From: Mesobacillus persicus | GTDB taxonomy: Bacteria > Bacillota > Bacilli > Bacillales > Cytobacillaceae | Direction: 5' to 3' | NCBI RefSeq assembly: GCF_900109925.1 | Contig: NZ_FOBW01000007.1 | Location: forward strand, 62,001 to 126,000 | Length of the DNA stretch: 64,000 nt | Made by a program: the position numbers and the translations under genes | In this document: positions 1 through 64,000 of the stretch, piece by piece | How the letters are laid out: the number at the start of each line of letters is the position of its first letter | Numbering within the stretch: position 1 is the first letter of the stretch | Notes under the pieces: model-generated | What the model saw: only the letters and a program-made list of their open reading frames with translations | The model's database searches: none | What the model was told of the DNA's origin: nothing

Positions 1-254
1 TCCTTGTTTGGGTCATCAGGTTCGACCGTCCATTCCTTTTTTCCGCTAGTAAATCCTCCATGTTCATTTTGATGATATGGAGTATGAATGTGATAGGTTC
101 TTCCATCTTTTTTAACCGTATAGCCGATATAGTAAGTGTTTCCCTGACCTTGTTCCTCGTAAATACCAATATCATCAAGGTTAAACTGATTCATGTATGT
201 TTCAAACGACCGTTGTAAATCATTTAAAATTTCTTCACGTGATGAAATATCCAT
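1..254 (-). CDS. DUF5634-like protein, N-terminal part (cut by window edge)
   Basis: The minus strand reads from an ATG at 254 through the left edge, giving the first 84 or so residues of a soluble, acidic protein. It begins MDISSREEILNDL and contains EEQGQGNTYYIGYTV and YHIHTPYHQNEHGG. The start is set by a GGAAAGGAGGG ribosome binding site a few bases upstream. The sequence resembles the Bacillus DUF5634 family of short proteins of unknown role; this is recalled similarity only. The C-terminus lies outside the window, so length and gene context on that side are unknown. Confidence 0.7.
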   Translation of the reverse strand, partial: MDISSREEILNDLQRSFETYMNQFNLDDIGIYEEQGQGNTYYIGYTVKKDGRTYHIHTPYHQNEHGGFTSGKKEWTVEPDDPNK

Positions 255-461
255 TGATTTCCCTCCTTTCCTCAAAAACCCTATCCTTTAATATGTCTAT
301 ATTTGTTTTAAATAAACATTTACGCACAATTTTGATTGAGATTTATGAACTCAATTAAGTGAGGTTGCTAACAATCGACTATTTCCAACAATCTTCAGTC
401 AGTGACAGACCAAGGCATTTATGTATAAAATCAACAGTATATCAATGGCGAAGGGAACTAG

Positions 462-1418
462 ATGATGGAGATAAAAACAGTTTCAATTATTGGACTAGGT
501 GCTTTAGGGATTTTAGTTGGACATCATTTATCGAAAAAGATGCCAAGAGAGAATCTAAGGATTATTGCTGATCAGAAGCGAGTGGTGAGATACAAAAGTG
601 AGGATGTTTTTTGTAATGGGGAACGCTGTGATTTTAACTATATTACACCTGAAGAAAGGTGTGAGCCAGCAGACCTGCTGATTTTCACGGTTAAAAATGA
701 AGGGTTAACCGAGGCAATTGACGCAGTAAAGAACCATGTAGGTGAAAACACAATTATTTTATCTGCCTTGAATGGAATTACTAGCGAAGCGATCATTGGT
801 GAAACCTACGGAATGGATAAACTCCTGTACTGTGTTGCTCAAGGAATGGATGCCGTTAAAGTTGGGAATGAACTGACTTATGAGAATATGGGGATGCTTT
901 GTTTCGGTGAGCGATCATCTGAGTTGAACAACACAGAAAAGGTTCGGAGAGTTGTGAATTTCTTTGAGCATACTGAATTCCCTTATGAAGTGGTTCCTGA
1001 TATGTATAGGCGACTGTGGAGTAAGTTTATGTTGAATGTCGGAGTGAATCAAACGGTTGCGGTGTTTGGGAGCAATTACGAAGAGATTCAGAGAGAGGGA
1101 CAAGCTCGGGAAATGATGATAGCCGCGATGAGAGAGGTGATGGTTCTCTCTCAGAAAGAAGAGATTGATTTAAACGAAGAGGACATCCTTTATTGGTTAA
1201 ATGTGCTGAACACTTTGAGTCCAGAGGGGAAACCGTCTATGGCGCAAGACTTGGAAGCGAAACGATTAAGCGAGGTAGAATTATTCTCTGGAACGGTTTT
1301 GAGGCTAGGAGAAAAACACCGAATCCCTACTCCTGTAAATAGAGAACTCTACAATCGAATTAAATCAATAGAAAGCCAGTACGACACCAACTACGCAGGA
1401 CAACCACGATTAACGTAG
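462..1418 (+). CDS. Ketopantoate reductase family protein (PanE-like)
   Basis: This 318-residue protein looks like a 2-dehydropantoate 2-reductase, the NADPH-dependent enzyme that makes pantoate for coenzyme A. A Rossmann dinucleotide-binding GLGALG lies at residues 11-16, followed by the family pattern LIFTVKNEGLTEAI and an all-helical C-terminal half with KFMLNVGVNQTVAV, the usual place of the catalytic-domain lysine and asparagine. Length agrees with the family (about 300). An AAGGGA ribosome binding site precedes tandem ATGs at 462 and 465; either could be used. Bacillaceae often carry several paralogs, so a role in pantothenate synthesis as opposed to another 2-oxoacid reduction is not certain. 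It stands alone and ends in a terminator. Confidence 0.85.
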   Translation: MMEIKTVSIIGLGALGILVGHHLSKKMPRENLRIIADQKRVVRYKSEDVFCNGERCDFNYITPEERCEPADLLIFTVKNEGLTEAIDAVKNHVGENTIILSALNGITSEAIIGETYGMDKLLYCVAQGMDAVKVGNELTYENMGMLCFGERSSELNNTEKVRRVVNFFEHTEFPYEVVPDMYRRLWSKFMLNVGVNQTVAVFGSNYEEIQREGQAREMMIAAMREVMVLSQKEEIDLNEEDILYWLNVLNTLSPEGKPSMAQDLEAKRLSEVELFSGTVLRLGEKHRIPTPVNRELYNRIKSIESQYDTNYAGQPRLT

Positions 1419-1424
1419 CTCAAA

Positions 1425-1460
1425 AAAGGAGGCACCTGCCTGATGGCAGATGCCTTTTAA
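1425..1460 (+). terminator. Intrinsic terminator after the PanE-like gene
   Basis: An imperfect stem (GGCACCTGCC, loop TGAT, GGCAGATGCC) is followed by TTTT. A closely related hairpin plus the same downstream AAAGGGGGAATAC string recurs at 6377-6430. Confidence 0.8.
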
Positions 1461-1623
1461 TAAAGGGGGAATACGTTATTATGTTAAACAATTTTGATAG
1501 AGTTTAAACATAAAATAGAAAAAATTCTTTTATAAATGAATGAGATTTTTATAATTTTTATGAATAAAAGAGTTCTAGGTGGGGAAGGATATAGGTAAGA
1601 AGAGAATAAGGGGCGGGATAAAA

Positions 1624-1776
1624 ATGAACAAGCAAAAGAATTTAATAGATTTTGTGAATCATAACCAATTTGAGCTACAAACATACTTAAGTTACCTGCT
1701 TGGGCACCAAGCACAAACTAGTGATGATAATGGAATTGACTATAAAAACAGAGGAGAAGTCATCTTAATGGGGTGA
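1624..1776 (+). CDS. Small hypothetical protein, 50 aa
   Basis: A 50-codon frame starts at ATG 1624 (MNKQKNLIDFVNHNQF) behind a GGGGCGGGA purine tract. The product is hydrophilic, with no membrane segment or cysteine. I do not recognise the family. The frame could be extended upstream to 1579 but the internal ATG has the better ribosome binding site. Its last codons overlap the left arm of a terminator hairpin, which is common for genuine short genes but also means the reading frame might be fortuitous. Coding status is likely but unproven. Confidence 0.45.
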   Translation: MNKQKNLIDFVNHNQFELQTYLSYLLGHQAQTSDDNGIDYKNRGEVILMG

Positions 1777-1792
1777 TTCCTCCTCTTTTTTT
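1750..1792 (+). terminator. Terminator overlapping the end of the 50-aa gene
   Basis: AGAGGAG with further pairing pairs with CCTCCTCT, followed by a run of T. The hairpin begins inside the last codons of the small gene. Confidence 0.65.
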
Positions 1793-1823
1793 TGTGAGAA
1801 AAGTTGCAGGGCGACATCACTCT

Positions 1824-1940
1824 GTCACCATTTTTTCAATAACTGAGGAGAATCAATCTATAATCTGCTAGAATCGATGCATAACGGCTTAGAAACGATT
1901 AATAACTGGCTAGAATCAATGCATATCAATTTTTAAAATA
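1824..1940 (-). repeat. Dispersed ATGCATCGATTCT repeat, copy A
   Basis: On the minus strand this segment contains several imperfect units of about 22 bp built on GTTATGCATCGATTCTAG and ends in AGTTATTGAAAAAATGGTGAC. The same ending and the same kind of unit occur at 49340-49447 and 53468-53570. It lies in the gap between the 50-aa gene and the methyltransferase. Function unknown. Confidence 0.7.
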
Positions 1941-2039
1941 GATTATGTACGAAATAAACCTGGAATGAAGCTTTTTTTGAACGCTAATTTCGTGTACTCT
2001 TATCTCAAGCAACCAGAACGCGCGTTAGGAGCAACTTCA

Positions 2040-2648
2040 ATGAAGGAATATTATTATGATAAATTGCTGAACATCAAAACAGGAGAGGGAAAGAAGGAGT
2101 TTGATCAATCGACACATTATCATCCTTATGAACCCACACCATATAGTGCCCTTGAAGAGCTGTTTCATAATTATGAAGTGAAAAGCAGTGACCGGATTGT
2201 GGATTTCGGAAGCGGAAAAGGCCGATTAAACTTTTTTATTCATTATTTTTATCAAGCGTCTGTTATAGGTATCGAAATGAACGAGCAATTTTACCGTGAC
2301 GCAATCGATAATAAAGAAAGATATTTAGTTAAAATCACAAAAAGCAAAAGGAAACTTGAATTTATTAACTGTCTCGCGGAAGAGTATCCAATTCATTGTT
2401 TGGATAATCGCTTTTACTTCTTTAATCCATTTTCCATTCATATCTTTAAAAAAATCATTCACAATCTGATGGTCTCAGTAGAGAATCATCCACGTGATGT
2501 CGAGATTGTCTTATACTATCCATCAGAAGATTATATCTATTTCTTAGAAAATCAAAGTATTTTTGAATTAAAACAGGAAGTCATTCTGCCGATAGTCTAT
2601 GAAAAAAATCAAAACGAGAGATTTCTAATCTATCGCTTTCCATTGTAA
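2040..2648 (+). CDS. SAM-dependent methyltransferase (class I)
   Basis: A 202-residue class I methyltransferase. The SAM-binding motif I, VDFGSGKGR, lies at residues 54-62, followed by IGIEMNEQFY with the acidic residue that normally contacts the SAM ribose, and later FYFFNPFSIHIF, a motif IV-like NPF. Substrate unknown; the compact form is typical of small Bacillus methyltransferases. An open frame extends upstream to 1965, but ATG 2040 is preceded by AGGAG at good spacing while 1965 has no clear ribosome binding site, and family members begin with MKEYYYDK. It stands alone between a repeat and a bidirectional terminator. Confidence 0.8.
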   Translation: MKEYYYDKLLNIKTGEGKKEFDQSTHYHPYEPTPYSALEELFHNYEVKSSDRIVDFGSGKGRLNFFIHYFYQASVIGIEMNEQFYRDAIDNKERYLVKITKSKRKLEFINCLAEEYPIHCLDNRFYFFNPFSIHIFKKIIHNLMVSVENHPRDVEIVLYYPSEDYIYFLENQSIFELKQEVILPIVYEKNQNERFLIYRFPL

Positions 2649-2676
2649 AAGGCACTTCATAATTGAGGTGCCTTTT
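2647..2676. terminator. Bidirectional terminator
   Basis: AAAAGGCACTTCA and TGAGGTGCCTTTT form a stem with A-run and T-run on opposite sides, serving the methyltransferase (plus) and the convergent SE1832 gene (minus). Confidence 0.85.
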
Positions 2677-2681
2677 ACTGT

Positions 2682-2858
2682 CTACAATTCACGTAGTTTT
2701 TGATTAAGGGATGCTAATTCACTTTCAATCCCAGCAATTTGTTTTTCAAGCGGCGAAAGTTTGCCATCCACATACTCTAATTTTTCCAAATCATGTTGGA
2801 GACGGATGTATTCGGCTTTTAGTTCGGCAATTTGGTATTCAATGTCTTTTTTATTCAT
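2682..2858 (-). CDS. SE1832 family small coiled-coil protein
   Basis: A 58-residue protein starting MNKKDIEYQIAELKAEYIRL and ending LNQKLREL. It is almost entirely charged heptads and should form a coiled coil. It matches the SE1832 family, small conserved proteins of Bacilli with no known role. The start is ATG 2858 after a GGAGCCAAGA stretch; the gene ends against the shared terminator. No neighbours suggest a function. Confidence 0.8.
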   Translation of the reverse strand: MNKKDIEYQIAELKAEYIRLQHDLEKLEYVDGKLSPLEKQIAGIESELASLNQKLREL

Positions 2859-3099
2859 TTCTTGGCTCCATTCTTCTAATAAATTTCTTTCTATTATAAC
2901 ATTGAAAAGAAATGGTTATAAAAAAGCAAGCCTCCTGATAAGGCCAGCCAGTAGTTGAAGCTAAGTAAAAACCTTATTGGATAGTATTGGGTTTTCAGTT
3001 TAAATAGGTGGATTAATAATTAGGATCCATCTTTTAGTCCCAATCATCCCAAATTCCCAAAGGCATAATAAAAATAAACAAGTATAGGAGGGTATGGCC

Positions 3100-4680
3100 A
3101 TGTTCACAGCTGGACAAACCGACATGCAACAAATGGACAGGTACACGATGGATAAGCTTGGACTACCGGGTGTTGTGTTAATGGAAAATGCAGGGGCAAG
3201 GATTGTTGAGGAGATTCTGACGTGCTCACCGGGTAAAAAAGCAAAGGTAGTGATATTGGCTGGTGGTGGAAATAACGGTGGGGATGGCTTTGTCATTGCT
3301 AGAAGATTAGTTGATTTAGGTTGGGAGCCATATCTTTGGCTTTTGGTTGAGCCTGAAAAGCTAAAAGGCGATGCAAAATGTCAATTTGATGTTTACCTTA
3401 ATCGCGGTCTTCCATTATTTAATCTAGGTGATTTGGAAGACTTACCAAAACACCTGATTGAAGCTGAGATCATTGTTGATGCCATTCTTGGCACAGGGGT
3501 AAAAGGGGTAAAGGGGGCTGTTCGGGAACCTTTTAAATCAGTCATCAGAATGGTTAATGAGCTTCAACACCAGCCAACCGTGATATCAGTTGACATCCCT
3601 TCTGGTGTGAACAGTGACGATGGTAAAGTAATAGAAGAGACAGCAATCAAAGCGACAAAGACCGTCACTTTTGTATTTCCGAAGAAAGGCTTCTTTTTAC
3701 AGGACGGCCCCAAATTTATCGGCGAGTGGAAAGCTGTGGATATCTCTGTACCACCATCGATTGTTGATAATCTTCACCTCCAACTACCGCAGATAATCAC
3801 AGAGTCTCTTGTGAAAAAATCAATCCCAAAGCGGCCTCCGTACGGTCATAAAGGGACATTTGGTCATGCGCTTGTCATTGGAGGATCAGGCTCGTATGTT
3901 GGCGCTCCGATTTTTACGGCTAAGGCTGCATTGAATAGTGGTGCCGGTCTTGTCACCTTATGCGTTCCAGAAAATATCTACCCGATGGCGGCAACACAAT
4001 TGCCAGAGGCGTTATTTTTACCACTATCAGAAACTAACGGCCATTTCTCCAAAGATGCGGTGGCAGAATTTGCCCCGAGAATTCAGCAATTTGACAGCAT
4101 TGCGTTAGGTCCGGGGATGGGGAGGTTCGCTGATGGGGAACAATGGGTAAGAGAATTGATAGGAACACTCACTGACCAACCATTAGTAGTCGATGCGGAT
4201 GCGTTATATTTGCTTCGAAACGATCTTGAGATGATTCGAGGGTATGAAGGGCCAGTCATATTCACCCCTCACCCTGGTGAAATGGCAAGTTTAATTAATA
4301 AAACGGTAAAGGAAGTAGAGGAAAATCGACTAGAAACTGCTCGGAAGTTTGCGCAGGACTATCATGTGTTGCTACTATTAAAGGGACACCGTTCAATCAT
4401 CGCGACACCAGAGGGAGATATCTTTATAAACCCTCATGGGAATGATGCTCTTGGTAAGGGTGGAAGTGGTGATGTCCTAACAGGTTTAATCGCCTCCTTT
4501 CTCGCTCAAGGAGCATTACCAGTACAAGCAGTCCTAGCTGCAAGTTTTCTCCATGCCAGGTCAGGAGAAAATTGCGCAGAAGTCTTATCCAACTACGGCG
4601 TAATGCCAGTTGATATTATCGATGGTGTAAAAAATTTGTTAAACTTATTAATGTGCTCCTCCAAACAGGAGCAGAAATAA
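3100..4680 (+). CDS. nnr: Bifunctional NAD(P)H-hydrate epimerase/dehydratase
   Basis: A 526-residue fusion that repairs damaged NAD(P)HX. The N-terminal YjeF_N domain carries GGGNNGGDG at residues 55-63 and VDIPSGVN, and epimerises R- to S-NAD(P)HX. The C-terminal YjeF_C (carbohydrate-kinase-like) domain, from about residue 240, carries KGTFGHALVIGG, FTPHPGEMA and GKGGSGD with the probable catalytic Asp458, and dehydrates S-NAD(P)HX using ADP or ATP. ATG 3094 is too close to AGGAGG (3086-3091); ATG 3100 has 8-nt spacing and is chosen. Both domains look complete. A short conserved gene follows 27 bases downstream and may be cotranscribed. Confidence 0.92.
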   Translation: MFTAGQTDMQQMDRYTMDKLGLPGVVLMENAGARIVEEILTCSPGKKAKVVILAGGGNNGGDGFVIARRLVDLGWEPYLWLLVEPEKLKGDAKCQFDVYLNRGLPLFNLGDLEDLPKHLIEAEIIVDAILGTGVKGVKGAVREPFKSVIRMVNELQHQPTVISVDIPSGVNSDDGKVIEETAIKATKTVTFVFPKKGFFLQDGPKFIGEWKAVDISVPPSIVDNLHLQLPQIITESLVKKSIPKRPPYGHKGTFGHALVIGGSGSYVGAPIFTAKAALNSGAGLVTLCVPENIYPMAATQLPEALFLPLSETNGHFSKDAVAEFAPRIQQFDSIALGPGMGRFADGEQWVRELIGTLTDQPLVVDADALYLLRNDLEMIRGYEGPVIFTPHPGEMASLINKTVKEVEENRLETARKFAQDYHVLLLLKGHRSIIATPEGDIFINPHGNDALGKGGSGDVLTGLIASFLAQGALPVQAVLAASFLHARSGENCAEVLSNYGVMPVDIIDGVKNLLNLLMCSSKQEQK

Positions 4681-4707
4681 TGTTAGAAAAGGGATGGTCA
4701 TACAGTA

Positions 4708-4944
4708 ATGGAGAATCCAAAGATTAAAGGGAAAATGATAGAAATCGTCGAAAATCAACTAAAAGAGAATTTTCCTAAGTGCACAAAGGAAACATATGAC
4801 AGACTAATGGATGCAGGGAATTCAGCCGAAGACTCAAAATTGAAGATTGCTGGGATTTTGGTGATAGAAATGTACGATATGATGAAGAATCAACAACCTT
4901 TTAATGAGGAACGGTATGCGGAAGGATTGGCGGAATTAACTTAA
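4708..4944 (+). CDS. Small conserved hypothetical protein, 78 aa
   Basis: A 78-residue hydrophilic, helical protein (MENPKIKGKMIEIVENQL at the start, FNEERYAEGLAEL at the end) with a single cysteine in PKCTKETYDRLMDAG. Similar short proteins occur across Firmicutes, but I cannot attach a function. It is close behind the NAD(P)HX repair gene, with GGGATGG purines before its ATG, so it may be translated from the same message. No motif for metal, nucleotide or DNA binding is visible. Confidence 0.65.
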   Translation: MENPKIKGKMIEIVENQLKENFPKCTKETYDRLMDAGNSAEDSKLKIAGILVIEMYDMMKNQQPFNEERYAEGLAELT

Positions 4945-5079
4945 CGTCATAATGAAGCTTTATAACTACTTTAATAAACAAGAATGAATAATCATACAAA
5001 TCGCTGTAATTGATTTATCGCCCCATTGTCTGTAAAATAGATTAGTGTACAAATTATATTATACGGAGAGTGAGTTTTT

Positions 5080-6360
5080 TTGGCTGAAGTGCCCATAGGT
5101 TTAATTATTACTCTGGTGGTTTTAATTTTTTTATCTGCTTTCTTCTCGTCTGCAGAAACGGCCTTTTCAAGTGTGAATAAGATTAGATTAAGGAACTACG
5201 TAAGTGAAAAAAAGGCTGGAAGTAAAAAAGCCTTGCAAATTACCGAGAACTTCGACAATGCTCTATCTACTATTTTGATAGGGAATAATATTGTAAATAT
5301 TGCAGCGTCGAGTATTGCAGCCAGTGTAGCTACAGGATTATTTGGAGCAGGTACAGGTCTCATTGTTAGTACATTAGTCATGACCGTACTCGTGTTAATT
5401 TTTGGTGAAATATTGCCAAAGTCCATTGCAAAGGAAAATGCTGAAAGTTATTCATTAAAGATTTCTGGCATCCTTTTTTTATTAATTAAAATTCTTACTC
5501 CTTTTAACTTTTTGTTTGGAAAGCTGAAGGATGTTGTCTCAAATACATTTTCAAAAAATAAGGAAGCTACCCCGTCCGTCACCGAAGAAGAAATAAAAGT
5601 GATGGTTGACATAAGTGAAGAAGAAGGCGTAATCAATAGTGATGAAAAAGAACTTGTCCATCGGTCATTAGAATTTAATGAAATAATGGTTGGCTCAATT
5701 TTAACGCATAGGATGGATATGATTGCGATAGAAGTTAATCAGCCAATTGAAGAGGTAAAACAAATCTTCTTAGCAGAAAGATACTCGCGGATTCCAGTAT
5801 ACAAAGATCATATTGATAATATCATTGGGGTGTTATCGGAACGGGAATTTTTTGCTGAGCTTGTACAACACGGTGAAGTGAATATTGAATCACTATTACG
5901 TAAACCTGTGTTTGTTGTAAAATCAATGAGAATTGCGACTCTGCTCCCTGAGCTTCAAAGGCTAAAAAGCCATATGGCGATTGTAGTTGATGAATTTGGT
6001 GGTACATCCGGTTTGATTACACTTGAAGATATCCTAGAAGAGTTAGTCGGAGATATTTGGGACGAACATGATGAAAAAATTAACATCATGACCAAGCTGA
6101 GCGAAACATTATATGAATTTGATGCTCAATTTCAGTTGGATGATTTTGCGGAACTGTTACATGTACCAATGCCGGAAAGCTCTAGTCATAGCATTGGAGG
6201 ATGGATATTCGAGACGCTGGAAAGAATTCCGAAGCAAGGGGAAGGATTCCAGTATGAAAACCTATATATTACGGTTCATGAAGTCGACAACAACCGCATT
6301 CGAAATGTAAGAGTCGAAATCATGCCCACTGATTCGAGTGAGGATGAGGAAGCAAAGTAA
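5080..6360 (+). CDS. CNNM/CorC (HlyC) family membrane protein with CBS pair
   Basis: A 426-residue integral membrane protein. Residues 1-170 are a DUF21 (CNNM) domain with about four hydrophobic segments and the hallmark FGEILPKS near residue 108. A CBS pair follows (ILTHRMDMIAIEV; SRIPVYKDHIDNIIGVL; MAIVVDEFGGTSGLITLEDI) and then a C-terminal CorC_HlyC domain. Family members take part in magnesium or cobalt efflux; the substrate here is inferred. The start is TTG 5080, placed 9 nt after GGAGAG. It is a single-gene unit closed by a terminator, and no magnesium riboswitch is visible in the 135-base leader. Confidence 0.88.
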   Translation: MAEVPIGLIITLVVLIFLSAFFSSAETAFSSVNKIRLRNYVSEKKAGSKKALQITENFDNALSTILIGNNIVNIAASSIAASVATGLFGAGTGLIVSTLVMTVLVLIFGEILPKSIAKENAESYSLKISGILFLLIKILTPFNFLFGKLKDVVSNTFSKNKEATPSVTEEEIKVMVDISEEEGVINSDEKELVHRSLEFNEIMVGSILTHRMDMIAIEVNQPIEEVKQIFLAERYSRIPVYKDHIDNIIGVLSEREFFAELVQHGEVNIESLLRKPVFVVKSMRIATLLPELQRLKSHMAIVVDEFGGTSGLITLEDILEELVGDIWDEHDEKINIMTKLSETLYEFDAQFQLDDFAELLHVPMPESSSHSIGGWIFETLERIPKQGEGFQYENLYITVHEVDNNRIRNVRVEIMPTDSSEDEEAK

Positions 6361-6376
6361 CGTAATAATTAAAAAA

Positions 6377-6412
6377 GAAGCATCTGCCTTTTTTCTGGCG
6401 GATGCTTTTTAA
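6377..6412 (+). terminator. Terminator after the CorC-like gene
   Basis: AAGCATCTGCC and GGCGGATGC form the stem, followed by TTTTT. The hairpin and the following AAAGGGGGAATAC are related to the block at 1425-1475. Confidence 0.85.
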
Positions 6413-6516
6413 AATAAAGGGGGAATACAATAACCAGCATTGCCAGCGGATTGAATCCTTATACCTTCCTCTAATAAGATGGGTCGAAAGTCATTGGAAT
6501 TTATGTATTTTCACTA

Positions 6517-7323
6517 CTATTTTCTCATCCTTTTTGATTTTTCCGTACAAGCATGAACTGCTTGGATGACGCTTGAACGAAAACCGGTTTCCTCCAGTTT
6601 TGCTACTGCTTCAATGGTAGCCCCTCCAGGTGAGCATACTTGATCTTTTAATTCTCCAGGGTGTAAATCAGTTTCCAGGACCATTTTGGCTGCCCCTAAT
6701 AACGCCTGAGCGGCGAATACATAGGCTTGCTTTCTTGGAATCCCTTGTTGAACAGCCCCATCAGCAAGTGCTTCGATAAACATATACCCGTACGCCGGAG
6801 AGGCTCCACTTACTCCGCTGACCGCGTCCATCAGATCTTCACTGAGAAATTCCACTCTTCCAAAGCACTCAAACAGACTTTGAATCAACCGCGTCTCTTC
6901 CTCTGTAATTAAATCGTTGATGCTAACCCCAGTCATTCCCTCACCCACTAGAGAAGGAGTATTTGGCATCGAGCGCACCATCTTCATTCTTTTACCAAAA
7001 CGCTGCTCGTTTTGTTCGATGGTTTGGCCAGCCGCAATCATGATAATCATTGCATTTTCATGCACACTGTCTTTTATTTGCTCAATAACTGCTGGATAAA
7101 ATTTAGGCTTTACCGCCAAAAAGAGGATCTCACATTTCTTCGCTACCTCAAGATTATCTTGAGTGACCTGCACTCCATATTTCTGATGCACTTCTTCTAG
7201 GTTAGGAAGGGAACGATTCGATGCATAGACCTGATCCGGACTAGCAAATTTGGATTCGACCATCCCACCAATCATCGCTTTTGCCATATTCCCACAGCCG
7301 ATAAAACCAATTTTCTGATTCAT
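6517..7323 (-). CDS. proC: Pyrroline-5-carboxylate reductase
   Basis: A 268-residue enzyme for the last step of proline synthesis (P5C to proline with NADPH). The N-terminal Rossmann motif IGFIGCGNMAKAMIGG is intact, followed by VRSMPNTPSLVGEGMTG and the C-terminal signature SPGGATIEAVAKLEETGFRS. Length matches the family. An ATG at 7332 is also open, but AGAAAGG directly precedes it; the ATG at 7323 lies 9 nt after that site and starts MNQKIGFIGCGN, which fits the family. Monocistronic, divergent from the recombinase gene. Confidence 0.92.
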   Translation of the reverse strand: MNQKIGFIGCGNMAKAMIGGMVESKFASPDQVYASNRSLPNLEEVHQKYGVQVTQDNLEVAKKCEILFLAVKPKFYPAVIEQIKDSVHENAMIIMIAAGQTIEQNEQRFGKRMKMVRSMPNTPSLVGEGMTGVSINDLITEEETRLIQSLFECFGRVEFLSEDLMDAVSGVSGASPAYGYMFIEALADGAVQQGIPRKQAYVFAAQALLGAAKMVLETDLHPGELKDQVCSPGGATIEAVAKLEETGFRSSVIQAVHACTEKSKRMRK

Positions 7324-7407
7324 GATTTTCATCCTTTCTTACAAATAATGCGTTTCATTGATTATATCACGATATGAAAACAGGTCTAAGAAGGTTGGTT
7401 TATTGTT

Positions 7408-7447
7408 AGGTTACATAAAAATTTGTTAGTATGGTATTAAGTAACCT
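7408..7447. promoter_or_regulatory. Inverted repeat in the recombinase promoter region
   Basis: AGGTTAC (7408-7414) and GTAACCT (7441-7447) are perfect inverted arms 26 bases apart, around an AT-rich stretch just before the recombinase ribosome binding site. It could be an operator or a recombinase core-like site; no proof for either. Confidence 0.35.
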
Positions 7448-7467
7448 TATCTTTAGGGGGGAAAAAC

Positions 7468-8031
7468 ATGGAGTGTGTCGATCCCATCAAAGACGTTGGA
7501 AAGATTAATGAAATGAAAAGGCTTTTAAAAAAGCAATCCCAACGTGATTTGCTGTTTTTTGTCTTTGGAATCAACACGGGCATCAGAGTGAGTGATCTCT
7601 TGTCACTTAAAGTAAGCGATGTATGGGATGAAGCCACTTGTAAAGAGTTTCTCTATTTAAACGACCCTAAAAGTGATGGGGGAAAATCATTTTTTATCAA
7701 TCAAAGTGTGAGAAAAGAATTAAAGTTGTATTTAAGCAATCAAGAGCTCAAGAGTGATGATTTTCTTTTTAAATCAAAAAGAAATAACCTACCAATTACT
7801 CGACAGCAGGCCTATCGAATTATTAACCAAGCCGCTAAAGAAGTAGGGGTACCAGGTAAGATTGGGACCCATACGCTTCGGAAGACGTTCGGGTATCATG
7901 CTTACCGGAAAGGCATCGCGATTTCGATTTTAAAAACGATTTACAACCACCAAACACCAACAGAAACGTTGCGTTATTTAGGGATTCAAAGAGAAGAGAA
8001 CTTGCCCATAAAGGTGGATGTAAATTTGTAA
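7468..8031 (+). CDS. Tyrosine recombinase, catalytic domain only
   Basis: A 187-residue phage-integrase-type protein. The catalytic set is present: Arg40 in NTGIRVSD, a probable beta-hairpin lysine in DPKSDGGK, H135-x-x-R138 in HTLRKT, a histidine in YNHQT, and nucleophile Tyr170 in LRYLG. The usual N-terminal SAM-like core-binding domain is absent, as in other short Bacillus recombinases such as YoeC-type proteins. ATG 7468 follows AGGGGGGAAAAAC. No prophage genes, excisionase or obvious att duplication flank it, so its substrate site is unknown. Confidence 0.85.
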   Translation: MECVDPIKDVGKINEMKRLLKKQSQRDLLFFVFGINTGIRVSDLLSLKVSDVWDEATCKEFLYLNDPKSDGGKSFFINQSVRKELKLYLSNQELKSDDFLFKSKRNNLPITRQQAYRIINQAAKEVGVPGKIGTHTLRKTFGYHAYRKGIAISILKTIYNHQTPTETLRYLGIQREENLPIKVDVNL

Positions 8032-8146
8032 CGGAATAAATTCCTGAGACACGAAAGTGCAGATAATCCTAGAATGATATAATGCTGTTTAAAAATAATT
8101 GTAGAATAGTAACTTTTGGTCCTAATTTAGAAGGGGTGTGACTTGG

Positions 8147-8791
8147 ATGGAGAGCATAACCCTCCGTTCTCTACTTGACGTAATTGGCGAGTTATTTTCG
8201 GATGAAATTTCGATTGCTGTCTCGAATACGAAGGAGTACGTTTATTACCGGCCAAGTAAACGGATTGATTTAAAAATAAAACCGGGAGATCCGTTGAAGA
8301 AGGGAACGATTGCTTATAAAGCAGTCGCGAGCCAGCAGAAGGTATCTGAATTTATTAACCGTGATATGTTTGGGGTTCCTTATCATGGAATGGCCGTTCC
8401 ATTTTTATACGATGGGAAGGTAGAAGGCTGTGTAACCGCTATTTCTCCCGCATTAACCGAAGGAAAATCCGTTGTCACGGTCAAAACCCATGACGGGTGG
8501 ATTCCGATTCCGTTTACTGATGTTGTTTTACTAGAAGCTAAAGATAAGAAAACGCATGTTTATACCGACGTTTATTCTGGCACACATAAATATACACTTC
8601 AAGAGTTTGAGTATATCCTGCCTAAGGATTATTTCATTCGTTGTCATCGATCGTTTATTGTCAATGTGCATCATATTAAAGAAATCTTTCCTGATACCCA
8701 TTCTACTTTTCTTTTAGCAATGGATAATGGGGAACGAGTTCCTGTGAGCCAATCGTATTCGAGCTATTTTCGGAAGTTGTTAGGGTTTTAA
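8147..8791 (+). CDS. LytTR-type DNA-binding regulator
   Basis: A 214-residue regulator. The C-terminal hundred residues are a LytTR domain (VVLLEAKDKKTHVYTD, LPKDYFIRCHRSFIVNVHHI, NGERVPVSQSYSSYFRKLL). The N-terminal part (YVYYRPSKRIDLKIKPGDPL, GMAVPFLYDGKVEGCVTAI) looks like a small ligand-binding or PAS-like module, not a phosphoreceiver. ATG 8147 lies 10 nt after AAGGGG; a GTG at 8138 is too close to it. The gene directly precedes the CoA-transferase on the same strand, so it probably controls that gene and possibly the BenE permease. The ligand is unknown. Confidence 0.85.
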   Translation: MESITLRSLLDVIGELFSDEISIAVSNTKEYVYYRPSKRIDLKIKPGDPLKKGTIAYKAVASQQKVSEFINRDMFGVPYHGMAVPFLYDGKVEGCVTAISPALTEGKSVVTVKTHDGWIPIPFTDVVLLEAKDKKTHVYTDVYSGTHKYTLQEFEYILPKDYFIRCHRSFIVNVHHIKEIFPDTHSTFLLAMDNGERVPVSQSYSSYFRKLLGF

Positions 8792-8944
8792 CCTAAAAAT
8801 AGCTAGGTATTTCTGTTTTTCTCTGTTTTGTACTATGAATATGCTGTTTTATCAGAGAATCTCGTATTGTATTCGGAAAATTAAGATTAAACTCCTTTCC
8901 TGGGTAAAATAACTGTAAAACTTTTTTTAAGGAGAGGGAATGGG

Positions 8945-10459
8945 ATGAATAACTTAAACCGGATTCGAGATGAGCGTTTACGCAAGCGGGTAGTAACTCC
9001 AGAGGAAGCAGCTTCATGGATTGAAGACGGAATGACCTTGGGATTAAGTGGCTTTACACGTGCGGGCGATGTGAAAGCGGTCCCATTTGCCTTGGTTGAT
9101 CGCGCGAAAACCGAATCATTTAAAGTAAATGTCTATACAGGGGCTTCTCTAGGCTCTGATGTTGATAAATTATTTGCCGAAGCAGGAATTTTGGGAAAGA
9201 GACTTCCTTTCCAAGCAGATCCAACGATGCGAAAAGGCATCAACAACGGGGATTTTTTATTTGTTGACCAGCATTTATCCCATACAGCAGAACTAGTGCG
9301 AGCCAATGTCATTGATCCAATTGATTTCGCAATCTTGGAAGCGGTTTCTATTACAGAGGATGGCATGATTATCCCGACGACTTCGATTGGAAACTCTCTG
9401 TCCTTTGCGAATCATGCCAATTCAATTATTGTTGAAATTAATATGGCTCAGTCTACCAATCTTGAGGGTTTGCATGATTTATATGACCCTGGGAAACAAG
9501 GCGAGCGAGGCCCGATTCCACTAACAAAAGCGGATGATCGAATCGGTTCTGCTGGAATTAAAGTCGATCCAGATAAAATTAAAGGGATTGTGTTTACCAA
9601 TCAGGAAGACTCTCCTTCAACGATTGTCGCACCGGACGAGGAAACAAAGGTAATGGCCGACCATTTACTTAAGTTTTTACGTAAAGAAATAGAAGATGGT
9701 AGACTAACAGAAAGTTTAGCTCCGCTTCAATCAGGGATAGGTTCTGTCGCTAATGCGGTTTTACACGGAATGCTAGACTCCGAATTTGAAGACTTAGAAG
9801 TTTATTCAGAAGTGCTTCAAGATGCGGTATTTGATTTAATGGATGCAGGGAAAGTGAAGTTTGCTTCATGTTGCTCAATTACCTTATCCGATTCGAAAAT
9901 GCAGGAAGTGTTTTCGAACTTTGAGAAGTATCGTGACCGTTTAATTATGCGTCCGCAGGAAATTTCCAACCATCCTGAAATCATTCGACGCCTCGGGTTG
10001 ATTTCAATTAATACGGCACTTGAATTAGATATTTACGGAAATGTCAATTCAACCCATGTGCTTGGGACGAAAATGATGAACGGAATTGGTGGTTCAGGGG
10101 ACTTTGCGCGGAATGCTCGTTTGGCAATCTTTGTAACAAAATCAATTGCGAAAGATGGAAATATTTCAAGCATTGTTCCGTTTGTTTCACATGTGGACCA
10201 TACAGAGCATGATGTCGATGTCATCGTTACTGAACAAGGGTATGCTGATTTGCGTGGTCTTGCTCCAAGAGAACGTGTTGAGTTGATTATTGAAAATTGT
10301 GTACATCCATTGTATCGGAAGCAGCTTTGGGACTATTACCAAGAAGCTTTAACTAGAGGTGGGCAAACTCCTCATGTGCTCGAAAAAGCTTTTTCTTGGC
10401 ACACGAATTTTGCTAAAAATGGTACGATGAGAGATCTCACTCTTGTAGAGTCTGAGTAA
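8945..10459 (+). CDS. Acetyl-CoA hydrolase/succinate CoA-transferase family enzyme
   Basis: A 504-residue class I CoA-transferase of the acetyl-CoA hydrolase/Cat1 group. It shows LGLSGFTRAGDVKAVP near the N-terminus, the EVLQDAVFDLMDAG block that carries the catalytic glutamate in this family, and GIGGSGDFARNA and EQGYADLRGLAPRER in the second half. Such enzymes move CoA between acetyl-CoA and succinate or acetate; the exact acceptor cannot be read from sequence. ATG 8945 follows GGAGAGG at 7 nt. The upstream LytTR gene is its likely regulator. Confidence 0.88.
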   Translation: MNNLNRIRDERLRKRVVTPEEAASWIEDGMTLGLSGFTRAGDVKAVPFALVDRAKTESFKVNVYTGASLGSDVDKLFAEAGILGKRLPFQADPTMRKGINNGDFLFVDQHLSHTAELVRANVIDPIDFAILEAVSITEDGMIIPTTSIGNSLSFANHANSIIVEINMAQSTNLEGLHDLYDPGKQGERGPIPLTKADDRIGSAGIKVDPDKIKGIVFTNQEDSPSTIVAPDEETKVMADHLLKFLRKEIEDGRLTESLAPLQSGIGSVANAVLHGMLDSEFEDLEVYSEVLQDAVFDLMDAGKVKFASCCSITLSDSKMQEVFSNFEKYRDRLIMRPQEISNHPEIIRRLGLISINTALELDIYGNVNSTHVLGTKMMNGIGGSGDFARNARLAIFVTKSIAKDGNISSIVPFVSHVDHTEHDVDVIVTEQGYADLRGLAPRERVELIIENCVHPLYRKQLWDYYQEALTRGGQTPHVLEKAFSWHTNFAKNGTMRDLTLVESE

Positions 10460-10534
10460 CAAGCGGATTAATTGTTTGACAATTACCCATTTCTATCCTA
10501 TTGATAGTAGTATTAGAAAACAGGAGTGGTAGAA

Positions 10535-11746
10535 ATGGGATTACCAGAAAAACAGCAGATGGATAGGCAAACTGGAAATAAGAACCGGTTCTTACGCGAC
10601 TTAAATAGTCAAAATATTTCGTCCGGTCTTATTTCTAGTTTATTGGTGATGACTGGCCCCGCCCTGATCATTTTGCAGGCAGCAGCTACCGGGGGCTTTA
10701 CCGATCAACAGACCATCAATTGGATGTTTGCGGTCTACTTTTTTGGGGGGCTGTTTGGAATCATCATGCCGCTAGTCTTTCGAATTCCGATAACAGGCGG
10801 TCATTCGATTACGGGTGCAGCTTTCTTAGCAACGGTGACGGCGCAATTTACCTATCCACAGCTAATCGGCGGCTATGTGATGTCTGGACTCATCATACTG
10901 CTGATTGGAATGAGTGGTCTTTTTACGAAAATCATTAAATGGGTTCCTAAGGAAGTTATTTCTGCGATGCTTGGGGGCTTGGTAACAGGGTATGTGGTGC
11001 AGATTGTCCCCGCAGTTGAGGCGATGCCCATAGTTGGGATTGCCGCTGTTTTGAGTTTTTTTCTCTGTACGAGATATATAAGAAAGCTACCGCCAATTGT
11101 CGTTTCAATTGTTGTGGCTTTTCTTGTTTTATTCTTAACGGGAGGACTTGAGGTGGGTGCGAAGCAGATTGCTTTTGCCTGGCCAACTATACAGACACCT
11201 GAATTTACTGTAATGGGACTGCTTACCCTTGCGCTTCCACTTGCGATGTTGATTTTAAGCAATGATGCGGCTCCTGGAATTGGTGCCTTAGAAAGCGCAG
11301 AATTTAAACCGCAGATTCGTAAAATAGTTTCTACTAGTGGTGCTTTTTCGATCATCACCAGTTTCTTTGGAGGGCAATGTGCTAATATCGCAGGAATGAT
11401 GACGGCCATCTGTTCTGGTCCAGATTCAGGACCGAAAAGGAAGCGGTATATGGGCTCGGTTGTCTCAGGAGTTGTGACCCTATTGTTTGGAGTATTTGCC
11501 TGGAAGATCGTCCCGTTTATTCAATCTCTACCAGGGGCGTTTGTTTCCTTAGTGGCTGGTTTTTCTCTGATCACAGTTCTCCATACTAGTTTACAAAAAG
11601 GGTTCGCTGGAAATCGGTATCGTTTGAGCGCTTTAACTGCCTTTATCGTCACATTATCCAATATTAGCTTTTTCCACATCAGTGCTCCGGTCTGGGCATT
11701 GATTTTCGGAGCGTTATTAGCCCACACAATTGAAAGGGACTATTAA
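10535..11746 (+). CDS. BenE family membrane permease
   Basis: A 403-residue polytopic membrane protein of the benzoate/H+ symporter BenE family. Recognisable blocks are IPITGGHSITGAAFLATVTA near the N-terminus, PKEVISAMLGGLVTGYVVQ, and LSNDAAPGIGALESAEFKP in the centre. About eleven hydrophobic segments are visible. ATG 10535 follows AGGAG at 8 nt; a GTG at 10526 is less well placed. It follows the CoA-transferase by 75 bases without a terminator, so the two may share a transcript and a carboxylate-uptake role. The substrate is not established. Confidence 0.85.
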   Translation: MGLPEKQQMDRQTGNKNRFLRDLNSQNISSGLISSLLVMTGPALIILQAAATGGFTDQQTINWMFAVYFFGGLFGIIMPLVFRIPITGGHSITGAAFLATVTAQFTYPQLIGGYVMSGLIILLIGMSGLFTKIIKWVPKEVISAMLGGLVTGYVVQIVPAVEAMPIVGIAAVLSFFLCTRYIRKLPPIVVSIVVAFLVLFLTGGLEVGAKQIAFAWPTIQTPEFTVMGLLTLALPLAMLILSNDAAPGIGALESAEFKPQIRKIVSTSGAFSIITSFFGGQCANIAGMMTAICSGPDSGPKRKRYMGSVVSGVVTLLFGVFAWKIVPFIQSLPGAFVSLVAGFSLITVLHTSLQKGFAGNRYRLSALTAFIVTLSNISFFHISAPVWALIFGALLAHTIERDY

Positions 11747-11827
11747 AACACGATTGTTGATAAATTGCCACAATATTTAATGAATAAGAGCTATATAATG
11801 AAGGTAGATAATTTTCGACTGCATTAG

Positions 11828-11870
11828 ACCTAGCCTAAATGAATATCACTTTTAGGTTGGGTTTATTTTG
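11828..11870 (+). terminator. Terminator after the BenE-type permease
   Basis: ACCTAGCCTAAA pairs with TTTAGGTTGGGT through two wobble pairs, followed by TTTATTTT. Confidence 0.7.
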
Positions 11871-11920
11871 TTTGTTATGGCTATGCTTAATGCATGGACG
11901 ACCATATAGGAGGCGAAATA

Positions 11921-12466
11921 ATGAAAACCTTAATTGTTTACTGCTCTTCCCATGGTACGACGACAAAGGCTGCTCTTTTATTGAAAAAGAAGTTAGAAGG
12001 GGATGTAGTTGTTTTAAATTTAAATCGCACGAAGCTCCAATCAGACGTAGGTTTGTTTGACGCTGTTATTATCGGTGGATCCATTCATGCAGGCCATATC
12101 CAAGGAAAGATTAAAAAGTTTATGAAGGAAAACAGAGACGTGCTTGTGACGAAAAAAATGGGATTATTTCTTTGCTGTATGCGTGAAGGGGAACTAGCGA
12201 AAGAACAATTTGAAAACGCTTACCCAATGAATCTACGAGAAATCGCAGTGGCAACAGGCTTTTTTGGTGGAGAGTTTTTGGTAACAAAGATGAACTTCTT
12301 TGAAAAACAAATTGTGAAAAGGGTAAGCAAGGTAACGACGGATACCTCTCGGATTAACGAGAGTGCAATTGGTGAATTTGCTTATTTGTTCAATAGGAAA
12401 CATAGTCTAGCCACTTTAGATGTTGCGCATTCATCGTATATGGTCGCTGAAGAGTTGAGGTTGTAA
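11921..12466 (+). CDS. Flavodoxin-domain protein
   Basis: A 181-residue flavodoxin-like protein that should bind FMN. The N-terminal loop IVYCSSHGTTTKAA is the phosphate-binding motif, and DAVIIGGSIHAGHIQGKIKKF matches Flavodoxin_5 / HemG-like proteins (protoporphyrinogen oxidase type). Length agrees with HemG (about 175-180). ATG 11921 lies behind AGGAGG at normal spacing; an upstream in-frame ATG at 11894 has no such site. No heme genes are adjacent, so a HemG role is only a possibility. Confidence 0.82.
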   Translation: MKTLIVYCSSHGTTTKAALLLKKKLEGDVVVLNLNRTKLQSDVGLFDAVIIGGSIHAGHIQGKIKKFMKENRDVLVTKKMGLFLCCMREGELAKEQFENAYPMNLREIAVATGFFGGEFLVTKMNFFEKQIVKRVSKVTTDTSRINESAIGEFAYLFNRKHSLATLDVAHSSYMVAEELRL

Positions 12467-12482
12467 TATGATAAAGAGAGGG

Positions 12483-12511
12483 ACTGCCCCGGGTTTGGGG
12501 TGGTTTTTTTA
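12483..12511 (+). terminator. Terminator after the flavodoxin gene
   Basis: ACTGCCCC and GGGGTGGT pair (two wobble pairs), followed by seven T. Confidence 0.8.
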
Positions 12512-12521
12512 TTTTGGGATG

Positions 12522-12543
12522 TTATTCCGAGTACTCGGAATAA
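12522..12543. repeat. Perfect 22-bp palindrome
   Basis: TTATTCCGAGT (12522-12532) is followed directly by its exact reverse complement (12533-12543). There is no T-run, so it is more like a protein-binding site or a cruciform than a terminator. It lies 129 bases before repeat copy 1. Confidence 0.6.
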
Positions 12544-12672
12544 ACAGGTTTGTTTTATCCGTTAAGCTACTCCATCATTCGAATATGCTGTGTATATGAA
12601 GGTGGAAGCAACCTTGAAATTCCATCAATCTTTTTGAAAAGCTGTGTTGAAGCAGATTATTGATTTTACATC

Positions 12673-12841
12673 GTTGATTGGAGCGGAAGGCGCTTGACTC
12701 CTCGAAAATGAAGTACGCATTTTCTCGTGCGTGGGCGTATTCGAGGAAGTTATTCAAAGTCCTGCGGGAGCAGCGGGACAGGTGAGACCCCGCAGGAGCA
12801 AAGCGACGAGGAGGCTCACCGCACGCCCCGCGGAAATCAAC
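12673..12841. repeat. Dispersed 190-bp repeat, copy 1 (internally deleted)
   Basis: This block begins GTTGATTGGAGCGGAAGGCGC, has GACTCCTCGAAAATGAA and a GC-rich core with CCTGCGGGAGCAGCGG, and ends AAATCAAC. Copies 2 (43304-43493) and 3 (45717-45906) match it closely. The ends carry the inverted repeat GTTGATT/AATCAAC. Copy 1 is 169 bp because the distal segment between two GCGGAAA direct repeats is missing. Much higher GC than its surroundings. Confidence 0.9.
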
Positions 12842-13007
12842 ATTCTTGTTAAACGGTGCCTTAAAAAAGAAATTTCATCTAGTAATTCCGTACAAAAGCC
12901 CAAACCAAACCGTTTGATTATTTCCATAATCTTAGCTATCCTGTTATAATCTACCACGGTTATTATTTCTTAAAACTTCATATAAGTAAATTGAAGAGGT
13001 GTAGTTT

Positions 13008-13964
13008 ATGACATATGTTTTACTGCTTGTGGGATTTGCTTTATTGATTAAAGGGGCAGATTACTTTGTAGAAGGATCTTCTAAGATCGCCAGACTTCTC
13101 AAAGTGCCGCCACTGTTAGTAGGTTTAACAATTGTAGCGTTTGGAACGAGTTCGCCAGAAGCAACGGTTAGTATTATTGCCGCGTTGGAAGGAAGTAGCG
13201 CCGTTTCGCTGGGGAACGTAATTGGTAGTAATATTTTCAATATCACTTTAGTGGTCGGGATTACAGCAATGCTCAATCCATTACAGGTTGAGAACGAGAC
13301 CATCCGTAAAGAGATTCCTTTTACGCTTTTGGCGAGTGTCGCTTTATGGGTGATGATTAGTGATATTGCTCTTCAAGGGGCCGGAAGTAACGTAATCACC
13401 CGTAATGAAGGAATCATCTTGCTGTTGTTCTTTGCGATTTTCTTATACTATATTTTTGAAATCGCATTAAATAATCGTGAAAAAGGGACGGTAGACACAG
13501 GTGATACAACCGGAGTCACTTGGGGCAAGAATCTGGTTTTTACCATTGGTGGACTTGCAGCAATCATTTTTGGTGGAGATATGGTCGTTGATAATGCAAC
13601 TACGATTGCCCTATCGCTTGGAATGAGTGAAACACTTGTAGGATTGACAATTGTCGCAGTTGGAACATCTTTGCCAGAGTTAATCACTTCGGTAACGGCC
13701 GCGTTGAAAAAGGAAAGTGAGATTGCCCTGGGGAATATTGTTGGAAGTAACATTTTCAACATCTTACTCGTACTTGGGGCCTCGGCAACGATTACTCCTT
13801 TAGCTGTTGATAGTAAAATTTTCTTTGACCTAATTTTTATGATTGTATTTATGATCGTTTTATTGGTCTTTTCTCGAACAAAGTTTACAATTTCTAAAAA
13901 CGAAGGGATCATCTTGGCTGCTGTTTACATAGCGTACGTTACTTATATTATCATTCGAAATTAA
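13008..13964 (+). CDS. Calcium/sodium antiporter (CaCA family)
   Basis: A 318-residue membrane exchanger of the YrbG/CaCA type with about ten hydrophobic segments. The two internal alpha repeats are clear: GLTIVAFGTSSPEATVS with SLGNVIGSNIFNI in the first half, and GLTIVAVGTSLPELITS with ALGNIVGSNIFNI in the second; these carry the ion-coordinating acidic residues. Length agrees with the family. ATG 13008 follows GAAGAGGTG. The gene sits alone after repeat copy 1 and ends in a strong terminator. Confidence 0.92.
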   Translation: MTYVLLLVGFALLIKGADYFVEGSSKIARLLKVPPLLVGLTIVAFGTSSPEATVSIIAALEGSSAVSLGNVIGSNIFNITLVVGITAMLNPLQVENETIRKEIPFTLLASVALWVMISDIALQGAGSNVITRNEGIILLLFFAIFLYYIFEIALNNREKGTVDTGDTTGVTWGKNLVFTIGGLAAIIFGGDMVVDNATTIALSLGMSETLVGLTIVAVGTSLPELITSVTAALKKESEIALGNIVGSNIFNILLVLGASATITPLAVDSKIFFDLIFMIVFMIVLLVFSRTKFTISKNEGIILAAVYIAYVTYIIIRN

Positions 13965-13969
13965 AAGAT

Positions 13970-14012
13970 GCCTAACTCTCGATGCTTTAAGTTACGAGGG
14001 TTAGGCCTTTTT
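13970..14012 (+). terminator. Terminator after the Ca/Na antiporter gene
   Basis: GCCTAACTCTCG and CGAGGGTTAGGC form a 12-position stem (one G-T pair) followed by TTTTTT. Confidence 0.9.
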
Positions 14013-14160
14013 TATTTAACATTGGTAATATACTCCCAATTCCGAATATAAGGTTTTCCCTTCCATTCGACAAATTTCTCCCGTATAATCACCTATGTTC
14101 TGTTTTTATCATTGTGAGAAAATTATAAATAAATAAAGGGAAGGAAGTTGAGATTTTCCA

Positions 14161-15690
14161 ATGTCTAACCAAAAGAAGCAAGGCTTTGTTATGCGTTCGT
14201 TGAATACAATTGAACGTGTTGGAAATAAATTGCCGGACCCAGTTACATTGTTTGCGATTTTTGCACTGGCCGTCATTGTGCTTTCTGCCATCTTCTCGAA
14301 TATGGGCATGAGTGTACCAGATCCAGCTAATGAAGGAGAAGTTATTGAGGTAAGAAACCTACTTAGCTCGGATGGAATTTTATATTTATTTGAAAGTATG
14401 GTAAGTAACTTCACAGGCTTTGCGCCACTAGGAACGGTCCTAGTTACAATGCTTGGTATCGGGATTGCTGAGAGGTCTGGATTGATTTCCGCTTCCCTAC
14501 GTGGACTTGTGACATCTGTTCCTAAACAGTTAATCACAGCTGCATTAGTGTTTGCTGGTGTAATGTCTTCAATGGCATCTGATGCAGGATATGTTGTCCT
14601 TACTCCACTAGGAGCAGTCCTGTTTGCAGGTTTAGGTCGCCATCCACTAGCTGGACTTGCAGCAGCGTTTGCCGGAGTATCTGGTGGTTATAGTGCCAAT
14701 CTGTTATTAACATCACTAGATCCATTGCTTGCTGGTCTAACTCAAGATGCGGCATCTATGCTTGACCCTGAGTATGCAGGTCAAATGAACGTTGCAATGA
14801 ACTATTACTTCATGATTGCTTCAGTATTCTTAATCACCATCGTTGGTACATTCGTTACTGAGAAAATTGTTGAGCCTAGACTAGGTAAGTATGAAGGGGA
14901 CGTGAAGGAAGAGGTCGATTACTTACGTCCGGAAGAAAAGAAAGGCTTATGGGGCGCATTTCTCTCCATTATCGTGACAGGAATTGCCATTGCATTACTT
15001 GTTATTCCTGAGTGGGGACCATTGCGCGCTGGTGAGGAGAGCATCATTGACTCGCCATTCTTACAAACGTTAGTTCCAGTTATTTTAATTATGTTCTTTA
15101 TCCCAGGATTTGTTTACGGGAAAATTACAAAGTCTATTAAAAATGACAAAGATGTTGCGAATCAATTATCTGAAACGATGGCAACAATGGGTTCCTATAT
15201 TGTCCTAGCGTTCGTTGCTGGTCAGTTCGTGGCGTACTTTAGTGAGTCAAAGTTAGGAATTGTTTTAGCGGTAAACGGAGCTGAGTTCCTTGAAGCTACT
15301 GGATTCAAAGGGATTCCATTGATCTTAACATTTATCGCTATCTCTGGATTTATTAATCTATTTATCGGAAGTGCATCTGCGAAATGGGCAATTATGGCGC
15401 CTGTTTTCGTTCCAATGATGATGGGAATTGGCTATTCACCAGAGCTGACACAGCTTACGTACCGTATTGCGGATTCCACAACAAACATCATTTCACCATT
15501 GATGCCATACTTTGCAATCGTAATTGCCTTTGCGCAAAAGTATGACAAAAAGATTGGAATCGGAACACTTATCTCGACAATGCTACCATACTCGATTGCA
15601 TTTTCAATCTTCTGGATAATCATGCTGATTATTTGGATGCTAACAGGTCTTGATCTTGGACCAGGTTCACCGATCTTTTATAACAAGTAA
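14161..15690 (+). CDS. AbgT family transporter
   Basis: A 509-residue polytopic membrane protein of the AbgT/MtrF/YdaH family, which exports antimetabolites such as sulfonamides or transports p-aminobenzoyl-glutamate. Family blocks include NKLPDPVTLFAIFALAV, VTMLGIGIAERSGLISA, SSMASDAGYVVLTPLG and SASAKWAIMAPVFVPMM. The ATG at 14161 is 13 nt from the nearest purine tract (GGGAAGGAAG), a somewhat loose spacing. A terminator separates it from the GntR-RCK_C regulator 170 bases downstream; the pairing suggests, but does not prove, regulation. Confidence 0.9.
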   Translation: MSNQKKQGFVMRSLNTIERVGNKLPDPVTLFAIFALAVIVLSAIFSNMGMSVPDPANEGEVIEVRNLLSSDGILYLFESMVSNFTGFAPLGTVLVTMLGIGIAERSGLISASLRGLVTSVPKQLITAALVFAGVMSSMASDAGYVVLTPLGAVLFAGLGRHPLAGLAAAFAGVSGGYSANLLLTSLDPLLAGLTQDAASMLDPEYAGQMNVAMNYYFMIASVFLITIVGTFVTEKIVEPRLGKYEGDVKEEVDYLRPEEKKGLWGAFLSIIVTGIAIALLVIPEWGPLRAGEESIIDSPFLQTLVPVILIMFFIPGFVYGKITKSIKNDKDVANQLSETMATMGSYIVLAFVAGQFVAYFSESKLGIVLAVNGAEFLEATGFKGIPLILTFIAISGFINLFIGSASAKWAIMAPVFVPMMMGIGYSPELTQLTYRIADSTTNIISPLMPYFAIVIAFAQKYDKKIGIGTLISTMLPYSIAFSIFWIIMLIIWMLTGLDLGPGSPIFYNK

Positions 15691-15701
15691 TGACTAAAAT
15701 G

Positions 15702-15737
15702 AGCTCCCTTCTTTCTTTAAAAAGAGGGGAGTTTTTA
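15702..15737 (+). terminator. Terminator after the AbgT gene
   Basis: CTCCCTTCTTT and AAAGAGGGGAG pair around CTTTAA, followed by TTTTTAG. Confidence 0.75.
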
Positions 15738-15861
15738 GTTTTACTTTGGGGTGAGAGCCTTGAATCCTTGATACATCAAGACCATTTTAATCAAATGTTT
15801 GATTAATGAACCGTGTTCATCTAAAATTAGCACAATGATTTATGTAAGGATGTGAAGTTTT

Positions 15862-16482
15862 ATGCAGGGTGCAAAGATGCCTGCTTACGAAAGAATAGCC
15901 ATCGATCTTGCTAATCGAATTTATGACGAAAAATTTAAGGTAGGAGAAAAGATACGGGGCCGATCTACCTTAGCAAGTGAATACAATGTCTCACCCGAAA
16001 CGGTTAGAAAGGCAATAAAAATTTTAGAAGACGTTGAAATCGTTGAATCCACGAAAGGTAGTGGAGTCGTGATTTCCTCTCGTGAAAATGCGTTTAAATA
16101 CATCGAACGGTTTTCTGGGCTGACAAGCATAAAGGAGCTTGAGAAGCAGGTGAGGACGCTTATAGGTGAGCGGAAAAAATTAGATGATCAACTAAGCCAA
16201 TCGATCGATAAGATGATGGATTTCACAGGGAAATTGAGGCATACCAATCCACTCACTCCGATTGAAATAGAAATTCCGGAAAGCTGTACCCACATTGGTA
16301 AAACAGTGTCCGAATTGAAGTTTTGGCAAAATACCGGAGGCACAATTGTCGGGATTAAAAGGCTTGGCGAACTAATCCTCTCTCCAGGTCCATATGCAAG
16401 CATCCAAGTCGGCGATGTTCTCTTAATTATTGGGAACGATGAAACCCATGAACGAGTCATCTATTTTATTGAGGAAGAATAA
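15862..16482 (+). CDS. GntR-type regulator with RCK_C domain (BusR-like)
   Basis: A 206-residue transcription factor. Residues 1-75 form a GntR winged helix (RSTLASEYNVSPETVRKAIKIL, ESTKGSGVVIS). A coiled-coil linker runs from about 95 to 120 (EKQVRTLIGERKKLDDQL). The last 80 residues are an RCK_C/TrkA_C domain (GTIVGIKRLGELILSPGP, IQVGDVLLIIGND). This architecture is that of BusR, which binds c-di-AMP through RCK_C and represses osmolyte uptake. A c-di-AMP ligand here is inference. Targets may include the upstream AbgT gene or a potassium or osmolyte system elsewhere. Confidence 0.85.
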   Translation: MQGAKMPAYERIAIDLANRIYDEKFKVGEKIRGRSTLASEYNVSPETVRKAIKILEDVEIVESTKGSGVVISSRENAFKYIERFSGLTSIKELEKQVRTLIGERKKLDDQLSQSIDKMMDFTGKLRHTNPLTPIEIEIPESCTHIGKTVSELKFWQNTGGTIVGIKRLGELILSPGPYASIQVGDVLLIIGNDETHERVIYFIEEE

Positions 16483-16495
16483 GACTTCTCCATAG

Positions 16496-16530
16496 AAAAA
16501 CAAGGCGGAGCAATCTGCCTTGTTTATTTT
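16496..16530 (+). terminator. Terminator after the GntR-RCK_C gene
   Basis: AAACAAGGCGGA and TCTGCCTTGTTT pair around GCAA, followed by ATTTT. Confidence 0.8.
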
Positions 16531-16724
16531 AGTTGATTATTCCTCGATAAGAGATTCTCTGGCTACATCTTGGAGATTCTTTTGAGCTATCGACTTTATC
16601 ATTTAGGTCAATTGATAACTAAACTACTTCATGTAGGCTGCTCGTTAAGCCAAGTCCAATAACTAACGGACTAAAGAATATCTAAAAACTTGTTTGGACT
16701 TTAACTTGTTTTTCTGTTGGATGG

Positions 16725-16730
16725 TATAAT
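16725..16730 (+). promoter_or_regulatory. Probable -10 box of the DUF454 gene
   Basis: A perfect TATAAT lies 23-35 bases before the ribosome binding site; the -35 element is not clear (TTAACT at 18 nt is the best candidate). Confidence 0.5.
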
Positions 16731-16765
16731 AAAACCTGTATGTTCTTGTACGGGAGGGAAAGATA

Positions 16766-17137
16766 ATTAAACTTATTAAGCTCTTATATATAATACTTGG
16801 ATTTCTATTTATGGGGTTAGGAATGCTAGGAGTCATTTTACCGTTATTGCCAACAACACCTCTCCTGTTGCTAGCATTATTTTTCTTTGTCAAAGGTTCG
16901 GCACGCTTTGAGGCTTGGTTTAAGGAAACGAATATCTATAAAAAACATCTTGAAGGATTCGTTCGTGATAAGTCAATGACCCTTAAGCAGAAGATGTCGA
17001 TAAACTTATTTGCTGATGTAATGATTGCGATACCGTTTTTTATTATGGATAACCTATGGATTCGTTTGTTGTTGCTTGGGGTTGTGGGGTATAAGTATTA
17101 TTACTTTTTTACTAAGATTAAGACGGTAACGCGATAA
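16766..17137 (+). CDS. DUF454 (YbaN) family membrane protein with probable AUU start
   Basis: A 123-residue protein with the DUF454 pattern: a first membrane segment, GLGMLGVILPLLPTTPLLLLA, then SARFEAWFKETNIYKKH and two C-terminal membrane segments. The first ATG (16811) would remove half of the first membrane helix and has no ribosome binding site. The frame is open upstream, and GGGAGGG (16752-16758) sits 8 nt before an ATT at 16766, 5 nt before an ATA at 16763. No ATG, GTG or TTG exists in frame near this site, so a rare AUU (or AUA) start is the best explanation. Function of DUF454 is unknown. Confidence 0.75.
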   Translation: MKLIKLLYIILGFLFMGLGMLGVILPLLPTTPLLLLALFFFVKGSARFEAWFKETNIYKKHLEGFVRDKSMTLKQKMSINLFADVMIAIPFFIMDNLWIRLLLLGVVGYKYYYFFTKIKTVTR

Positions 17138-17149
17138 AAGGTGAAGTGT

Positions 17150-17197
17150 AAAAGTTGGTTCTAGCTAAGGATTTTCTTAGCTAGAACCAACTTTTTT
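17150..17197 (+). terminator. Strong terminator after the DUF454 gene
   Basis: A perfect 18-bp stem (17152-17169 with 17176-17193) around the loop GATTTT, followed by TTTT. Confidence 0.95.
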
Positions 17198-17344
17198 CTG
17201 TTTTAAATCTAAACTTAATCGAATTTTACTATAGCAATTTGTAGAAATATCGCGGTTTATGTCTAATGGTTTGTATATTCAGAAAAATCTTTATATATTA
17301 TGATAGATTATGAAAAAATTTGACTAATAGGGAGGATTGAGGGT

Positions 17345-19210
17345 TTGAAGCGTTATTCGATTGTGTTTGTAGTTACGTTGTTATTTAGTACTTTTTTCTC
17401 AGGTTTTGCGGCAGCAAATGGAAATGATGTAAATCAAAAGCCGAATTTATTAGCATTAGGTGATTCGATTACATACGGTTCTGGTCTTCAAAACCCAGGT
17501 AGCGAAGCGTTTCCTTATTTAATAGGAAATGGGAGTCTTGAAGTGACTAATCTCGGAGTACATGGGTGGAACTCTACTCAATTATTAGAGGCAGTAAAGA
17601 GTAATCCTAATTTTACTGGGGCACTAGCAGAGGCCGAAATCGTTACCTTAAATATTGGTAGCAATGATTTGCTTCAAGCTGTCGGTCTTCAAGAGGCATT
17701 AGCAACAAGAACTTTTGAGGTTACCCCAGAGGTACAGCAAAAGGTAGAAGCTGCGGTAGGTCAATTAGGAGTAAATCTGAGGTCAATTATTGAAGAAATT
17801 CGTGCCCAATCACCAACAGTTCCGATTGTTCTTTACAATTTGTATAACCCGTTGAGTCCGAATGTGGACGACCCATTTTTAATGAATATTTTCCTATATG
17901 GAGATCAAATTGTTCAACAAGTAAATAGTCAGGTTATAGGTCTGTTCCAAGCAGCACCCGGAGTTGTATTGGCGAATGCTTACAACGCGTTTGCAGGCCA
18001 ACAAGCTTCATATATCCTTCCAAACGATATTCATCCAACAGTAGCAGGCCATCAAGCCTTGGCTTCATTGGTAAATGCTAGTTTAGCTGACTTGCTTCCG
18101 GAAGAAAGTGACCCTGGCAACGAGGAACCAGGAGATGGGGATACCGGTGAGGAGCCTGGAGAAGATAACTCAGGTGGACAAGATCCTGAAGGGGATAACC
18201 CTGAAGAGGACAAGCCTGTTCTTGTCGCTCTTGGCGATTCAATCACGTACGGTTATAACTTGGAAGCAGATAATTTAAGCCCATCTAACAACGCTTTTCC
18301 AAATCTAATCTGTGATGGACTCTATGATGTTATAAATCATGGGTACCCAGGTTGGACTTCTTCTCAGTTATTGCAGGCCTTAAAAGAGGATCCTAGTTTT
18401 GACGAGGCTCTTAAGAATGCGAATGTTGTTACTTTAAATATTGGAAGCAATGACTTATTGCGGGTTGTACGCCAACCTGTTTTACTAGCGGAGAACTCTG
18501 AAAATGAGAACCCATTAATCTCACCTGTGCTAGAAGAGCAAATAGGCTTAGCCATTCAAAACCTAGCCCAAAATTTACAGCTTATTATTGCCGACATTCG
18601 TGAGCAAACTTCCGCACCAATCGTTTTGTATACTCTATATAACCCTTTTGGTGAGAGTGAAGATCCTTATGAGATGTTTATGCATGAGCTTGGCGAAGAG
18701 GTTATTCCGGTAGTAAATGAAATGGTCATAAAACCAATTGGTGCTCAGAGCCAGTCTTTATTAGCAGATGCGTTCCCAGTATTTACGGGGAAACAAGCTG
18801 AATTGATTTTACCTGATGATATTCACCCGAACCTTGCTGGCCAACAGGTCCTTGCTGACCTTGCCACTGCTGTCTTATGTGAAACAGAAGTACCGGAAGT
18901 TCCAGGAGAAGAGCAACCACCTGTTGAAGAGGAACCACCAGTGGATGAAGAAACACCAACTCCACCTAATGGAGAAGAACCAGTGGAGGATGAGGAACCT
19001 GTTGAAAACGAGGACCCAGTTGCCGAGACTCCAAGTGAGGAGGATGCAGATCAAACACCTGTCGAATCGAAACCAACCAAAGGAAATAAGCTGCCTCTTA
19101 CAGCAACATCCATCTTTAACTTCCTAGGAATTGGCACACTCTTAACGGCCATAGGTGCTAGTTTATGGATGATTCAGCGCCGGCGAAAAGAAAGAGTATT
19201 AGATATATAG
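17345..19210 (+). CDS. Tandem SGNH/GDSL hydrolase, cell-wall anchored (LPLTA)
   Basis: A 621-residue secreted protein. A signal peptide ends near residue 25 (FSGFAAANG). Two SGNH esterase domains follow: the first has GDSITYG at 39-45, NIGSND and DIHP at 228-231; the second has GDSITYG at 297-303, NIGSND and DIHP at 492-495. Both keep the Ser, Asn, Asp and His of the family. An acidic linker (EEPGDGDTGEEPGED) joins them, and a Pro/Glu-rich stalk precedes LPLTA at 583-587, a hydrophobic helix and RRRK. LPxTA suggests a class D sortase. The start is TTG 17345. Substrate is unknown. Confidence 0.88.
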   Translation: MKRYSIVFVVTLLFSTFFSGFAAANGNDVNQKPNLLALGDSITYGSGLQNPGSEAFPYLIGNGSLEVTNLGVHGWNSTQLLEAVKSNPNFTGALAEAEIVTLNIGSNDLLQAVGLQEALATRTFEVTPEVQQKVEAAVGQLGVNLRSIIEEIRAQSPTVPIVLYNLYNPLSPNVDDPFLMNIFLYGDQIVQQVNSQVIGLFQAAPGVVLANAYNAFAGQQASYILPNDIHPTVAGHQALASLVNASLADLLPEESDPGNEEPGDGDTGEEPGEDNSGGQDPEGDNPEEDKPVLVALGDSITYGYNLEADNLSPSNNAFPNLICDGLYDVINHGYPGWTSSQLLQALKEDPSFDEALKNANVVTLNIGSNDLLRVVRQPVLLAENSENENPLISPVLEEQIGLAIQNLAQNLQLIIADIREQTSAPIVLYTLYNPFGESEDPYEMFMHELGEEVIPVVNEMVIKPIGAQSQSLLADAFPVFTGKQAELILPDDIHPNLAGQQVLADLATAVLCETEVPEVPGEEQPPVEEEPPVDEETPTPPNGEEPVEDEEPVENEDPVAETPSEEDADQTPVESKPTKGNKLPLTATSIFNFLGIGTLLTAIGASLWMIQRRRKERVLDI

Positions 19211-19215
19211 TTAAG

Positions 19216-19249
19216 GAGCCTCGGGTTGTTATCCGGGGCTTTAATTTTT
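19216..19249 (+). terminator. Terminator after the SGNH gene
   Basis: AGCCTCGG and CCGGGGCT pair, followed by TTAATTTTT. Confidence 0.7.
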
Positions 19250-19397
19250 AAAATAAGACATAATAGCAGATGCAAACAACACAGATGAATCTGGTTATTA
19301 GTAGTGAAGATGAAGATTTGTATAGGATTTTAATTTGAGAACCGTTGTGGGTTATACTTATAACTAATAAAAACATGTCTAGAAAGGGGATTCTACT

Positions 19398-20114
19398 ATG
19401 AAACTGGCTTTCATCTCCGACATCCATGGCAACGCTATTGCGCTTGATGCTGTGCTTGCGGATATTAAGAAGAGAAAGGTTGATAAAGTGTGTGTGCTCG
19501 GAGACATCTGCTACCGAGGTCCAGAACCACAACGCGCGTTAGAGGTTATTCGTTCGCTAAACACAGAAGTCATTAAAGGGAATGCTGACGAATGGGTGGT
19601 TCGAGGTGTCAACAAAGGGGAAGTGCCTGATCAAGCTTTAGAAATGATGAACCTGGAGCGAGACTGGATTTATTCTAAGTTAACTGAAGAAAGCGTGGAA
19701 TATCTTCGCAAATTACCAACAGAGTTAAACATTGAAGTAGAAGGGATGAAGATTCACGCTTATCATGCTACACCATCTAGTCTTTTCAATATTGTTCTCC
19801 CGAGTGAGGATGATGAAATCCTAGAATCGAAAATGATGACCAAAGAGGCAGATTTATACATATATGCTCATATCCACAGACCATATAGCCGATACATTAA
19901 TGGAAAGGTTATTATGAATATTGGGAGTGTCGGCTTGCCGTTTGATGGGGTGAAGAAAGCATCTTACGGGATTGTTGATGTACAGGATGGAAGTTATCAA
20001 ACATCGATAGTTCGGGTTAGGTATGATATCGAGCAAACAATTGATCGATTTATCAAATCTGATTATCCCAATAAAGAACAGCTGGTTAAGATTCTTGGAA
20101 ACGCAACACTGTAA
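19398..20114 (+). CDS. Metallophosphoesterase family protein
   Basis: A 238-residue soluble calcineurin-like phosphoesterase. Metal ligands are visible in FISDIHGN (residues 5-12), LGDICYRGP, KGNADEW and the C-terminal YAHIHRPY. This is the YfcE / DUF2436-like arrangement seen in small bacterial phosphodiesterases, which often act on cyclic nucleotides or model phosphodiesters; the physiological substrate is unknown. ATG 19398 follows GAAAGGGG. Single gene, ending at a hairpin shared with the convergent exopolysaccharide-type operon. Confidence 0.88.
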   Translation: MKLAFISDIHGNAIALDAVLADIKKRKVDKVCVLGDICYRGPEPQRALEVIRSLNTEVIKGNADEWVVRGVNKGEVPDQALEMMNLERDWIYSKLTEESVEYLRKLPTELNIEVEGMKIHAYHATPSSLFNIVLPSEDDEILESKMMTKEADLYIYAHIHRPYSRYINGKVIMNIGSVGLPFDGVKKASYGIVDVQDGSYQTSIVRVRYDIEQTIDRFIKSDYPNKEQLVKILGNATL

Positions 20115-20136
20115 AGTGCTTAGTTTAAACAAAGAG

Positions 20137-20168
20137 AAACCACTGAATGTTTATTCGGTGGTTTCTTA
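20137..20168. terminator. Terminator between phosphoesterase and deacetylase genes
   Basis: AAACCACTGAAT and ATTCGGTGGTTT form the stem around GTTT. It can serve the plus-strand gene and perhaps the minus-strand operon ending at 20224. Confidence 0.75.
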
Positions 20169-20223
20169 ATAGAGAACATTTAGGGCGCAGTAAGCAATCT
20201 TTTGAATTCAGGTAAGGGTAAGA

Positions 20224-21159
20224 CTATTTTAAATTGATCTTCTCCTTAAAATCTTCGATTGTATCATCAGGGAACACAGTCTTCCGTGGGATTTCATATA
20301 AATCTACACCTGGTCGTACATCATCATATAAAACCGTGAAAGCTGCTTTGATATTTAAATCTCTGATTGCTTCGATTGTCTCGTTATCGTATTCTCCGTA
20401 TGGGTATGAAAATAGTGGGACTTCACTATTTAAATTAATTAAACTTACTGCAATATCTTGCTTGATGGATTCTTTATTTTTAGCGATGAGATATGCCTCC
20501 CCATCTTCATCTCTTTTGTGGAAATTGTAAGAGTGACTTTCAAAATCAAATACATCACAACTCTTTTTCATATCTGCAATACTAAAATATTGTTGGCCAA
20601 TAGGGTCATACTTGCTTTCCTCGGGGGTAACATGACTAGTGATGACAAAATTTAAGGCAGTAAAGTTATGTTTTTTGAGAATCGGATAGGCCTCGTGATA
20701 ATTATTTTTAAAGCCATCGTCAAAGGTGATTAAAACACTATTCTTAGGAATGTCTAGTTTGTTTTCTAAAAACAATTGGAATTCAGCTTTTGTTAAGGTG
20801 ACATAGTCATGCTTTTTTAACACTGCCATTTGATTCTCAAACTCGGATTTCAGAACAATGGTTTCTTGTAAAACCTGATCATCATTATAATGGATGTCTT
20901 GAATCTGTTGATCATCGATGATTTTGTGATACATTAAAACGGTGATTCGATTGGCTTCTTCACCAGGTTCCAGTTGGAAGTCTCTAACCTCTTGTGTCCA
21001 GTCTTGGCACTTTGAAAGACTAATCGTCTGATCTTTAGGGAATATAGATGATCCAGGCAAAAAAGCATGGACCAATGTATCAGAAAAGCTATAGATTAGA
21101 AAGGAAAAGATGAACACAAATCCAGTCGAGAAAAGGAGATTAAATAAAACACGTCTCAC
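20224..21159 (-). CDS. Polysaccharide deacetylase (CE4 / NodB fold), membrane anchored
   Basis: A 311-residue protein with an uncleaved-looking N-terminal membrane segment (residues 5-28) and an extracellular NodB domain. Motif 1 ITFDDGF (144-150) supplies the metal-binding aspartate; LMYHKI at 75-80 and the later SHSYNFHKR and SYPYGEYDNE complete the domain. Closest in layout to PgaB/IcaB-type enzymes that remove acetyl groups from poly-N-acetylglucosamine. It starts at GTG 21159, immediately after the stop of the glycosyltransferase, so the two are translationally coupled. Third gene of a three-gene operon. Confidence 0.85.
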   Translation of the reverse strand: MRRVLFNLLFSTGFVFIFSFLIYSFSDTLVHAFLPGSSIFPKDQTISLSKCQDWTQEVRDFQLEPGEEANRITVLMYHKIIDDQQIQDIHYNDDQVLQETIVLKSEFENQMAVLKKHDYVTLTKAEFQLFLENKLDIPKNSVLITFDDGFKNNYHEAYPILKKHNFTALNFVITSHVTPEESKYDPIGQQYFSIADMKKSCDVFDFESHSYNFHKRDEDGEAYLIAKNKESIKQDIAVSLINLNSEVPLFSYPYGEYDNETIEAIRDLNIKAAFTVLYDDVRPGVDLYEIPRKTVFPDDTIEDFKEKINLK

Positions 21160-22524
21160 CTAACCCACTTCCTTCCTGGGAATCCTGATTCCTTCTCCGT
21201 AATTCTGTTTGTTCATTCCAACCCGATCTACTCTATTCCAACTGTTTTTATTTTTAAAGAAAAGAATGGTTCCGACAGTAACAAACACCAATCCAAGCAA
21301 ACGATAGGTTAGGATTTCAAAGGGGATAAAAAGCGAAACCTTTAATTTATCCCAATTAGAATAATGGTGTCCAAACCTTCCAGCGACGACCATGGCAACC
21401 ATGCTTCGAGATAGAGCTAGTAGAAAAGTAATGGCTAGGAAGAATAAAGCCATTTCATAGTTTTTAGTGATTAAGAGAATAATTGGAATAATCATGGTGG
21501 GATAAGCATTCAACGTTCCTAGGATTAGAGAATCAATTAAGATATAAATACTAACTGGAATGCCTAAGTTCTTGAAGTAAGATTTTCGGAAGTGAATTAG
21601 GCAATCAATAAAGCCTTTTTGCCATCGAAATCTTTGGCTGAATAATCCTCTGTAATTCTCAGGACATTCTGTATAGCAGCAGGCATTAGGGACGAAAATC
21701 AACTTGTGTTTTTTATATTTTGCCTTGATGAGCTTGTGCATTCTCAAGGTGATATCGAGGTCTTCTCCTACTGTTTTTCGATAACCGTTCACTTCTATTA
21801 GTGCCTGCTTTTGAAATGCGCCAAATGCCCCAGCGATCACTGTAATCGACTTTAACTTTGCTTGAGTTGTTTTATGTAGGTAAAAGTCAGTAAGGTATTG
21901 AATGATTTGATAGCGAATCAAGCCTGGGACATTGAAAACTGGTTTTGGTTTCACATGACTACCAGTGAAACCTTGTGAGATTTGCACCATGCCTCCAGCG
22001 GCAATGACCTTTTTATCTTCAAACGCCTGATTCATAACTGTAAGGGCATTAGGTTCAAGAATACTATCGGCATCTAGTGTAATCACAAGCTTGCGGAGAG
22101 AATAAGCAATTCCTGCATTTAAAGCATCTGCTTTTCCACCATTGGCTTTGTCTAATACAAATATGTTTGGGTGTTTTTCTGATTGATAAAAGCCATTTAT
22201 TCTTTCGAATTGTGTAAAAGTAGAAGAAGTTCTGCTGAGTGGTCTTAGGTCTAAATAGTCAGTTAACAGCTCTAATGTCTGATCACTTGATCCATCGTTT
22301 ATAAAGATGGCTTCGAAATTTTTGTAATTTAGATTCACAATTCCTTGTAAACAATTGAGAATGGTTTTTTCCTCATTAAAAGCAGGAATGAGTATCGAAA
22401 ATCCTTTTTCAACCTTAAGCTTTTTCACATCTTTATTCCCTTTAATGGTGTATAAGGGGATAAAGATATATAGCATCTGGAATAGGATGAATGTTGAAAA
22501 CAAGGCGAGTGCAATCCATTCCAT
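21160..22524 (-). CDS. Processive family 2 glycosyltransferase (PgaC/IcaA-like)
   Basis: A 454-residue membrane glycosyltransferase. An N-terminal helix is followed by the GT-A domain with PAFNEEKTI, FINDGSSDQT, LDADSI, GEDLDITLRMHK and the processive-enzyme signature QRFRWQKG, then several C-terminal membrane helices. This set is that of poly-beta-linked polysaccharide synthases such as PgaC (poly-N-acetylglucosamine) and hyaluronan or cellulose synthases. The start is ATG 22524, one base after the stop of the GH16 gene with GGGGG as ribosome binding site. With the coupled deacetylase it probably makes and exports an exopolysaccharide. Confidence 0.87.
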   Translation of the reverse strand: MEWIALALFSTFILFQMLYIFIPLYTIKGNKDVKKLKVEKGFSILIPAFNEEKTILNCLQGIVNLNYKNFEAIFINDGSSDQTLELLTDYLDLRPLSRTSSTFTQFERINGFYQSEKHPNIFVLDKANGGKADALNAGIAYSLRKLVITLDADSILEPNALTVMNQAFEDKKVIAAGGMVQISQGFTGSHVKPKPVFNVPGLIRYQIIQYLTDFYLHKTTQAKLKSITVIAGAFGAFQKQALIEVNGYRKTVGEDLDITLRMHKLIKAKYKKHKLIFVPNACCYTECPENYRGLFSQRFRWQKGFIDCLIHFRKSYFKNLGIPVSIYILIDSLILGTLNAYPTMIIPIILLITKNYEMALFFLAITFLLALSRSMVAMVVAGRFGHHYSNWDKLKVSLFIPFEILTYRLLGLVFVTVGTILFFKNKNSWNRVDRVGMNKQNYGEGIRIPRKEVG

Positions 22525-22525
22525 A

Positions 22526-23419
22526 CTAGTTACCCCCATTCTTCTGATACACTCTGACATAGTCTATTTCATAAAAGGTAGGAAACTGGGTAGTCTGATC
22601 TGGACTTCCCGGCCAAACGCCACCGACAGCGGTATTGAGATAAAGGTACATCTCTTCACTTGGTATATTTTTTTGCACCCTGAACTTTTCCTCCCCATCA
22701 ATAAACCAGACAATCGATTTTGGTGTCCATTCAATACCAAATGTATGAAAGGACTCTGAAAAGTCGGGACCAATAAAGTTGTCAGATACACTACGAAGTG
22801 ATTGGTTCTCGTCTAACCAATGCAAAACCATCCAAATCTCCTTGGGTTTATGCCCGAGCATTTCTAAAATGTCGATCTCGGGTAACCACGTATCTTCCTT
22901 ATTCGTCATCATCCAAAAGGCCGGAAACATTCCTTGGCCTGTTGGAAGTTTGGCACGCATTTCTACTTTCCCATATAAAAAGCTATATTTGCTTTTTGTA
23001 TGCACAGCACCAGATGTATAATCTCTTCCTCCAAACTGTTCTTTCTTAGCGATCAATTTAAGCAGTCCATTTTCTACTTTCACATTGTTTGGAGAATAAT
23101 ATTGTAGCTCCTCATTTTTCTCTGCTGCCCAATCAACAATGTTCCATTTGTTAGAATCAACCCCAATTCCGTCAAAGTTATCTTCCCAAGCTAGTTGCCA
23201 TCCTTCTGGGGTAGTCACTTTGGTTTGGACAGGCAGATCAGCGGTGATTTTGGTTGTGTCCTGTTCAACTTGGGGTGTTGGTTTATCGTGAGTTTCCTTC
23301 AAAGAAACACCTCTTTCCTCATTCGTCATGTCAGTACCTGAGGGAGAACACGCGATAACTCCCGTCAAGGCAATGATAGACATAACAACAATCGAAAAAA
23401 CTCTTAGCCTTTTTCCCAT
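22526..23419 (-). CDS. GH16 family glycoside hydrolase lipoprotein
   Basis: A 297-residue secreted lipoprotein: the signal peptide ends in the lipobox VIAC with Cys24, followed by a short polar linker and a GH16 (beta-glucanase/laminarinase) domain from about residue 70. The catalytic motif EIDILE is at 181-186 (nucleophile Glu181, acid/base Glu186), with WEDNFDG and GMFPAFWMM also typical. GH16 enzymes cut beta-1,3 or mixed-linkage glucans. It is the first gene of the operon with the glycosyltransferase and deacetylase, so it may trim or release the polymer they make, which hints that the polymer is not simple poly-N-acetylglucosamine. Confidence 0.87.
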   Translation of the reverse strand: MGKRLRVFSIVVMSIIALTGVIACSPSGTDMTNEERGVSLKETHDKPTPQVEQDTTKITADLPVQTKVTTPEGWQLAWEDNFDGIGVDSNKWNIVDWAAEKNEELQYYSPNNVKVENGLLKLIAKKEQFGGRDYTSGAVHTKSKYSFLYGKVEMRAKLPTGQGMFPAFWMMTNKEDTWLPEIDILEMLGHKPKEIWMVLHWLDENQSLRSVSDNFIGPDFSESFHTFGIEWTPKSIVWFIDGEEKFRVQKNIPSEEMYLYLNTAVGGVWPGSPDQTTQFPTFYEIDYVRVYQKNGGN

Positions 23420-23456
23420 TCAGTTTCTCTTCACCCCCTAAAATAGAATACTGGTT

Positions 23457-23493
23457 GTTCTTTATAAAGATGTAAATGCCATCTATAAAGAAC
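23457..23493. promoter_or_regulatory. Two SinR-like operators upstream of the exopolysaccharide operon
   Basis: GTTCTTTATAAAGATG (23457-23472) and GCCATCTATAAAGAAC (23478-23493) face each other. GTTCTTT equals the known Bacillus subtilis SinR half-site GTTCTYT; the second carries its inverse AAAGAAC. They lie 38-74 bases before the GH16 start codon. Confidence 0.65.
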
Positions 23494-23541
23494 ATATGTG
23501 TAATTAGTATATAAGATGATAGGGTATATTTATAGTTTTAT

Positions 23542-23588
23542 ATTCTTAACAAAGAACGATTATATTAAACGTGTTCATTATAAAGAAA
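23542..23588. promoter_or_regulatory. Two more SinR-like palindromes with overlapping TATAAT
   Basis: ATTCTTAACAAAGAAC (23542-23557) and GTTCATTATAAAGAAA (23573-23588) match the same 16-bp consensus. On the minus strand TATAAT hexamers occur within or beside them, so they could overlap a promoter of the exopolysaccharide operon. Confidence 0.6.
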
Positions 23589-23683
23589 TAGAAGGGGGTA
23601 AGGGAGCAGGGTTGTCGTTATACTATGAGGACCTTTGTATAGTGACAATTTCTATAAAGGTGAGGTATTCCTAAAATGCATGA

Positions 23684-24010
23684 TTATAACTTGATAAAAT
23701 CGCCAACCTTTAATGAAAGGCTATGAACAGCTCCTGATGGCAGTTCCAAAACAGAATGCGCGCCTTGTACGGGTTTGACCATCTTCCAAGGTTGAAGGTC
23801 CTCGACGATTCGAACAATCTTCCCTTCTTTACTAATAAAAACGGCATCGATTGAAAAACGCATGAAACACATATGGATGGAATTGCATGGTGTAATCCAA
23901 AGTCCTTCATCAACGAGAGGCTCTTTTCGAAACATTAAACCTTTTAATCTTTTAATGAATGAATTGGCGGCATTAATCTTGTAAGGAATGGTTCTCCCAT
24001 ACTCTTTCAT
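23684..24010 (-). CDS. DUF192 family protein
   Basis: A 108-residue protein with the DUF192 pattern: KRLKGLMFRKEPLVDEGLWI, CNSIHMCFMRFSIDAVFI and LELPSGAVHSLSLKVGD. The family is a small beta-barrel of unknown role, often found next to Tad/Flp pilus genes, which is also the case here: it is divergent from the pilin gene with which it shares a 280-base control region. No signal peptide is visible. ATG 24010 is preceded by AGGGGAGC. Confidence 0.85.
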   Translation of the reverse strand: MKEYGRTIPYKINAANSFIKRLKGLMFRKEPLVDEGLWITPCNSIHMCFMRFSIDAVFISKEGKIVRIVEDLQPWKMVKPVQGAHSVLELPSGAVHSLSLKVGDFIKL

Positions 24011-24030
24011 ACTAGCTCCCCTTTAATTTT

Positions 24031-24046
24031 GTTCTATATAAAGAAT
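24031..24046. promoter_or_regulatory. SinR-like palindrome upstream of the DUF192 gene
   Basis: GTTCTATATAAAGAAT, 14 of 16 positions with the local consensus, 21 bases before the DUF192 start. Confidence 0.55.
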
Positions 24047-24127
24047 ATATAATAAAGAAGTTTATTACTCAATAGCGAACATTGTAGAAAAAAGTCGTTT
24101 TATTTTGAGAACAAAATTTACTGAAAA

Positions 24128-24156
24128 TTGTTTACTTTTTCTGTCGGACATACTAT
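24128..24156 (+). promoter_or_regulatory. Probable sigma-A promoter of the Tad/Flp operon
   Basis: TTGTTT (24128-24133) and TACTAT (24151-24156) are 17 bases apart. The expected transcript start near 24163 gives a leader of about 128 bases containing both downstream palindromes. Confidence 0.6.
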
Positions 24157-24173
24157 TATCTTAATCAAGGGTT

Positions 24174-24251
24174 GTTCATTAAAAAGAACAAAACGAAACG
24201 ATGCTCCATAAAGGACGAAATTTCGTTACAGAAAAGTTCACTAAAATGAAC
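24174..24251. promoter_or_regulatory. Two SinR-like palindromes in the pilin leader
   Basis: GTTCATTAAAAAGAAC (24174-24189) and GTTCACTAAAATGAAC (24236-24251) have perfect GTTC/GAAC ends eight bases apart. Both lie just downstream of the predicted promoter, a normal place for a repressor. Confidence 0.65.
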
Positions 24252-24290
24252 AAAACTAAAAAAACTACAAAATTTTAGGAGGAAATGAGA

Positions 24291-24461
24291 ATGCTAGAAA
24301 AAATGAAGAATTTAGTCGTTGAAGAAGAAGGACAGGCGTTAACGGAGTATGGGTTACTAATTGGTTTGATTGCAGTGGCTGTTATCGCCACATTAATATT
24401 ACTTGGACCAAAACTCAATACTTTATTCCTCGAAATCTTAAACTCATTACCAACAGTTTAA
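24291..24461 (+). CDS. Flp family type IVb pilin
   Basis: A 56-residue prepilin, the main subunit of a Tad/Flp pilus. A short charged leader (MLEKMKNLVVEEEG) precedes the processing and assembly motif GQALTEYGLLIGLIAVAVI, in which cleavage is expected after the glycine and Glu19-Tyr20 is the Flp signature. The rest is a hydrophobic helix. ATG 24291 follows AGGAGG at 8 nt, a strong site fitting an abundant protein. It is the first gene of the pilus operon and is followed by a hairpin that would favour pilin over the downstream genes. Confidence 0.92.
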   Translation: MLEKMKNLVVEEEGQALTEYGLLIGLIAVAVIATLILLGPKLNTLFLEILNSLPTV

Positions 24462-24482
24462 GTGGAATAGATTGATTAAAAA

Positions 24483-24517
24483 ACCCTGCTTTTCAAGGAA
24501 GAGAAGCAGGGTATTTC
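24483..24517 (+). terminator. Hairpin between pilin and prepilin peptidase
   Basis: ACCCTGCTTTTC and GAGAAGCAGGGT form a 12-position stem followed by ATTT. The weak T-run suggests partial termination or mRNA stabilisation, letting pilin be made in excess. Confidence 0.7.
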
Positions 24518-24538
24518 TAAAATAGGAGGTAAGATATC

Positions 24539-25048
24539 TTGGGTAGTTTTATTCTAGTTCTTGTTCTTATTATTAGCTTTTTTACTGATATTAAATCACG
24601 TAAGATATTAAACATCATAACGTTACCTACTATTATTTTTGGAATCATTTTTAATATATATACCGGAGGAGTTGAGGGATTTTTTATTAGTGGAAAAGGA
24701 TTATTAGTAGGACTAGGATTATTATTAATACCCTATCTTCTAGGTGGTATGGGTGCTGGGGATGTAAAGCTACTGACCGCAATCGGTGCCTTAATGGGTT
24801 CAAGTTTTGTATTCTACTCTTTCATCTATTCTGCCCTAATAGGCGGGGCAATCGCACTGGTTCTGATTTGTAAGCAAAAAGACTTCTGGCAATCAATGAA
24901 AAAACTCCTTTTCAATTTCACTTTCTTTAGAGGAAACCTCGGGTCAATGGTCATAGATAAAAATGAAAAAGCCTCAAGAATATCCTTCCCTTACGGAGTC
25001 GCAATTGTTCTAGGCACTTTCTGCACATTAATCTGGGGGGGGCTTTGA
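24539..25048 (+). CDS. A24 prepilin peptidase (TadV/CpaA-like)
   Basis: A 169-residue membrane protein with about five hydrophobic segments. The two aspartates of this aspartic protease family are present: FFTDIKSRKI near residue 17 and the GxGD motif GMGAGDVKL near residue 76. It should cleave the leader of the Flp prepilin and perhaps of the TadE/TadG-like proteins. The N-terminal cytoplasmic methylase domain of larger PilD enzymes is absent, as is usual for TadV. The start is TTG 24539 behind AGGAGGT. Its stop overlaps the next gene start (TGATG). Confidence 0.88.
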   Translation: MGSFILVLVLIISFFTDIKSRKILNIITLPTIIFGIIFNIYTGGVEGFFISGKGLLVGLGLLLIPYLLGGMGAGDVKLLTAIGALMGSSFVFYSFIYSALIGGAIALVLICKQKDFWQSMKKLLFNFTFFRGNLGSMVIDKNEKASRISFPYGVAIVLGTFCTLIWGGL

Positions 25049-25416
25049 TGAAGTCTGAAAAAGGCCAATCCCTCGTTGAGTTTGCTTTAGTCGTACCAAT
25101 ACTAGCTTTATTATTGTTTGGAATTGTTGATTTTGGTCGGATTTTTCATGCCTACTTAACTATAGACCATGCTGGACGAGAAGCGGCGCGGGCAGCAAGT
25201 ATTGGAAAAAGTAAAACAGAGGTTGAACTAGTCGCAGTCAAATCTGGTAGTAGTATAAACTTAACGATTGGTGATGTAGTTGTGGTTCCTGGGGCTTCCG
25301 GAAGCGATGCAAAGATTACAATTACCTACCCAATTGCACCAATCACCCCTATTATAGGGACCTTTTTTTCTGAAGGATTTATATTAATCGATACCACTGT
25401 GATGAGGGTGGAGTAA
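25048..25416 (+). CDS. TadE-like minor pilin
   Basis: A 122-residue pseudopilin. The N-terminus KGQSLVEFALVVPILALLLFGIVDFGRIF is the TadE signature (Glu at +5 of the hydrophobic helix), followed by DHAGREAARAAS. The rest is a small extracytoplasmic domain. ATG 25048 overlaps the stop of the peptidase gene, indicating coupling; an upstream TTG at 25045 is also open. The stop abuts the next start. Such proteins are minor components of Tad pili. Confidence 0.88.
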   Translation: MKSEKGQSLVEFALVVPILALLLFGIVDFGRIFHAYLTIDHAGREAARAASIGKSKTEVELVAVKSGSSINLTIGDVVVVPGASGSDAKITITYPIAPITPIIGTFFSEGFILIDTTVMRVE

Positions 25417-26343
25417 ATGAAGGTTTTAATTAAAAGATTATTAAACTTTAAAGATGAAAGCGGTGCGGCAATAGTAATTGTGGCTATTTCATTAGTTGCC
25501 ATGATTGGATTCGCTGCTATAACAATAGATGGTGGAAGACTGTATTTGGAAAAGAGCAAGCTACAAAATGCAATGGATGCTGCGGTGCTTGCTGGGGCAT
25601 CACAACTCCTGTTGTCAGATCCAGTGACAAGTGAATCTCAGGCGACAACAATAGCAAAGGCTATCTCCGAAAAAAATGGCTATACACCTGATAATATCAA
25701 CCCTGAACATCAGAATTTCATTACGGCGACAACAGAAATAGAGGTGCCACTAACATTTGCGAGGGTACTAGGAATTAATAGTGCTCAAGTCCCTGCTTCT
25801 GCTAAAGCCATTGTCGGGCCATTAGTATCAGCAGGAGGTATCGCGCCGATAGCAGTTGCGAAAAGTGAAATTCCTCATGGGACCACTTTAAACTGCGGTA
25901 ATTCTAAACACTCGACAGGTAATTGTGGTTTTCTAAGGATTGATGGAACAGGGGCGAAGGATTTAGAAAACGCAATAGTAAACGGTAGTGAATACTCTGT
26001 AGGGGATACCACGGTTCATACCGAAAAAGGGGAAATGAAAGGGCCGGTACGATTTGCAGTGGATGAATTAATTGAAAGAGATAAAGATAGACCCCAGTGT
26101 TGGTCTGCCTCAACAGCGGATAACACTTGTAGTCGAGTAATTTATATTGCTGTCATTGATACATGGGAGGATGTCAATAATACTGTTGATATTATAGGCT
26201 TTGCGGCGTATTGGGTTCAAGAATATGACCATAGTAACAATGAATTAATTGGGCACTTCTTAAAGATGGTTAAGGCTGGGGAAGTTGGAGAATCCGGAAG
26301 CACCGGTGAATACGGAGTTTATGGTGTGAAACTAGCAGAATAG
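25417..26343 (+). CDS. TadG-like pilus assembly protein
   Basis: A 308-residue protein with one N-terminal membrane segment (ESGAAIVIVAISLVAMIGFAA) and the TadG-type AITIDGGRLYLEKSKLQNAMDAAVLAGA. The large C-terminal portion is extracellular, with paired cysteines (LNCGNSKHSTGNCGF and QCWSASTADNTCSR) that could form disulfides. It lacks an evident von Willebrand A domain found in some TadG proteins. It starts directly after the TadE stop codon. It probably helps anchor the pilus at the envelope. Confidence 0.82.
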   Translation: MKVLIKRLLNFKDESGAAIVIVAISLVAMIGFAAITIDGGRLYLEKSKLQNAMDAAVLAGASQLLLSDPVTSESQATTIAKAISEKNGYTPDNINPEHQNFITATTEIEVPLTFARVLGINSAQVPASAKAIVGPLVSAGGIAPIAVAKSEIPHGTTLNCGNSKHSTGNCGFLRIDGTGAKDLENAIVNGSEYSVGDTTVHTEKGEMKGPVRFAVDELIERDKDRPQCWSASTADNTCSRVIYIAVIDTWEDVNNTVDIIGFAAYWVQEYDHSNNELIGHFLKMVKAGEVGESGSTGEYGVYGVKLAE

Positions 26344-26368
26344 TTATTGGGGAATTTGGAGGGACGAT

Positions 26369-26974
26369 ATGAATACAAAGAAAATTTGGCTCTGGTCATT
26401 AGTTCTAGGGGGAATGGTTGCACTTGTGGCTTATTTTACTATGTTACCAAAACCGGCAAGTGTAGCTACCAGTGGGGATATCGAACAAGCATCAGAAAAT
26501 AATAATGAAAGTGATGACCCGTCTTTAACAGAAGAAGAAATCGACTTTAATAGGGAGATGGGCAACCCGATGGTAGAGGTCGAAACAGGCAAGCGGGCGA
26601 TTTCCATTTATGTTGAAATTGCACCTGGTGTATCTGGATATGTGGAACCAGAATCAAAGGTAGACGTCATTGCCTATGAAACTACAGAAGATAAAAAGAA
26701 AGAGGAAGAATATAAGTCGGCAGTTCTTGTATTAGAAAATGTGAAGGTTCTTTCCTCAGGTAGGTCTGCTGATACGAAAGAGGAAGCTTTACATTATCAA
26801 ACTGTTACATTAGAAGTTACACCAGAAGAAGGTGTCATGCTTGGATTAGCTTCAAAAGATAAAGATGGGTTTTATCTAATGTTAAGAAACGAGGATGATA
26901 CCGAAACTGGAAAAAAAGGTTATAAGGAAACACGAAAGGTCGTAAAAGAAGAAAAGAAGGAGGATAAAGAATGA
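26369..26974 (+). CDS. CpaB/RcpC-like pilus protein
   Basis: A 201-residue protein with an N-terminal membrane helix (LWSLVLGGMVALVAYFTML) and a CpaB-type C-terminal domain: AISIYVEIAPGVSGYVEPESKVDVIAY, then QTVTLEVTPEEGVMLGLASKDKDGFYLMLRN. Its SAF domain seems reduced. In Gram-negative Tad systems this protein works with the secretin; in Gram-positives it may connect the pilus to the wall. The acidic/lysine-rich tail ends in an ATGA overlap with the next gene. Good ribosome binding site (GGAGGGACGAT). Confidence 0.82.
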   Translation: MNTKKIWLWSLVLGGMVALVAYFTMLPKPASVATSGDIEQASENNNESDDPSLTEEEIDFNREMGNPMVEVETGKRAISIYVEIAPGVSGYVEPESKVDVIAYETTEDKKKEEEYKSAVLVLENVKVLSSGRSADTKEEALHYQTVTLEVTPEEGVMLGLASKDKDGFYLMLRNEDDTETGKKGYKETRKVVKEEKKEDKE

Positions 26975-28155
26975 GTATAAACTGGTTCTACTTTTCTGAT
27001 ACAAACGCCGACCCTGGAGAAATTAAATCTCTACTAAATAAGAAGCAATTTTCGTTAGTCAGCACAAATCAGTTGGCGAATATTCATAAAGACTTAAGTG
27101 GATATGATCAGTCAGTCCTCTTTCTAAAGGCAAATTCTGTTTTTAATGTTTACGAACTTTGCCAAGAGATTTCTGTTCGCTATCCGCATGTGTACATCAT
27201 TTTAATTGTTCCGGATAATATGGAAAATCTAAAAAAGGCGATGCATATGGGGGCGTCTGATGTTCTTCGCTTTTCATATACGACAGATGAAGTAAAGGAA
27301 ACGATTATCCAAGCGATTAAATACATGGAGCATCGTGCAGATAAAGACCGTAGTGGTAGTTTTCTTAAAGAAAAAAGCAGGGTGATTACTGTATCTAGCC
27401 CGAAAGGTGGGGTGGGTAGAACCTCGTTAACTGTTAATCTTGCTCTTTCCTTAGCAAAAACAGAGCGTAAGGTTGCTGTGGTGGATGGCAATATTCAATT
27501 CGGCGATATTGCGATGCATTTCAACGAAAAGCCAAAACGAACGATTTACGAATGGGTAAAAGAAGCCTATGGCCGTTCAAACTATACGATTGACCAATAT
27601 ATGGTCCATCATGCAAGTGGTGTCTCCATCTTCGCAGCGCCACCACGACCCGAATTTTTCGAAGGAATCACCGAGAATCACCTAAAAGCAGCGATAGAAG
27701 AGATGAAAAAGCAATTTGATGTGGTGTTAATTGATATGCCTGGCTATTTATCGGAGATTCATATGAGCTGCCTAGATCTCGCTGATGATATTCTTTTAGT
27801 TTTAACAAATAATCTCCCAGAAATACGAACAAGCAAGCTTTATCTTGAAACATTGGAGGCTATTAATCTCCAAGATAAGGTAAAAGTGATTGTAAATAAA
27901 AGCTTGAAAAAACAAGGGGTCGAAGAGAAAAAGATGGAGGAGATCTTAGGAACAGCCATTTACCTTTCAATTCCAGATCAAGGAAAGGTTGCCGCTGCTG
28001 CCATCTCGACTGGAATCCCTTTTGTCCTTTCAAATCCAAGAAACCCAATGAGTAGATCCGTCTTCCAACTATCAGAAAAACTGTATAAAGAGGAAGGATC
28101 TGAGACGGTTCCTACAAGAAAAAGGGTTAAGCGTAAGTTTTTAATGAGCACGTAA
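26971..28155 (+). CDS. CpaE/TadZ-like ATPase (MinD family)
   Basis: A 394-residue protein with an N-terminal receiver-like domain (residues 1-125, SVLFLKANSVFNVYELC, HMGASDVLRFSYTTDEV) and a MinD/ParA P-loop domain from about 135. The deviant Walker A is SSPKGGVGRTSLTVNLALSL, followed by VVDGNIQFGDIAMHF and VLIDMPGYLSEI. TadZ/CpaE proteins place the pilus machine in the cell. The start ATG overlaps the previous stop by four bases. Complete, in the expected order between CpaB and TadA. Confidence 0.9.
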   Translation: MSINWFYFSDTNADPGEIKSLLNKKQFSLVSTNQLANIHKDLSGYDQSVLFLKANSVFNVYELCQEISVRYPHVYIILIVPDNMENLKKAMHMGASDVLRFSYTTDEVKETIIQAIKYMEHRADKDRSGSFLKEKSRVITVSSPKGGVGRTSLTVNLALSLAKTERKVAVVDGNIQFGDIAMHFNEKPKRTIYEWVKEAYGRSNYTIDQYMVHHASGVSIFAAPPRPEFFEGITENHLKAAIEEMKKQFDVVLIDMPGYLSEIHMSCLDLADDILLVLTNNLPEIRTSKLYLETLEAINLQDKVKVIVNKSLKKQGVEEKKMEEILGTAIYLSIPDQGKVAAAAISTGIPFVLSNPRNPMSRSVFQLSEKLYKEEGSETVPTRKRVKRKFLMST

Positions 28156-28168
28156 GGAGGAGATTACC

Positions 28169-29506
28169 TTGTCACTTTTTGCCCGTTATAAAGAAGAAAC
28201 CCTTCAAACGGAAACAAGCGCTTCAATAAAAAAAGTCGTTCAAAAATCAAAGCGATTTTGGGAGGTTGAGTCCAGCCTACATACGTATTTACTGGATGAG
28301 CTCAAAAAACACCAAGGCCAAACGGAAGCGGAAGAAATCAAGAAGATTGAAGAATTGAGCGAGGTCTTTTTTAACGAAGAGGACAGCCGATTAAGTTTTG
28401 AGGATAAGCAAGAGGTTCTTAATTATGTGAAGCATGAACTCCTTGCCTATGGGCCGATTACTCCTTTATTAGAGAACCCACAAGTTAATGAGGTCATGGT
28501 TAATGGTCCTGGTGAAGTTTATTTCGAGAAAAACGGCCGATTACTGAGAAGTGATGCCACTTTCCAAGATGATCAGCATGTGTTGCGTGTCATCGAAAAA
28601 ATTGTCGCACCGATTGGGCGTCGTGTTGATGAGAGTTCACCCATGGTCGATGCTCGTTTACCGGATGGCTCCCGTGTGAATGCGATTATTCCTCCGCTTG
28701 CTTTAAAAGGACCTAGCTTAACCATCCGTAAATTTTCTGAGAAACCGTTTACGATTCATGATTTGATCTCATTTGGAACCTTAAGTGATGATATGGCGGA
28801 GTTTCTTGATGTTTGTGTTAAGTCACAACTAAATGTGTTTATCAGTGGGGGAACCGGTTCTGGTAAAACTTCCACGCTAAATGTATTGTCTTCCTTCATC
28901 CCGAATGAAGAGCGAATTGTCACGATTGAGGATGCAGCTGAGCTAAAACTCAATCAAGAACATATTGTTTCCCTCGAATCACGGCCAGCTAATATAGAAG
29001 GGAAAGGGGAAATTTCGATTCGCGACTTGGTGCGTAACTCACTGCGGATGCGCCCAGACCGAATTGTTGTCGGGGAGGTCCGTGGGGCTGAGGCCCTGGA
29101 TATGCTCCAAGCGATGAACACCGGTCATGATGGCAGCTTGAGTACCGGTCATGCCAACTCGCCGCGTGACTTAATTTCCCGTTTAGAAACAATGGTTTTA
29201 ATGGCGGGATATGAACTTCCGGTTAAAGCGATTCGTGAGCAAATTGCCAGTGCAATTGATTTGATTGTCCAACAGGCTAGATTAAAAGATGGAACGAGAA
29301 GAATCACTCATATTACCGAAGTACTCGGAATGGAAGGTGAAACCATCGTCCTTCAGGATTTATATGTTTTCCGAGAAACAGGCAGAGTTGATGATGGAAG
29401 AATTGAAGGAAAGTTTACGCCGACGGGAATTCGCCCGAAATTCACGGATCAGCTGGAGTTGAATGGTTATACCGTACCAGCATCCTGGTTTGCGAGTGAG
29501 TGGTAA
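28169..29506 (+). CDS. TadA/CpaF secretion ATPase
   Basis: A 445-residue type II/IV secretion ATPase that powers Flp pilus assembly. An N-terminal domain is followed by [16 protein letters not shown], Walker [11 protein letters not shown] with Lys233, the aspartate box [10 protein letters not shown], Walker [20 protein letters not shown] and the histidine box [17 protein letters not shown]. All catalytic parts are present. The start is TTG 28169 behind AAGGAGG at 8 nt. It is followed, with overlap or a few bases, by the two TadB/TadC-type membrane proteins. Confidence 0.93.
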
Positions 29507-29508
29507 AA

Positions 29509-30471
29509 ATGGAAAAGTTAGCTTTCATTCTATTAATCTTTCTTTTAACCAGTTCTGTGAGCTTTTTGATAATAAAAGTGGTGTTGAAGCGAAGGGCAAT
29601 CAATCAACGGATTAACCGGTTTTTACCTACTAATTCGGAAGAAGAGGCAGAGCAACCTACAGTCAAGCAAGATAGCAAACTAAAACAGTTGTTTTCATCG
29701 ATTGCGGGAGCTCTGCGCGATGTGCAGTTTAGTAATAAAACGAAGAAACTATTAATAGAAGCGGGGAGTCCCTTAAAACCAGAGGAGTTCTTTGTCGTAA
29801 GAGTCCTCGTATTCTTTTTAATCGGAATAGGAGCCTTCTTGATTGGTTTTCCATGGTTTATTTGCGTTATTGGCGCCTCAATTGGCTATATGCTTCCTGT
29901 TTTATTTATGAAAAGAAAACGAGAAAAGCGAGTGAAAATGATTTCCTACCAGCTCATTGAAATACTAGGGATGATGTCAAATTCCATGCGCGCTGGATTC
30001 AGCTTTATGCAAGCGATGCAGCTTGTTGCTAAAGAAATGCCTGAGCCTTTGGGCCCCGAGTTTGAACAAGTTGTGAAGCAGGCAGGGTTAGGGGTACCTT
30101 TAGACGATGTATTTAAAGATATGACAGAGCGCTTACCAAACAAAGAATTGGAAGTTGTCGTTCGTGCGATCTTGGCGCAACGAAAAAGCGGTGGGAACTT
30201 GGCGGCACTGATGGAAACAATGGAAGAAACGGTTAGAGGACGAATTAGGGTATTAGAAGAGCTGAATACGTTGACGGCCCAAGGAAGGATGTCTTCCTGG
30301 ATTATTACTCTATTACCGGTTGGTCTAGGTCTCTATTTAGCTTTGATGAACAGAGAGTATTTCGGTCCAATGCTGGATCATCCATTAGGGATGACGATGC
30401 TTACTTTAGCGGGACTTTCGATTCTATTAGGATGGTTCTTTATCCAGAAAATTATCAAGATCGAGGTGTAG
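29509..30471 (+). CDS. TadB-like inner-membrane platform protein
   Basis: A protein of about 320 residues of the GspF/T2SSF family. An N-terminal helix, then a pair of helices near 100-135, the F domain (EILGMMSNSMRAGFSFMQAMQ, VFKDMTERLPNKELEVVVRAIL, GRMSSWIITLLPVGL) and C-terminal helices. It pairs with TadC to form the membrane platform acted on by TadA. The ATG at 29509 follows the TadA stop by two bases; a GTG at 29500, inside TadA, is also in frame and cannot be excluded. Confidence 0.88.
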   Translation: MEKLAFILLIFLLTSSVSFLIIKVVLKRRAINQRINRFLPTNSEEEAEQPTVKQDSKLKQLFSSIAGALRDVQFSNKTKKLLIEAGSPLKPEEFFVVRVLVFFLIGIGAFLIGFPWFICVIGASIGYMLPVLFMKRKREKRVKMISYQLIEILGMMSNSMRAGFSFMQAMQLVAKEMPEPLGPEFEQVVKQAGLGVPLDDVFKDMTERLPNKELEVVVRAILAQRKSGGNLAALMETMEETVRGRIRVLEELNTLTAQGRMSSWIITLLPVGLGLYLALMNREYFGPMLDHPLGMTMLTLAGLSILLGWFFIQKIIKIEV

Positions 30472-30475
30472 GAAA

Positions 30476-31402
30476 ATGGTAAATCTAGTGCTTTTATTAT
30501 TAACAGCGGGCTTCTTTACCTTAACGATTGCCGCTTCACTCCTTACCTTATATAAACGAGAGCTTGCTGTAAACGAGCGTGTGACCAGATACTTTGGTGA
30601 AAATATTAGGAGAGAAGAACAGGATGTAAAGTCAAAACGGAGGTTATTTTCCGGACTAATCGCCGTGTATTGGGAAAAAGGGACGGAATATCTTAATAGA
30701 AAAATTTCAAGAGCCGACAAACGGAAAATTGATAACCTATTACGTGATGCAGGCTATCCTTTTAAAACAGCGATTGACTTTCGCTTGTTTCAACTGGTTC
30801 TTGCTGTTGGTGGAGGATTAGCGATGGCATTATTGTTCTTGCCAATTGTTGAAGCAAAAACAAGTGGCTGGATGCTAGTGATAACTGTCTCGATTCTTGG
30901 GTACCGCCTACCGATTTTTTATTTAGGTAAAAAATCAAAAGCGCGGATTAAAGAGATCAATAAAGGGATGCCAGACTTTTTCGATACCGTGAACCTGTTA
31001 CTTGAGGCCGGAATGGGCTTGGATTTGGCTTTAGCAGATGTATCACGAAAGATGAAGGGACCCATCGCAGATGAATTTATCCAAACACTAGAGGATATGA
31101 AGCTTGGGATGTCTAGAAGAGAGGCTTTTTATGAGTTGCGAAAGCGAGTTCCTTCCGATTCATTTCAGAGTGTCATCAATTCCTTGATTCAAGCAGATCA
31201 GCTAGGAATTGGAATGGCGAAGGTTCTTCGCAACTTAACAATCAGAATTCGGGAACAACGAAAAGAGGCAGCTAGGGAACAAGCGATGAAGGCACCGGTA
31301 AAAATGCTCTTTCCGATGGTGTTTTTTATCTTCCCAGCTTTATTTATTGTCATCCTAGGTCCGCTAGTGATTACGCTTGTTACTAAAGGGTTAGGTGGTT
31401 GA
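30476..31402 (+). CDS. TadC-like inner-membrane platform protein
   Basis: A 308-residue T2SSF-domain membrane protein, paralogous to TadB. F domain residues include MPDFFDTVNLLLEAGMGLDLAL, DEFIQTLEDMKLGMSRREAFYELRKRVP and FQSVINSLIQADQLGIGMAKVL, with the EQAMKAPVKMLFPMVFFIFPALFIVIL C-terminus. The start ATG is four bases after the TadB stop. It is the last recognisable pilus gene; an XRE regulator follows after 70 bases. Confidence 0.88.
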   Translation: MVNLVLLLLTAGFFTLTIAASLLTLYKRELAVNERVTRYFGENIRREEQDVKSKRRLFSGLIAVYWEKGTEYLNRKISRADKRKIDNLLRDAGYPFKTAIDFRLFQLVLAVGGGLAMALLFLPIVEAKTSGWMLVITVSILGYRLPIFYLGKKSKARIKEINKGMPDFFDTVNLLLEAGMGLDLALADVSRKMKGPIADEFIQTLEDMKLGMSRREAFYELRKRVPSDSFQSVINSLIQADQLGIGMAKVLRNLTIRIREQRKEAAREQAMKAPVKMLFPMVFFIFPALFIVILGPLVITLVTKGLGG

Positions 31403-31472
31403 TTTTATAAAGACTGAAGGAGCTTTGATGAATGGACGATAATGCATCTTAAGAAGAAGGAGAGGTAACCGA

Positions 31473-31823
31473 ATGGATGGAAAGTGGTTAAAAGAGCTTC
31501 GTAGAAGAAAGGGCTTTACTTTGGATACCTTAAGTGAGCGGACGGGAATATCGAAATCTTACTTAAGTTTGATCGAGCGAGATATCCAAACGAATCCTAG
31601 TTTAGATATCTTACATAGATTGGCAAAGACCTTTGAAGTGGATGTGGAGGATCTTGTGCGGTTTGATAAGGATGAGGGGACGGTTGTTATATCAAAGTCC
31701 CCCATTCAAATAAAGGGTACTTTTAAATTTGAGATTGAACTTTCCGCTGAGGATATGAGTCCGAGAAAATTAGAGCAAATTAAGGGGTTGATCCAAACAC
31801 TAAAGGAGGAAAAGGCCGATTAA
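31473..31823 (+). CDS. XRE-family regulator at the end of the pilus locus
   Basis: A 116-residue protein with an N-terminal helix-turn-helix of the SinR type (LKELRRRKGFTLDTLSERTG, ISKSYLSLIERDIQTNPSLDIL) and a different C-terminal part (KFEIELSAEDMSPRKLEQIKGLIQTL) that lacks the SinI/SinR dimer motif. The recognition helix is very like that of SinR (KSYLS-ER-QTNPS), so it may bind the same or a similar palindrome found before the pilus operon. ATG 31473 follows GGAGAGG. The target remains an inference. Confidence 0.85.
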   Translation: MDGKWLKELRRRKGFTLDTLSERTGISKSYLSLIERDIQTNPSLDILHRLAKTFEVDVEDLVRFDKDEGTVVISKSPIQIKGTFKFEIELSAEDMSPRKLEQIKGLIQTLKEEKAD

Positions 31824-31969
31824 CTGGTATTCTCTCCTTTTATGATGGAAGAATAAAAACATAGATTCCTGTATACAATATCTATTAAATGGATATTTAT
31901 TTTTTCACTCGGTTGTTCGTTATAGTGTAATTCTGCTTGTGTTAAACAACCAGTCATAAGGAGTTTTTT

Positions 31970-32266
31970 ATGGTCCGAGTATTTCATTATCTCTCTTTAC
32001 TCAATTTAATTGATGCTTTTGTGACCTATTATGGACTTGAAAAGGCATTGATTACAGAAATGAACCCCATCATGGACAAGATTTATCATCTCCACCCGGC
32101 TTTATTTGTTTTAACAAAGGTTTCTCTTTCATTGTTTCTGTATTTGTTTATTGTATTTAAAAGGGTCCCTGCATCAAGGTTGATTAAGGGTATTGCGTTT
32201 ACAGCTTCTTTTTTATACACAATTGTGTTTGGTCTCCACTGCTGGTGGCTGATTCTTACCATTTAA
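31970..32266 (+). CDS. DUF5658 family membrane protein
   Basis: A 98-residue protein with three or four membrane helices and the DUF5658 pattern LNLIDAFVTYYGLEKALITEMNPIMD, ending FGLHCWWLILTI. Function unknown; small proteins of this family are common in Bacilli. AAGGAG precedes the ATG. A partial GTTC palindrome (31915-31930) lies in the promoter region, but matches the cluster consensus in only about 11 of 16 positions. Confidence 0.75.
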   Translation: MVRVFHYLSLLNLIDAFVTYYGLEKALITEMNPIMDKIYHLHPALFVLTKVSLSLFLYLFIVFKRVPASRLIKGIAFTASFLYTIVFGLHCWWLILTI

Positions 32267-32292
32267 GGATGATAAAAATCAGCCATTTTTTT
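32246..32292 (+). terminator. Terminator overlapping the DUF5658 stop
   Basis: TGGCTGATT (32246-32254) and AATCAGCCA (32277-32285) are a perfect 9-bp stem with a long loop, followed by seven T. Confidence 0.75.
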
Positions 32293-32507
32293 ATTTTTCT
32301 GCGCATAGCTGAATATTACAGCCAATTCCCCTAAAGTATTCCATATTATCAAGTAAATTATGGACATTCCTGAGTTCATCTATCCAAAATAAATCATTTA
32401 TAATAAGATAATAGAATAATAGTAGAATGTTACTATAGTGTAAATATAACTATATCAACATAAATAGTATTGGTTGAGACTCATTAGTCAGAGGAGATCC
32501 TAGAAAT

Positions 32508-33752
32508 ATGAATGAGGGTACCAGGAAAGAAGTGTTAAAGAATGAAGAAGTAAAGGCAATGAAATTGTTTATTCCTTTATTTTATGTGGTTTTTATAGGA
32601 TACGACTTAGTATATTATTACTTAATTCCATATTTTTATCAGGAAAATATAGGGCGTCCTAGTAATGGCCTAGGCCTTTTGATGTATTTTCTCCTCTTCT
32701 TGGTTTTGCCTGTAATCATTTATTTGATTAAAAGAGGCAATCCGTTTCAAGTAAAGTATTGGTTGTTTTTTACTTTCCTTCTCGTAGACCTGATAGATAA
32801 TTTATTGTCATTCTGGGGAAGTAAAACAGAGTATATGAGTGGTAATATCGTTGAGGTATTCTTCTTGATTTTTGTGCCAGTATTCATTAGTAAAAGGTTT
32901 TTTTGGACTGTTGCTGTTTCCTTGATATTAAAATATGGTTTGCTAGGGCTAATTTTTAAAAGTGTATCTGTCATTGCCCCTATAGCATTGATTTTCTTTC
33001 TAAGTATTTTTGGATATATTTTATTATCTCGTTTTATTTCTTACGTTAATGGGATGGTTTATGCCTATGAAGATGCTAAGCAAAAAGAAAAGCTTGCTGT
33101 TGTAGGACAAATGGCGGCGTCGATCGCACATGAGATCAAAAACCCGCTGTCAGCATTGAAGGGCTTTACGCAACTTCAACAAGAAAGAGATAAACAAAAC
33201 GAAAATTATTATCCTATCATGTTAAATGAGATTGATCGGATTAACTTAATTGTTTCTGATCTACTAATCTTAGGGAAACCGACTGGGGCAACGAAGTCCT
33301 ATGCAAGCATCGAAGAGATACTAAGCTATGTAGTTTCAATTAATGAACCACAGGCATCAAGGCAATCTATCGCCATACGGACAGAAATAGAAGAAGGATT
33401 ACCGTATTTATATTGTGATGAGAACCAAATGAAACAGGTTTTTTTGAATCTTATAAAAAACTCAATCGAGTCCATGATGGATGGCGGGAATATTGATATA
33501 AAGGCTAAGTTAATAGAAAATCAGTTTATAATCAGTGTTCAAGATGAAGGGGAAGGGATTCCTCACGAACAGATTGAAAAATTAGGAGAGCCCTTTTATA
33601 CCTCCAAACCAAATGGTACAGGTCTGGGGTTGATGGTAACGAAGAAAATCCTTGAAGAGCATAATGGTAAGCTAGACATCTCTAGCAGCCCTAAAAAAGG
33701 GACGAGAGTTACCGTTGTTATACCGGAGTCATTGGATTTCAGAAATTCTTAA
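32508..33752 (+). CDS. Sensor histidine kinase with multi-pass membrane sensor domain
   Basis: A 414-residue kinase. Residues 15-185 hold about six membrane helices with NIVEVFFLIFVPVF in the centre. The HisKA domain follows (AASIAHEIKNPLSALKGF, His208) and a full HATPase_c domain (NLIKNSIESM, DEGEGIPHE, GTGLGLMVTKKILEEHNG). It resembles Bacillus sporulation/KinB-like kinases in its catalytic core. The membrane domain is clearly related to that of the HD-GYP protein encoded next. No response regulator is adjacent. ATG 32508 follows AGGAGATCC. Confidence 0.9.
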   Translation: MNEGTRKEVLKNEEVKAMKLFIPLFYVVFIGYDLVYYYLIPYFYQENIGRPSNGLGLLMYFLLFLVLPVIIYLIKRGNPFQVKYWLFFTFLLVDLIDNLLSFWGSKTEYMSGNIVEVFFLIFVPVFISKRFFWTVAVSLILKYGLLGLIFKSVSVIAPIALIFFLSIFGYILLSRFISYVNGMVYAYEDAKQKEKLAVVGQMAASIAHEIKNPLSALKGFTQLQQERDKQNENYYPIMLNEIDRINLIVSDLLILGKPTGATKSYASIEEILSYVVSINEPQASRQSIAIRTEIEEGLPYLYCDENQMKQVFLNLIKNSIESMMDGGNIDIKAKLIENQFIISVQDEGEGIPHEQIEKLGEPFYTSKPNGTGLGLMVTKKILEEHNGKLDISSSPKKGTRVTVVIPESLDFRNS

Positions 33753-33918
33753 AAATATTTTCATAATGCTCTATGCTAGTAGTAGTACTTTTGGTTTATA
33801 ATTATAATAATAAAAGAGTGTCGATTTATGGCGGTTTTTCTTGCGGAGTATTTTCTTGTTTAATTCAGAGACATGAGACATGGAATTATTTAAATATATT
33901 GGTATTGGGGTCTAAAAA

Positions 33919-35094
33919 ATGCGAAGTGATTTTCTTAACCCGAGCTTAAGGCATGAGGAGCAGCGAGCCTTAAAATGGTTCCTTATTATGTTTTATCTCA
34001 TTTCTGTTGTGTATGACATTTTTTATAATTTCATCTATAAAAAGTATATTAGTAATGTTGAACCAGGGTTACCGGGAGTAGGTTATGTTTATTACCTTTT
34101 GCTTTTTGCTCTCCTTCTAGTTATTTTTCTAATGATTAAAAAAGGTAAACTAGGTTCGGTTAAGTATGTATTTATCTCGGTATACCTATTTCTTTCTATT
34201 ATTAACGATACAGTCTATTATTTTGGAAGTAACTTGGAGTACCAGACGGGGAATATAGTTGAGGTATTCATTATTCTGTTTACCCCCATGTTTGTAAATA
34301 CGAATTTTTTCCGTTTCGTTTTTATTGGAATGGTCATAAAGTACCTAATTATTGGGTTAATATTGCAATCTAGTGGCGTCTTACTTCCTGTAATCTTATA
34401 TTTATTTGTAACTGCCATTGCCTATATATTACTTAAACGATTTCAGGCTTACCTTCAAGCATATAAAACCTCATATGACGAGCAGTTAAGAGGAATAGTT
34501 AAAGGCGTAATTGCAACCATTGAACTTAAAGATCCATATACTAGAGGACACAGTGAAAGAGTCGCTCACTATGCCCGATCATTGGCAATTGAAACAGAAA
34601 AATACAACAAAGATGAGTTGAATTCTTTCCACTATGCTTGTTTGTTACATGATATTGGGAAAGTGAATATACCAGATCAAATCTTAATGAAACCAGGTAA
34701 GCTTACGTCAGAAGAATTTGATGTTATTAAGACTCATCCTGTTGTTGGAGTAGAAGCAGTTAAGAAAGTACAAGGGCTTGACCAAAGCCTTGATGTCATT
34801 AAGTCACACCATGAGAGATGGGATGGAAAAGGCTATCCAGATCAGTTAAAGGGTAGAGAAATCTCACAATTAGCCCGTATTGTCTCAATTGCGGATGCTT
34901 TTGATGCGATGACATCATCACGTTCGTATCGTTCTGCGCTCCCAGTGGATGATGCTTACAATAGAATTATAGAGGGAAAAGGGACACAGTTTGACCCAGA
35001 ATTGGTTGAATTATTTAAAAAGGTTTATCCTGAATGGGTAAAGTTTCATGGGGATTATGATTGGTCGGAAAATCTCTCGTATCAAAATAATTAA
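33919..35094 (+). CDS. HD-GYP c-di-GMP phosphodiesterase with membrane sensor domain
   Basis: A 391-residue protein. Residues 15-175 form the same kind of six-helix membrane domain as in the upstream kinase (EYQTGNIVEVFIILFTPMF). The HD-GYP domain follows: RGHSERVAHYA, LLHDIGKVNIPD with H244-D245, KTHPVVG, HHERWDGKGYP with GYP at 305-307, and IVSIADAFDAMTSSRSYR. All metal ligands and the GYP motif are present, so it should hydrolyse c-di-GMP. A ribosome binding site TTGGGGTC precedes the ATG. The tiny CWWC peptide gene begins 25 bases after its stop. Confidence 0.9.
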   Translation: MRSDFLNPSLRHEEQRALKWFLIMFYLISVVYDIFYNFIYKKYISNVEPGLPGVGYVYYLLLFALLLVIFLMIKKGKLGSVKYVFISVYLFLSIINDTVYYFGSNLEYQTGNIVEVFIILFTPMFVNTNFFRFVFIGMVIKYLIIGLILQSSGVLLPVILYLFVTAIAYILLKRFQAYLQAYKTSYDEQLRGIVKGVIATIELKDPYTRGHSERVAHYARSLAIETEKYNKDELNSFHYACLLHDIGKVNIPDQILMKPGKLTSEEFDVIKTHPVVGVEAVKKVQGLDQSLDVIKSHHERWDGKGYPDQLKGREISQLARIVSIADAFDAMTSSRSYRSALPVDDAYNRIIEGKGTQFDPELVELFKKVYPEWVKFHGDYDWSENLSYQNN

Positions 35095-35119
35095 AGTCAA
35101 TTTGAGAGGAGGTGAAGTC

Positions 35120-35185
35120 ATGAAAATCCGTAAACTAAAAAAGGTTAAAACAACTTGTTGGTGGTGTCTTCTTATTAAACCATAA
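35120..35185 (+). CDS. 21-residue CWWC peptide, probable precursor of a modified or signalling peptide
   Basis: A 21-codon frame: a strongly basic leader (MKIRKLKKVK) followed by TT and Cys13-Trp14-Trp15-Cys16, then LLIKP. The gene has AGGAGGTGA (35107-35115), a nine-base match to the 16S anti-Shine-Dalgarno, directly upstream, which is far better than chance. It lies between the HD-GYP gene and a PqqD-M50 protease gene on the same strand. The short basic leader, twin Cys and Trp core, and neighbouring PqqD domain and site-2-type protease are what is expected of a RiPP or exported pheromone precursor. I know of no named family; function is inferred from context. Confidence 0.65.
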   Translation: MKIRKLKKVKTTCWWCLLIKP

Positions 35186-35245
35186 TTTGGTTTGGGGTAC
35201 TTCAGCTCGTTTTGATTCACTTATTTTGTGTGATTGGGGGTCCTT

Positions 35246-36442
35246 ATGGTCGTAACCAAACATTCTAGACTGACTTTATATCCCTTGCGCATTAGCAAAG
35301 ATAAGAAAGGTTTCATCGTAGAGGATACCCTATCAGGTGAATTTTATGAAATGCCTACAATTTGTATTGATGCAATTTCGATGTTAAATGAGGGTCAATT
35401 GCTTTATCAAATTGAGGAGGTCCTTAAAGATAAATATCCAGAAGAAGATGTGGATATTGAGAGTTTTATAGAAGATCTCCTAGAGTTGGGGCTTGTTGAA
35501 TGCCTAGATGGGGAAATAATCCCTAAAAAGACAAAAGTGAAACAAAAAAATAATGGCCTGAGCTGGATTTCTCCAAGAATAGGCCGTTTCTTTTTCAATC
35601 GTTATTCAACTATTCTCTATGTCTTCGCTATTTTGGCTAGTATTGTTTTGCTGATAGTAAAACCTGAGTTATTTCCAGTCTATAATGATGTTTTTCTATT
35701 TGATTTAATGATTTACAATATTTTAGTTTTCCTCAGTATTTCCTTCTTACTTGTCCTTGTTCATGAAATTGGTCATGTCCTTGCCGTCCGTGCTGAGGGG
35801 TTGCCAACTAAGATTGAGCTAGGGCATCGCTTGTTTTTTATCGTTCTTGAAACTGATATGTCCCGTGTTTGGTCACTTCAGCCAGAAAAGAGGTATCGTC
35901 TGTACTTAGCTGGCATGTATTTTGATGCTGGCGTTATGTTCCTGGCATTAATCTCACAATTAATTTTTGCTGGACATGGTTATGTTGTTGGCATTTCTAA
36001 AGTGATAGTTGTGAGTACTTTTATTCGGATTATCTACCAATTCTGTGTATATATGAAAACGGATCTGTACTATGTACTAGAAAATTGGTCAGGTTGTTAC
36101 AATCTTATGGAAAGTGGACAGAGCTTCCTAAAGCGCTGGTTTCCATACAACCAAACAGACAAAAAGAGCCCAATGTTTAAAAGCGAAGAAAAATGGGTTC
36201 GCCCCTATGCAATATTCTATTTGGTTGGAGTAATGGTTACCATTGCAATCACAGCTTTTTACAATGTTCCACTGATTGTTCATGCAGGGCTATTAGTTAT
36301 GCCAGGTTTTTTAGAACCAGCAACTAGTATTCTTTTTTGGGACGCTGCTGTCTTCTTTTTTCAATTTATCCTCATGTTTGGATTACTAGCTTATTCCTAT
36401 ACAAAGAAATATCGAGAAAATCAACAAAGGCAGCCGCTTTAA
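35246..36442 (+). CDS. PqqD-domain M50 zinc metalloprotease (peptide maturation type)
   Basis: A 398-residue membrane protein. Residues 1-95 resemble a PqqD/RRE peptide-binding domain (GFIVEDTLSGEFYEMPTICI, DVDIESFIEDLLELGLVE). Membrane helices then frame the M50 zinc site: H173-E-I-G-H177 in LVHEIGHVLAVRAEG, and KTDLYYVLENW with Asp273 as probable third ligand; FDAG at 226-229 is also typical. The layout resembles peptide-processing M50 proteins such as YydH of the epipeptide system. ATG 35246 follows TTGGGGGT. The likely substrate is the CWWC peptide encoded just upstream. No radical SAM enzyme or ABC exporter is adjacent. Confidence 0.82.
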   Translation: MVVTKHSRLTLYPLRISKDKKGFIVEDTLSGEFYEMPTICIDAISMLNEGQLLYQIEEVLKDKYPEEDVDIESFIEDLLELGLVECLDGEIIPKKTKVKQKNNGLSWISPRIGRFFFNRYSTILYVFAILASIVLLIVKPELFPVYNDVFLFDLMIYNILVFLSISFLLVLVHEIGHVLAVRAEGLPTKIELGHRLFFIVLETDMSRVWSLQPEKRYRLYLAGMYFDAGVMFLALISQLIFAGHGYVVGISKVIVVSTFIRIIYQFCVYMKTDLYYVLENWSGCYNLMESGQSFLKRWFPYNQTDKKSPMFKSEEKWVRPYAIFYLVGVMVTIAITAFYNVPLIVHAGLLVMPGFLEPATSILFWDAAVFFFQFILMFGLLAYSYTKKYRENQQRQPL

Positions 36443-36454
36443 GCTGCCTTTTTT
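36426..36454 (+). terminator. Terminator at the end of the PqqD-M50 gene
   Basis: AAAGGCAGC and GCTGCCTTTTTT pair across the stop codon. Confidence 0.85.
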
Positions 36455-36466
36455 AATTGTTAACCT

Positions 36467-36491
36467 CTGGAAGGTGCCAGGCACCTTCCAG
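36467..36491. repeat. 25-bp perfect palindrome
   Basis: CTGGAAGGTGCC, a central A, and GGCACCTTCCAG. No T-run follows. GGTGCC-GGCACC palindromes are common intergenic elements in Bacillaceae; this is the only copy seen here. Confidence 0.7.
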
Positions 36492-36575
36492 GGTTCTTCC
36501 ATCCTAAATAAAGGATATTACACGGTGAAAGAGAATACATAGGGTACGATAGAAGCATTGAACGGGGGAGTTTAA

Positions 36576-38075
36576 ATGTTGGGTGATGTGTTGAAGGAGT
36601 TAGATGGGCTGGGGCTTGCGGAACTGGTGAAAAAGAAGGAGGTTCGTCCGCTGGAGTTGACGGAAGCGGCGATTCAACGTGCGGAGGCTGTGAATCCTGA
36701 GTTGAACGCTATTATTCATAAAATGTACGATAAGGCTCGACAGGATGCGGAAACGGTAGATTTAACTAGAACGTTTGCAGGCGTCCCGATGTTGCTTAAG
36801 AACATCACTCAGGAGGTTAAGGGTGAACCGATTAATTCGGGATCAAGGGCCTTACAAGATTATCGGTCGTCTACCGATTCAGAATATGTGAGACGCTTGC
36901 GTAAAACAGGCTCTGTTTTTATTGGACAGACCAATGTACCTGAGTTTGCGTTGATGGGGATTACTGAGCCGGAGCTATATGGTCCCTCAAGGAATCCATG
37001 GAATCTAGGGCATACACCAGGTGGCTCTAGTGGTGGCTCGGCATCAGCAGTTGCGGCTGGAATTGTCCCAATCGCTGGGGCAAATGATGGTGGGGGTTCC
37101 ATCAGAATCCCCGCAGCTTATTGTGGGTTGTTTGGGTTAAAGCCAACAAGAGGGAGGGTCCCTGTGGGTCCCAATCTCGGGCGCCATTGGCAGGGGGCTT
37201 CCGTTGATCACGTGCTGACAAAAACAGTTAGAGATAGTGCTGCGATGCTTGACGAGCTTGTCGGCTATGAAAAAGGAGCAGCTTTTTATACCCCGCGATT
37301 TGACGGAAGTTATCTAGCGGAACTCAGTAAGCCACTTGGCAAACAAAAGAGATTTGCCTTTTCGGTAAATTCCCCATTAGGGACAGAGGTGGACCCAGAG
37401 TGCATCGAGGCCGTCATGAAAACGGTTCGATTATTAGAAGAAATGGGCCATGAGGTGGAGGAAGTGGCTGCTCCTGTCGATGGCAAAAAAATCGCCAATA
37501 GTTATTTCACCCTCTATTTCGGAGAAGTTGCTGCATCGATTGCCCTGCTTGAAGAGGTTTTAGGGAGAAAGGCAAAGTTTGGTGATGTTGAACCAACGAC
37601 ATGGGTTTTAGGTCTGCTAGGTAAAGCCACCTCTGCTGAGGAGTTTGTGCTAAGTATTAGAGAGTGGGACAAAGCAGCCTTTACGATGGAAACATTTCAT
37701 GAACGTTATGATTTTTATGTAACTCCGACCACCGCCTTTCCACCAGCTAAAATTGGCGAATTAGAGCCAAGCGGAGCGGAAAAGTGGTTGATGAATCTTG
37801 CAGGTAAAACAGGTGCTGGAGGTTTGTTAAAAAAAGCTGGGATTGTCGATCAGCTTGCAGAAAAGAGCCTCCTAAGGACACCATTCACTCAGCTCGCGAA
37901 CCTGACTGGCCAGCCAGCGATGTCTTTACCTCTTCATTTAACCAAGGACCAACTTCCGAGTGGAGTCCAATTTATCGCTGCAAGAGGTCAGGAAGACAAG
38001 CTCTTTAGACTGGCAGCAGAACTGGAACAAACTAGTTTGTGGGTTGATGTAAACAGGAATCCATTTATGGCTTAG
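36576..38075 (+). CDS. Amidase signature family protein
   Basis: A 499-residue amidase of the AS family. The Ser-cisSer-Lys triad is visible: Lys in VPMLLKN (near 74), GGSSGGSASAVAAG (near 150-160) and DGGGSIRIPAAYCGLFGLKP. It hydrolyses a carboxylic acid amide; the substrate is unknown, and no GatB/GatC partners are near, so it is not the tRNA amidotransferase subunit. Length fits. ATG 36576 follows GGGGGAG. Single gene with a terminator. Confidence 0.9.
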   Translation: MLGDVLKELDGLGLAELVKKKEVRPLELTEAAIQRAEAVNPELNAIIHKMYDKARQDAETVDLTRTFAGVPMLLKNITQEVKGEPINSGSRALQDYRSSTDSEYVRRLRKTGSVFIGQTNVPEFALMGITEPELYGPSRNPWNLGHTPGGSSGGSASAVAAGIVPIAGANDGGGSIRIPAAYCGLFGLKPTRGRVPVGPNLGRHWQGASVDHVLTKTVRDSAAMLDELVGYEKGAAFYTPRFDGSYLAELSKPLGKQKRFAFSVNSPLGTEVDPECIEAVMKTVRLLEEMGHEVEEVAAPVDGKKIANSYFTLYFGEVAASIALLEEVLGRKAKFGDVEPTTWVLGLLGKATSAEEFVLSIREWDKAAFTMETFHERYDFYVTPTTAFPPAKIGELEPSGAEKWLMNLAGKTGAGGLLKKAGIVDQLAEKSLLRTPFTQLANLTGQPAMSLPLHLTKDQLPSGVQFIAARGQEDKLFRLAAELEQTSLWVDVNRNPFMA

Positions 38076-38112
38076 ATTGAAAAAGGGATGATCTGTAATA
38101 AAGTGAATGACA

Positions 38113-38141
38113 GGAAGCAGCATTCTTGCTGTTTCTTTTTT
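38113..38141 (+). terminator. Terminator after the first amidase gene
   Basis: GAAGCAGC and GCTGTTTC pair around ATTCTTG-type loop bases, followed by TTTTTTT. Confidence 0.75.
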
Positions 38142-38238
38142 TATGTCAACATATTCCCGGGTATACTAGACTTATCGGCAGGTTTTACGCTAGTATTCAT
38201 TTAGGACTAAGTATGAAAGTGTATTAAAGGAGACGGAA

Positions 38239-39378
38239 ATGACTGAAAATCAATCTATTATTAGTGAGTTAAAACCATTTATACAAGAGGCTTGGAGCAA
38301 AGCCGAATTTTCGACGCTGACGGATGTTCAAGCACAGACGATTCCTCTCATCGCTGCTGGACAGGATGTAATCGCGGAGTCGCCAACTGGAACGGGGAAG
38401 ACGCTGGCGTATTTGTTGCCAGTTTTAAATAAAATTGATCCTAAGAAGCAAAACGCTCAGGCTGTGATTCTTGCCTCTTCTCAGGAACTTGTCATGCAGA
38501 TTCTTTCTGAGGTGCAAAAATGGGGAGCGGGCAGCGGAATTACTTCCACTTCACTTATAGGTGGAGCCAATCCAAAACGCCAATTAGAGAAGCTAAAAAA
38601 AAGCCCGAACCTTATTGTAGGTACACCTGGCAGGGTGAATGAGCTAATTAAACAAAAGAAGTTAAAAATGCATGAAGTGAAAACAATCGTTCTAGATGAA
38701 GGCGATCAGTTGTTAACACCTGAGCATCGTAACACGTTAGATAGCATCATTAAATCCACGCTTGCTGACCGTCAAGTTCTGTTATTTTCAGCGACACTAC
38801 CGAATCACACGGAGAATGCCGCGAGAGAACTTACTAAGAATCCAGAAGTCATTAAAATTAAACAAGACTCAACAATCGTTTCAGCAGAAGTTGAACATCT
38901 TTATTTTATCAGCGAGCAACGTGATAAGATTAAAATCCTTGAGAAACTATCACGGTTAAAACAATTTAAAGGTCTGATTTTCTTAAAAGATATTGGCAAT
39001 CTTCAAGTAGCTGTTGAAAAGCTGAATTTCAAAAATATCCCTGCAAGGATGCTTCATAGTGAGCTGACTAAACAGCAACGACAGGCAAACCTAAAGCAGT
39101 TCCGTGAGGGGGAAAATGAGATGCTTCTTGTTACGGATATTGCTGCACGTGGCCTGGATATTAAAGGTGTCACTCATGTGGTTCATTATGATTTCCCTCG
39201 TGACCGTGAGCAATATATTCACCGCTCAGGCAGGACGGGTCGCTTTGGAGCTGAGGGAACAGTCATCAGCATCGTTAATGAACGAGAAGAGCGCGAGCTG
39301 AAGAAGTTTTGCAAGGAGCTGGGAGTTGTTCCAGCACAAAAAGAATTTTATAAAGAGCAAATCGTCGACGCTAGATAA
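38239..39378 (+). CDS. yfmL: DEAD-box RNA helicase, YfmL-like
   Basis: A 379-residue helicase without extra C-terminal RNA-binding domain. Q motif glutamine near 31, Walker A TGTGKT at 50-55, motif II DEGD at 153-156 (glycine in place of the alanine of DEAD), SATL, then ARGLDIKGVTHVVHYDFP and HRSGRTGR. Size and the DEGD variant match YfmL of Bacillus subtilis, which is linked to ribosome 50S assembly and cold growth. ATG 38239 follows AAAGGAGA. Monocistronic with its own terminator. Confidence 0.87.
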   Translation: MTENQSIISELKPFIQEAWSKAEFSTLTDVQAQTIPLIAAGQDVIAESPTGTGKTLAYLLPVLNKIDPKKQNAQAVILASSQELVMQILSEVQKWGAGSGITSTSLIGGANPKRQLEKLKKSPNLIVGTPGRVNELIKQKKLKMHEVKTIVLDEGDQLLTPEHRNTLDSIIKSTLADRQVLLFSATLPNHTENAARELTKNPEVIKIKQDSTIVSAEVEHLYFISEQRDKIKILEKLSRLKQFKGLIFLKDIGNLQVAVEKLNFKNIPARMLHSELTKQQRQANLKQFREGENEMLLVTDIAARGLDIKGVTHVVHYDFPRDREQYIHRSGRTGRFGAEGTVISIVNEREERELKKFCKELGVVPAQKEFYKEQIVDAR

Positions 39379-39388
39379 AAGAATTTGA

Positions 39389-39420
39389 AAAAGCTATGGT
39401 ATATCGCCATAGCTTTTTTC
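39389..39420 (+). terminator. Terminator after the helicase gene
   Basis: AAAGCTATGG and CCATAGCTTTTTT form a perfect stem. Confidence 0.92.
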
Positions 39421-39492
39421 GCTATAAGCAGGATTTATCAACATGTAAACGAATTTTATAGGTAAGAACCTCATTAGAAAGGATATCATCAA

Positions 39493-40971
39493 ATGGAAAA
39501 TCCTAAGTTAAAGAAACTGTTCGACGAATGGCTACCTGAAGCAACAATTGATCAAATGCAGACCAAGATGGAAAGTGGCGAACTAACTGCAAAGCAACTC
39601 GTTCTAATGTATTTAAGTAGAATCGCCAAAATTGATAAAGCAATTAATTCCATCCTCGAAATCAATCCCGACGCTCTGCAGATTGCTGCCACATTAGATA
39701 CAGAAAGAAAAGTCCATGGTTCCCGGGGTCCGCTTCACGGAATTCCAGTATTACTGAAAGATAATATTGATACGCATGATAAAATGCACACCAGTGCCGG
39801 CTCGCTAGCCCTTGAGCACTCAATTTCACCGGAGGATTCCTTCGTTGCCGCACAGTTGCGCAAAGCAGGCGCGGTTATTTTAGGGAAAACAAATATGACG
39901 GAGTGGGCCAATTTTATGGCAAATGATATGCCGACTGGCTATAGTTCAAGGGGTGGACAGGTGTTAAATCCATATGGCCCGAAGAAATTCATCGTCGGAG
40001 GATCGAGTGCTGGTTCTGGTTCGGCGGTGGCGGCGAATCTTGCTGCTGTTGCTGTGGGTACGGAGACATCAGGTTCGATTTTAAATCCGAGTGGGCAAAA
40101 TTCACTTGTGGGCATCAAGCCAACGGTCGGACTTGTTAGTAGAAGCGGCATTATCCCGATTTCTCATACCCAAGATACTGCTGGACCGATGGCTAGAACC
40201 GTAAAGGATGCGGTCTATCTCCTTTCAGTGATTTCAGGTATTGATGAACATGACCCGGTTACAGGAACGAACCAAGTAACAATAGATATCAACAATTACC
40301 TTTTTGATAAAAAAGGGCTACAAGGGGCAACACTTGGTGTTCCAAGAGATTCCGCCTTTTACGATGGCTTATCGGATGATAAACGCCAGCTATTTGAAAA
40401 AGCAGTCGAGAAACTAAAACAACTTGGTGCAGCGGTGAAGGATGTCCACATTCCTTCAGCTAACGCAGAATGGGGCTATGATGTTTTAACATATGAGTTT
40501 AAAGTCGGAGTGAATGCGTATCTAAATCAGCTTCCTTCTACTGTTAAAATACGCAATCTGACAAATATTATTGCTTTTAATAAGCATCATATGGAACGCA
40601 CCTTAAAATTTGGACAAGCAGTACTGATTGAGTCTGAAGAGACGAGTGGGACTCTTACAGAAGAGCAGTACCTTCTAGCTCTTGAGCATGATCAATATCA
40701 GTCAACGGAACAGGGAATTGACTTTGCTTTAAAAGAGTATGGTGTGAGTGCGCTTGTGTTTCCGCATGACCATGGAAGTGATATTGCAGCGAGAGCGGGA
40801 TATCCGTCGATTACGGTCCCAGCTGGTTATACGAAGGATGGGGAGCCATTCGGCCTTACTTTTACAGGAACGGCTTATAGCGAGGCTACTCTAATAAAAC
40901 TGGCCTATGCTTTTGAACAAGCAACAAATGTAAGAAAAGCCCCGGTTATCGAACCTAATGCTGAAGCATAA
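39493..40971 (+). CDS. Amidase signature family protein, second
   Basis: A 492-residue AS-family amidase, only distantly like the one at 36576. Motifs: PLHGIPVLLKDNIDT (catalytic lysine), GGSSAGSGSAVAANLAAVAVGTETSGSI (both serines) and GLVSRSGIIPISHTQDTAGPMARTV. No signal peptide. Similar long Bacillus amidases lack a known substrate. AGAAAGGATATC precedes the ATG. A small spore-protein-like gene follows 58 bases downstream. Confidence 0.88.
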   Translation: MENPKLKKLFDEWLPEATIDQMQTKMESGELTAKQLVLMYLSRIAKIDKAINSILEINPDALQIAATLDTERKVHGSRGPLHGIPVLLKDNIDTHDKMHTSAGSLALEHSISPEDSFVAAQLRKAGAVILGKTNMTEWANFMANDMPTGYSSRGGQVLNPYGPKKFIVGGSSAGSGSAVAANLAAVAVGTETSGSILNPSGQNSLVGIKPTVGLVSRSGIIPISHTQDTAGPMARTVKDAVYLLSVISGIDEHDPVTGTNQVTIDINNYLFDKKGLQGATLGVPRDSAFYDGLSDDKRQLFEKAVEKLKQLGAAVKDVHIPSANAEWGYDVLTYEFKVGVNAYLNQLPSTVKIRNLTNIIAFNKHHMERTLKFGQAVLIESEETSGTLTEEQYLLALEHDQYQSTEQGIDFALKEYGVSALVFPHDHGSDIAARAGYPSITVPAGYTKDGEPFGLTFTGTAYSEATLIKLAYAFEQATNVRKAPVIEPNAEA

Positions 40972-41029
40972 TCTTCTTAAAATTTGCTCAAACTACACTT
41001 GTAAATCCTATTAAAAGGAGTCGAGTGAC

Positions 41030-41167
41030 ATGGGAAGGACAAAGTATGGAAATCCAGGCGCGCAGCGTAACAATAACCGTAAAAAGGGTCAAAACGTAAG
41101 TGAAGAACTAGTTGAATGGACCACAAGTGACAAGGAAAAGAATCGCCCAAGCAATCCATCTGATTAA
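41030..41167 (+). CDS. Small basic hydrophilic protein, 45 aa
   Basis: A 45-codon frame beginning MGRTKYGNPGAQRNNNRKKG and ending NRPSNPSD, behind AAGGAG at 9 nt. It is rich in Asn, Lys and Arg with no hydrophobic core, the composition of minor acid-soluble spore proteins, but I cannot place it in a named Ssp family. It lies between an amidase gene and a terminator at 41189 that would serve it. Confidence 0.65.
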   Translation: MGRTKYGNPGAQRNNNRKKGQNVSEELVEWTTSDKEKNRPSNPSD

Positions 41168-41188
41168 CAGTTAGTGTTTTATATAAAT

Positions 41189-41222
41189 AAAAGGTGCTTT
41201 CCGTACTAACGGGGGCACCTTC
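41189..41222 (+). terminator. Terminator after the 45-aa gene
   Basis: AAGGTGC, with CCGT, pairs with CGG and GCACCTT around ACTAA; only a short T stretch follows. Confidence 0.65.
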
Positions 41223-41285
41223 TGTGGCTTTTGGCCTGTTTTAAGGTACAATGGACATGTTACTTCATAATTGGAGGGAACCGTC

Positions 41286-42020
41286 TTGGAGAAGAAGAAA
41301 ACTGAACGAACACAGTCAGGCCAGTTTGAGGTGGCCTTCAACCGAATACATAGGTGTTTGAAGGATATGGTAAAGGATGCACATAACGACTCCTTTGTCG
41401 AACTGTTAAACACTGGTTTCAAGAATCACTCGATTATTAGGAAATATAAAAATGAATTGTACCAGTTTGCCAAACTGAGAAATGCCATTGTTCATGAAAA
41501 GGTGGATACGGATTACTATATTGCCGAACCCCATCGTCAAGTGGTCAATCGGATTGAAAGTATTGCTGCGAATTTTGAAAAACCACCATTGGCGATGAGC
41601 ATCTCATCGACTCCCGTCTTTTACTATTATGAAGATGCCTTTTTAAAGGATGTACTAAAGGCTATTAATAAATTCGATTTCACTCGTTTCCCGATTTATA
41701 ATAAAAATTATGAGTACCAAGGTCTGCTAACAGCATCCGATATCATTCGATGGATGGCAAAGCAATTAAACAGTAATGTAATTTCGCTGGAGAACGTGCA
41801 AGTTAATCAGTTACTCCGCACAAATAAAAAATATTATGTGGATTTCATTAAAGAGTCGACCAATCTTTTTGAAGTAGAGGAACTTTTTGATCAATATCAT
41901 GCTGAAGATAAAAAGCTTCAGGCGGTAATCCTGAGCGAAAATGGCGGACCTAATAGCAAGCCGAAAGCGATTCTTACCCCATGGGATCTGCTGGATCCAG
42001 ATCCGAAAGGGAACGATTAA
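41286..42020 (+). CDS. CBS-domain protein with N-terminal helical domain
   Basis: A 244-residue cytoplasmic protein. The first 100 residues are helical (FNRIHRCLKDMVKDAHNDSF, YQFAKLRNAIVHEKVD) and resemble HEPN-like or RiboL-PSP-HEPN segments, with RNAIVHE close to the RxxxxH pattern of HEPN RNases. A CBS pair follows (AMSISSTPVFYYYEDAFL, FPIYNKNYEYQGLLTASDIIRWM, then a second repeat to the end). The function may be adenine-nucleotide sensing. The start is TTG 41286, 7 nt after GGAGGG; another TTG at 41271 lies inside that site and is rejected. Confidence 0.75.
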   Translation: MEKKKTERTQSGQFEVAFNRIHRCLKDMVKDAHNDSFVELLNTGFKNHSIIRKYKNELYQFAKLRNAIVHEKVDTDYYIAEPHRQVVNRIESIAANFEKPPLAMSISSTPVFYYYEDAFLKDVLKAINKFDFTRFPIYNKNYEYQGLLTASDIIRWMAKQLNSNVISLENVQVNQLLRTNKKYYVDFIKESTNLFEVEELFDQYHAEDKKLQAVILSENGGPNSKPKAILTPWDLLDPDPKGND

Positions 42021-42050
42021 ATTTTAGGGTAACTTTTAATAAAATTGCCA

Positions 42051-42085
42051 AGACAAGGCCTCCCTTAACGGAGGTCTTGTTTTTC
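42051..42085 (+). terminator. Terminator after the CBS gene
   Basis: ACAAGGCCTCC and GGAGGTCTTGT pair (one wobble) around CTTAAC, followed by TTTT. Confidence 0.85.
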
Positions 42086-42128
42086 TTAATAAAATACGAA
42101 AGTTTAAAAGTTTTAGCTTAGATAAATG

Positions 42129-42363
42129 GCCAGCTCCAGCACCCTAGCGGCTAGTGTCCTTCGCTCTCCGCCCTACGATAAGTCAAGCACGAATGCGCTA
42201 TCGCTCTTCGTGTTTCCTTTACCGCGTTCTAACGGGCAGTAGCTTCTCAACTGCCCGTAAGAACCCGATTGATTTTTCTAAGGGCTAAAGCCCTAAGAAA
42301 AATCTTATCTCAGTTGGAGCGCTCCAGGCCATACGCCGCTGAACAGGGCGCTTGCGCTTTTCT
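42129..42363. repeat. GC-rich imperfect palindromic intergenic element
   Basis: This 235-base block starts CCAGCTCCAGCACCCTAGCGG and ends GGGCGCTTGCGCTTTTC, with partly complementary ends (AGCACCC-AGCGGC against GCCGCTG-AGGGCGCT). In its middle ACGGGCAGTAGC/GCCCGT and CTAAGGGCTAAAGCCCTAAG form further hairpins. It resembles a repeat found many times in Bacillus genomes. One copy here, filling the gap before the fpg-like gene. No coding signal. Confidence 0.65.
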
Positions 42364-42426
42364 ACGTATGCTTCTCCATTCCTCAAACATACTAAGAAAA
42401 AGACATGGTAAAGGAGCTGCGGAACT

Positions 42427-43235
42427 ATGCCGGAATTACCGGAAATGGAAACGTACCGGAGATTGTTAAGTGAACGGATTGTTGGAAAACCGATAACGGA
42501 TATTGAAGTCAATCGTGACAAAACGATAAATGCCCCACCAAGACAGTTTGTGGAAGAACTTAAAGGAAAGACAATTACAGCCGTGGGTCGCCGTGCGAAG
42601 CATTTGATTTTTGAGTTGAGCACGGGCAAAAGCCTTTTGCTACATTTAATGCTTGGAGGCTGGATGTATTATGGAAGTGACGAGGACAATCCCGACCGAA
42701 CGAAGCAAGTTACCCTTTCCTTTGGTCAACAGAAGCTGTATTTTATTGGATTGCGGCTAGGGTTCCTTCATTTGTACAATGCAAAGGAATTAGCATCTGA
42801 ATTAAGTGACTTAGGTCCCGAGCCTCTTGATCCTGGGTTTACCTATGAAAAGTTCCATGAAATCTTTGCTGACCGAAAAGGATGGTGAAAACGACTTTCG
42901 TCAATCAGGAAGTAATCGCCGGAATCGGGAACTGTTACTCAGATGAGATTTGCTTCGAGGCTAGCATTAAACCAGTGAGAAAGTTTCCAGAACTGGAGTC
43001 ATCCGAATTTCAGGCGTTATTCCATGGGATGAAAACCGTATTTCATCGAGCCATTGAAGCGGGTGGCTATATGGATAACCCTCTTTTTAAAAATGACCAG
43101 AAAACTGGAGGCTATGACAAACAATGCCGTGTCTATGACCGCGAAGGTGAACCTTGTTTTAGGTGCCAATCAACCCTTGTAAAAGAAATGGTATCCTCAC
43201 GAAAAATGTTTTATTGTCCTAATTGTCAAAGGTGA
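42427..43235 (+). pseudogene. Fpg/Nei-family DNA glycosylase interrupted by a frameshift
   Basis: Two frames together make one formamidopyrimidine-DNA glycosylase-like protein. The first (42427-42888) begins MPELPEMETYRRLL with the catalytic Pro2 and Glu3 and runs to FHEIFADRKGW. The second (from 42882, +2 frame) continues VKTTFVNQEVIAGIGNCYSDE with the helix-two-turn-helix and ends with the zinc finger CFRC-CPNC. One base missing near 42878-42884 explains the break. All catalytic and zinc residues are otherwise present, and the sequence shows no other decay, so a recent mutation or sequencing error is possible. An intact protein would be about 269 residues. Confidence 0.88.
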
Positions 43236-43303
43236 GGGGTCACTTTATAGAAGATTGTCTGTTAAAAGGTTATTGTTTTTTGTGAGAACTTTTTATGAAA
43301 CCG

Positions 43304-43493
43304 GTTGATTGGAGCGGAAGGTGCGAGACTCCTCGAAAATGAACTACACATTTTCTCGTGCGTGGGCTGATTCAAGGATGGTATTCAGTGTCCTGCGGGA
43401 GCAGCGGGTCAGGTGAGACCCCACAGCGAGGAACGAGCGAGGAGGCTCACCGCACGCCCCGCGGAAAGCGAGCATCCTGAAGCGGAAATCAAC
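43304..43493. repeat. Dispersed 190-bp repeat, copy 2
   Basis: Full-length member of the family at 12673 and 45717: begins GTTGATTGGAGCGGAAGG, has the CCTGCGGGAGCAGCGG core and ends GCGGAAATCAAC. It diverges from the other two in the left half (GTGCGAGACTCC) and in CCACAGCGAGGAACGAGC. It lies between the fpg-like gene and the RraA-like gene. Confidence 0.9.
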
Positions 43494-43612
43494 CACTACT
43501 TGTTTTTAGCAACATAGTTTACGAAAACAGCATAAAAAAATTAAAAGAAAAAGAGGAAACCCCGTCCTTTTCGAGAACTATCTTTTAAAAGGATTAATAG
43601 GGGGAGAAAAGA

Positions 43613-44092
43613 ATGGACTTTAAAACAGCTGACATTTGTGATGATTACGCTAGTAAATTAGAGGTGTGCCAAAGTGAGTTTAAGTCCTACGGGGAAAAAC
43701 CAAAGTTCTTTGGTCCTGTAGCAACAGTTAAGGTGTTCGAAGATAATGTACTTGTTGTCGAATCATTAGAAAGCATTCCAGAAGGGAGTGTCCTTGTCGT
43801 TGACGGTGGAGGCTCGCGGCGTTGTGCGTTGATGGGCGACCGCCTTGGAGGTATTGCTGAGACTCGTAAGTTAGCCGGAGTCATCATTAATGGTTGTGTC
43901 CGTGATTCGGAGGATTTGGCCAAGCTTGACGTAGGAATCTTTGCTTTAGGAAGCAATCCACTTAAAAGTAAAAAAGAAGGAAAAGGCGAAAAACAAGTGA
44001 CGGTCACTTTTGGCGGGATTGATTGGAAACCTGGCTTGTTTGTCTATGCGGATCAAGATGGAGTCATTGTTTCAGAGCAAAAACTACTGTAA
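43613..44092 (+). CDS. RraA-like protein (HMG/CHA aldolase family)
   Basis: A 159-residue RraA-fold protein. MDFKTADICDDY at the start, GGGSRRCALMGDRLGGIA and GVIINGCVRDSEDL are the family signatures; the Arg-Asp pair in CVRD and DRLGG are the metal and substrate contacts of 4-hydroxy-4-methyl-2-oxoglutarate aldolases. Proteins of this type are often annotated as regulators of RNase E, but Bacillaceae generally lack RNase E, so an aldolase or oxaloacetate decarboxylase activity is more likely. Start behind GGGGGAG. Confidence 0.87.
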   Translation: MDFKTADICDDYASKLEVCQSEFKSYGEKPKFFGPVATVKVFEDNVLVVESLESIPEGSVLVVDGGGSRRCALMGDRLGGIAETRKLAGVIINGCVRDSEDLAKLDVGIFALGSNPLKSKKEGKGEKQVTVTFGGIDWKPGLFVYADQDGVIVSEQKLL

Positions 44093-44161
44093 AAATTTTA
44101 ATTTGTTAACGGTATAAAATCACCCCTTTTCCTCATCCTAATCGAGGAGGAGGTGTGAAAA

Positions 44162-44767
44162 ATGCTAAAAAGAATATTAATCACTCTATTATTGCTTGTC
44201 ATGATTCCGACTGTATCTTTCGCTCAACAGGTACATACGGTGAGCCGGGGAGATACGATGTGGAAGATTTCTGTTTGGTATCAAGTAGGGCTCTCAGAAA
44301 TTATTGGTGCGAATCCTCACATCAAAAACCCTGCATTAATTTATCCTGGACAGAAGCTTACCATTCCAGATCTCAGTGCAGCAAAGAACATTGAAAATCA
44401 GGTGGTTCAACTGACTAACCAAGAGCGCGCTAAGCATGGTCTGAAGCCATTGGCTGCTGACTGGCAGCTTGCGAGGGTTGCGAGGTACAAATCAGTGGAT
44501 ATGCGAGACAAGAACTATTTCCAACATAATAGTCCAACCTATGGAACTCCATTTGATATGATCAAAAGCTTCGGGGTAACTTACCGTAGTGCAGGAGAAA
44601 ACATAGCGGCAGGTCAGCGTACACCGCAAGAGGTTGTCAAAGCTTGGATGGACAGTCCTGGACACCGCGCCAATATCCTAAATAGCTCTTATACGCATAT
44701 CGGCATTGGGCATGCAACAGGCGGATCATACGGACACTATTGGACACAGATGTTTATTCAAAAATAG
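44162..44767 (+). CDS. Secreted LysM plus CAP (SCP/PR1) domain protein
   Basis: A 201-residue secreted protein. Signal peptide residues 1-21 (LLLVMIPTVSFAQQ), one LysM domain (HTVSRGDTMWKISVWYQVGLSEIIGANP, YPGQKLTIPD) for peptidoglycan binding, and a CAP domain (QLTNQERAKHGLKPLAAD, FQHNSPTYGTPFDMI, SAGENIAAGQ, AWMDSPGHRANILN, YWTQMFIQK). The order matches Bacillus YkwD/SafA-type sporulation or wall proteins. The function is not known. A strong ribosome binding site (GAGGAGGAGGTG) precedes ATG 44162. Confidence 0.9.
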   Translation: MLKRILITLLLLVMIPTVSFAQQVHTVSRGDTMWKISVWYQVGLSEIIGANPHIKNPALIYPGQKLTIPDLSAAKNIENQVVQLTNQERAKHGLKPLAADWQLARVARYKSVDMRDKNYFQHNSPTYGTPFDMIKSFGVTYRSAGENIAAGQRTPQEVVKAWMDSPGHRANILNSSYTHIGIGHATGGSYGHYWTQMFIQK

Positions 44768-44776
44768 GTAATTCAG

Positions 44777-44809
44777 GAACACCAGCACAATGTTGCTGGT
44801 GTTTTTTCG
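44777..44809 (+). terminator. Terminator after the LysM-CAP gene
   Basis: AACACCAGCA and TGCTGGTGTT pair, followed by TTTT. Confidence 0.9.
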
Positions 44810-44822
44810 TGTTTTTTAAAGG

Positions 44823-45086
44823 CGTTGGTGCCCTAAATGGATGAGGGAAGGAGGAGAAGGTCACCAATAGGAGTGATTGGTGCCCTAAGTGGGTAAGGCA
44901 AGGAGAAGAAAGGTCACCAATAGGGTTGATTGGTGCCCTAAGTGGATGAGGCAAGGAGAAGAAAGGTCACCAATAGGAGTGATTGGTGACCTAAGTGGGT
45001 GAGGCAAGGAGAAGAAAGGTCACCAATAGAAGCGATTGGTGACCTAAGTGGATTAGGCAAAGAGAAGAAAGGTAACCAATAGGTAG
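44823..45086. repeat. Five tandem 53-bp units, each with inverted arms
   Basis: Units start at 44823 (52 bp), 44875, 44928, 44981 and 45034 (53 bp each). Each contains ATTGGTGACCT-like and AGGTCACCAAT arms, perfect 11-bp inverted repeats in units 4 and in part of others, so each unit, and each junction between units, can fold into a hairpin. The unit length is not a multiple of three and no frame runs through it. It fills the space between the LysM-CAP terminator and the lia promoter region. Confidence 0.92.
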
Positions 45087-45178
45087 TTATTAGGTACATA
45101 ACGCATCGTGAAATCCCTCAACAGCAGCAACCATCCCCTCCTAAAACCCCGTCAAACCAATACAGTCCTACTTGCTAT

Positions 45179-45245
45179 CAGCCTCAGGTCCTAGTTGAAA
45201 ATCAAGCTGAGGCTCGTTATGACGGGATTCGATTCGAGGTAAGAT
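45179..45245 (+). promoter_or_regulatory. Putative lia control region
   Basis: GCCTCAG and CTGAGGC are inverted arms (about 45181-45212), followed by GATTCGATTCGAGG and a TAAGAT that could be a -10. LiaR-type regulation is expected for a liaI promoter but I could not match a LiaR box with certainty. Confidence 0.3.
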
Positions 45246-45270
45246 GATATCAAGAAAGGAGGAATTGAAA

Positions 45271-45618
45271 ATGAAAAAATTCGGTTTACTACTTGCAGGG
45301 GGGATTGCGGCGCTGATCTTGATTTCAAACCTTGGACCATTATTCGGTCTAGCCATCAGCTTGCTTGTCCTCTACTTTATCCTGAAACAGTTTTTAAAAA
45401 CAGATTCTACTTTTAAAAAGATTGCTTGGGGAACGCTCGGATTATTTATCCTTATGGCAGCCGCTTCAAATGTACCAGCAATTTTAGCAATTTTTGCAGC
45501 TTATGTGCTTTACCTTGTTTATAAAAAGTGGAACGAGGGAGAATCGACTACTAGCTATAAAAATGACGATCCATTCGTCAACTTTGAAAAACAGTGGTCA
45601 GAACTTAAGAAATTTTAA
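45271..45618 (+). CDS. liaI: LiaI-like membrane protein
   Basis: A 115-residue protein with three or four membrane helices (KFGLLLAGGIAALILISNLGP, LAISLLVLYFILKQFL, IAWGTLGLFILMAAASNVPAILAIFAAYVLYLVY) and a charged tail (DDPFVNFEKQWSELKKF). In Bacillus subtilis LiaI anchors the phage-shock-like protein LiaH at the membrane. ATG 45271 follows AAGGAGG; the longer frame from 45244 lacks a site. It is separated from liaH by 329 bases holding repeat copy 3, where the genes are normally almost adjacent. Confidence 0.82.
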   Translation: MKKFGLLLAGGIAALILISNLGPLFGLAISLLVLYFILKQFLKTDSTFKKIAWGTLGLFILMAAASNVPAILAIFAAYVLYLVYKKWNEGESTTSYKNDDPFVNFEKQWSELKKF

Positions 45619-45716
45619 CAGCTGTTAAACAGATAAAGCCTCATGTAGACCAAGTATTAGCCCTTTCAAAAGGAGCGTTCATTTTTCGTTAAAAGACATT
45701 GTTGAAGTTGCCACCT

Positions 45717-45906
45717 GTTGATTGGAGCGGAAGGCGCTTGACTCCTCGAAAATGAAAATACGCATTTTCTCGTGCGTGGGCGTATTCGAGGAAGCCATTC
45801 AGTGTCCTGCGGGAGCAGCGGGACAGGTGAGACCCTGCAGGAGCGCAGCGACGAGGAGGCTCAGCGCCCGCCCCGCGGAAAGCAAGCGCCTGGAGTGGAA
45901 ATCAAC
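45717..45906. repeat. Dispersed 190-bp repeat, copy 3, inserted between liaI and liaH
   Basis: Full-length member of the family (see 12673 and 43304): GTTGATTGGAGCGGAAGGCGC start, CCTGCGGGAGCAGCGG core, and GCGCCTGGAGTGGAAATCAAC end. Its right end lies 41 bases before the liaH start codon. The insert would add GC-rich secondary structure to any liaI-liaH message. Confidence 0.92.
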
Positions 45907-45947
45907 AGATTTATTAATAGAATTCAAAATTAAAGGAGAGATAACTC

Positions 45948-46595
45948 ATGACTAACTTATTTACTCGTATTAAAAACACTGTGATGGCGGACCTTTATGA
46001 AACACTTGATAAAAAAGAACAGAAAAATCCAATTGCGATGCTCAATCAATATCTTCGCGAATGCGAATTAGAAACAGAGAAGGTGCGGAAACTTCTTGAA
46101 CGTCAACACCAGCTAAAAGATCAATTCACTCGTGAGTTTCATCAAGCTACAGAAATGGCCGAAAAGCGCGGTCGTCAAGCAGAAGTTGCTCAAAAGGCAG
46201 GCGAAGCAGAGCTTTATCAGTTCGCAGCTCAAGAGCAAAGCCATTTTGCCGAAAGAGCCTCTCGTCTGAAAGATGCTCTTGCCAATGCGGTCAAACAACA
46301 GGATGAACTAGAGCATAAATACGAAGATATGAAACACAAGCTAAAGGATATGCACATTCGCCGCTTAGAGCTTATGGGCAGAGAAAATGTCACTCGTGCT
46401 CATCACCAAATGGATCAGGTAATCGAAAATACCACTTATTCCGATAAGTCATATTCTCGATTTAGCGAAATTGAGTCTTATCTAGACCGTGTCGAGCAGC
46501 AAGTGAACAGCTCCTATTATCGAAATACGATTGATGGTAGAATTGCTGAACTTGAAAAAGAAATGAAAAAGCAAGAATCTCATTCTATTTCCTAA
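45948..46595 (+). CDS. liaH: LiaH, PspA/IM30 family protein
   Basis: A 215-residue, almost wholly coiled-coil protein of the phage shock protein A family: MTNLFTRIKNTVMADLYETLDKKEQKNPIAMLNQYL at the N-terminus (amphipathic helix), long Gln/Glu/Lys-rich helices, and RIAELEKEMKKQESHS at the end. LiaH oligomers protect the membrane against cell-wall antibiotics under LiaRS control. AAAGGAGAGATAACTC precedes ATG 45948. Followed by a stem-loop and then liaF. Confidence 0.9.
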   Translation: MTNLFTRIKNTVMADLYETLDKKEQKNPIAMLNQYLRECELETEKVRKLLERQHQLKDQFTREFHQATEMAEKRGRQAEVAQKAGEAELYQFAAQEQSHFAERASRLKDALANAVKQQDELEHKYEDMKHKLKDMHIRRLELMGRENVTRAHHQMDQVIENTTYSDKSYSRFSEIESYLDRVEQQVNSSYYRNTIDGRIAELEKEMKKQESHSIS

Positions 46596-46615
46596 TCTAA
46601 TCATGGTATTCTTAA

Positions 46616-46645
46616 AAGAGGTACAGTCGGAAGTCTGTGCCTCTT
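46616..46645 (+). terminator. Stem-loop between liaH and liaF
   Basis: AAGAGGTACAG and CTGTGCCTCTT pair around TCGGAAGT. No T-run follows, so it more likely limits read-through or stabilises the liaH message than terminates fully. A comparable hairpin is known after liaH in Bacillus subtilis. Confidence 0.65.
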
Positions 46646-46698
46646 CGTGGAATATAGAAAATAATCATAGATAGCCCGCTAGAAAGGAGGAAAAGATT

Positions 46699-47433
46699 TT
46701 GTTAAATAAAATGCAAAACGATTCATTCAGTTGGATGCTTCTCATTGGTGCGTTGCTGTTATTAGTTGAAATCACGTTTTTTAATCAGGGCTTAATCTTT
46801 TCCCTCTTTGTGTCGGGAGCGATGATTTATTTTGGGCGAAAGCTCTATAGTAGAGTGTTAGGGAAAATGTTATTTTGGATTGGCTTGTTTACCTTTGCTA
46901 GTAGCGTCTTTGGAATGATGACGTTTAGGTTATTACTTCTTGCGGCCTTGCTTTTTCTTATTATCCAGTTTGCGCAGTCCAAGAAGAAGCCTGAGGTTAT
47001 CAGGCCAATGCTTGAAGAACCGAGCTCGCCTCAATCAGAAACAACAATCATTGAGCAATCCTCCCTTTTTAAAAATACCGTGTTTGGCCACCAAAAAACA
47101 CCGCAGCATGTTTATGAGTGGGACGATGTGAATATTGTGACCGGAGTTGGGGATACCGTCATTGATCTAAGTTATACGGTCCTCCCAAAAGGGGAGACGG
47201 TTATTTTTATCCGTAATATTGTCGGCAACATGAAAATTTATGTTCCATACGATACCGAAGTGAATCTTCGCCATTCTTCGTTTGTGGGCTCGGCAAATGT
47301 GTTGGACTTCCAGAGGGAGCGGAGTTTTAACCAGATGCTAGCTGTCAAAACTCCGGACTATGACCAGGCAGTGCAAAAGGTGAAGATATTCACGTCGAGT
47401 ATGATTGGGGACATCGAGGTGAAAAGAATATGA
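46699..47433 (+). CDS. liaF: LiaF, inhibitor of the LiaRS system
   Basis: A 244-residue protein. Four membrane helices in the first 95 residues (SWMLLIGALLLLVEITFF, LIFSLFVSGAMIYFG, MLFWIGLFTFASSVFGMM, LLLAALLFLIIQF), then a cytoplasmic DUF2154/LiaF-type domain (GDTVIDLSYTVLPKGETVIFIRNIVGNMKIYVPYD, IGDIEVKRI). LiaF keeps LiaRS silent without stress. The start is TTG 46699, 8 nt after AAAGGAGG. Its stop overlaps the liaS start (ATGA). liaG, present in Bacillus subtilis between liaH and liaF, is missing. Confidence 0.9.
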   Translation: MLNKMQNDSFSWMLLIGALLLLVEITFFNQGLIFSLFVSGAMIYFGRKLYSRVLGKMLFWIGLFTFASSVFGMMTFRLLLLAALLFLIIQFAQSKKKPEVIRPMLEEPSSPQSETTIIEQSSLFKNTVFGHQKTPQHVYEWDDVNIVTGVGDTVIDLSYTVLPKGETVIFIRNIVGNMKIYVPYDTEVNLRHSSFVGSANVLDFQRERSFNQMLAVKTPDYDQAVQKVKIFTSSMIGDIEVKRI

Positions 47434-48536
47434 GCGCCATTCAGCGTCAAATGTTATGGGGAATTGGCTTTAGCTTTTTCCTGTTTCTCTTTTTGACTGG
47501 CTCTTATTTTTATATTCATCCTCTTGGTCACTGGTCGGAATTCTGGGAACGCGAGCTGTTGGATATTCCGTTTATTCTCTTGACCGCGACAGTTAGCCTT
47601 AGTCTTGGGTTATGCTTTGGATTGATTCTGGGCATTTACTGGCGGAAACAGTTGCAAACAGTTGAGAATTGGCTTTTTCAGCTGGAGGAAGGTCGTCTCA
47701 CGGAATCTGAATCGGGTGCTTCACCCGAAATTAGCGGAATTTCTGAGCGACTGCAAAGAGTCCAGAAGCAGATGGCTGAGAAAGCAAAACTAGCTCAGCG
47801 ATTAGCGACTGAAAAGGCAGAAGAGCAAGAGACAAAAATCCAGGAAATGATTTCACAGGAGCGAAACAGGCTTGCCAGGGAACTTCATGATTCTGTGAGC
47901 CAGCAGCTGTTTGCCGCGTCGATGATGATGTCGGCGGTGAACGAGACAAAGGCAGCAACAATGGCCAGTCAACAACCGGTTGCCGAAGATGAAGTGCAAC
48001 CACAGCAAAATAAGCTGGCCGCTGAACGGGAAGCCAAGCAGTTAAAAATGGTGGAGGAGATGATTCACCAGTCACAGCTTGAGATGAGGGCACTGCTTCT
48101 TCATCTTCGCCCTGTTGCTCTAAAAGGGAAATCCTTGCAGGAAGGAATTGAAGAACTGCTTGTTGAATTATCACAAAAAGTCACGATGGATATTCATTGG
48201 AAGGTTGAGACGTTTCAAGTCGACAAGGGAGTCGAGGATCATTTATTTCGGATACTTCAGGAATCTGTCTCGAACACCCTCCGTCACTCGAAAGCCTCTA
48301 AACTAGAAGTCCTGCTGATTAAAAGGGATGAACTGGTGATTATGAGGGTGTCTGATGATGGAGTTGGCTTCGATGTGGAAGATTCGAAAGCGGGCGCCTA
48401 TGGTTTGCAGAATATGCATGAACGCGCGGGCGAAGTCGGTGGCACCCTGAAAATGGTTAGTGTGAAAAACAAAGGAACAAAGCTTGAGGTAAAGGTTCCA
48501 ATTTTAACGAGTGGGAGGGGGAATGAGCATGATTAA
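47430..48536 (+). CDS. liaS: LiaS sensor histidine kinase
   Basis: A 368-residue kinase. Two N-terminal membrane helices flank a very short extracytoplasmic loop (HPLGHWSEFWERELLD), marking it as an intramembrane-sensing kinase. A HAMP-like linker and a HisKA_3 domain follow (SQERNRLARELHDSVSQQLFAAS, His153), then a HATPase_c domain (HLFRILQESVSNTLRHSKA, DDGVGFD, AYGLQNMHERAGEVGG). A glutamine/alanine-rich stretch near 178-205 (TMASQQPVAEDEVQPQQNK) enlarges the HisKA_3 loop. The start overlaps liaF; the end overlaps liaR. Confidence 0.92.
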   Translation: MSAIQRQMLWGIGFSFFLFLFLTGSYFYIHPLGHWSEFWERELLDIPFILLTATVSLSLGLCFGLILGIYWRKQLQTVENWLFQLEEGRLTESESGASPEISGISERLQRVQKQMAEKAKLAQRLATEKAEEQETKIQEMISQERNRLARELHDSVSQQLFAASMMMSAVNETKAATMASQQPVAEDEVQPQQNKLAAEREAKQLKMVEEMIHQSQLEMRALLLHLRPVALKGKSLQEGIEELLVELSQKVTMDIHWKVETFQVDKGVEDHLFRILQESVSNTLRHSKASKLEVLLIKRDELVIMRVSDDGVGFDVEDSKAGAYGLQNMHERAGEVGGTLKMVSVKNKGTKLEVKVPILTSGRGNEHD

Positions 48537-49161
48537 AGTCGTTTTTATTGATGATCACGAGATGGTTCGTATTGGGGTGGCATCCTACTTGTCGGCACAG
48601 CCCGATATTGAGGTGATTGGCGAAGCAGACAATGGCCGGACCGGAGTGGATCTCGTCCTTGAACTAAGGCCTGACATTGTTCTAATGGACCTTGTGATGA
48701 AGGAAATGGACGGGATTGAGGCAACAGCGAGGATTATTGAGCAATGGCCTGAAGCGAGAATCATCGTTGTCACGAGTTTTTTAGATGATGAAAAGGTCTA
48801 TCCGGCGTTAGAGGCTGGAGCAACAAGCTATATGTTAAAAACCTCAAAAGCGAGCGATATTGCCAATGCTGTCAGGGCTACATACTCGGGCCAGCCAGTC
48901 CTTGAACCGGAAGTCACTGGTAAAATGATGATGAAAATGCGCCAGAAACAATCTGTCCTCCCACATGAAGAATTGACCGAACGGGAAATGGAAGTTCTGT
49001 TATTAATGACCGAAGGAAAGAGTAATCAAGAAATCGCAGATGAGCTTTTTATTGCACTAAAAACGGTGAAAACTCATGTGAGCAACATCCTCAGTAAACT
49101 ACAAGTTCAAGACCGGACCCAAGCGGTCATCTATGCTTTTAAGCATTCTTTAGTAAAATAG
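48529..49161 (+). CDS. liaR: LiaR response regulator
   Basis: A 210-residue NarL/FixJ-type regulator. Receiver domain with DDHEMVR and phospho-acceptor Asp54 in VLMDLVM, TSF and K in YMLKTSKASD, then a LuxR-type DNA-binding domain (LTEREMEVLLLMTEGKSNQEIADELFIALKTVKTHVSNIL). It activates liaI-liaH and its own operon after phosphorylation by LiaS. ATG 48529 is 7 nt after GGGAGGGGG and overlaps the end of liaS by eight bases; the upstream ATG 48523 is too close to that site. Confidence 0.92.
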   Translation: MIKVVFIDDHEMVRIGVASYLSAQPDIEVIGEADNGRTGVDLVLELRPDIVLMDLVMKEMDGIEATARIIEQWPEARIIVVTSFLDDEKVYPALEAGATSYMLKTSKASDIANAVRATYSGQPVLEPEVTGKMMMKMRQKQSVLPHEELTEREMEVLLLMTEGKSNQEIADELFIALKTVKTHVSNILSKLQVQDRTQAVIYAFKHSLVK

Positions 49162-49178
49162 TAGTTGCTAAGCCTAAG

Positions 49179-49211
49179 AATCGAGCCAGTTTAAATGGAC
49201 TCGGTTTTTTT
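49179..49211 (+). terminator. Terminator of the lia operon
   Basis: ATCGAGCCA and TGGACTCGGT pair (one mismatch, one wobble), followed by TTTTTTT. Confidence 0.8.
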
Positions 49212-49339
49212 GTGGGTTAAAATAACTGGGATTGGATATTTTTTAAAGCATTCTATGTTAGTATTAAAGATTTTTAATGGAAAAAAGGCCTAAATCCACT
49301 AGATAGATTACACCAACGTATGTTTAATCTGCCTGGGAG

Positions 49340-49447
49340 ATTAGTTATGCATCGATTCTGGAGAGTTATTGATTGTTTATTGGAGAATATGCATCGATTA
49401 TTGAAAGTTATAGATCGATTATCTGAAGTTATTGAAAAAATGGTGAC
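49340..49447 (+). repeat. Dispersed ATGCATCGATTCT repeat, copy B
   Basis: Tandem imperfect units of about 22 bp (TTATGCATCGATTCTGGAGA and variants) ending in AGTTATTGAAAAAATGGTGAC. Related to 1824-1940 (minus) and 53468-53570. It occupies much of the 507-base gap after liaR; the remainder up to the flippase gene shows only a partial TTTGATTAAT inverted repeat near 49571. Confidence 0.75.
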
Positions 49448-49668
49448 TAAACTGTGTCTAGGAGTAACTTTTGTTGCAGGGAATAGGGATTCCTATCGAG
49501 ATAGTCCGGGTATGTTTGCACCTGTCTCAAACAAGTAAGTGTTTATGATGGTCCTTCACCCACACTAATCAATCAAACGTTTGATTAATTAAACGATTCA
49601 AACATTCATAAAATAATTCGCGGACTTGTCTCATATGTATGGAGTAGAAGGAAACAGAGGTGACATCC

Positions 49669-51000
49669 GTGAAGTTATTTTTAAAAGGGACAATCGTTTT
49701 GGTGTTGGCCGCTTTTGTAGGAGAATGTGCAGAATTTCTGATTAATATGATCTTGGCAAGGGAGCTTGGCGAGGGTGGCATGGGGCAGTATATGACCATC
49801 TTACCGCTAGTTTTCCTCATCATGATGCTAGCAAGCTTTGAGCTACCGGTTTCCCTTTCAAAACTGGTAGCAGAGAAAGAATCGAAATATCATCAAAAAC
49901 TGTTAAGGGATGTACTACATCTCACGATAATTTTAACGGCAGCCTTACTCGTACTAGCTGCTCTCATCATGCCGAATATTTCTATTTTCCAAGATAATCA
50001 TCCGGCTTTAAAGTGGATTGTCCTGTCGATGATTCCGATGATGTCCTTTACCTCCATCGCCAGAGGCTATTTTATGGGGAAGCAGCATATGGGGAAAATT
50101 GCCGTTGCCAATTTGTTGCGGAGACTGATCATGTTGTTGTTATTAGCGGCAGTCTATCAGTTTTTTGAATTTGAGCGACCAACCGCACTACTCATAGCAT
50201 TTGTTACCCTAGCGGCAAGTGAACTAGTCGTGTTTGTGTATTTGTTTCATCTGTTTTTATTAAACTACCAGAATTTAAAGCGTGTGCCAGGGGAAGATGT
50301 GAATAAGACGGAAATAAGGAAAAGCCTGCTCGCGATTTCGGGTCCGACAACGGCTTTAAGGATTTTTCATTCATTGACCCATGCAGCTCAGCCTTTTTTG
50401 ATCAAAACGGCGATTATCCACGCTGGTGTACCACCAGAAGCGGCCAATGAGCAGTTCGGGATGCTAGCAGGCGTGGCGATGACGATTGGTTTCTTTCCAG
50501 CCTTTATCGCTCACTCGTTCATGATTGTACTTATCCCTACGGTTGCGAAACAATATGCTGGCGGTGAGCTCGTAAAATTACAAAGACTCTTGCAGCACGT
50601 TATGCTGTTGACGCTTTTATATGGTGTACCAGCAGTAGCTGTGTTCTACTTTTTTGCGGAACCATTAACAAACTTATTTTTCCACTCGAATAATGCAGCC
50701 TACTTTTTACAGATTCTTTGGCCGTACTTTTTGCTCCATTTCTTTGTGATTCCAATGCAGGCTTACCTACTTGGGCTCGGCTTAGTAAAGGATGCCTTTT
50801 ATCATACGATATGGGCTACGATTGTTTCTTTTACCATCATTTATATTTTAGGCTCCCGACCAGAATGGCAGATGTCTGGAGTGATTATTGGGATGAATAC
50901 GGGGACGGTTCTTATGACTCTCATGCACCTCCTGACCGTATTGAAAAGAATTGGGGTTGTTTTTCCAACCAGGTCCGCTGAGCGGAAGGTTTTTAAGTGA
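49669..51000 (+). CDS. SpoVB/MurJ-like polysaccharide flippase (MATE/MVF superfamily)
   Basis: A 443-residue membrane protein with about twelve to fourteen helices, starting VKLFLKGTIVLVLAAFVGECAEFLINMILARELGEGGMGQY, which is the SpoVB-type N-terminus. Other blocks: LPVSLSKLVAEKE, MSFTSIARGYFMGKQHMG and GVIIGMNTGTVLMTLMHLL. Such proteins flip lipid-linked glycans, in SpoVB during spore cortex synthesis. Two GTG codons (49660, 49669) are possible; 49669 has GAGG at 8 nt. It may be a paralog of spoVB itself. Ends in a strong bidirectional terminator. Confidence 0.82.
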   Translation: MKLFLKGTIVLVLAAFVGECAEFLINMILARELGEGGMGQYMTILPLVFLIMMLASFELPVSLSKLVAEKESKYHQKLLRDVLHLTIILTAALLVLAALIMPNISIFQDNHPALKWIVLSMIPMMSFTSIARGYFMGKQHMGKIAVANLLRRLIMLLLLAAVYQFFEFERPTALLIAFVTLAASELVVFVYLFHLFLLNYQNLKRVPGEDVNKTEIRKSLLAISGPTTALRIFHSLTHAAQPFLIKTAIIHAGVPPEAANEQFGMLAGVAMTIGFFPAFIAHSFMIVLIPTVAKQYAGGELVKLQRLLQHVMLLTLLYGVPAVAVFYFFAEPLTNLFFHSNNAAYFLQILWPYFLLHFFVIPMQAYLLGLGLVKDAFYHTIWATIVSFTIIYILGSRPEWQMSGVIIGMNTGTVLMTLMHLLTVLKRIGVVFPTRSAERKVFK

Positions 51001-51005
51001 TTGTA

Positions 51006-51046
51006 AAAAAAGCTTGCGATTCATGAGGAATCGCAAGCTTTTTTTA
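51006..51046. terminator. Perfect bidirectional terminator
   Basis: A 17-bp perfect stem built on AAGCTTGCGATT around CATGAGG, with A-run and T-run arms. It serves both the flippase gene and the convergent 87-aa gene. Confidence 0.95.
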
Positions 51047-51057
51047 GTTGGGTAATT

Positions 51058-51321
51058 CTATTGTATGTTTTTATTGTAATAGTCAACTCCATATGTGGAG
51101 CCTTCGCTGACCATTTCATTGATGTTTTCATCGTAGGGATCTGGGAGGCCGGCCTTTTTAACGGGAACGATTTCATGTTCGTTTGAAGAGAATAATCGAT
51201 TCTTTATACCTGATGTGAAGTCCATTATTTTCGTAGTATTTTCCTTTGGATTTGAGGCCATCCATACTGCAGCTGCACCTGCTCCGATAACTAGAAAAGA
51301 TTTTAGTGGGTTTATTTGCAT
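51058..51321 (-). CDS. Small hypothetical protein with N-terminal membrane segment, 87 aa
   Basis: An 87-residue protein: NPLKSFLVIGAGAAAVWMAS is a Gly/Ala-rich membrane segment, followed by a polar region (DFTSGIKNRLFSSNEHEIVPVKKAG) and an acidic tail (SEGSTYGVDYYNKNIQ). It resembles small YtxH-like proteins in its beginning only. Excellent ribosome binding site (AAAGGAGG before ATG 51321). Function unknown. Confidence 0.75.
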   Translation of the reverse strand: MQINPLKSFLVIGAGAAAVWMASNPKENTTKIMDFTSGIKNRLFSSNEHEIVPVKKAGLPDPYDENINEMVSEGSTYGVDYYNKNIQ

Positions 51322-51488
51322 ATGTGAGTCCTCCTTTTGGTATTGCTTATAGCAGCTCCTATAAGTATGTTTCCCCTATTTTTTTGTGCTAAAACATTTG
51401 GAGGTGGATGGATTTGAGACGGGTGAGTAGAGGAGGGGGGCAATTTAAACATAAAAAAACAGAGGTTCACAATTACCTCTGCCCTCAC

Positions 51489-51761
51489 TTAATATTTAAT
51501 CGCAAACGATTTGTAGTTCTCCTCGGCTTCTGTTTCATTGATGTCAATCTGGTCCACTGTCGAGAAGGGGTTCCCTCTACGTATTTCTTCGATGAATAGG
51601 TCCAAAGTTTCTTTTGTCCCAGTGGTCAACATTTCGACTGTGCCATCCTCTCGGTTTCTCACCCAGCCAGTAATTCCAAATTGAAGCGCCTTCATTTGAG
51701 TAAAGTAGCGATAGCCTACTCCTTGAACTTTTCCTGAGACAACGATTTTTAATTGTAACAA
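51489..51761 (-). CDS. acyP: Acylphosphatase
   Basis: A 90-residue acylphosphatase that hydrolyses acyl phosphates such as acetyl phosphate or carbamoyl phosphate. The signature GKVQGVGYRYFTQMKA contains the catalytic arginine, and GWVRNREDGTVEM the catalytic asparagine. Length agrees with the family. The start is TTG 51761 behind GGGGCGGAG. Monocistronic. Confidence 0.93.
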   Translation of the reverse strand: MLQLKIVVSGKVQGVGYRYFTQMKALQFGITGWVRNREDGTVEMLTTGTKETLDLFIEEIRRGNPFSTVDQIDINETEAEENYKSFAIKY

Positions 51762-51976
51762 GACTCCGCCCCCAGATTTTTTTATATAAAAAACTTGACT
51801 AAGTAAAATTACCTATGCACCTTTATTATAGCAACAACGGTAGGCAGAGTATAGTTGAAATTGAAAGGCTCTTTTCTCAATCTATGTGGATACCGCAAAT
51901 AGGATTTAACTAGTGTAGATAGTAGTAAAATCAGCTTTATGATTTTAACAACAGTCTTTCCTAAAACAGCCAATAG

Positions 51977-52007
51977 AAAAGGAGCAACGGTTTTAAGCCG
52001 TTGCTCA
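51977..52007 (-). terminator. Terminator of the aminopeptidase gene
   Basis: On the minus strand GAGCAACGG and CCGTTGCTC pair around CTTAAAA, followed by CTTTTC. Confidence 0.8.
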
Positions 52008-52038
52008 GTAATTCGAAACAGATTGGTTTATCAGATGC

Positions 52039-53271
52039 TTAAAATGCCCAGTCGCCATTACGGAAAACAGGTTCAGAGGTACCGTCTTCCTTGATACCAT
52101 CAATATCCATTTCCGCTGATCCAATCATAAAGTCAACGTGAGTTAAGCTATCATTAAGACCATGTTCTGCTTGCTCTTCTTTGGACATTTTCTTTCCGCC
52201 CTCGAGGCAGAATGCATAGGCACTACCGATCGCTAAATGGTTCGAAGCATTCTCGTCAAATAACGTGTTGAAGAACAGGATATTTGATTGAGAAATCGGT
52301 GAGTTAAATGGAACAAGTGCAACTTCCCCAAGGTAATGAGAGCCCTCATCTGTAGCCACTAACTGTTTTAAAATTTCTTCGCCTTCCTCAGCTTGCACCT
52401 CGGTAATCCGGCCGTTTTCGAAGGTGATTTGGAAACGGTCAATGATGTTACCGCCATAGCTTAGCGGCTTTGTGCTAGAAACAAATCCGTTTACCCCTGT
52501 TTTCAACGGTACAGTGAACACTTCTTCTGTCGGCATATTAGCCATGAATTCATGCCCTTGCTCATTAACGCTTCCAGCTCCAACCCAAAGGTGCTTTTCA
52601 GGAAGCTCAATGGTAAGGTCGGTTCCTGGTGCCGTGTAGTGAAGCTTTTTATAACGCTTGCCGTTTAGGTAATCTACTTTTTCATGAAGATTGGCGTCAT
52701 GCTGCTTCCATGCCTCAACAGGGTTTTCTGTATCCACACGAATTGCAGCGAAAATCGCATCCCAAAGCTTCTCAACAGCTCTCTCAGCTGATTCATTAGG
52801 GAAGACCATTTTCGCCCAACCTTCAGATGGAGCAGAGATGACTGTCCAGCTCACTTTGTCAGACATCATGTATTGACGGTATGTAGTTAATGCTTTACCA
52901 GCGGCCTTTTGGTTGTTGGCAATTCGTTCTGGATTGATTCCTTTTAATAGATCAGGGCTTGAAGAGACAATCGACATGAACGCTGCACCTTGCTCAGCTA
53001 GCTCTGTCACTTCTTTCGCGCGCCATTCAGGAAATTCCTTGAAAAGCTCATCAGGTGCCAACTCAAATTTTGTTCTGTTTACAACATCGTCACCCCAGTT
53101 GACAACGACATTTTTAGCGCATACTTCATAGGCTCTTTTTGTTATAAGGCGTACAAGGGGGGCTGCATCGATCGTTGCATTCACCACAAGAGTTTGACCC
53201 GTTTGAACGTTTACGCCGACTTTAACCGCTAAGTCTGCATATTTTTCAAGATTAGTTTGGAAATCGCTCAT
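52039..53271 (-). CDS. M29 family aminopeptidase (AmpS/PepS-like)
   Basis: A 410-residue thermophilic-type M29 metallo-aminopeptidase, a cytoplasmic enzyme that removes N-terminal residues. Family features: LEKYADLAVKVGVNVQTGQTL, the conserved WTVISAPSEGWAKMVFP, the N-terminal zinc-site region with NMPTEEVFTVP, HYLGEVALVP, and the C-terminal SLTHVDFMIGSAEMDIDG with the metal-binding His/Asp. Length matches AmpS (about 410). ATG 53271 follows AAGGAG at 7 nt; upstream in-frame ATGs at 53313 and 53277 do not have a well-placed site. Confidence 0.92.
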   Translation of the reverse strand: MSDFQTNLEKYADLAVKVGVNVQTGQTLVVNATIDAAPLVRLITKRAYEVCAKNVVVNWGDDVVNRTKFELAPDELFKEFPEWRAKEVTELAEQGAAFMSIVSSSPDLLKGINPERIANNQKAAGKALTTYRQYMMSDKVSWTVISAPSEGWAKMVFPNESAERAVEKLWDAIFAAIRVDTENPVEAWKQHDANLHEKVDYLNGKRYKKLHYTAPGTDLTIELPEKHLWVGAGSVNEQGHEFMANMPTEEVFTVPLKTGVNGFVSSTKPLSYGGNIIDRFQITFENGRITEVQAEEGEEILKQLVATDEGSHYLGEVALVPFNSPISQSNILFFNTLFDENASNHLAIGSAYAFCLEGGKKMSKEEQAEHGLNDSLTHVDFMIGSAEMDIDGIKEDGTSEPVFRNGDWAF

Positions 53272-53467
53272 TTTCATTCTCCTTTTCTGAATCTTCTCTT
53301 TCATTTTACCCATTCTTGTTTGAAAAAGATACTGAAGTGGTTTTATAGGGATGGTTTACGCTACTTTTAAAAAAATTGAAGCAAATGCCGGTTGCCTTGA
53401 GGGGGGATCAGCTATTATTGGCTATTGTAACGGTAAATTATTATGGTTTAACCGCCTACTTAAAACT

Positions 53468-53570
53468 ATATGCATCGATTCTTGGAGTATATCGATTGAT
53501 TATCGAAACTTATTGATTGATTTTAGCGAGTTATGCATCGATTCTCGGAAGTTATTGAAAAAATGGTGAC
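53468..53570 (+). repeat. Dispersed ATGCATCGATTCT repeat, copy C
   Basis: Units such as TATGCATCGATTCTTGGAG and TTATGCATCGATTCTCGGA, with the conserved end AGTTATTGAAAAAATGGTGAC (53550-53570). It lies in the gap between the aminopeptidase promoter side and the convergent end of the MFS gene. No coding signal is seen in the rest of this gap. Confidence 0.75.
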
Positions 53571-53625
53571 TTTTTTGTGTCCAATCGTGCCCAGTTTCCA
53601 CCTAACAGGAAACTTAAATTCCCGC

Positions 53626-53656
53626 ACAAAAAAGCATCCCCCTCAGGAGACGCTCT
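53626..53656 (-). terminator. Terminator of the MFS transporter gene
   Basis: Minus strand AGCGTCTCC and GGGGATGCT pair, followed by TTTTTT; the left arm overlaps the last codons. Confidence 0.7.
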
Positions 53657-54917
53657 TTTGCATGATTGTCTGTTTTTCATAAATCGAGAACATGATGTTG
53701 TACAGCAGGGCACTTAGCAAGGCTAGGGCAGCAAGGATGATAAAGGTCCACTGATACCCGACCCAGACAGTTAATGGGATTGAGATTGGCGCAATGGTCC
53801 GCCCAACTGTATAACGGAGGCCTGCCGCAGCGAAATATTGTCCTCGCATATTTTCAGGGGCGAGTTTAGAGATAAAGCTTTGAGCCAGGCCAGCGGTCAT
53901 TAGTTCAGCTAGAGTGAAGACAGCCATCCCAATCATTAGCCCCCAAATCAACTCTGTCCTGCTAAAGAGGATCATCGATACCGCGTAGATAATAGAAGCG
54001 AGCACAAATACATTTCGTTCGCGGAACTTTGTCATCCATCTTGTCACGACTACAGTAAACAAGGCGACGAGTAGCCCATTTTCCGAGAGAATCAAACCGA
54101 AGGCCTGCTCGCCTTGTACGGTAAATGACCAGTCACGGAAGCTAAATAATGTCTGATTATGAACATGATCTTTTATATAAACGGGTAAAAGAAGGTCTAA
54201 TTGCATAAACGTCTGAGAAACTAGAATCCCTGCAATGATGTATAATAGGAAAACTTTATCCCGAATAATGACAGTATAATCAGCGATTTGACTCCTTACA
54301 AACGAATACCATTTATCCTTTGGCTGATTACTCTCAGTCCGTGCAGGTAATGTTTCACGGGCCACTTTTGCTAGTAATACCGCTAGTAAAATACAAATAA
54401 TGGCGACTGCAAGCAGTAGCTGGAATCGATAATTGACATAAAAAATGGCTCCTAGGATGGGGCCGATTACAACGGCGATATTAATAGATGTATAGAATAC
54501 TGCAAAAACATTGCTTCGTTCCTTTTCATCGACAAGATCGGCAATCATCGCTTGACTTGCTGGATGATAGAATGAACTGAAAATCCCAACAATGGAAAAG
54601 GCGATAAAGCCAAGGATGGGGGAGGTGAACCAAGGTGAAACGGCCGCTGCAAACACAATGTAGGAAACCCCTTGACCAAGCGCGGCCACAACCATCATAC
54701 GTTTCCTGCCAAATCGGTCAGCGAAATACCCACCCATTAAACTAGCTAACACGGAAAATACTTGCGAGAAGATAAGTAAGAACCCAGCGAGCGCTTTTCC
54801 AAAACTTTCGGCAAAATATATCGTTAAAAACGGAAAGAACATCCAAAAGGTGATATTCATCAATGCTTCCCCAAATAGTCGCACCTTCAGATTTCGATCC
54901 CAATCTCTAATTCTCAT
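53643..54917 (-). CDS. MFS transporter, probable drug exporter
   Basis: A 424-residue protein with twelve predicted membrane helices. MFS motif A is GGYFADRFGRKRMM between helices 2 and 3, and the motif C-like GPILGAIFYV suggests an antiporter. It resembles Bacillus multidrug exporters such as YttB-type proteins. Substrate unknown. ATG 54917 is preceded by AAAGGGGAAACATC. Monocistronic. Confidence 0.88.
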   Translation of the reverse strand: MRIRDWDRNLKVRLFGEALMNITFWMFFPFLTIYFAESFGKALAGFLLIFSQVFSVLASLMGGYFADRFGRKRMMVVAALGQGVSYIVFAAAVSPWFTSPILGFIAFSIVGIFSSFYHPASQAMIADLVDEKERSNVFAVFYTSINIAVVIGPILGAIFYVNYRFQLLLAVAIICILLAVLLAKVARETLPARTESNQPKDKWYSFVRSQIADYTVIIRDKVFLLYIIAGILVSQTFMQLDLLLPVYIKDHVHNQTLFSFRDWSFTVQGEQAFGLILSENGLLVALFTVVVTRWMTKFRERNVFVLASIIYAVSMILFSRTELIWGLMIGMAVFTLAELMTAGLAQSFISKLAPENMRGQYFAAAGLRYTVGRTIAPISIPLTVWVGYQWTFIILAALALLSALLYNIMFSIYEKQTIMQKSVS

Positions 54918-55107
54918 GATGTTTCCCCTTTCTGCCAGTCAATGGAAGGCAGTTTTCCATCAAGTATCATACTACCAAAGTCAGTTTAATTACAAGACTC
55001 TAGGTGGGGGGATTTCCTTTTTAAGGATTTTGGTAAGTAAATCTCCAATTCCGGCAAGTAAACTAAAATCGACAGCAGTCAACTCAGGCAAAAATCATAA
55101 CCAATAT

Positions 55108-55133
55108 AAAAAAAGCGGCCCAAAGGCCGCTTT
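55108..55133 (-). terminator. Terminator of topB
   Basis: Minus strand AAAGCGGCC and GGCCGCTTT pair, followed by TTTT. Confidence 0.9.
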
Positions 55134-55141
55134 CCGTCACT

Positions 55142-57244
55142 TTATTCCTGATCTTTCATCGCCGCTTTCAGTAAATCACCGAGCGAAGTACCAAAATCTG
55201 AGTTATCTGCACTATATTTTTGCTTCAGTTTGCGTTCTTCATGTTTTGAGACCTTCTTATTCTTCTTTACATCGTCGGCTTTCTCAACAATGTTGCAACG
55301 ACGGCACTGGAAGTACAGCCCGGCCTTCCCGTTGTGCATTTCCATTTTTTTATGGCATTGAGGGCAACGCTTGTTGGACAGCTTCGGATCCTTATGTTTC
55401 CGATAGCTACATTCTCGACTCGAGCAAACAAGAACACGGCCATCCTTCGTTTTGCGTTCCTTAAGGAACTCGCCACATTCAGGGCATTTTGAGCCTGTTA
55501 GGTTATGAGCACGATACGATTTTTCACTTGCTTTAATTTCCGATACTAGCTGGGCGGTTTGTTTACGGATCCGCTCTTTAAACGCTTTAGGGTTCCCTTT
55601 ACCGCGTGAAATCTCCTCTAGTTCCTTCTCCCATTTGGCCGTTAACTCAGGAGAAGTTAGTTCGTCATTAACAAGATCAATCAGCTGTTTTCCTTTTTTA
55701 GTAGGGTAAAGACGACTGTTTTGGCGCTCGACCGCTTCAGACGATAAAAGCTTTTCGATGATATCAGCGCGTGTTGCAGGTGTACCGAGTCCAAACTTCT
55801 CCATTTTACCGAGAATATCCGCTTCCGAATAGCGAAGTGGTGGCTCCGTCAGCTTTTTACTTAGTGTTACCTCGCCAACATTAAAGGTTTTGCCTTTAGT
55901 TAGCTGACCTAAGCTTTGCTTCCGCTCACCAGAGTCATCGTCCTTGCCGGTTACCTTTTTAAAGCCAGGCTCAAGAATATTCGTCTCCCGTGCTGTCAAG
56001 GTTTCCCCATCAACATCAAACAGGGCGTGGATTGTTTCAGATTCATGTGCAGGATAAAATAAAGCTAGGAAGCGACGGACAATCAGGTCGTAAAGCTTGC
56101 GTTCGTCAGCCTCGAGGTCACCGAGGTTAAGACGTTCCTCTGTTGGGATAATCGCATGGTGGTCCGTTACTTTCTCGTTATTAAACACTCGGCGAGCCAT
56201 TACCTTTCCTTTTTGATTCAGGGCAGGACGTGCTTCTTCCTTGTATCCCGAAAGAATTCCTTGGAGCCGGTCGGCCATGGTTGCTTCCATATCGGTTGTT
56301 AAATAGCGTGAATCGGTCCTTGGGTAAGTGACAAGCTTATGTTGTTCATACAAACCTTGAAGAACATTGAGTGTTTTTTTAGCAGAGAAACCAAAGCGTT
56401 TGTTGGCATCCCGCTGCAGTTCAGTTAAGTCATACGGCAGGGGCTGTGGCTCGCTTTTCTTTTTGCGGTCAACCGATTTCAGAATGGCCTTTTTACCGGA
56501 GAGCTTATCCTTCAATTGATCCGCTTTTTCAGTAGAAAAAATTCTTTTTTCTCCGTTGTGGTCCCATTCAGCGGATAGTGGTCCGACGGCGGCCTGGATG
56601 GTCCAGTATTCTTTCGGAACAAAGCTGTTAATTTCCTTTTCCCGACTGATCATCATCGCCAGTGTTGGTGTCTGAACTCGTCCTGCAGAAAGTGGGTCTT
56701 TGTATTTTGTTGTCAGTGCCCTTGATACATTCAGGCCAATTAGCCAGTCTGCTTCTGCACGACATACGGCCGATTCATAGAGTGCTTCAAACTGTTGTCC
56801 AGGCTTTAACTGTTTGAATCCATCTTTAATCGCGCGGTCGGTTTGGGAGGAAATCCACAGTCTTTTTGTCGCTTTCCTCCAGCCAGCTCTTTCTAAAATC
56901 CAGCGAGCAACAAGCTCCCCCTCGCGTCCAGCATCCGTTGCAATGATGACTTCTTTGATATCTTTTCGTTTCAGTAAGCCTTCCACTGCTTTATATTGGG
57001 CGCTTGTCTGTTTTATTACCTTGAGTCCCATTTTATCAGGAATGATAGGCAGGTCTTCAAGCCGCCAAGTGGTGTATTTTGAATCGTAATGCTCGGGCAT
57101 TTTTAACTCGATTAAATGGCCGAGAGCCCAGGTTACGATGTATTGACTTCCTTCGATATAGCTTTTATGTTTTTGGCTGCAGCCGAGTACTCTTGCTAAT
57201 TCTCGTGCCACACTCGGTTTTTCTGCAAGAACAATTGATTTCAT
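55142..57244 (-). CDS. topB: DNA topoisomerase III
   Basis: A 700-residue type IA topoisomerase. TOPRIM domain: IVLAEKPSVARELARVLG with the catalytic Glu, ATDAGREGELVARWI. Active site: LVTYPRTDSRYLT containing the nucleophilic tyrosine. Two C-terminal zinc ribbons follow (CPECGEFLKE with CSSREC; CPQCHKKME with CRRC). It relaxes and decatenates DNA. The start is ATG 57244 behind AAAGGAGC; a TTG at 57259 lies in the ribosome binding site. Length fits Bacillus TopB (about 727). Confidence 0.95.
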   Translation of the reverse strand: MKSIVLAEKPSVARELARVLGCSQKHKSYIEGSQYIVTWALGHLIELKMPEHYDSKYTTWRLEDLPIIPDKMGLKVIKQTSAQYKAVEGLLKRKDIKEVIIATDAGREGELVARWILERAGWRKATKRLWISSQTDRAIKDGFKQLKPGQQFEALYESAVCRAEADWLIGLNVSRALTTKYKDPLSAGRVQTPTLAMMISREKEINSFVPKEYWTIQAAVGPLSAEWDHNGEKRIFSTEKADQLKDKLSGKKAILKSVDRKKKSEPQPLPYDLTELQRDANKRFGFSAKKTLNVLQGLYEQHKLVTYPRTDSRYLTTDMEATMADRLQGILSGYKEEARPALNQKGKVMARRVFNNEKVTDHHAIIPTEERLNLGDLEADERKLYDLIVRRFLALFYPAHESETIHALFDVDGETLTARETNILEPGFKKVTGKDDDSGERKQSLGQLTKGKTFNVGEVTLSKKLTEPPLRYSEADILGKMEKFGLGTPATRADIIEKLLSSEAVERQNSRLYPTKKGKQLIDLVNDELTSPELTAKWEKELEEISRGKGNPKAFKERIRKQTAQLVSEIKASEKSYRAHNLTGSKCPECGEFLKERKTKDGRVLVCSSRECSYRKHKDPKLSNKRCPQCHKKMEMHNGKAGLYFQCRRCNIVEKADDVKKNKKVSKHEERKLKQKYSADNSDFGTSLGDLLKAAMKDQE

Positions 57245-57338
57245 AGGAGCTCCTTTCAAAACATCATACTTTCACTAGTATAGCGGAACTGGAGAATTTT
57301 TTGTAATCTCTTACCTTAGAAGGGAGACGCATATAACA

Positions 57339-57371
57339 GAAAAGGACTTCACAACAAGTGAAATCCTTTTA
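57339..57371 (-). terminator. Terminator of the PAS kinase gene
   Basis: Minus strand AAAAGGATTTCAC and GTGAAGTCCTTTT pair; the left arm overlaps the stop codon region. Confidence 0.75.
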
Positions 57372-58457
57372 ATGAAGAGCTAATTTATAATGAGGTAAAT
57401 GTTCTTGATGCGCAGGTTGGATCGTCTCAAAGCAATTCACGGGTAATCGAACTTCAACCATCGTGCCTTTATCACAACTAGAATACTGAATCTGACCATT
57501 ATGATTTTCAATGATTTGTTTGCTAATCATTAAACCCAGTCCTGTCCCTTTTTCTTTCGTTGTAAAAAATGGTTCTTCAATCCGCTTCAACAGATGTTCG
57601 GGGATGCCACAACCATTATCAATGAATAGCAACTGAATGTGGTCAGGGTGTTGCTGTTTGACATCAATTGTGATTGTTCCGCCATTTGGCATTGCTTCAA
57701 TACTATTTTTAATAAAATTAATAAAAACTTGCTTTAATTGATTTTCGTCGCAAAAAATAGCAGAGATATTTGGTGCGAATCTTGTCTTAATCTCCACTTG
57801 ATTCATCAGAGCTTCAGTGTCCAGGAGAGTGATGATTTCGTCAATCATTTGTGTAATATTGTTCGTTTTAAATTCCATATTCTTGGGTTTAGCAAGTGTT
57901 AATAATTCCGACAGAATCGTTTCAATCCGATTAATTTCTGAGCAGATGATGTCAAAATAGGTTTTATTCTCTTTAAAGTTATCTTCTACTAGCTGAAGAA
58001 ATCCTTTGATGGCCGTTAATGGGTTTCTTACTTCATGTGCGATTCCTGCGGCCAGTTGTCCTGCGACTAATAACTTTTCCGATTGTAGCAGGAATTTTTC
58101 TGTTTTTCTCCTTTTTTCAATATCCCTAAGGATTAAGTGAATGGCCGGTTTACTTTCAAAGGTGGTCTGAATTCCCTTTAACTCCGCTTCAAAGACTGTG
58201 CCGTCTAAACGATACAACTTTTGATTAGTAAATCCTTTTAGAGTACCGTTATTGATTTCAGTTATATACTTATGGAACGACTCAAAGTAGGCTGAGTTTA
58301 GAAAATCATAAATGCCTTTTCCCAAAAGATCATCCTTCGACATAGCTCCTAATAGCTCGACACCGGTATCATTTATATACAAGATGACACCAGATCGAAT
58401 AATAATGACAGCATCTGGCGAGTGTTCCACAAGATTTTTATATGTTTCCTCTTGCAT
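57369..58457 (-). CDS. Cytoplasmic PAS-domain sensor histidine kinase
   Basis: A 362-residue soluble kinase: one PAS domain (residues 5-125, EHSPDAVIIIRSGVILYINDTGVELLG), HisKA with AAGIAHEVRNPLTAIKGFLQL, and HATPase_c with NFIKNSIEAMPNGG, DNGCGIPEH and GTGLGLMISKQIIENHNG. The catalytic core is like that of sporulation kinases (KinA/KinE group) that feed the Spo0A phosphorelay; no response regulator is adjacent, which agrees with this. ATG 58457 lies 5 nt after AGAGGTGG; a GTG at 58466 lies within that site. Confidence 0.9.
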   Translation of the reverse strand: MQEETYKNLVEHSPDAVIIIRSGVILYINDTGVELLGAMSKDDLLGKGIYDFLNSAYFESFHKYITEINNGTLKGFTNQKLYRLDGTVFEAELKGIQTTFESKPAIHLILRDIEKRRKTEKFLLQSEKLLVAGQLAAGIAHEVRNPLTAIKGFLQLVEDNFKENKTYFDIICSEINRIETILSELLTLAKPKNMEFKTNNITQMIDEIITLLDTEALMNQVEIKTRFAPNISAIFCDENQLKQVFINFIKNSIEAMPNGGTITIDVKQQHPDHIQLLFIDNGCGIPEHLLKRIEEPFFTTKEKGTGLGLMISKQIIENHNGQIQYSSCDKGTMVEVRLPVNCFETIQPAHQEHLPHYKLALH

Positions 58458-58845
58458 TGTAACCACCTCTTCTTTCTATCGTTAAGATCCATTCTGCAAA
58501 TTTAGGGGAAATTCGTACCATTCCTCCTGAATTAACTATATGTTCCCTTTTGTTACTTTATGTCAAAAAGAAAAGAATTGTAGTTTCCTATCGAGTCGAT
58601 GTCAATTATTACATATGAGGTAATTATTGGTATGCACAACACTCTCTTTACCCAAATATAAAATGAATAAACGTCTTTTTTTAAAAAATAGAATATTTGC
58701 TGAAAATTAAGCTGTAAGAGATAAAAATTGCTTAAACTAAGTAAGCCACGGGCTAAATTATCGCAATAACCGTTTTAAAAGTTTTAGAATACATAAAGTT
58801 GTCAATACCGATAGTGAGAGTCTATACATCGGTGGGGGTATTAAG
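58458..58845. other. 388-base gap between divergent kinase and DUF421 genes
   Basis: AT-rich region holding both promoters. The only structure I see is an inverted pair ACCGAT (58807-58812) and ATCGGT (58828-58833) just ahead of the GGGGG ribosome binding site of the DUF421 gene, which could mask it. No open frame with a ribosome binding site was found. Confidence 0.5.
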
Positions 58846-59517
58846 TTGAACGGAACCATAGTTTTTGAGATCGTTGGAGGATATATTATCCTCTTTACTG
58901 TTGTTCGTTTACTAGGTAAGAGCCAAATTTCACAAATTTCTCCCTTTGATTTCATTTCAGCCCTAGTTTTAGGGGAATTAGTTGGAAACGCAATTTACGA
59001 TAAAGAAACAGGGATAAGCATCATCTTCTTTTCAATTGTCATCTGGGGATTCCTGATTTACTTAACAGAATTGTTAACACAAAAATCTAGGCAAATGCGC
59101 TACATACTAGAAGGGCGAGCTTCGATGATTATACGAAAAGGTAAACTGGATTGGAAACAATTAAAGAAGAATAAGGTTGACATTGATCAGCTTCAACAAT
59201 TATTAAGAGATAAAGGGGTTTTTTCCCTTCAGGAGGTTGAGTATGCCATTCTAGAGAACAATGGGGGGATAAGTGTCCTTAAAAAAGCTGAAGCAGACCA
59301 ACCAACCTTAAGTGACTTGAAAATAAAAGGACCAAAGAGAGCCATGCCATTTACAATTGTAAGTGATGGTGAAATTATGGCCCATAACCTCAAGGAGGCA
59401 GGGGTGAATGAAGATTGGCTCTATAAAGAATTGAAAAAGCTTGGTATTCGAAGTCCTAACGATATTAGTTATGCGGAATACTTACCTGGAAAAGAGATTT
59501 TTGTCCAAAAGTATTAA
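58846..59517 (+). CDS. DUF421 (YetF-like) membrane protein
   Basis: A 223-residue protein with three N-terminal membrane helices (VFEIVGGYIILFTVVRLLGKSQI, FISALVLGELVGNAIYD, IFFSIVIWGFLIYLTELL) and a cytoplasmic DUF421/DUF3290-like domain (ILEGRASMIIRKGKLDWKQLKKN, LLRDKGVFSLQEVEYAILENNGGISVLKK). Related Bacillus proteins (YetF, YrbG, YdfS) are linked to spore membrane function. TTG 58846 follows GGTGGGGGTATTAAG. Function unknown. Confidence 0.87.
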   Translation: MNGTIVFEIVGGYIILFTVVRLLGKSQISQISPFDFISALVLGELVGNAIYDKETGISIIFFSIVIWGFLIYLTELLTQKSRQMRYILEGRASMIIRKGKLDWKQLKKNKVDIDQLQQLLRDKGVFSLQEVEYAILENNGGISVLKKAEADQPTLSDLKIKGPKRAMPFTIVSDGEIMAHNLKEAGVNEDWLYKELKKLGIRSPNDISYAEYLPGKEIFVQKY

Positions 59518-59551
59518 CCTCGGGTGGGATTAGGCAATTGGGAGAGAAATT

Positions 59552-60031
59552 ATGAAGAATATAGAATCTAATTCTTACGTCGATTTTTTAGATATAAGGG
59601 ATTATGCCATTGCTGGGCAAATATTTTCCCTCCAGCAGTCAGCTTACCAAGTCGAGGCAAAGCTAATTGGCACTCAAAAAATCCCTCCTCTTATGGAGAC
59701 CCTTGAACAACTTATGGACTGTGGTGAAACCTTCCTTGGGTACTATGAACAAGAAGAGTTAATAGGGGCCCTTTCATACAAGCGGAAAGGCGGGGAAGTT
59801 GATATTTATCGAATGATGGTGAATCCTGACCACTTTCGTAAGGGAATTGCGAAGAATCTTCTATATGATTTAGAGCGAAGACACGGTGACGTAAAGCAGA
59901 TTCTCATCTCAACCGGGGCTCAAAATCTACCGGCAGTAAAGCTTTATGAAAAGCTTGGGTTTATCGTGATTGGAGATACTGTGGTTTGTGAGGGATTAAT
60001 ACTTTCAAGATTTTTAAAAATAAAAGGGTGA
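59552..60031 (+). CDS. GNAT family N-acetyltransferase
   Basis: A 159-residue acetyltransferase of the GNAT fold. The acetyl-CoA binding motif A is MMVNPDHFRKGIAKNLLYDL (R/Q-x-x-G-x-A form), preceded by FLGYYEQEELIGALSY and followed by NLPAVKLYEKLGFIVIG. Acceptor unknown. Ribosome binding site GGGAGAG before ATG 59552. It lies 34 bases behind the DUF421 gene and may be cotranscribed; a terminator follows. Confidence 0.88.
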   Translation: MKNIESNSYVDFLDIRDYAIAGQIFSLQQSAYQVEAKLIGTQKIPPLMETLEQLMDCGETFLGYYEQEELIGALSYKRKGGEVDIYRMMVNPDHFRKGIAKNLLYDLERRHGDVKQILISTGAQNLPAVKLYEKLGFIVIGDTVVCEGLILSRFLKIKG

Positions 60032-60036
60032 AATTC

Positions 60037-60069
60037 AACAACCAGACAGCTTTCTTGTCTGGTTGTTTT
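60037..60069. terminator. Terminator after the GNAT gene
   Basis: AACAACCAGACA and TGTCTGGTTGTT pair around GCTTTCT, followed by TTG. It can also serve the convergent 54-aa gene. Confidence 0.85.
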
Positions 60070-60084
60070 GGGTTTCTAAAAAGA

Positions 60085-60249
60085 TTAGCGCTCATCCTCA
60101 TCGACACGATTTTTAAACGCCTCTTTAACAAAAATTAGTTCATCATCGTCTGGGGTTAACTTTTTATCCTTTCCTTCAACTAGTGTTCCTTCTGGGAAAT
60201 CACCAGGATGACCTTTTCTTTTATGATCAAAACTCTTTCCTCTACCCAC
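60085..60249 (-). CDS. Small hydrophilic protein, 54 aa
   Basis: A 54-codon frame from GTG 60249, behind AAAGGAGGGC, reading [18 protein letters not shown] at the start and [10 protein letters not shown] at the end. Basic N-terminal and acidic C-terminal halves, no hydrophobic core. The strong ribosome binding site argues for a real gene; it might be a minor spore protein. I do not recognise the family. It is divergent from the peroxiredoxin gene. Confidence 0.65.
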
Positions 60250-60389
60250 TTAAAGCCCTCCTTTCTATTCGAAGGTTAGTGTCCCCATTAAAAACGATGA
60301 TTATAAGAGTGCAACCGAAAAAGCAAGTTCTCCTTTACGAGTGCATAGTTTTAATTGGAGACATGTTTTATAGGAGAGGAGAGCAAGTA

Positions 60390-60935
60390 ATGGATGCTAA
60401 GAATGTACATGCAACAAGGGATGATCTAGCGCCACTATTTTCAACAGAGGCTTTAGATGGAAATGTCATAAGCAAACTCAAATTGAGTGATTTTAAAGGG
60501 AAATGGGTCATCCTGTTTTTTTACCCTAGTAATTTTACTTCTGTTTGAATGACTGAATTGGCGGCGGTCGCCGCTATCTACCCACATATAAAAGCGTCGG
60601 AGGGAGAGGTATTAGCGATAAGTACAGATAGTGTTCATTCGCATCAAGTCTTTAAACAGATAACACCAGCGCTAAAAAATATAGATTTTCCGCTAGTTAG
60701 TGATCGAACACATGAAATCAGTAAAGCTTACGGGGTCCTCGATACGGCAACCGGGACGGCTTATCGAGCCTCGTTGTTCATTAGTCCGGAACAAATCATT
60801 TCTGCCAAATTTATTTATCCTAAGGAAATTGGGAGAAATATTCCCGAGCACTTAAGGTTATTGCAAGCTTTACAACATAATAAGGAAACGGGGCAGGGCG
60901 CACCAGCCAATTGGATGCCGAGATTTAGAGGTTAG
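60390..60935 (+). CDS. Peroxiredoxin, probable selenoprotein (Sec at the peroxidatic position)
   Basis: A 181-residue AhpC/TSA-type peroxiredoxin if the in-frame TGA at 60546-60548 is read as selenocysteine 53. The frame runs uninterrupted on both sides: before it [21 protein letters not shown], after it [12 protein letters not shown], so the TGA takes exactly the place of the peroxidatic cysteine of FYP-x-x-FT-x-V-C-P-TE. The rest ([42 protein letters not shown]) is a normal peroxiredoxin, but the usual resolving cysteine before PANW is alanine. ATG 60390 follows TAGGAGAGGAG. A SECIS-like hairpin follows the TGA. Without Sec machinery it would be a truncated gene. Confidence 0.8.
60559..60576 (+). 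promoter_or_regulatory. SECIS-like hairpin downstream of the in-frame TGA
   Basis: GCGGC (60561-60565), loop GGTC (60566-60569) and GCCGC (60570-60574) form a stem extended by a G-T and a T-A pair to seven pairs. The first loop G is 17 nt after the TGA. The Escherichia coli fdhF SECIS also presents a GGUC apical loop, 18 nt after its UGA. Confidence 0.75.
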
Positions 60936-61030
60936 TTTAAGCCTATTTTACATTCTTTGCCCCTAGGTACCAACACTGGTTTTATAATATAATTAAAGTT
61001 AGTAACGTAAGTATCTAGGGAGGGAAAGGC

Positions 61031-61411
61031 ATGGACTTTTCATTCATTGTCTCAGAGGACCGGATTAAAAAGGCGTATGAGGATGGCGAGTTTGCAAATT
61101 TGCCTGGCTTAGGAAAACCACTTAAGCTCGATGACTTATCTTCAATACCAGAGGAACTTCGGATGGCTTATCGAATGCTAAAGAATGCTGGCTTTTCTGC
61201 TGATGAAAGCGTCTTAAGGCAAGAAGTAATGACAATTGAAGACCTTATTAAGAAATGTCAGGACGATACTGAGCGAGAACAGCTAAAAAACCAGCTTAGC
61301 GAGAAGCTCCTAAGATACAATCAAATGATCTCTAAACGGGGCGTTCGGACAAATTCAGCTTTGTTTAAAAATTATGAACATAAATTAGAACAAAAATTAA
61401 TAAAGAAATAA
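61031..61411 (+). CDS. DUF1992 (DnaJ-homologue-like) protein
   Basis: A 126-residue cytoplasmic protein. The DUF1992 signature EDRIKKAYEDGEFANLPGLGKPLKLDD is at the N-terminus, followed by PEELRMAYRMLKNAGF and long basic helices. The family is sometimes labelled DnaJ homolog subfamily C member 28, but there is no J domain. Function unknown. AGGGAGGG precedes ATG 61031. Single gene with terminator. Confidence 0.85.
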   Translation: MDFSFIVSEDRIKKAYEDGEFANLPGLGKPLKLDDLSSIPEELRMAYRMLKNAGFSADESVLRQEVMTIEDLIKKCQDDTEREQLKNQLSEKLLRYNQMISKRGVRTNSALFKNYEHKLEQKLIKK

Positions 61412-61419
61412 ATAAATAC

Positions 61420-61451
61420 AAAACCTGCTGGACCAGTCGGCAGGTTTATTA
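61420..61451. terminator. Terminator after the DUF1992 gene
   Basis: AAACCTGCTG and GTCGGCAGGTTT pair around ACCA, followed by ATT. It touches the stop of the convergent 39-aa gene. Confidence 0.75.
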
Positions 61452-61568
61452 CTCCTTCTCTTCTTGCCTTTCCTGCGTTTCAGGCTGACACATTTTATCA
61501 AGAGAAATCCCAATCACAATTATACAAGTAATGGGGATAAGGAAATTTAAAATGTGGATGACGGTCAA
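61449..61568 (-). CDS. 39-residue single-pass membrane protein
   Basis: A 40-codon frame starting at TTG 61568, directly behind TAGGAGGAGATAAT. The product is MTVIHILNFLIPITCIIVIGI, a membrane helix, followed by a short charged tail (DKMCQPETQERQEEKE). Good ribosome binding site and protein-like layout support a real small gene; family unknown. Confidence 0.55.
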   Translation of the reverse strand: MTVIHILNFLIPITCIIVIGISLDKMCQPETQERQEEKE

Positions 61569-61744
61569 ATTATCTCCTCCTATAGGTAATCACCAGTTTC
61601 ATCGTATTAATATTATAAACGAACCTATCTATATACTTGCAAGTAATATTTATAATTTTCAGTATATTTAAATAAAAATAAAAAGCCTAGTATCTAACAC
61701 TTGGCTTTTACAGACGGTGCTCCAAAACATGTATAAAACCGGTT

Positions 61745-62085
61745 CTACTCAACATTGTTTTTTCTATACTTAAGAAAGTTAATATAAAGAGAAAATTCTT
61801 CCTTACTTACACCATTACGTATAGCTTCATCTATCATTTCTAACCATTCAGGATCGACTGGCTGCTGAGAATCACTTAAAGGATGAATGGATGGTCCTGT
61901 TATTTCATCCAGGGAAACCTCAAGCGTTTTGGCTAAACGTGAGAGCACCTGTAAGGATGGGTTTTCTTGAATTCCTCTTTCGATGTAGCTCATATAGGAC
62001 TTCGAAACATCAGCTCTACTCGATAATTCAGTAATGGAAAATTTTTATGAATTCTTAATTTCCTAATTCGCTCTCCTATTAGCAT
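61745..62085 (-). pseudogene. SinR-family regulator with a frameshift (SlrR/SinR paralog)
   Basis: From ATG 62085 (AAGGAGACTATAAAG upstream) the frame reads MLIGERIRKLRIHKNF, then shifts. The second frame restores ITELSSRADVSKSYMSYIERGIQENPSLQVLSRLAKTLEVSLDEITG and a C-terminal SinR dimer domain, DPEWLEMIDEAIRNGVSKEEFSLYINFLKYRKN. One T missing from the run near 62036-62045 explains the break; the total of 341 bases is one short of 114 codons. An intact product would be about 113 residues, the size of SinR. A SinR-like palindrome (62115-62130) lies 30 bases upstream. Confidence 0.88.
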
Positions 62086-62114
62086 CTTTATAGTCTCCTT
62101 CGAAAACACTATAA

Positions 62115-62130
62115 ATTCATTATAACGAAC
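62115..62130. promoter_or_regulatory. SinR-like palindrome before the SinR paralog
   Basis: ATTCATTATAACGAAC matches the operator consensus GTTCATTATAAAGAAC in 14 of 16 positions. Confidence 0.55.
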
Positions 62131-62187
62131 GTATTGGGCGCGTCAAACAAGTATCCATAAAATTATATAGAAAAAATGTAAAATTTT

Positions 62188-62203
62188 GTTCTTTTTTAGA
62201 AAC
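62188..62203. promoter_or_regulatory. GTTCTTT half-site in the sinI upstream region
   Basis: GTTCTTTTTTAGAAAC carries an exact SinR half-site GTTCTTT and a weaker inverted arm. Confidence 0.35.
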
Positions 62204-62311
62204 GGTAGAGGTTTATTTTTTTGGGGGTAGTATCCAATAATTGTTTTTACATTTTATGACAATTATCTACAAGATTTTTTAAATTTCCATTTAATTACCA
62301 ACCGTTTTCGC

Positions 62312-62317
62312 TATAAT
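62312..62317 (+). promoter_or_regulatory. Probable -10 box of the sinI transcript
   Basis: TATAAT, with TTTAAT 16 bases upstream as a possible -35. A start near 62324 would give a leader of about 245 bases including the riboswitch. Confidence 0.45.
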
Positions 62318-62429
62318 GAAGGTAAAAGTGTCATATTTTGGAAAAAACTATAGTCGGAAGTTTTAAAAAGACTGACATATTTCTACACAATCTCTGATTA
62401 GGAACATTTAAAATATTAAATGGGGAGCA

Positions 62430-62531
62430 AGGTTTAGATAGCCTGTAACAGAAAAAGGCTAACTTGTTGAAAAGCAAGGGCGCAAAGTCACGGGTCTAAG
62501 GGGTAGAAATCCTATGATAGCCGGATTGCCT
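62430..62531 (+). ncRNA. c-di-GMP-I (GEMM) riboswitch in the sinI leader
   Basis: The conserved GEMM-I layout is visible: AAAGGCTAAC, a first helix capped by a GAAA tetraloop (CTTGT-TGAAAA-GCAAG), then GGGCGCAAAGTCACGGGTCTAAGG, a variable second hairpin, and ATGATAGCCGGATTGCC. GCAAAG, the GGTCTAA segment and the GATAGCCGG strand are the hallmarks of the class I aptamer, which contacts c-di-GMP through a G in GCC and an A in the first helix. It ends about 37 bases before sinI. A hairpin AATACG-AAAT-CGTATT (62534-62549) lies between aptamer and the AGGGGGAG ribosome binding site; how ligand binding acts on it is not clear. Confidence 0.87.
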
Positions 62532-62568
62532 GGAATACGAAATCGTATTTTAGGGGGAGTATGGAGCG

Positions 62569-62709
62569 ATGGAAAAAGAAGTGTTCGGTGAATTAGACGT
62601 TGAATGGGTGCAGCTTATTAAAGAAGCCCTAGACCTAGGGATGAAAAAAGAAGACATCCGCAGCTTTTTGGCTAAAGAACAACCACAGCAATTAGTTCTT
62701 GATAAATAG
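62569..62709 (+). CDS. sinI: SinI-like antirepressor
   Basis: A 46-residue protein, MEKEVFGELDVEWVQLIKEAL then DLGMKKEDIRSFLAKE and a short polar tail. It matches the SinI domain: LD-x-EW-x-x-L-x-x-EA with the x-x-ISxEEIRxFL helix pair that forms the heterodimer with SinR. ATG 62569 is 9 nt after AGGGGGAG. It lacks the long C-terminal tail of Bacillus subtilis SinI. By analogy it should bind and disable SinR. It is convergent with sinR and not in tandem with it, and lies under a c-di-GMP riboswitch. Confidence 0.85.
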   Translation: MEKEVFGELDVEWVQLIKEALDLGMKKEDIRSFLAKEQPQQLVLDK

Positions 62710-62737
62710 GAACTTTAAGAAATACATAAACTAAGAA

Positions 62738-62767
62738 GCAACTCACGGTGAGTTGTTTTTTCTTTTT
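62738..62767 (+). terminator. Terminator of sinI
   Basis: CAACTCA and TGAGTTG pair around CGG, followed by TTTTTT. Confidence 0.85.
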
Positions 62768-62775
62768 TTAAAAGA

Positions 62776-62802
62776 AAAGGCAACCATTACGGTTACCTCA
62801 TA
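62776..62802 (-). terminator. Terminator of sinR
   Basis: Minus strand GGTAACC and GGTTGCC pair around GTAAT, followed by TTTTCTTTT. Confidence 0.75.
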
Positions 62803-62806
62803 AGCA

Positions 62807-63130
62807 TTATTTATTTTGGTTAGACCGCCATTTGTTGAATTCAAGGAACTCTTTAAACTGTTCTTTGGAGATACCTGAATCCATCGCTTCGCGAACGAGT
62901 TCGACCCAATCTGAATCGACAGTTTCATAATTTGGTTCATCATGAATCAATCGATCCACAGAAATATTAAGGACCGATGCAATTTTTTCTAAAAATTGAA
63001 TCGATGGGTTCGTTTGAAGGTTTCTTTCAAGCGAGCTTATGTATGATTTGGCAACTCCAGCTTGTTCAGCAAGTTCGGATAAGGACATTTTTCGTTCTTG
63101 TCTTATTTTTTTTACTCTTTCACCTATCAC
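62807..63130 (-). CDS. sinR: SinR master regulator of biofilm formation
   Basis: A 107-residue regulator strongly like Bacillus subtilis SinR (111 residues). HTH domain: MIGERVKKIRQERKMSLSEL, AEQAGVAKSYISSLERNLQT, NPSIQFLEKIASVLNISVD; C-terminal dimer domain: DSDWVELVREAMDSGISKEQFKEFLEFNKWR, the part bound by SinI. SinR represses matrix genes through GTTCTYT sites. The start is GTG 63130 behind GTGTGAAGG. A matching palindrome lies 59 bases upstream (63189), suggesting autoregulation. Likely targets in this window are the exopolysaccharide and Tad operons. Confidence 0.92.
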   Translation of the reverse strand: MIGERVKKIRQERKMSLSELAEQAGVAKSYISSLERNLQTNPSIQFLEKIASVLNISVDRLIHDEPNYETVDSDWVELVREAMDSGISKEQFKEFLEFNKWRSNQNK

Positions 63131-63188
63131 TAGCCTTCACACACCTTATCTTCATATCTTTATTAATCATAACAAAACAAACTGACAA

Positions 63189-63204
63189 GTTCCATATCAA
63201 GAAC
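63189..63204. promoter_or_regulatory. SinR-like palindrome before sinR
   Basis: GTTCCATATCAAGAAC has perfect GTTC/GAAC ends eight bases apart, like the sites at 23457-24251. Confidence 0.55.
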
Positions 63205-63401
63205 AGTCATAGAACAAAATTTTTTCTTTATTATATTATTAAAAAGGAACTATCGATGTGCTAAAAGTTACATTTGCTTATTGTTCAGCATAGTTAATTC
63301 GGATATGGGCTTATCCTCAAAGCAGTTATTGTATTTTTTACACGGACCGCTGTATAAGCTAATATAGAGAAATAGATTATGTTTATCAGGGAGATGAAGG
63401 G

Positions 63402-64000
63402 ATGATTGTTCTAAAGTCAGCACGTGAAATTGAAAACATGCAGGAAGCAGGTAAACTACTTGCTGCTATCCATAAAGAGATTGCTAAAATGATCAAGCCA
63501 GGTATTAGTACTTGGGAGATTGATGAATTTGTTGAGGACTATTTAAAGAAAAATGGCGCAAAGCCTGAACAAAAAGGATATCGAGGCTATGAATATGCCA
63601 CATGTGCCAGTATAAATGATGAAGTTTGCCATGGGTTTCCACGGAAAGCACCGCTAAAGGAAGGGGATATTGTTACCATTGATATGGTTGTAAACCTGAA
63701 CGGAGCACTTGCTGATTCGGCTTGGACTTATGCGGTTGGCAATGTCTCTGATGAAGCTGAAAAATTGCTAGAGGTTACAAAGGAAGCATTGTGTCGAGGA
63801 ATTGAACAATCTGTTGTTGGAAACCGGGTCGGAGATATCGGGCATGCAATTCAAACCTATGTGGAAGGGCAAGGGATGTCTGTTGTTCGTGAATTTATTG
63901 GTCATGGCATCGGAGCTTCTATTCATGAAAAGCCAGATATTCCTCACTTTGGCATAGCTGGGAAAGGGGCGCGTCTAAAGGAAGGCATGGTATTTACGAT
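63402..64000 (+). CDS. map: Methionine aminopeptidase type I, N-terminal part (cut by window edge)
   Basis: The first 199 codons of a type I methionine aminopeptidase, which removes the initiator methionine from new proteins. Visible features: MIVLKSAREIENMQEAGKLLA, ATCASINDEVCHGFP with the substrate-binding histidine, DIVTIDMVV, ADSAWTYAVG and EFIGHGIGASIHEKPDIPH; metal ligands Asp, Asp and His are present in the covered part. ATG 63402 follows AGGGAGATGAAGGG. The C-terminal third lies beyond the window. It is not beside secY-adk, so it is probably the second (YflG-like) Map of Bacilli. Confidence 0.9.
   Translation, partial: MIVLKSAREIENMQEAGKLLAAIHKEIAKMIKPGISTWEIDEFVEDYLKKNGAKPEQKGYRGYEYATCASINDEVCHGFPRKAPLKEGDIVTIDMVVNLNGALADSAWTYAVGNVSDEAEKLLEVTKEALCRGIEQSVVGNRVGDIGHAIQTYVEGQGMSVVREFIGHGIGASIHEKPDIPHFGIAGKGARLKEGMVFT

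Follow-up and report, generated by a model that had tools for sequence, protein, structure and literature searches.

SinI disarms the biofilm repressor SinR, and in Bacillus subtilis the two proteins are encoded by the sinI-sinR operon. There, phosphorylated Spo0A induces sinI (PMC8470499). A table of riboswitches in Bacillus methanolicus MGA3, detected in 5'-UTRs defined by transcription start mapping (PMC4342826, 2015, Table 4), lists a putative '(c-di-GMP)-sinI' riboswitch at BMMGA3_08510; the preliminary description of the locus analysed here knew of no described case of this wiring. In Paenibacillus, an 'antisense-acting' riboswitch of the same aptamer family lies opposite a SinR-like gene (PMC9943018). 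In a c-di-GMP-overproducing strain of Bacillus thuringiensis, sinI expression was raised in a microarray, and an aptamer plays no part in that account (PMC7793685).

A search of the open full-text literature found neither a functional test of a sinI riboswitch nor an account of its spread. The pairing of aptamer and sinI goes unnamed in the available parts of PMC7793685, PMC7266159, PMC12452182, PMC9943018, PMC13418472, PMC9481103 and PMC3971182, and likewise in those of PMC6143707, PMC8876208, PMC10240345, PMC7423583, PMC4879592, PMC7911051 and PMC8470499.

The aptamer and its neighbours in Mesobacillus persicus

Our locus lies in a 64-kb stretch of Mesobacillus persicus DNA (hereafter the window; positions 62001-126000 of a contig that measures 246,160 bases; genome size 4.64 Mb), and feature coordinates count from the first letter of the window. 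A c-di-GMP-I (GEMM-I) riboswitch aptamer occupies 62447-62533 on the + strand. The Rfam model RF01051 aligns with it end to end (model positions 1-87 of 87), scoring 81.5 bits against a gathering threshold of 35 (E 1.8e-14) with zero non-standard pairs marked. At Rfam gathering thresholds it is the sole match in the 64 kb, one overlapping match of the same clan having been set aside.

The equivalents of the ligand-contacting bases are all standard. The ungapped alignment to RF01051 places G 62457 (+ strand, model position 11) at G20 of Vc2, A 62484 (+ strand) at A47 and C 62529 at C92, on a mapping of the Vc2 numbering to model columns that is partly our assumption. Riboswitches of the c-GAMP (GEMM-Ib) type carry A at the G20-equivalent, and that type is ruled out for the window aptamer by the G at 62457. 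The Rfam variant c-di-GMP-I-GGC (RF03167, consensus CGCGAA), which has G at the A47-equivalent, is ruled out by CGCAAA in its place. The window sequence is thus of the c-di-GMP type, and it probably binds that ligand.

The aptamer ends 35 nt before the start codon of sinI (62569-62709, + strand), which encodes a putative antirepressor of 46 amino acids (Pfam SinI, 49.7 bits; cut-off 31.4). The protein is a dimerisation motif without an HTH domain, PF08671 spanning residues 9-35 of the 46. Its only other Pfam match, MerR_1, covers the same residues and falls below the cut-off (18.2 vs 21.6). Among solved proteins its matches are weak: 5tn2_A (E 0.00055) is the best of those to SinR dimerisation domains, and SinI is matched as 1b0n_B (E 0.0036) and 5tmx_A (E 0.0047). 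The preliminary description had recognised the parts of a c-di-GMP-I aptamer in this leader and placed a SinI-type gene about 37 nt beyond it; the covariance model and the Pfam match bear out aptamer and gene, and only the distance needs correcting. The observation itself is confirmed.

Convergent with sinI lies sinR (62807-63130, - strand), encoding 107 amino acids with Pfam matches to HTH_3 (62.4 bits) and SinI (53.2 bits). Its closest solved relative is SinR itself (1b0n_A, E 9.1e-39, residues 1-106). A terminator-like hairpin (62733-62761, + strand) stands 3' of sinI and ahead of sinR; the terminator scan that identified it returned 6 terminator-like sites over 61700-63400, against a shuffle mean of 1.1. 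The promoter consensus scan at the locus gave 9 sites versus 6.3 in shuffles, and no clear promoter. On the other side, divergent from sinI, Pfam identifies a second SinR-like gene (61745-62109, - strand) whose frame is broken into ORFs at 61990-62109 and 61745-61993. SinR-like open frames occupy its place in 7 related loci, and the break may be either a sequencing error or a real loss. All three SinI-domain matches of the genome fall at this locus.

Four c-di-GMP-I aptamers are present in the whole genome, the sinI-linked one included. Judged by eye, the ORFs that follow the other three (L001, L003 and L004) are oxidoreductase-like in one case, like a secreted coiled-coil protein in the second and, about 0.8 kb on, LysM-like in the third, where the opposite strand also holds a chain-length-determinant-like ORF. 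The genome has 11 GGDEF matches, 10 of them near full length.

Recurrence of the aptamer-sinI arrangement

The same aptamer stands before sinI in related genomes as well. We compared the M. persicus genome with 60 relatives, 61 genomes altogether, of which 47 have a SinI-domain match and 53 an RF01051 match. Among the matches listed, 55 of 85 standalone SinI genes (open frames of fewer than 100 amino acids, the window sinI included) have a same-strand aptamer of the c-di-GMP-I clan close upstream by Rfam, 37 of these aptamers being labelled RF01051 and 18 RF03167. The aptamer lies 40-78 nt ahead of the SinI motif in the 55 linked genes (median 59), and at 53-62 nt in 42 of them. With 320 RF01051 matches over the 61 genomes, about 5 per genome, and an estimated 4,500 or so genes in each, chance would place about 0.1 of the 85 SinI genes after an aptamer. 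Again among the matches listed, a linked aptamer occurs in 39 of the 44 genomes with a standalone SinI gene, and within the genus all 12 SinI genes, in 7 genomes, carry one. The remaining 30 of the 85 listed genes are without an upstream aptamer, and SinI genes of this kind are the only ones in five genomes.

We reject the RF03167 label because its defining base is absent: all 54 linked aptamers checked read GCAAA where RF03167 has GCGAA. The G20-equivalent differs in 3 of the 54, being A in L075 and L076 (both from G012) and C in L127 (G030). These substitutions could alter the ligand preference.

A second set was assembled from named genomes, as the best 80 of 178 loci by likeness to the window SinI (78 short-frame, 2 long-frame). 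For this set, for the class-wide draw and for the SinR-like control described below, aptamers were sought with a profile made from the sequences of the linked aptamers rather than with Rfam. Among these best 80 loci, nhmmer finds an aptamer before 62 of the 78 short-frame SinI genes; 16 of the 78 and both long-frame genes are without one. The genera represented are Mesobacillus, Cytobacillus, Metabacillus, Niallia, Neobacillus, Oceanobacillus, Virgibacillus, Evansella and others. Since the two sets overlap (G003 and L146, for example), neither count (55 of 85, 62 of 78) is independent of the other. As a control we took 58 SinR-like ORFs from the loci of the relatives, some of them in overlapping stretches; none has an aptamer directly upstream.

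The arrangement also reaches beyond the order. A class-wide draw of 200 genomes gave 34 with a match and 30 loci, 20 of which contain an aptamer match. In 18 of these 20 a SinI motif follows closely on the strand of the aptamer (L251 and L254 are the exceptions), and 11 of the 18 loci belong to genomes of the same class and another order. The other 10 of the 30 loci are without an aptamer (L229, L233, L235, L237, L238, L240, L244, L247, L248 and L255); in two of them, L240 and L244, SinR agrees with the solved SinR of B. subtilis. None of 14 control genomes, B. subtilis among them, has an RF01051 match.

The expression platform and the predicted direction of control

The end of the aptamer doubles as the start of an expression platform. 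Its 3' edge reads GCCUGG, in which the covariance models make the first of the two C the ligand contact, a numbering that we take to be correct. The segment 62529-62532 (+ strand), comprising this C92-equivalent C and the 3' strand of P1, CUG (62530-62532), is shared between two structures: CUG can pair with CAG 62449-62451 to form P1 in the bound state, placed here after the drawing of the sister family RF03167, or with the Shine-Dalgarno side in the unbound state. The same overlap is repeated in relatives. The unbound pairing is an 11-bp hairpin, CCUGGAAUACG-AAAU-CGUAUUUUAGG (62529-62554, + strand), whose 3' arm contains the first three bases of the sinI Shine-Dalgarno sequence AGGGGGAG (62552-62559, + strand), a purine run found before the start codon in relatives too. 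Because the window hairpin spans only those three bases, repression may be partial.

The hairpin is more stable than its composition would give, and it is conserved. The window segment 62527-62562 has a folding energy of -13.7 kcal/mol (z -4.95), and none of 200 shuffles is as low. We analysed the leaders of the linked genes for hairpin, accessibility, arm pairing and aptamer letters in 54 of the 55 cases. From the C92-equivalent to the Shine-Dalgarno sequence, the 54 leaders average -7.7 kcal/mol against -3.8 for spacer shuffles that keep single-base composition only (mean z -2.2); the G006 Shine-Dalgarno sequence was misplaced in this stability analysis and correctly placed in the accessibility and arm-swap analyses. 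The arms covary in relatives, as in CCUAAAAUAG/CUAUUUUAGG and CCUUAUA/UAUAAGG. Arms were swapped among the 41 leaders whose length allowed 9 levels, and these have 19 distinct arm pairs. Own arms were paired in 88.3% of cells and swapped arms in 75.5% (maximum 84.2%), so that none of 1,000 swaps reached the value of the native combinations. P1 also varies in step. Two or more of its base pairs can form in 45 of the 54 leaders, and 9 leaders have no 2-bp P1 at the tested place. Its strands read CAG/CUG in 31 of the 54, UAG/CUA in 8 and AAG/CUU in 1. Pairing of the CC with the Shine-Dalgarno sequence is weak evidence by itself, being found in 53 of 54 leaders where shuffles give 47.6.

Imposing a bound-like form on the leaders opens the ribosome site in the model. 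Mean Shine-Dalgarno accessibility rises from 0.33 to 0.64 over the 54 leaders, and from 0.37 to 0.84 in the window leader. It goes up in 42 leaders; 12 show no clear rise, including 4 in which it goes down. For the 9 leaders whose P1 falls short of 2 bp, three bases were held unpaired to impose the bound form.

The unbound structure of the window leader is strong in silico, at -41.1 kcal/mol in a fold that takes no account of co-transcriptional order. In this minimum-energy fold a 6-bp pairing of 62439-62444 with 62456-62461 competes with the aptamer and disturbs its 5' side.

We can propose how the switch would work. Without c-di-GMP, CCUG 62529-62532 would form the foot of the hairpin and tie up the start of the Shine-Dalgarno sequence, and little SinI would be made. 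With c-di-GMP bound, the first C of CCUG would contact the ligand and the next three bases would form P1 with CAG 62449-62451; the hairpin would then lose its lower pairs, freeing the Shine-Dalgarno sequence for synthesis of SinI. SinI in turn would bind SinR (62807-63130) and lift its repression, with a presumed effect on biofilm formation. Since accessibility is predicted to increase and the 3' edge of the aptamer is also the 5' arm of the hairpin, c-di-GMP should free the ribosome site. We think it probable that this c-di-GMP-I riboswitch is a translational ON switch of sinI, with SinI then relieving repression by SinR. The preliminary description had proposed that c-di-GMP directly controls production of the antirepressor. 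That main inference is well supported by the recurring arrangement and the conserved platform, ligand binding and the effect on expression being predictions from sequence. The description was silent on direction, for which the RNA anatomy predicts ON.

The opposite sign, in which c-di-GMP lowers SinI and SinR stays active, is unlikely. Published class I c-di-GMP riboswitches include an ON switch before cbpA in the B. cereus group (PMC7423583) and an OFF switch before flgB in C. difficile (PMC8470499), and the 4 leaders that lose accessibility would suit an OFF switch. However, the hairpin that ties up the Shine-Dalgarno sequence has to compete with the bound form, and the gains in 42 of 54 leaders argue for ON.

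Could the riboswitch RNA instead act against sinR? In PMC9943018, antisense control of this kind was proposed for a SinR-like gene of Paenibacillus, with a c-di-GMP-I riboswitch reported antisense to it, and sinI and sinR do converge in the window and at 28 of the 55 linked loci. We regard this as very unlikely here. A terminator-like hairpin separates sinI from sinR, and the expression platform is fitted to the ribosome site of sinI. Moreover, sinR is co-directional and downstream at 7 of the 55 linked loci, and at 20 there is none within 1.3 kb downstream, although 3 of these have one upstream and some stretches stop at a contig end. In four genomes of another order (L243, L245, L250 and L252; 6.4-6.8 Mb), the aptamer is followed by a small sinI ORF and then by convergent sinR, at about 1340-1950 of these loci.

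Transcriptional attenuation, with the hairpin after the aptamer serving as a terminator, is more improbable still. The 3' arm of the stem does contain UUUU, and a class I switch, that of cbpA, is reported to turn on transcription (PMC7423583), yet only 4 of the 11 pairs are G-C, the stem is followed by G bases instead of a U-run, and the platform hairpin is absent from the terminator-scan list. We give equally little credence to the aptamer being a relic or the sensor of another ligand: the RF03167 label on 18 of the 55 linked aptamers among the matches listed and the 3 altered G20-equivalents would fit such a reading, but the GCAAA kept throughout and the standard contact bases of the window aptamer speak against it.

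Spo0A, SinR targets and known systems

Control by Spo0A need not be displaced by the riboswitch. Taking TGTCGAA as the Spo0A box, and a SinR half-site motif likewise assumed, we scanned 116 upstream regions, each 350 bases long at most, which are not independent because they draw on both overlapping sets. Exact Spo0A boxes number 55, in 53 of the 116 regions, against 3.3 in shuffles that keep single-base composition only, and SinR half-sites number 36 against 14.3. The enrichment of Spo0A boxes upstream of the aptamer in relatives means that the riboswitch need not replace Spo0A; a Spo0A promoter layer at that place is likely, judging by these motifs. In many relatives transcription through Spo0A and translation through c-di-GMP may both be needed, as an AND gate. 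The scanned part of the window (beyond 61400) has no exact Spo0A box, and a single SinR half-site lies upstream of its aptamer, at 62188.

The targets of SinR in M. persicus are less clear. A palindrome search of the genome for a SinR regulon gave 17 sites against 25 in the control, which is no excess. The genome has no match to PF12389 (TasA-type), so that the matrix targets of SinR either differ from those of B. subtilis or were missed.

In the B. subtilis model sinI answers to Spo0A, and c-di-GMP is not known to act directly on the SinR matrix switch. Through a riboswitch that recurs before the antirepressor gene, the attachment signal would lead directly to matrix derepression in many Bacillaceae. 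We can go further, to a proposition whose chances we judge evenly balanced: that outside the B. subtilis group, and across a large part of the Bacilli, the SinI/SinR biofilm switch is as a rule wired for direct control of SinI translation by c-di-GMP, layered on Spo0A; that B. subtilis, the source of the textbook account, lacks this wiring; and that the Paenibacillus antisense riboswitch is the same system with sinI unannotated.

How does the locus compare with the described systems? The window SinI and SinR are sequence relatives of the B. subtilis pair. However, RF01051 has no match in the B. subtilis control genome, in which the SinI family is present. The cbpA (Bc2) riboswitch of the B. 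cereus group belongs to the same aptamer class and has the ON direction predicted here (PMC7423583). It differs in switching on transcription of a surface adhesin, whereas here the gene encodes an antirepressor and a predicted anti-Shine-Dalgarno hairpin overlaps P1.

In the Paenibacillus case the authors read their riboswitch as antisense control of the SinR-like gene, whereas in our locus the predicted target is sinI in sense orientation (PMC9943018). Because sinI lies between aptamer and sinR in L243, L245, L250 and L252, that case may involve an unannotated sinI, and by this analogy a small sense sinI may be the target of the Paenibacillus riboswitch. The aptamer-sinI arrangement thereby offers a simpler reading of the published 'antisense riboswitch'.

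The B. methanolicus MGA3 leader is the nearest counterpart: going by its description, it too has a c-di-GMP riboswitch upstream of sinI, listed there as putative and without mechanism, direction or spread (PMC4342826). The riboswitch class and the target gene are thus already known, and their pairing is once in print; to these the present analysis adds how broadly the arrangement occurs, that its predicted switch is conserved, and how B. subtilis differs.
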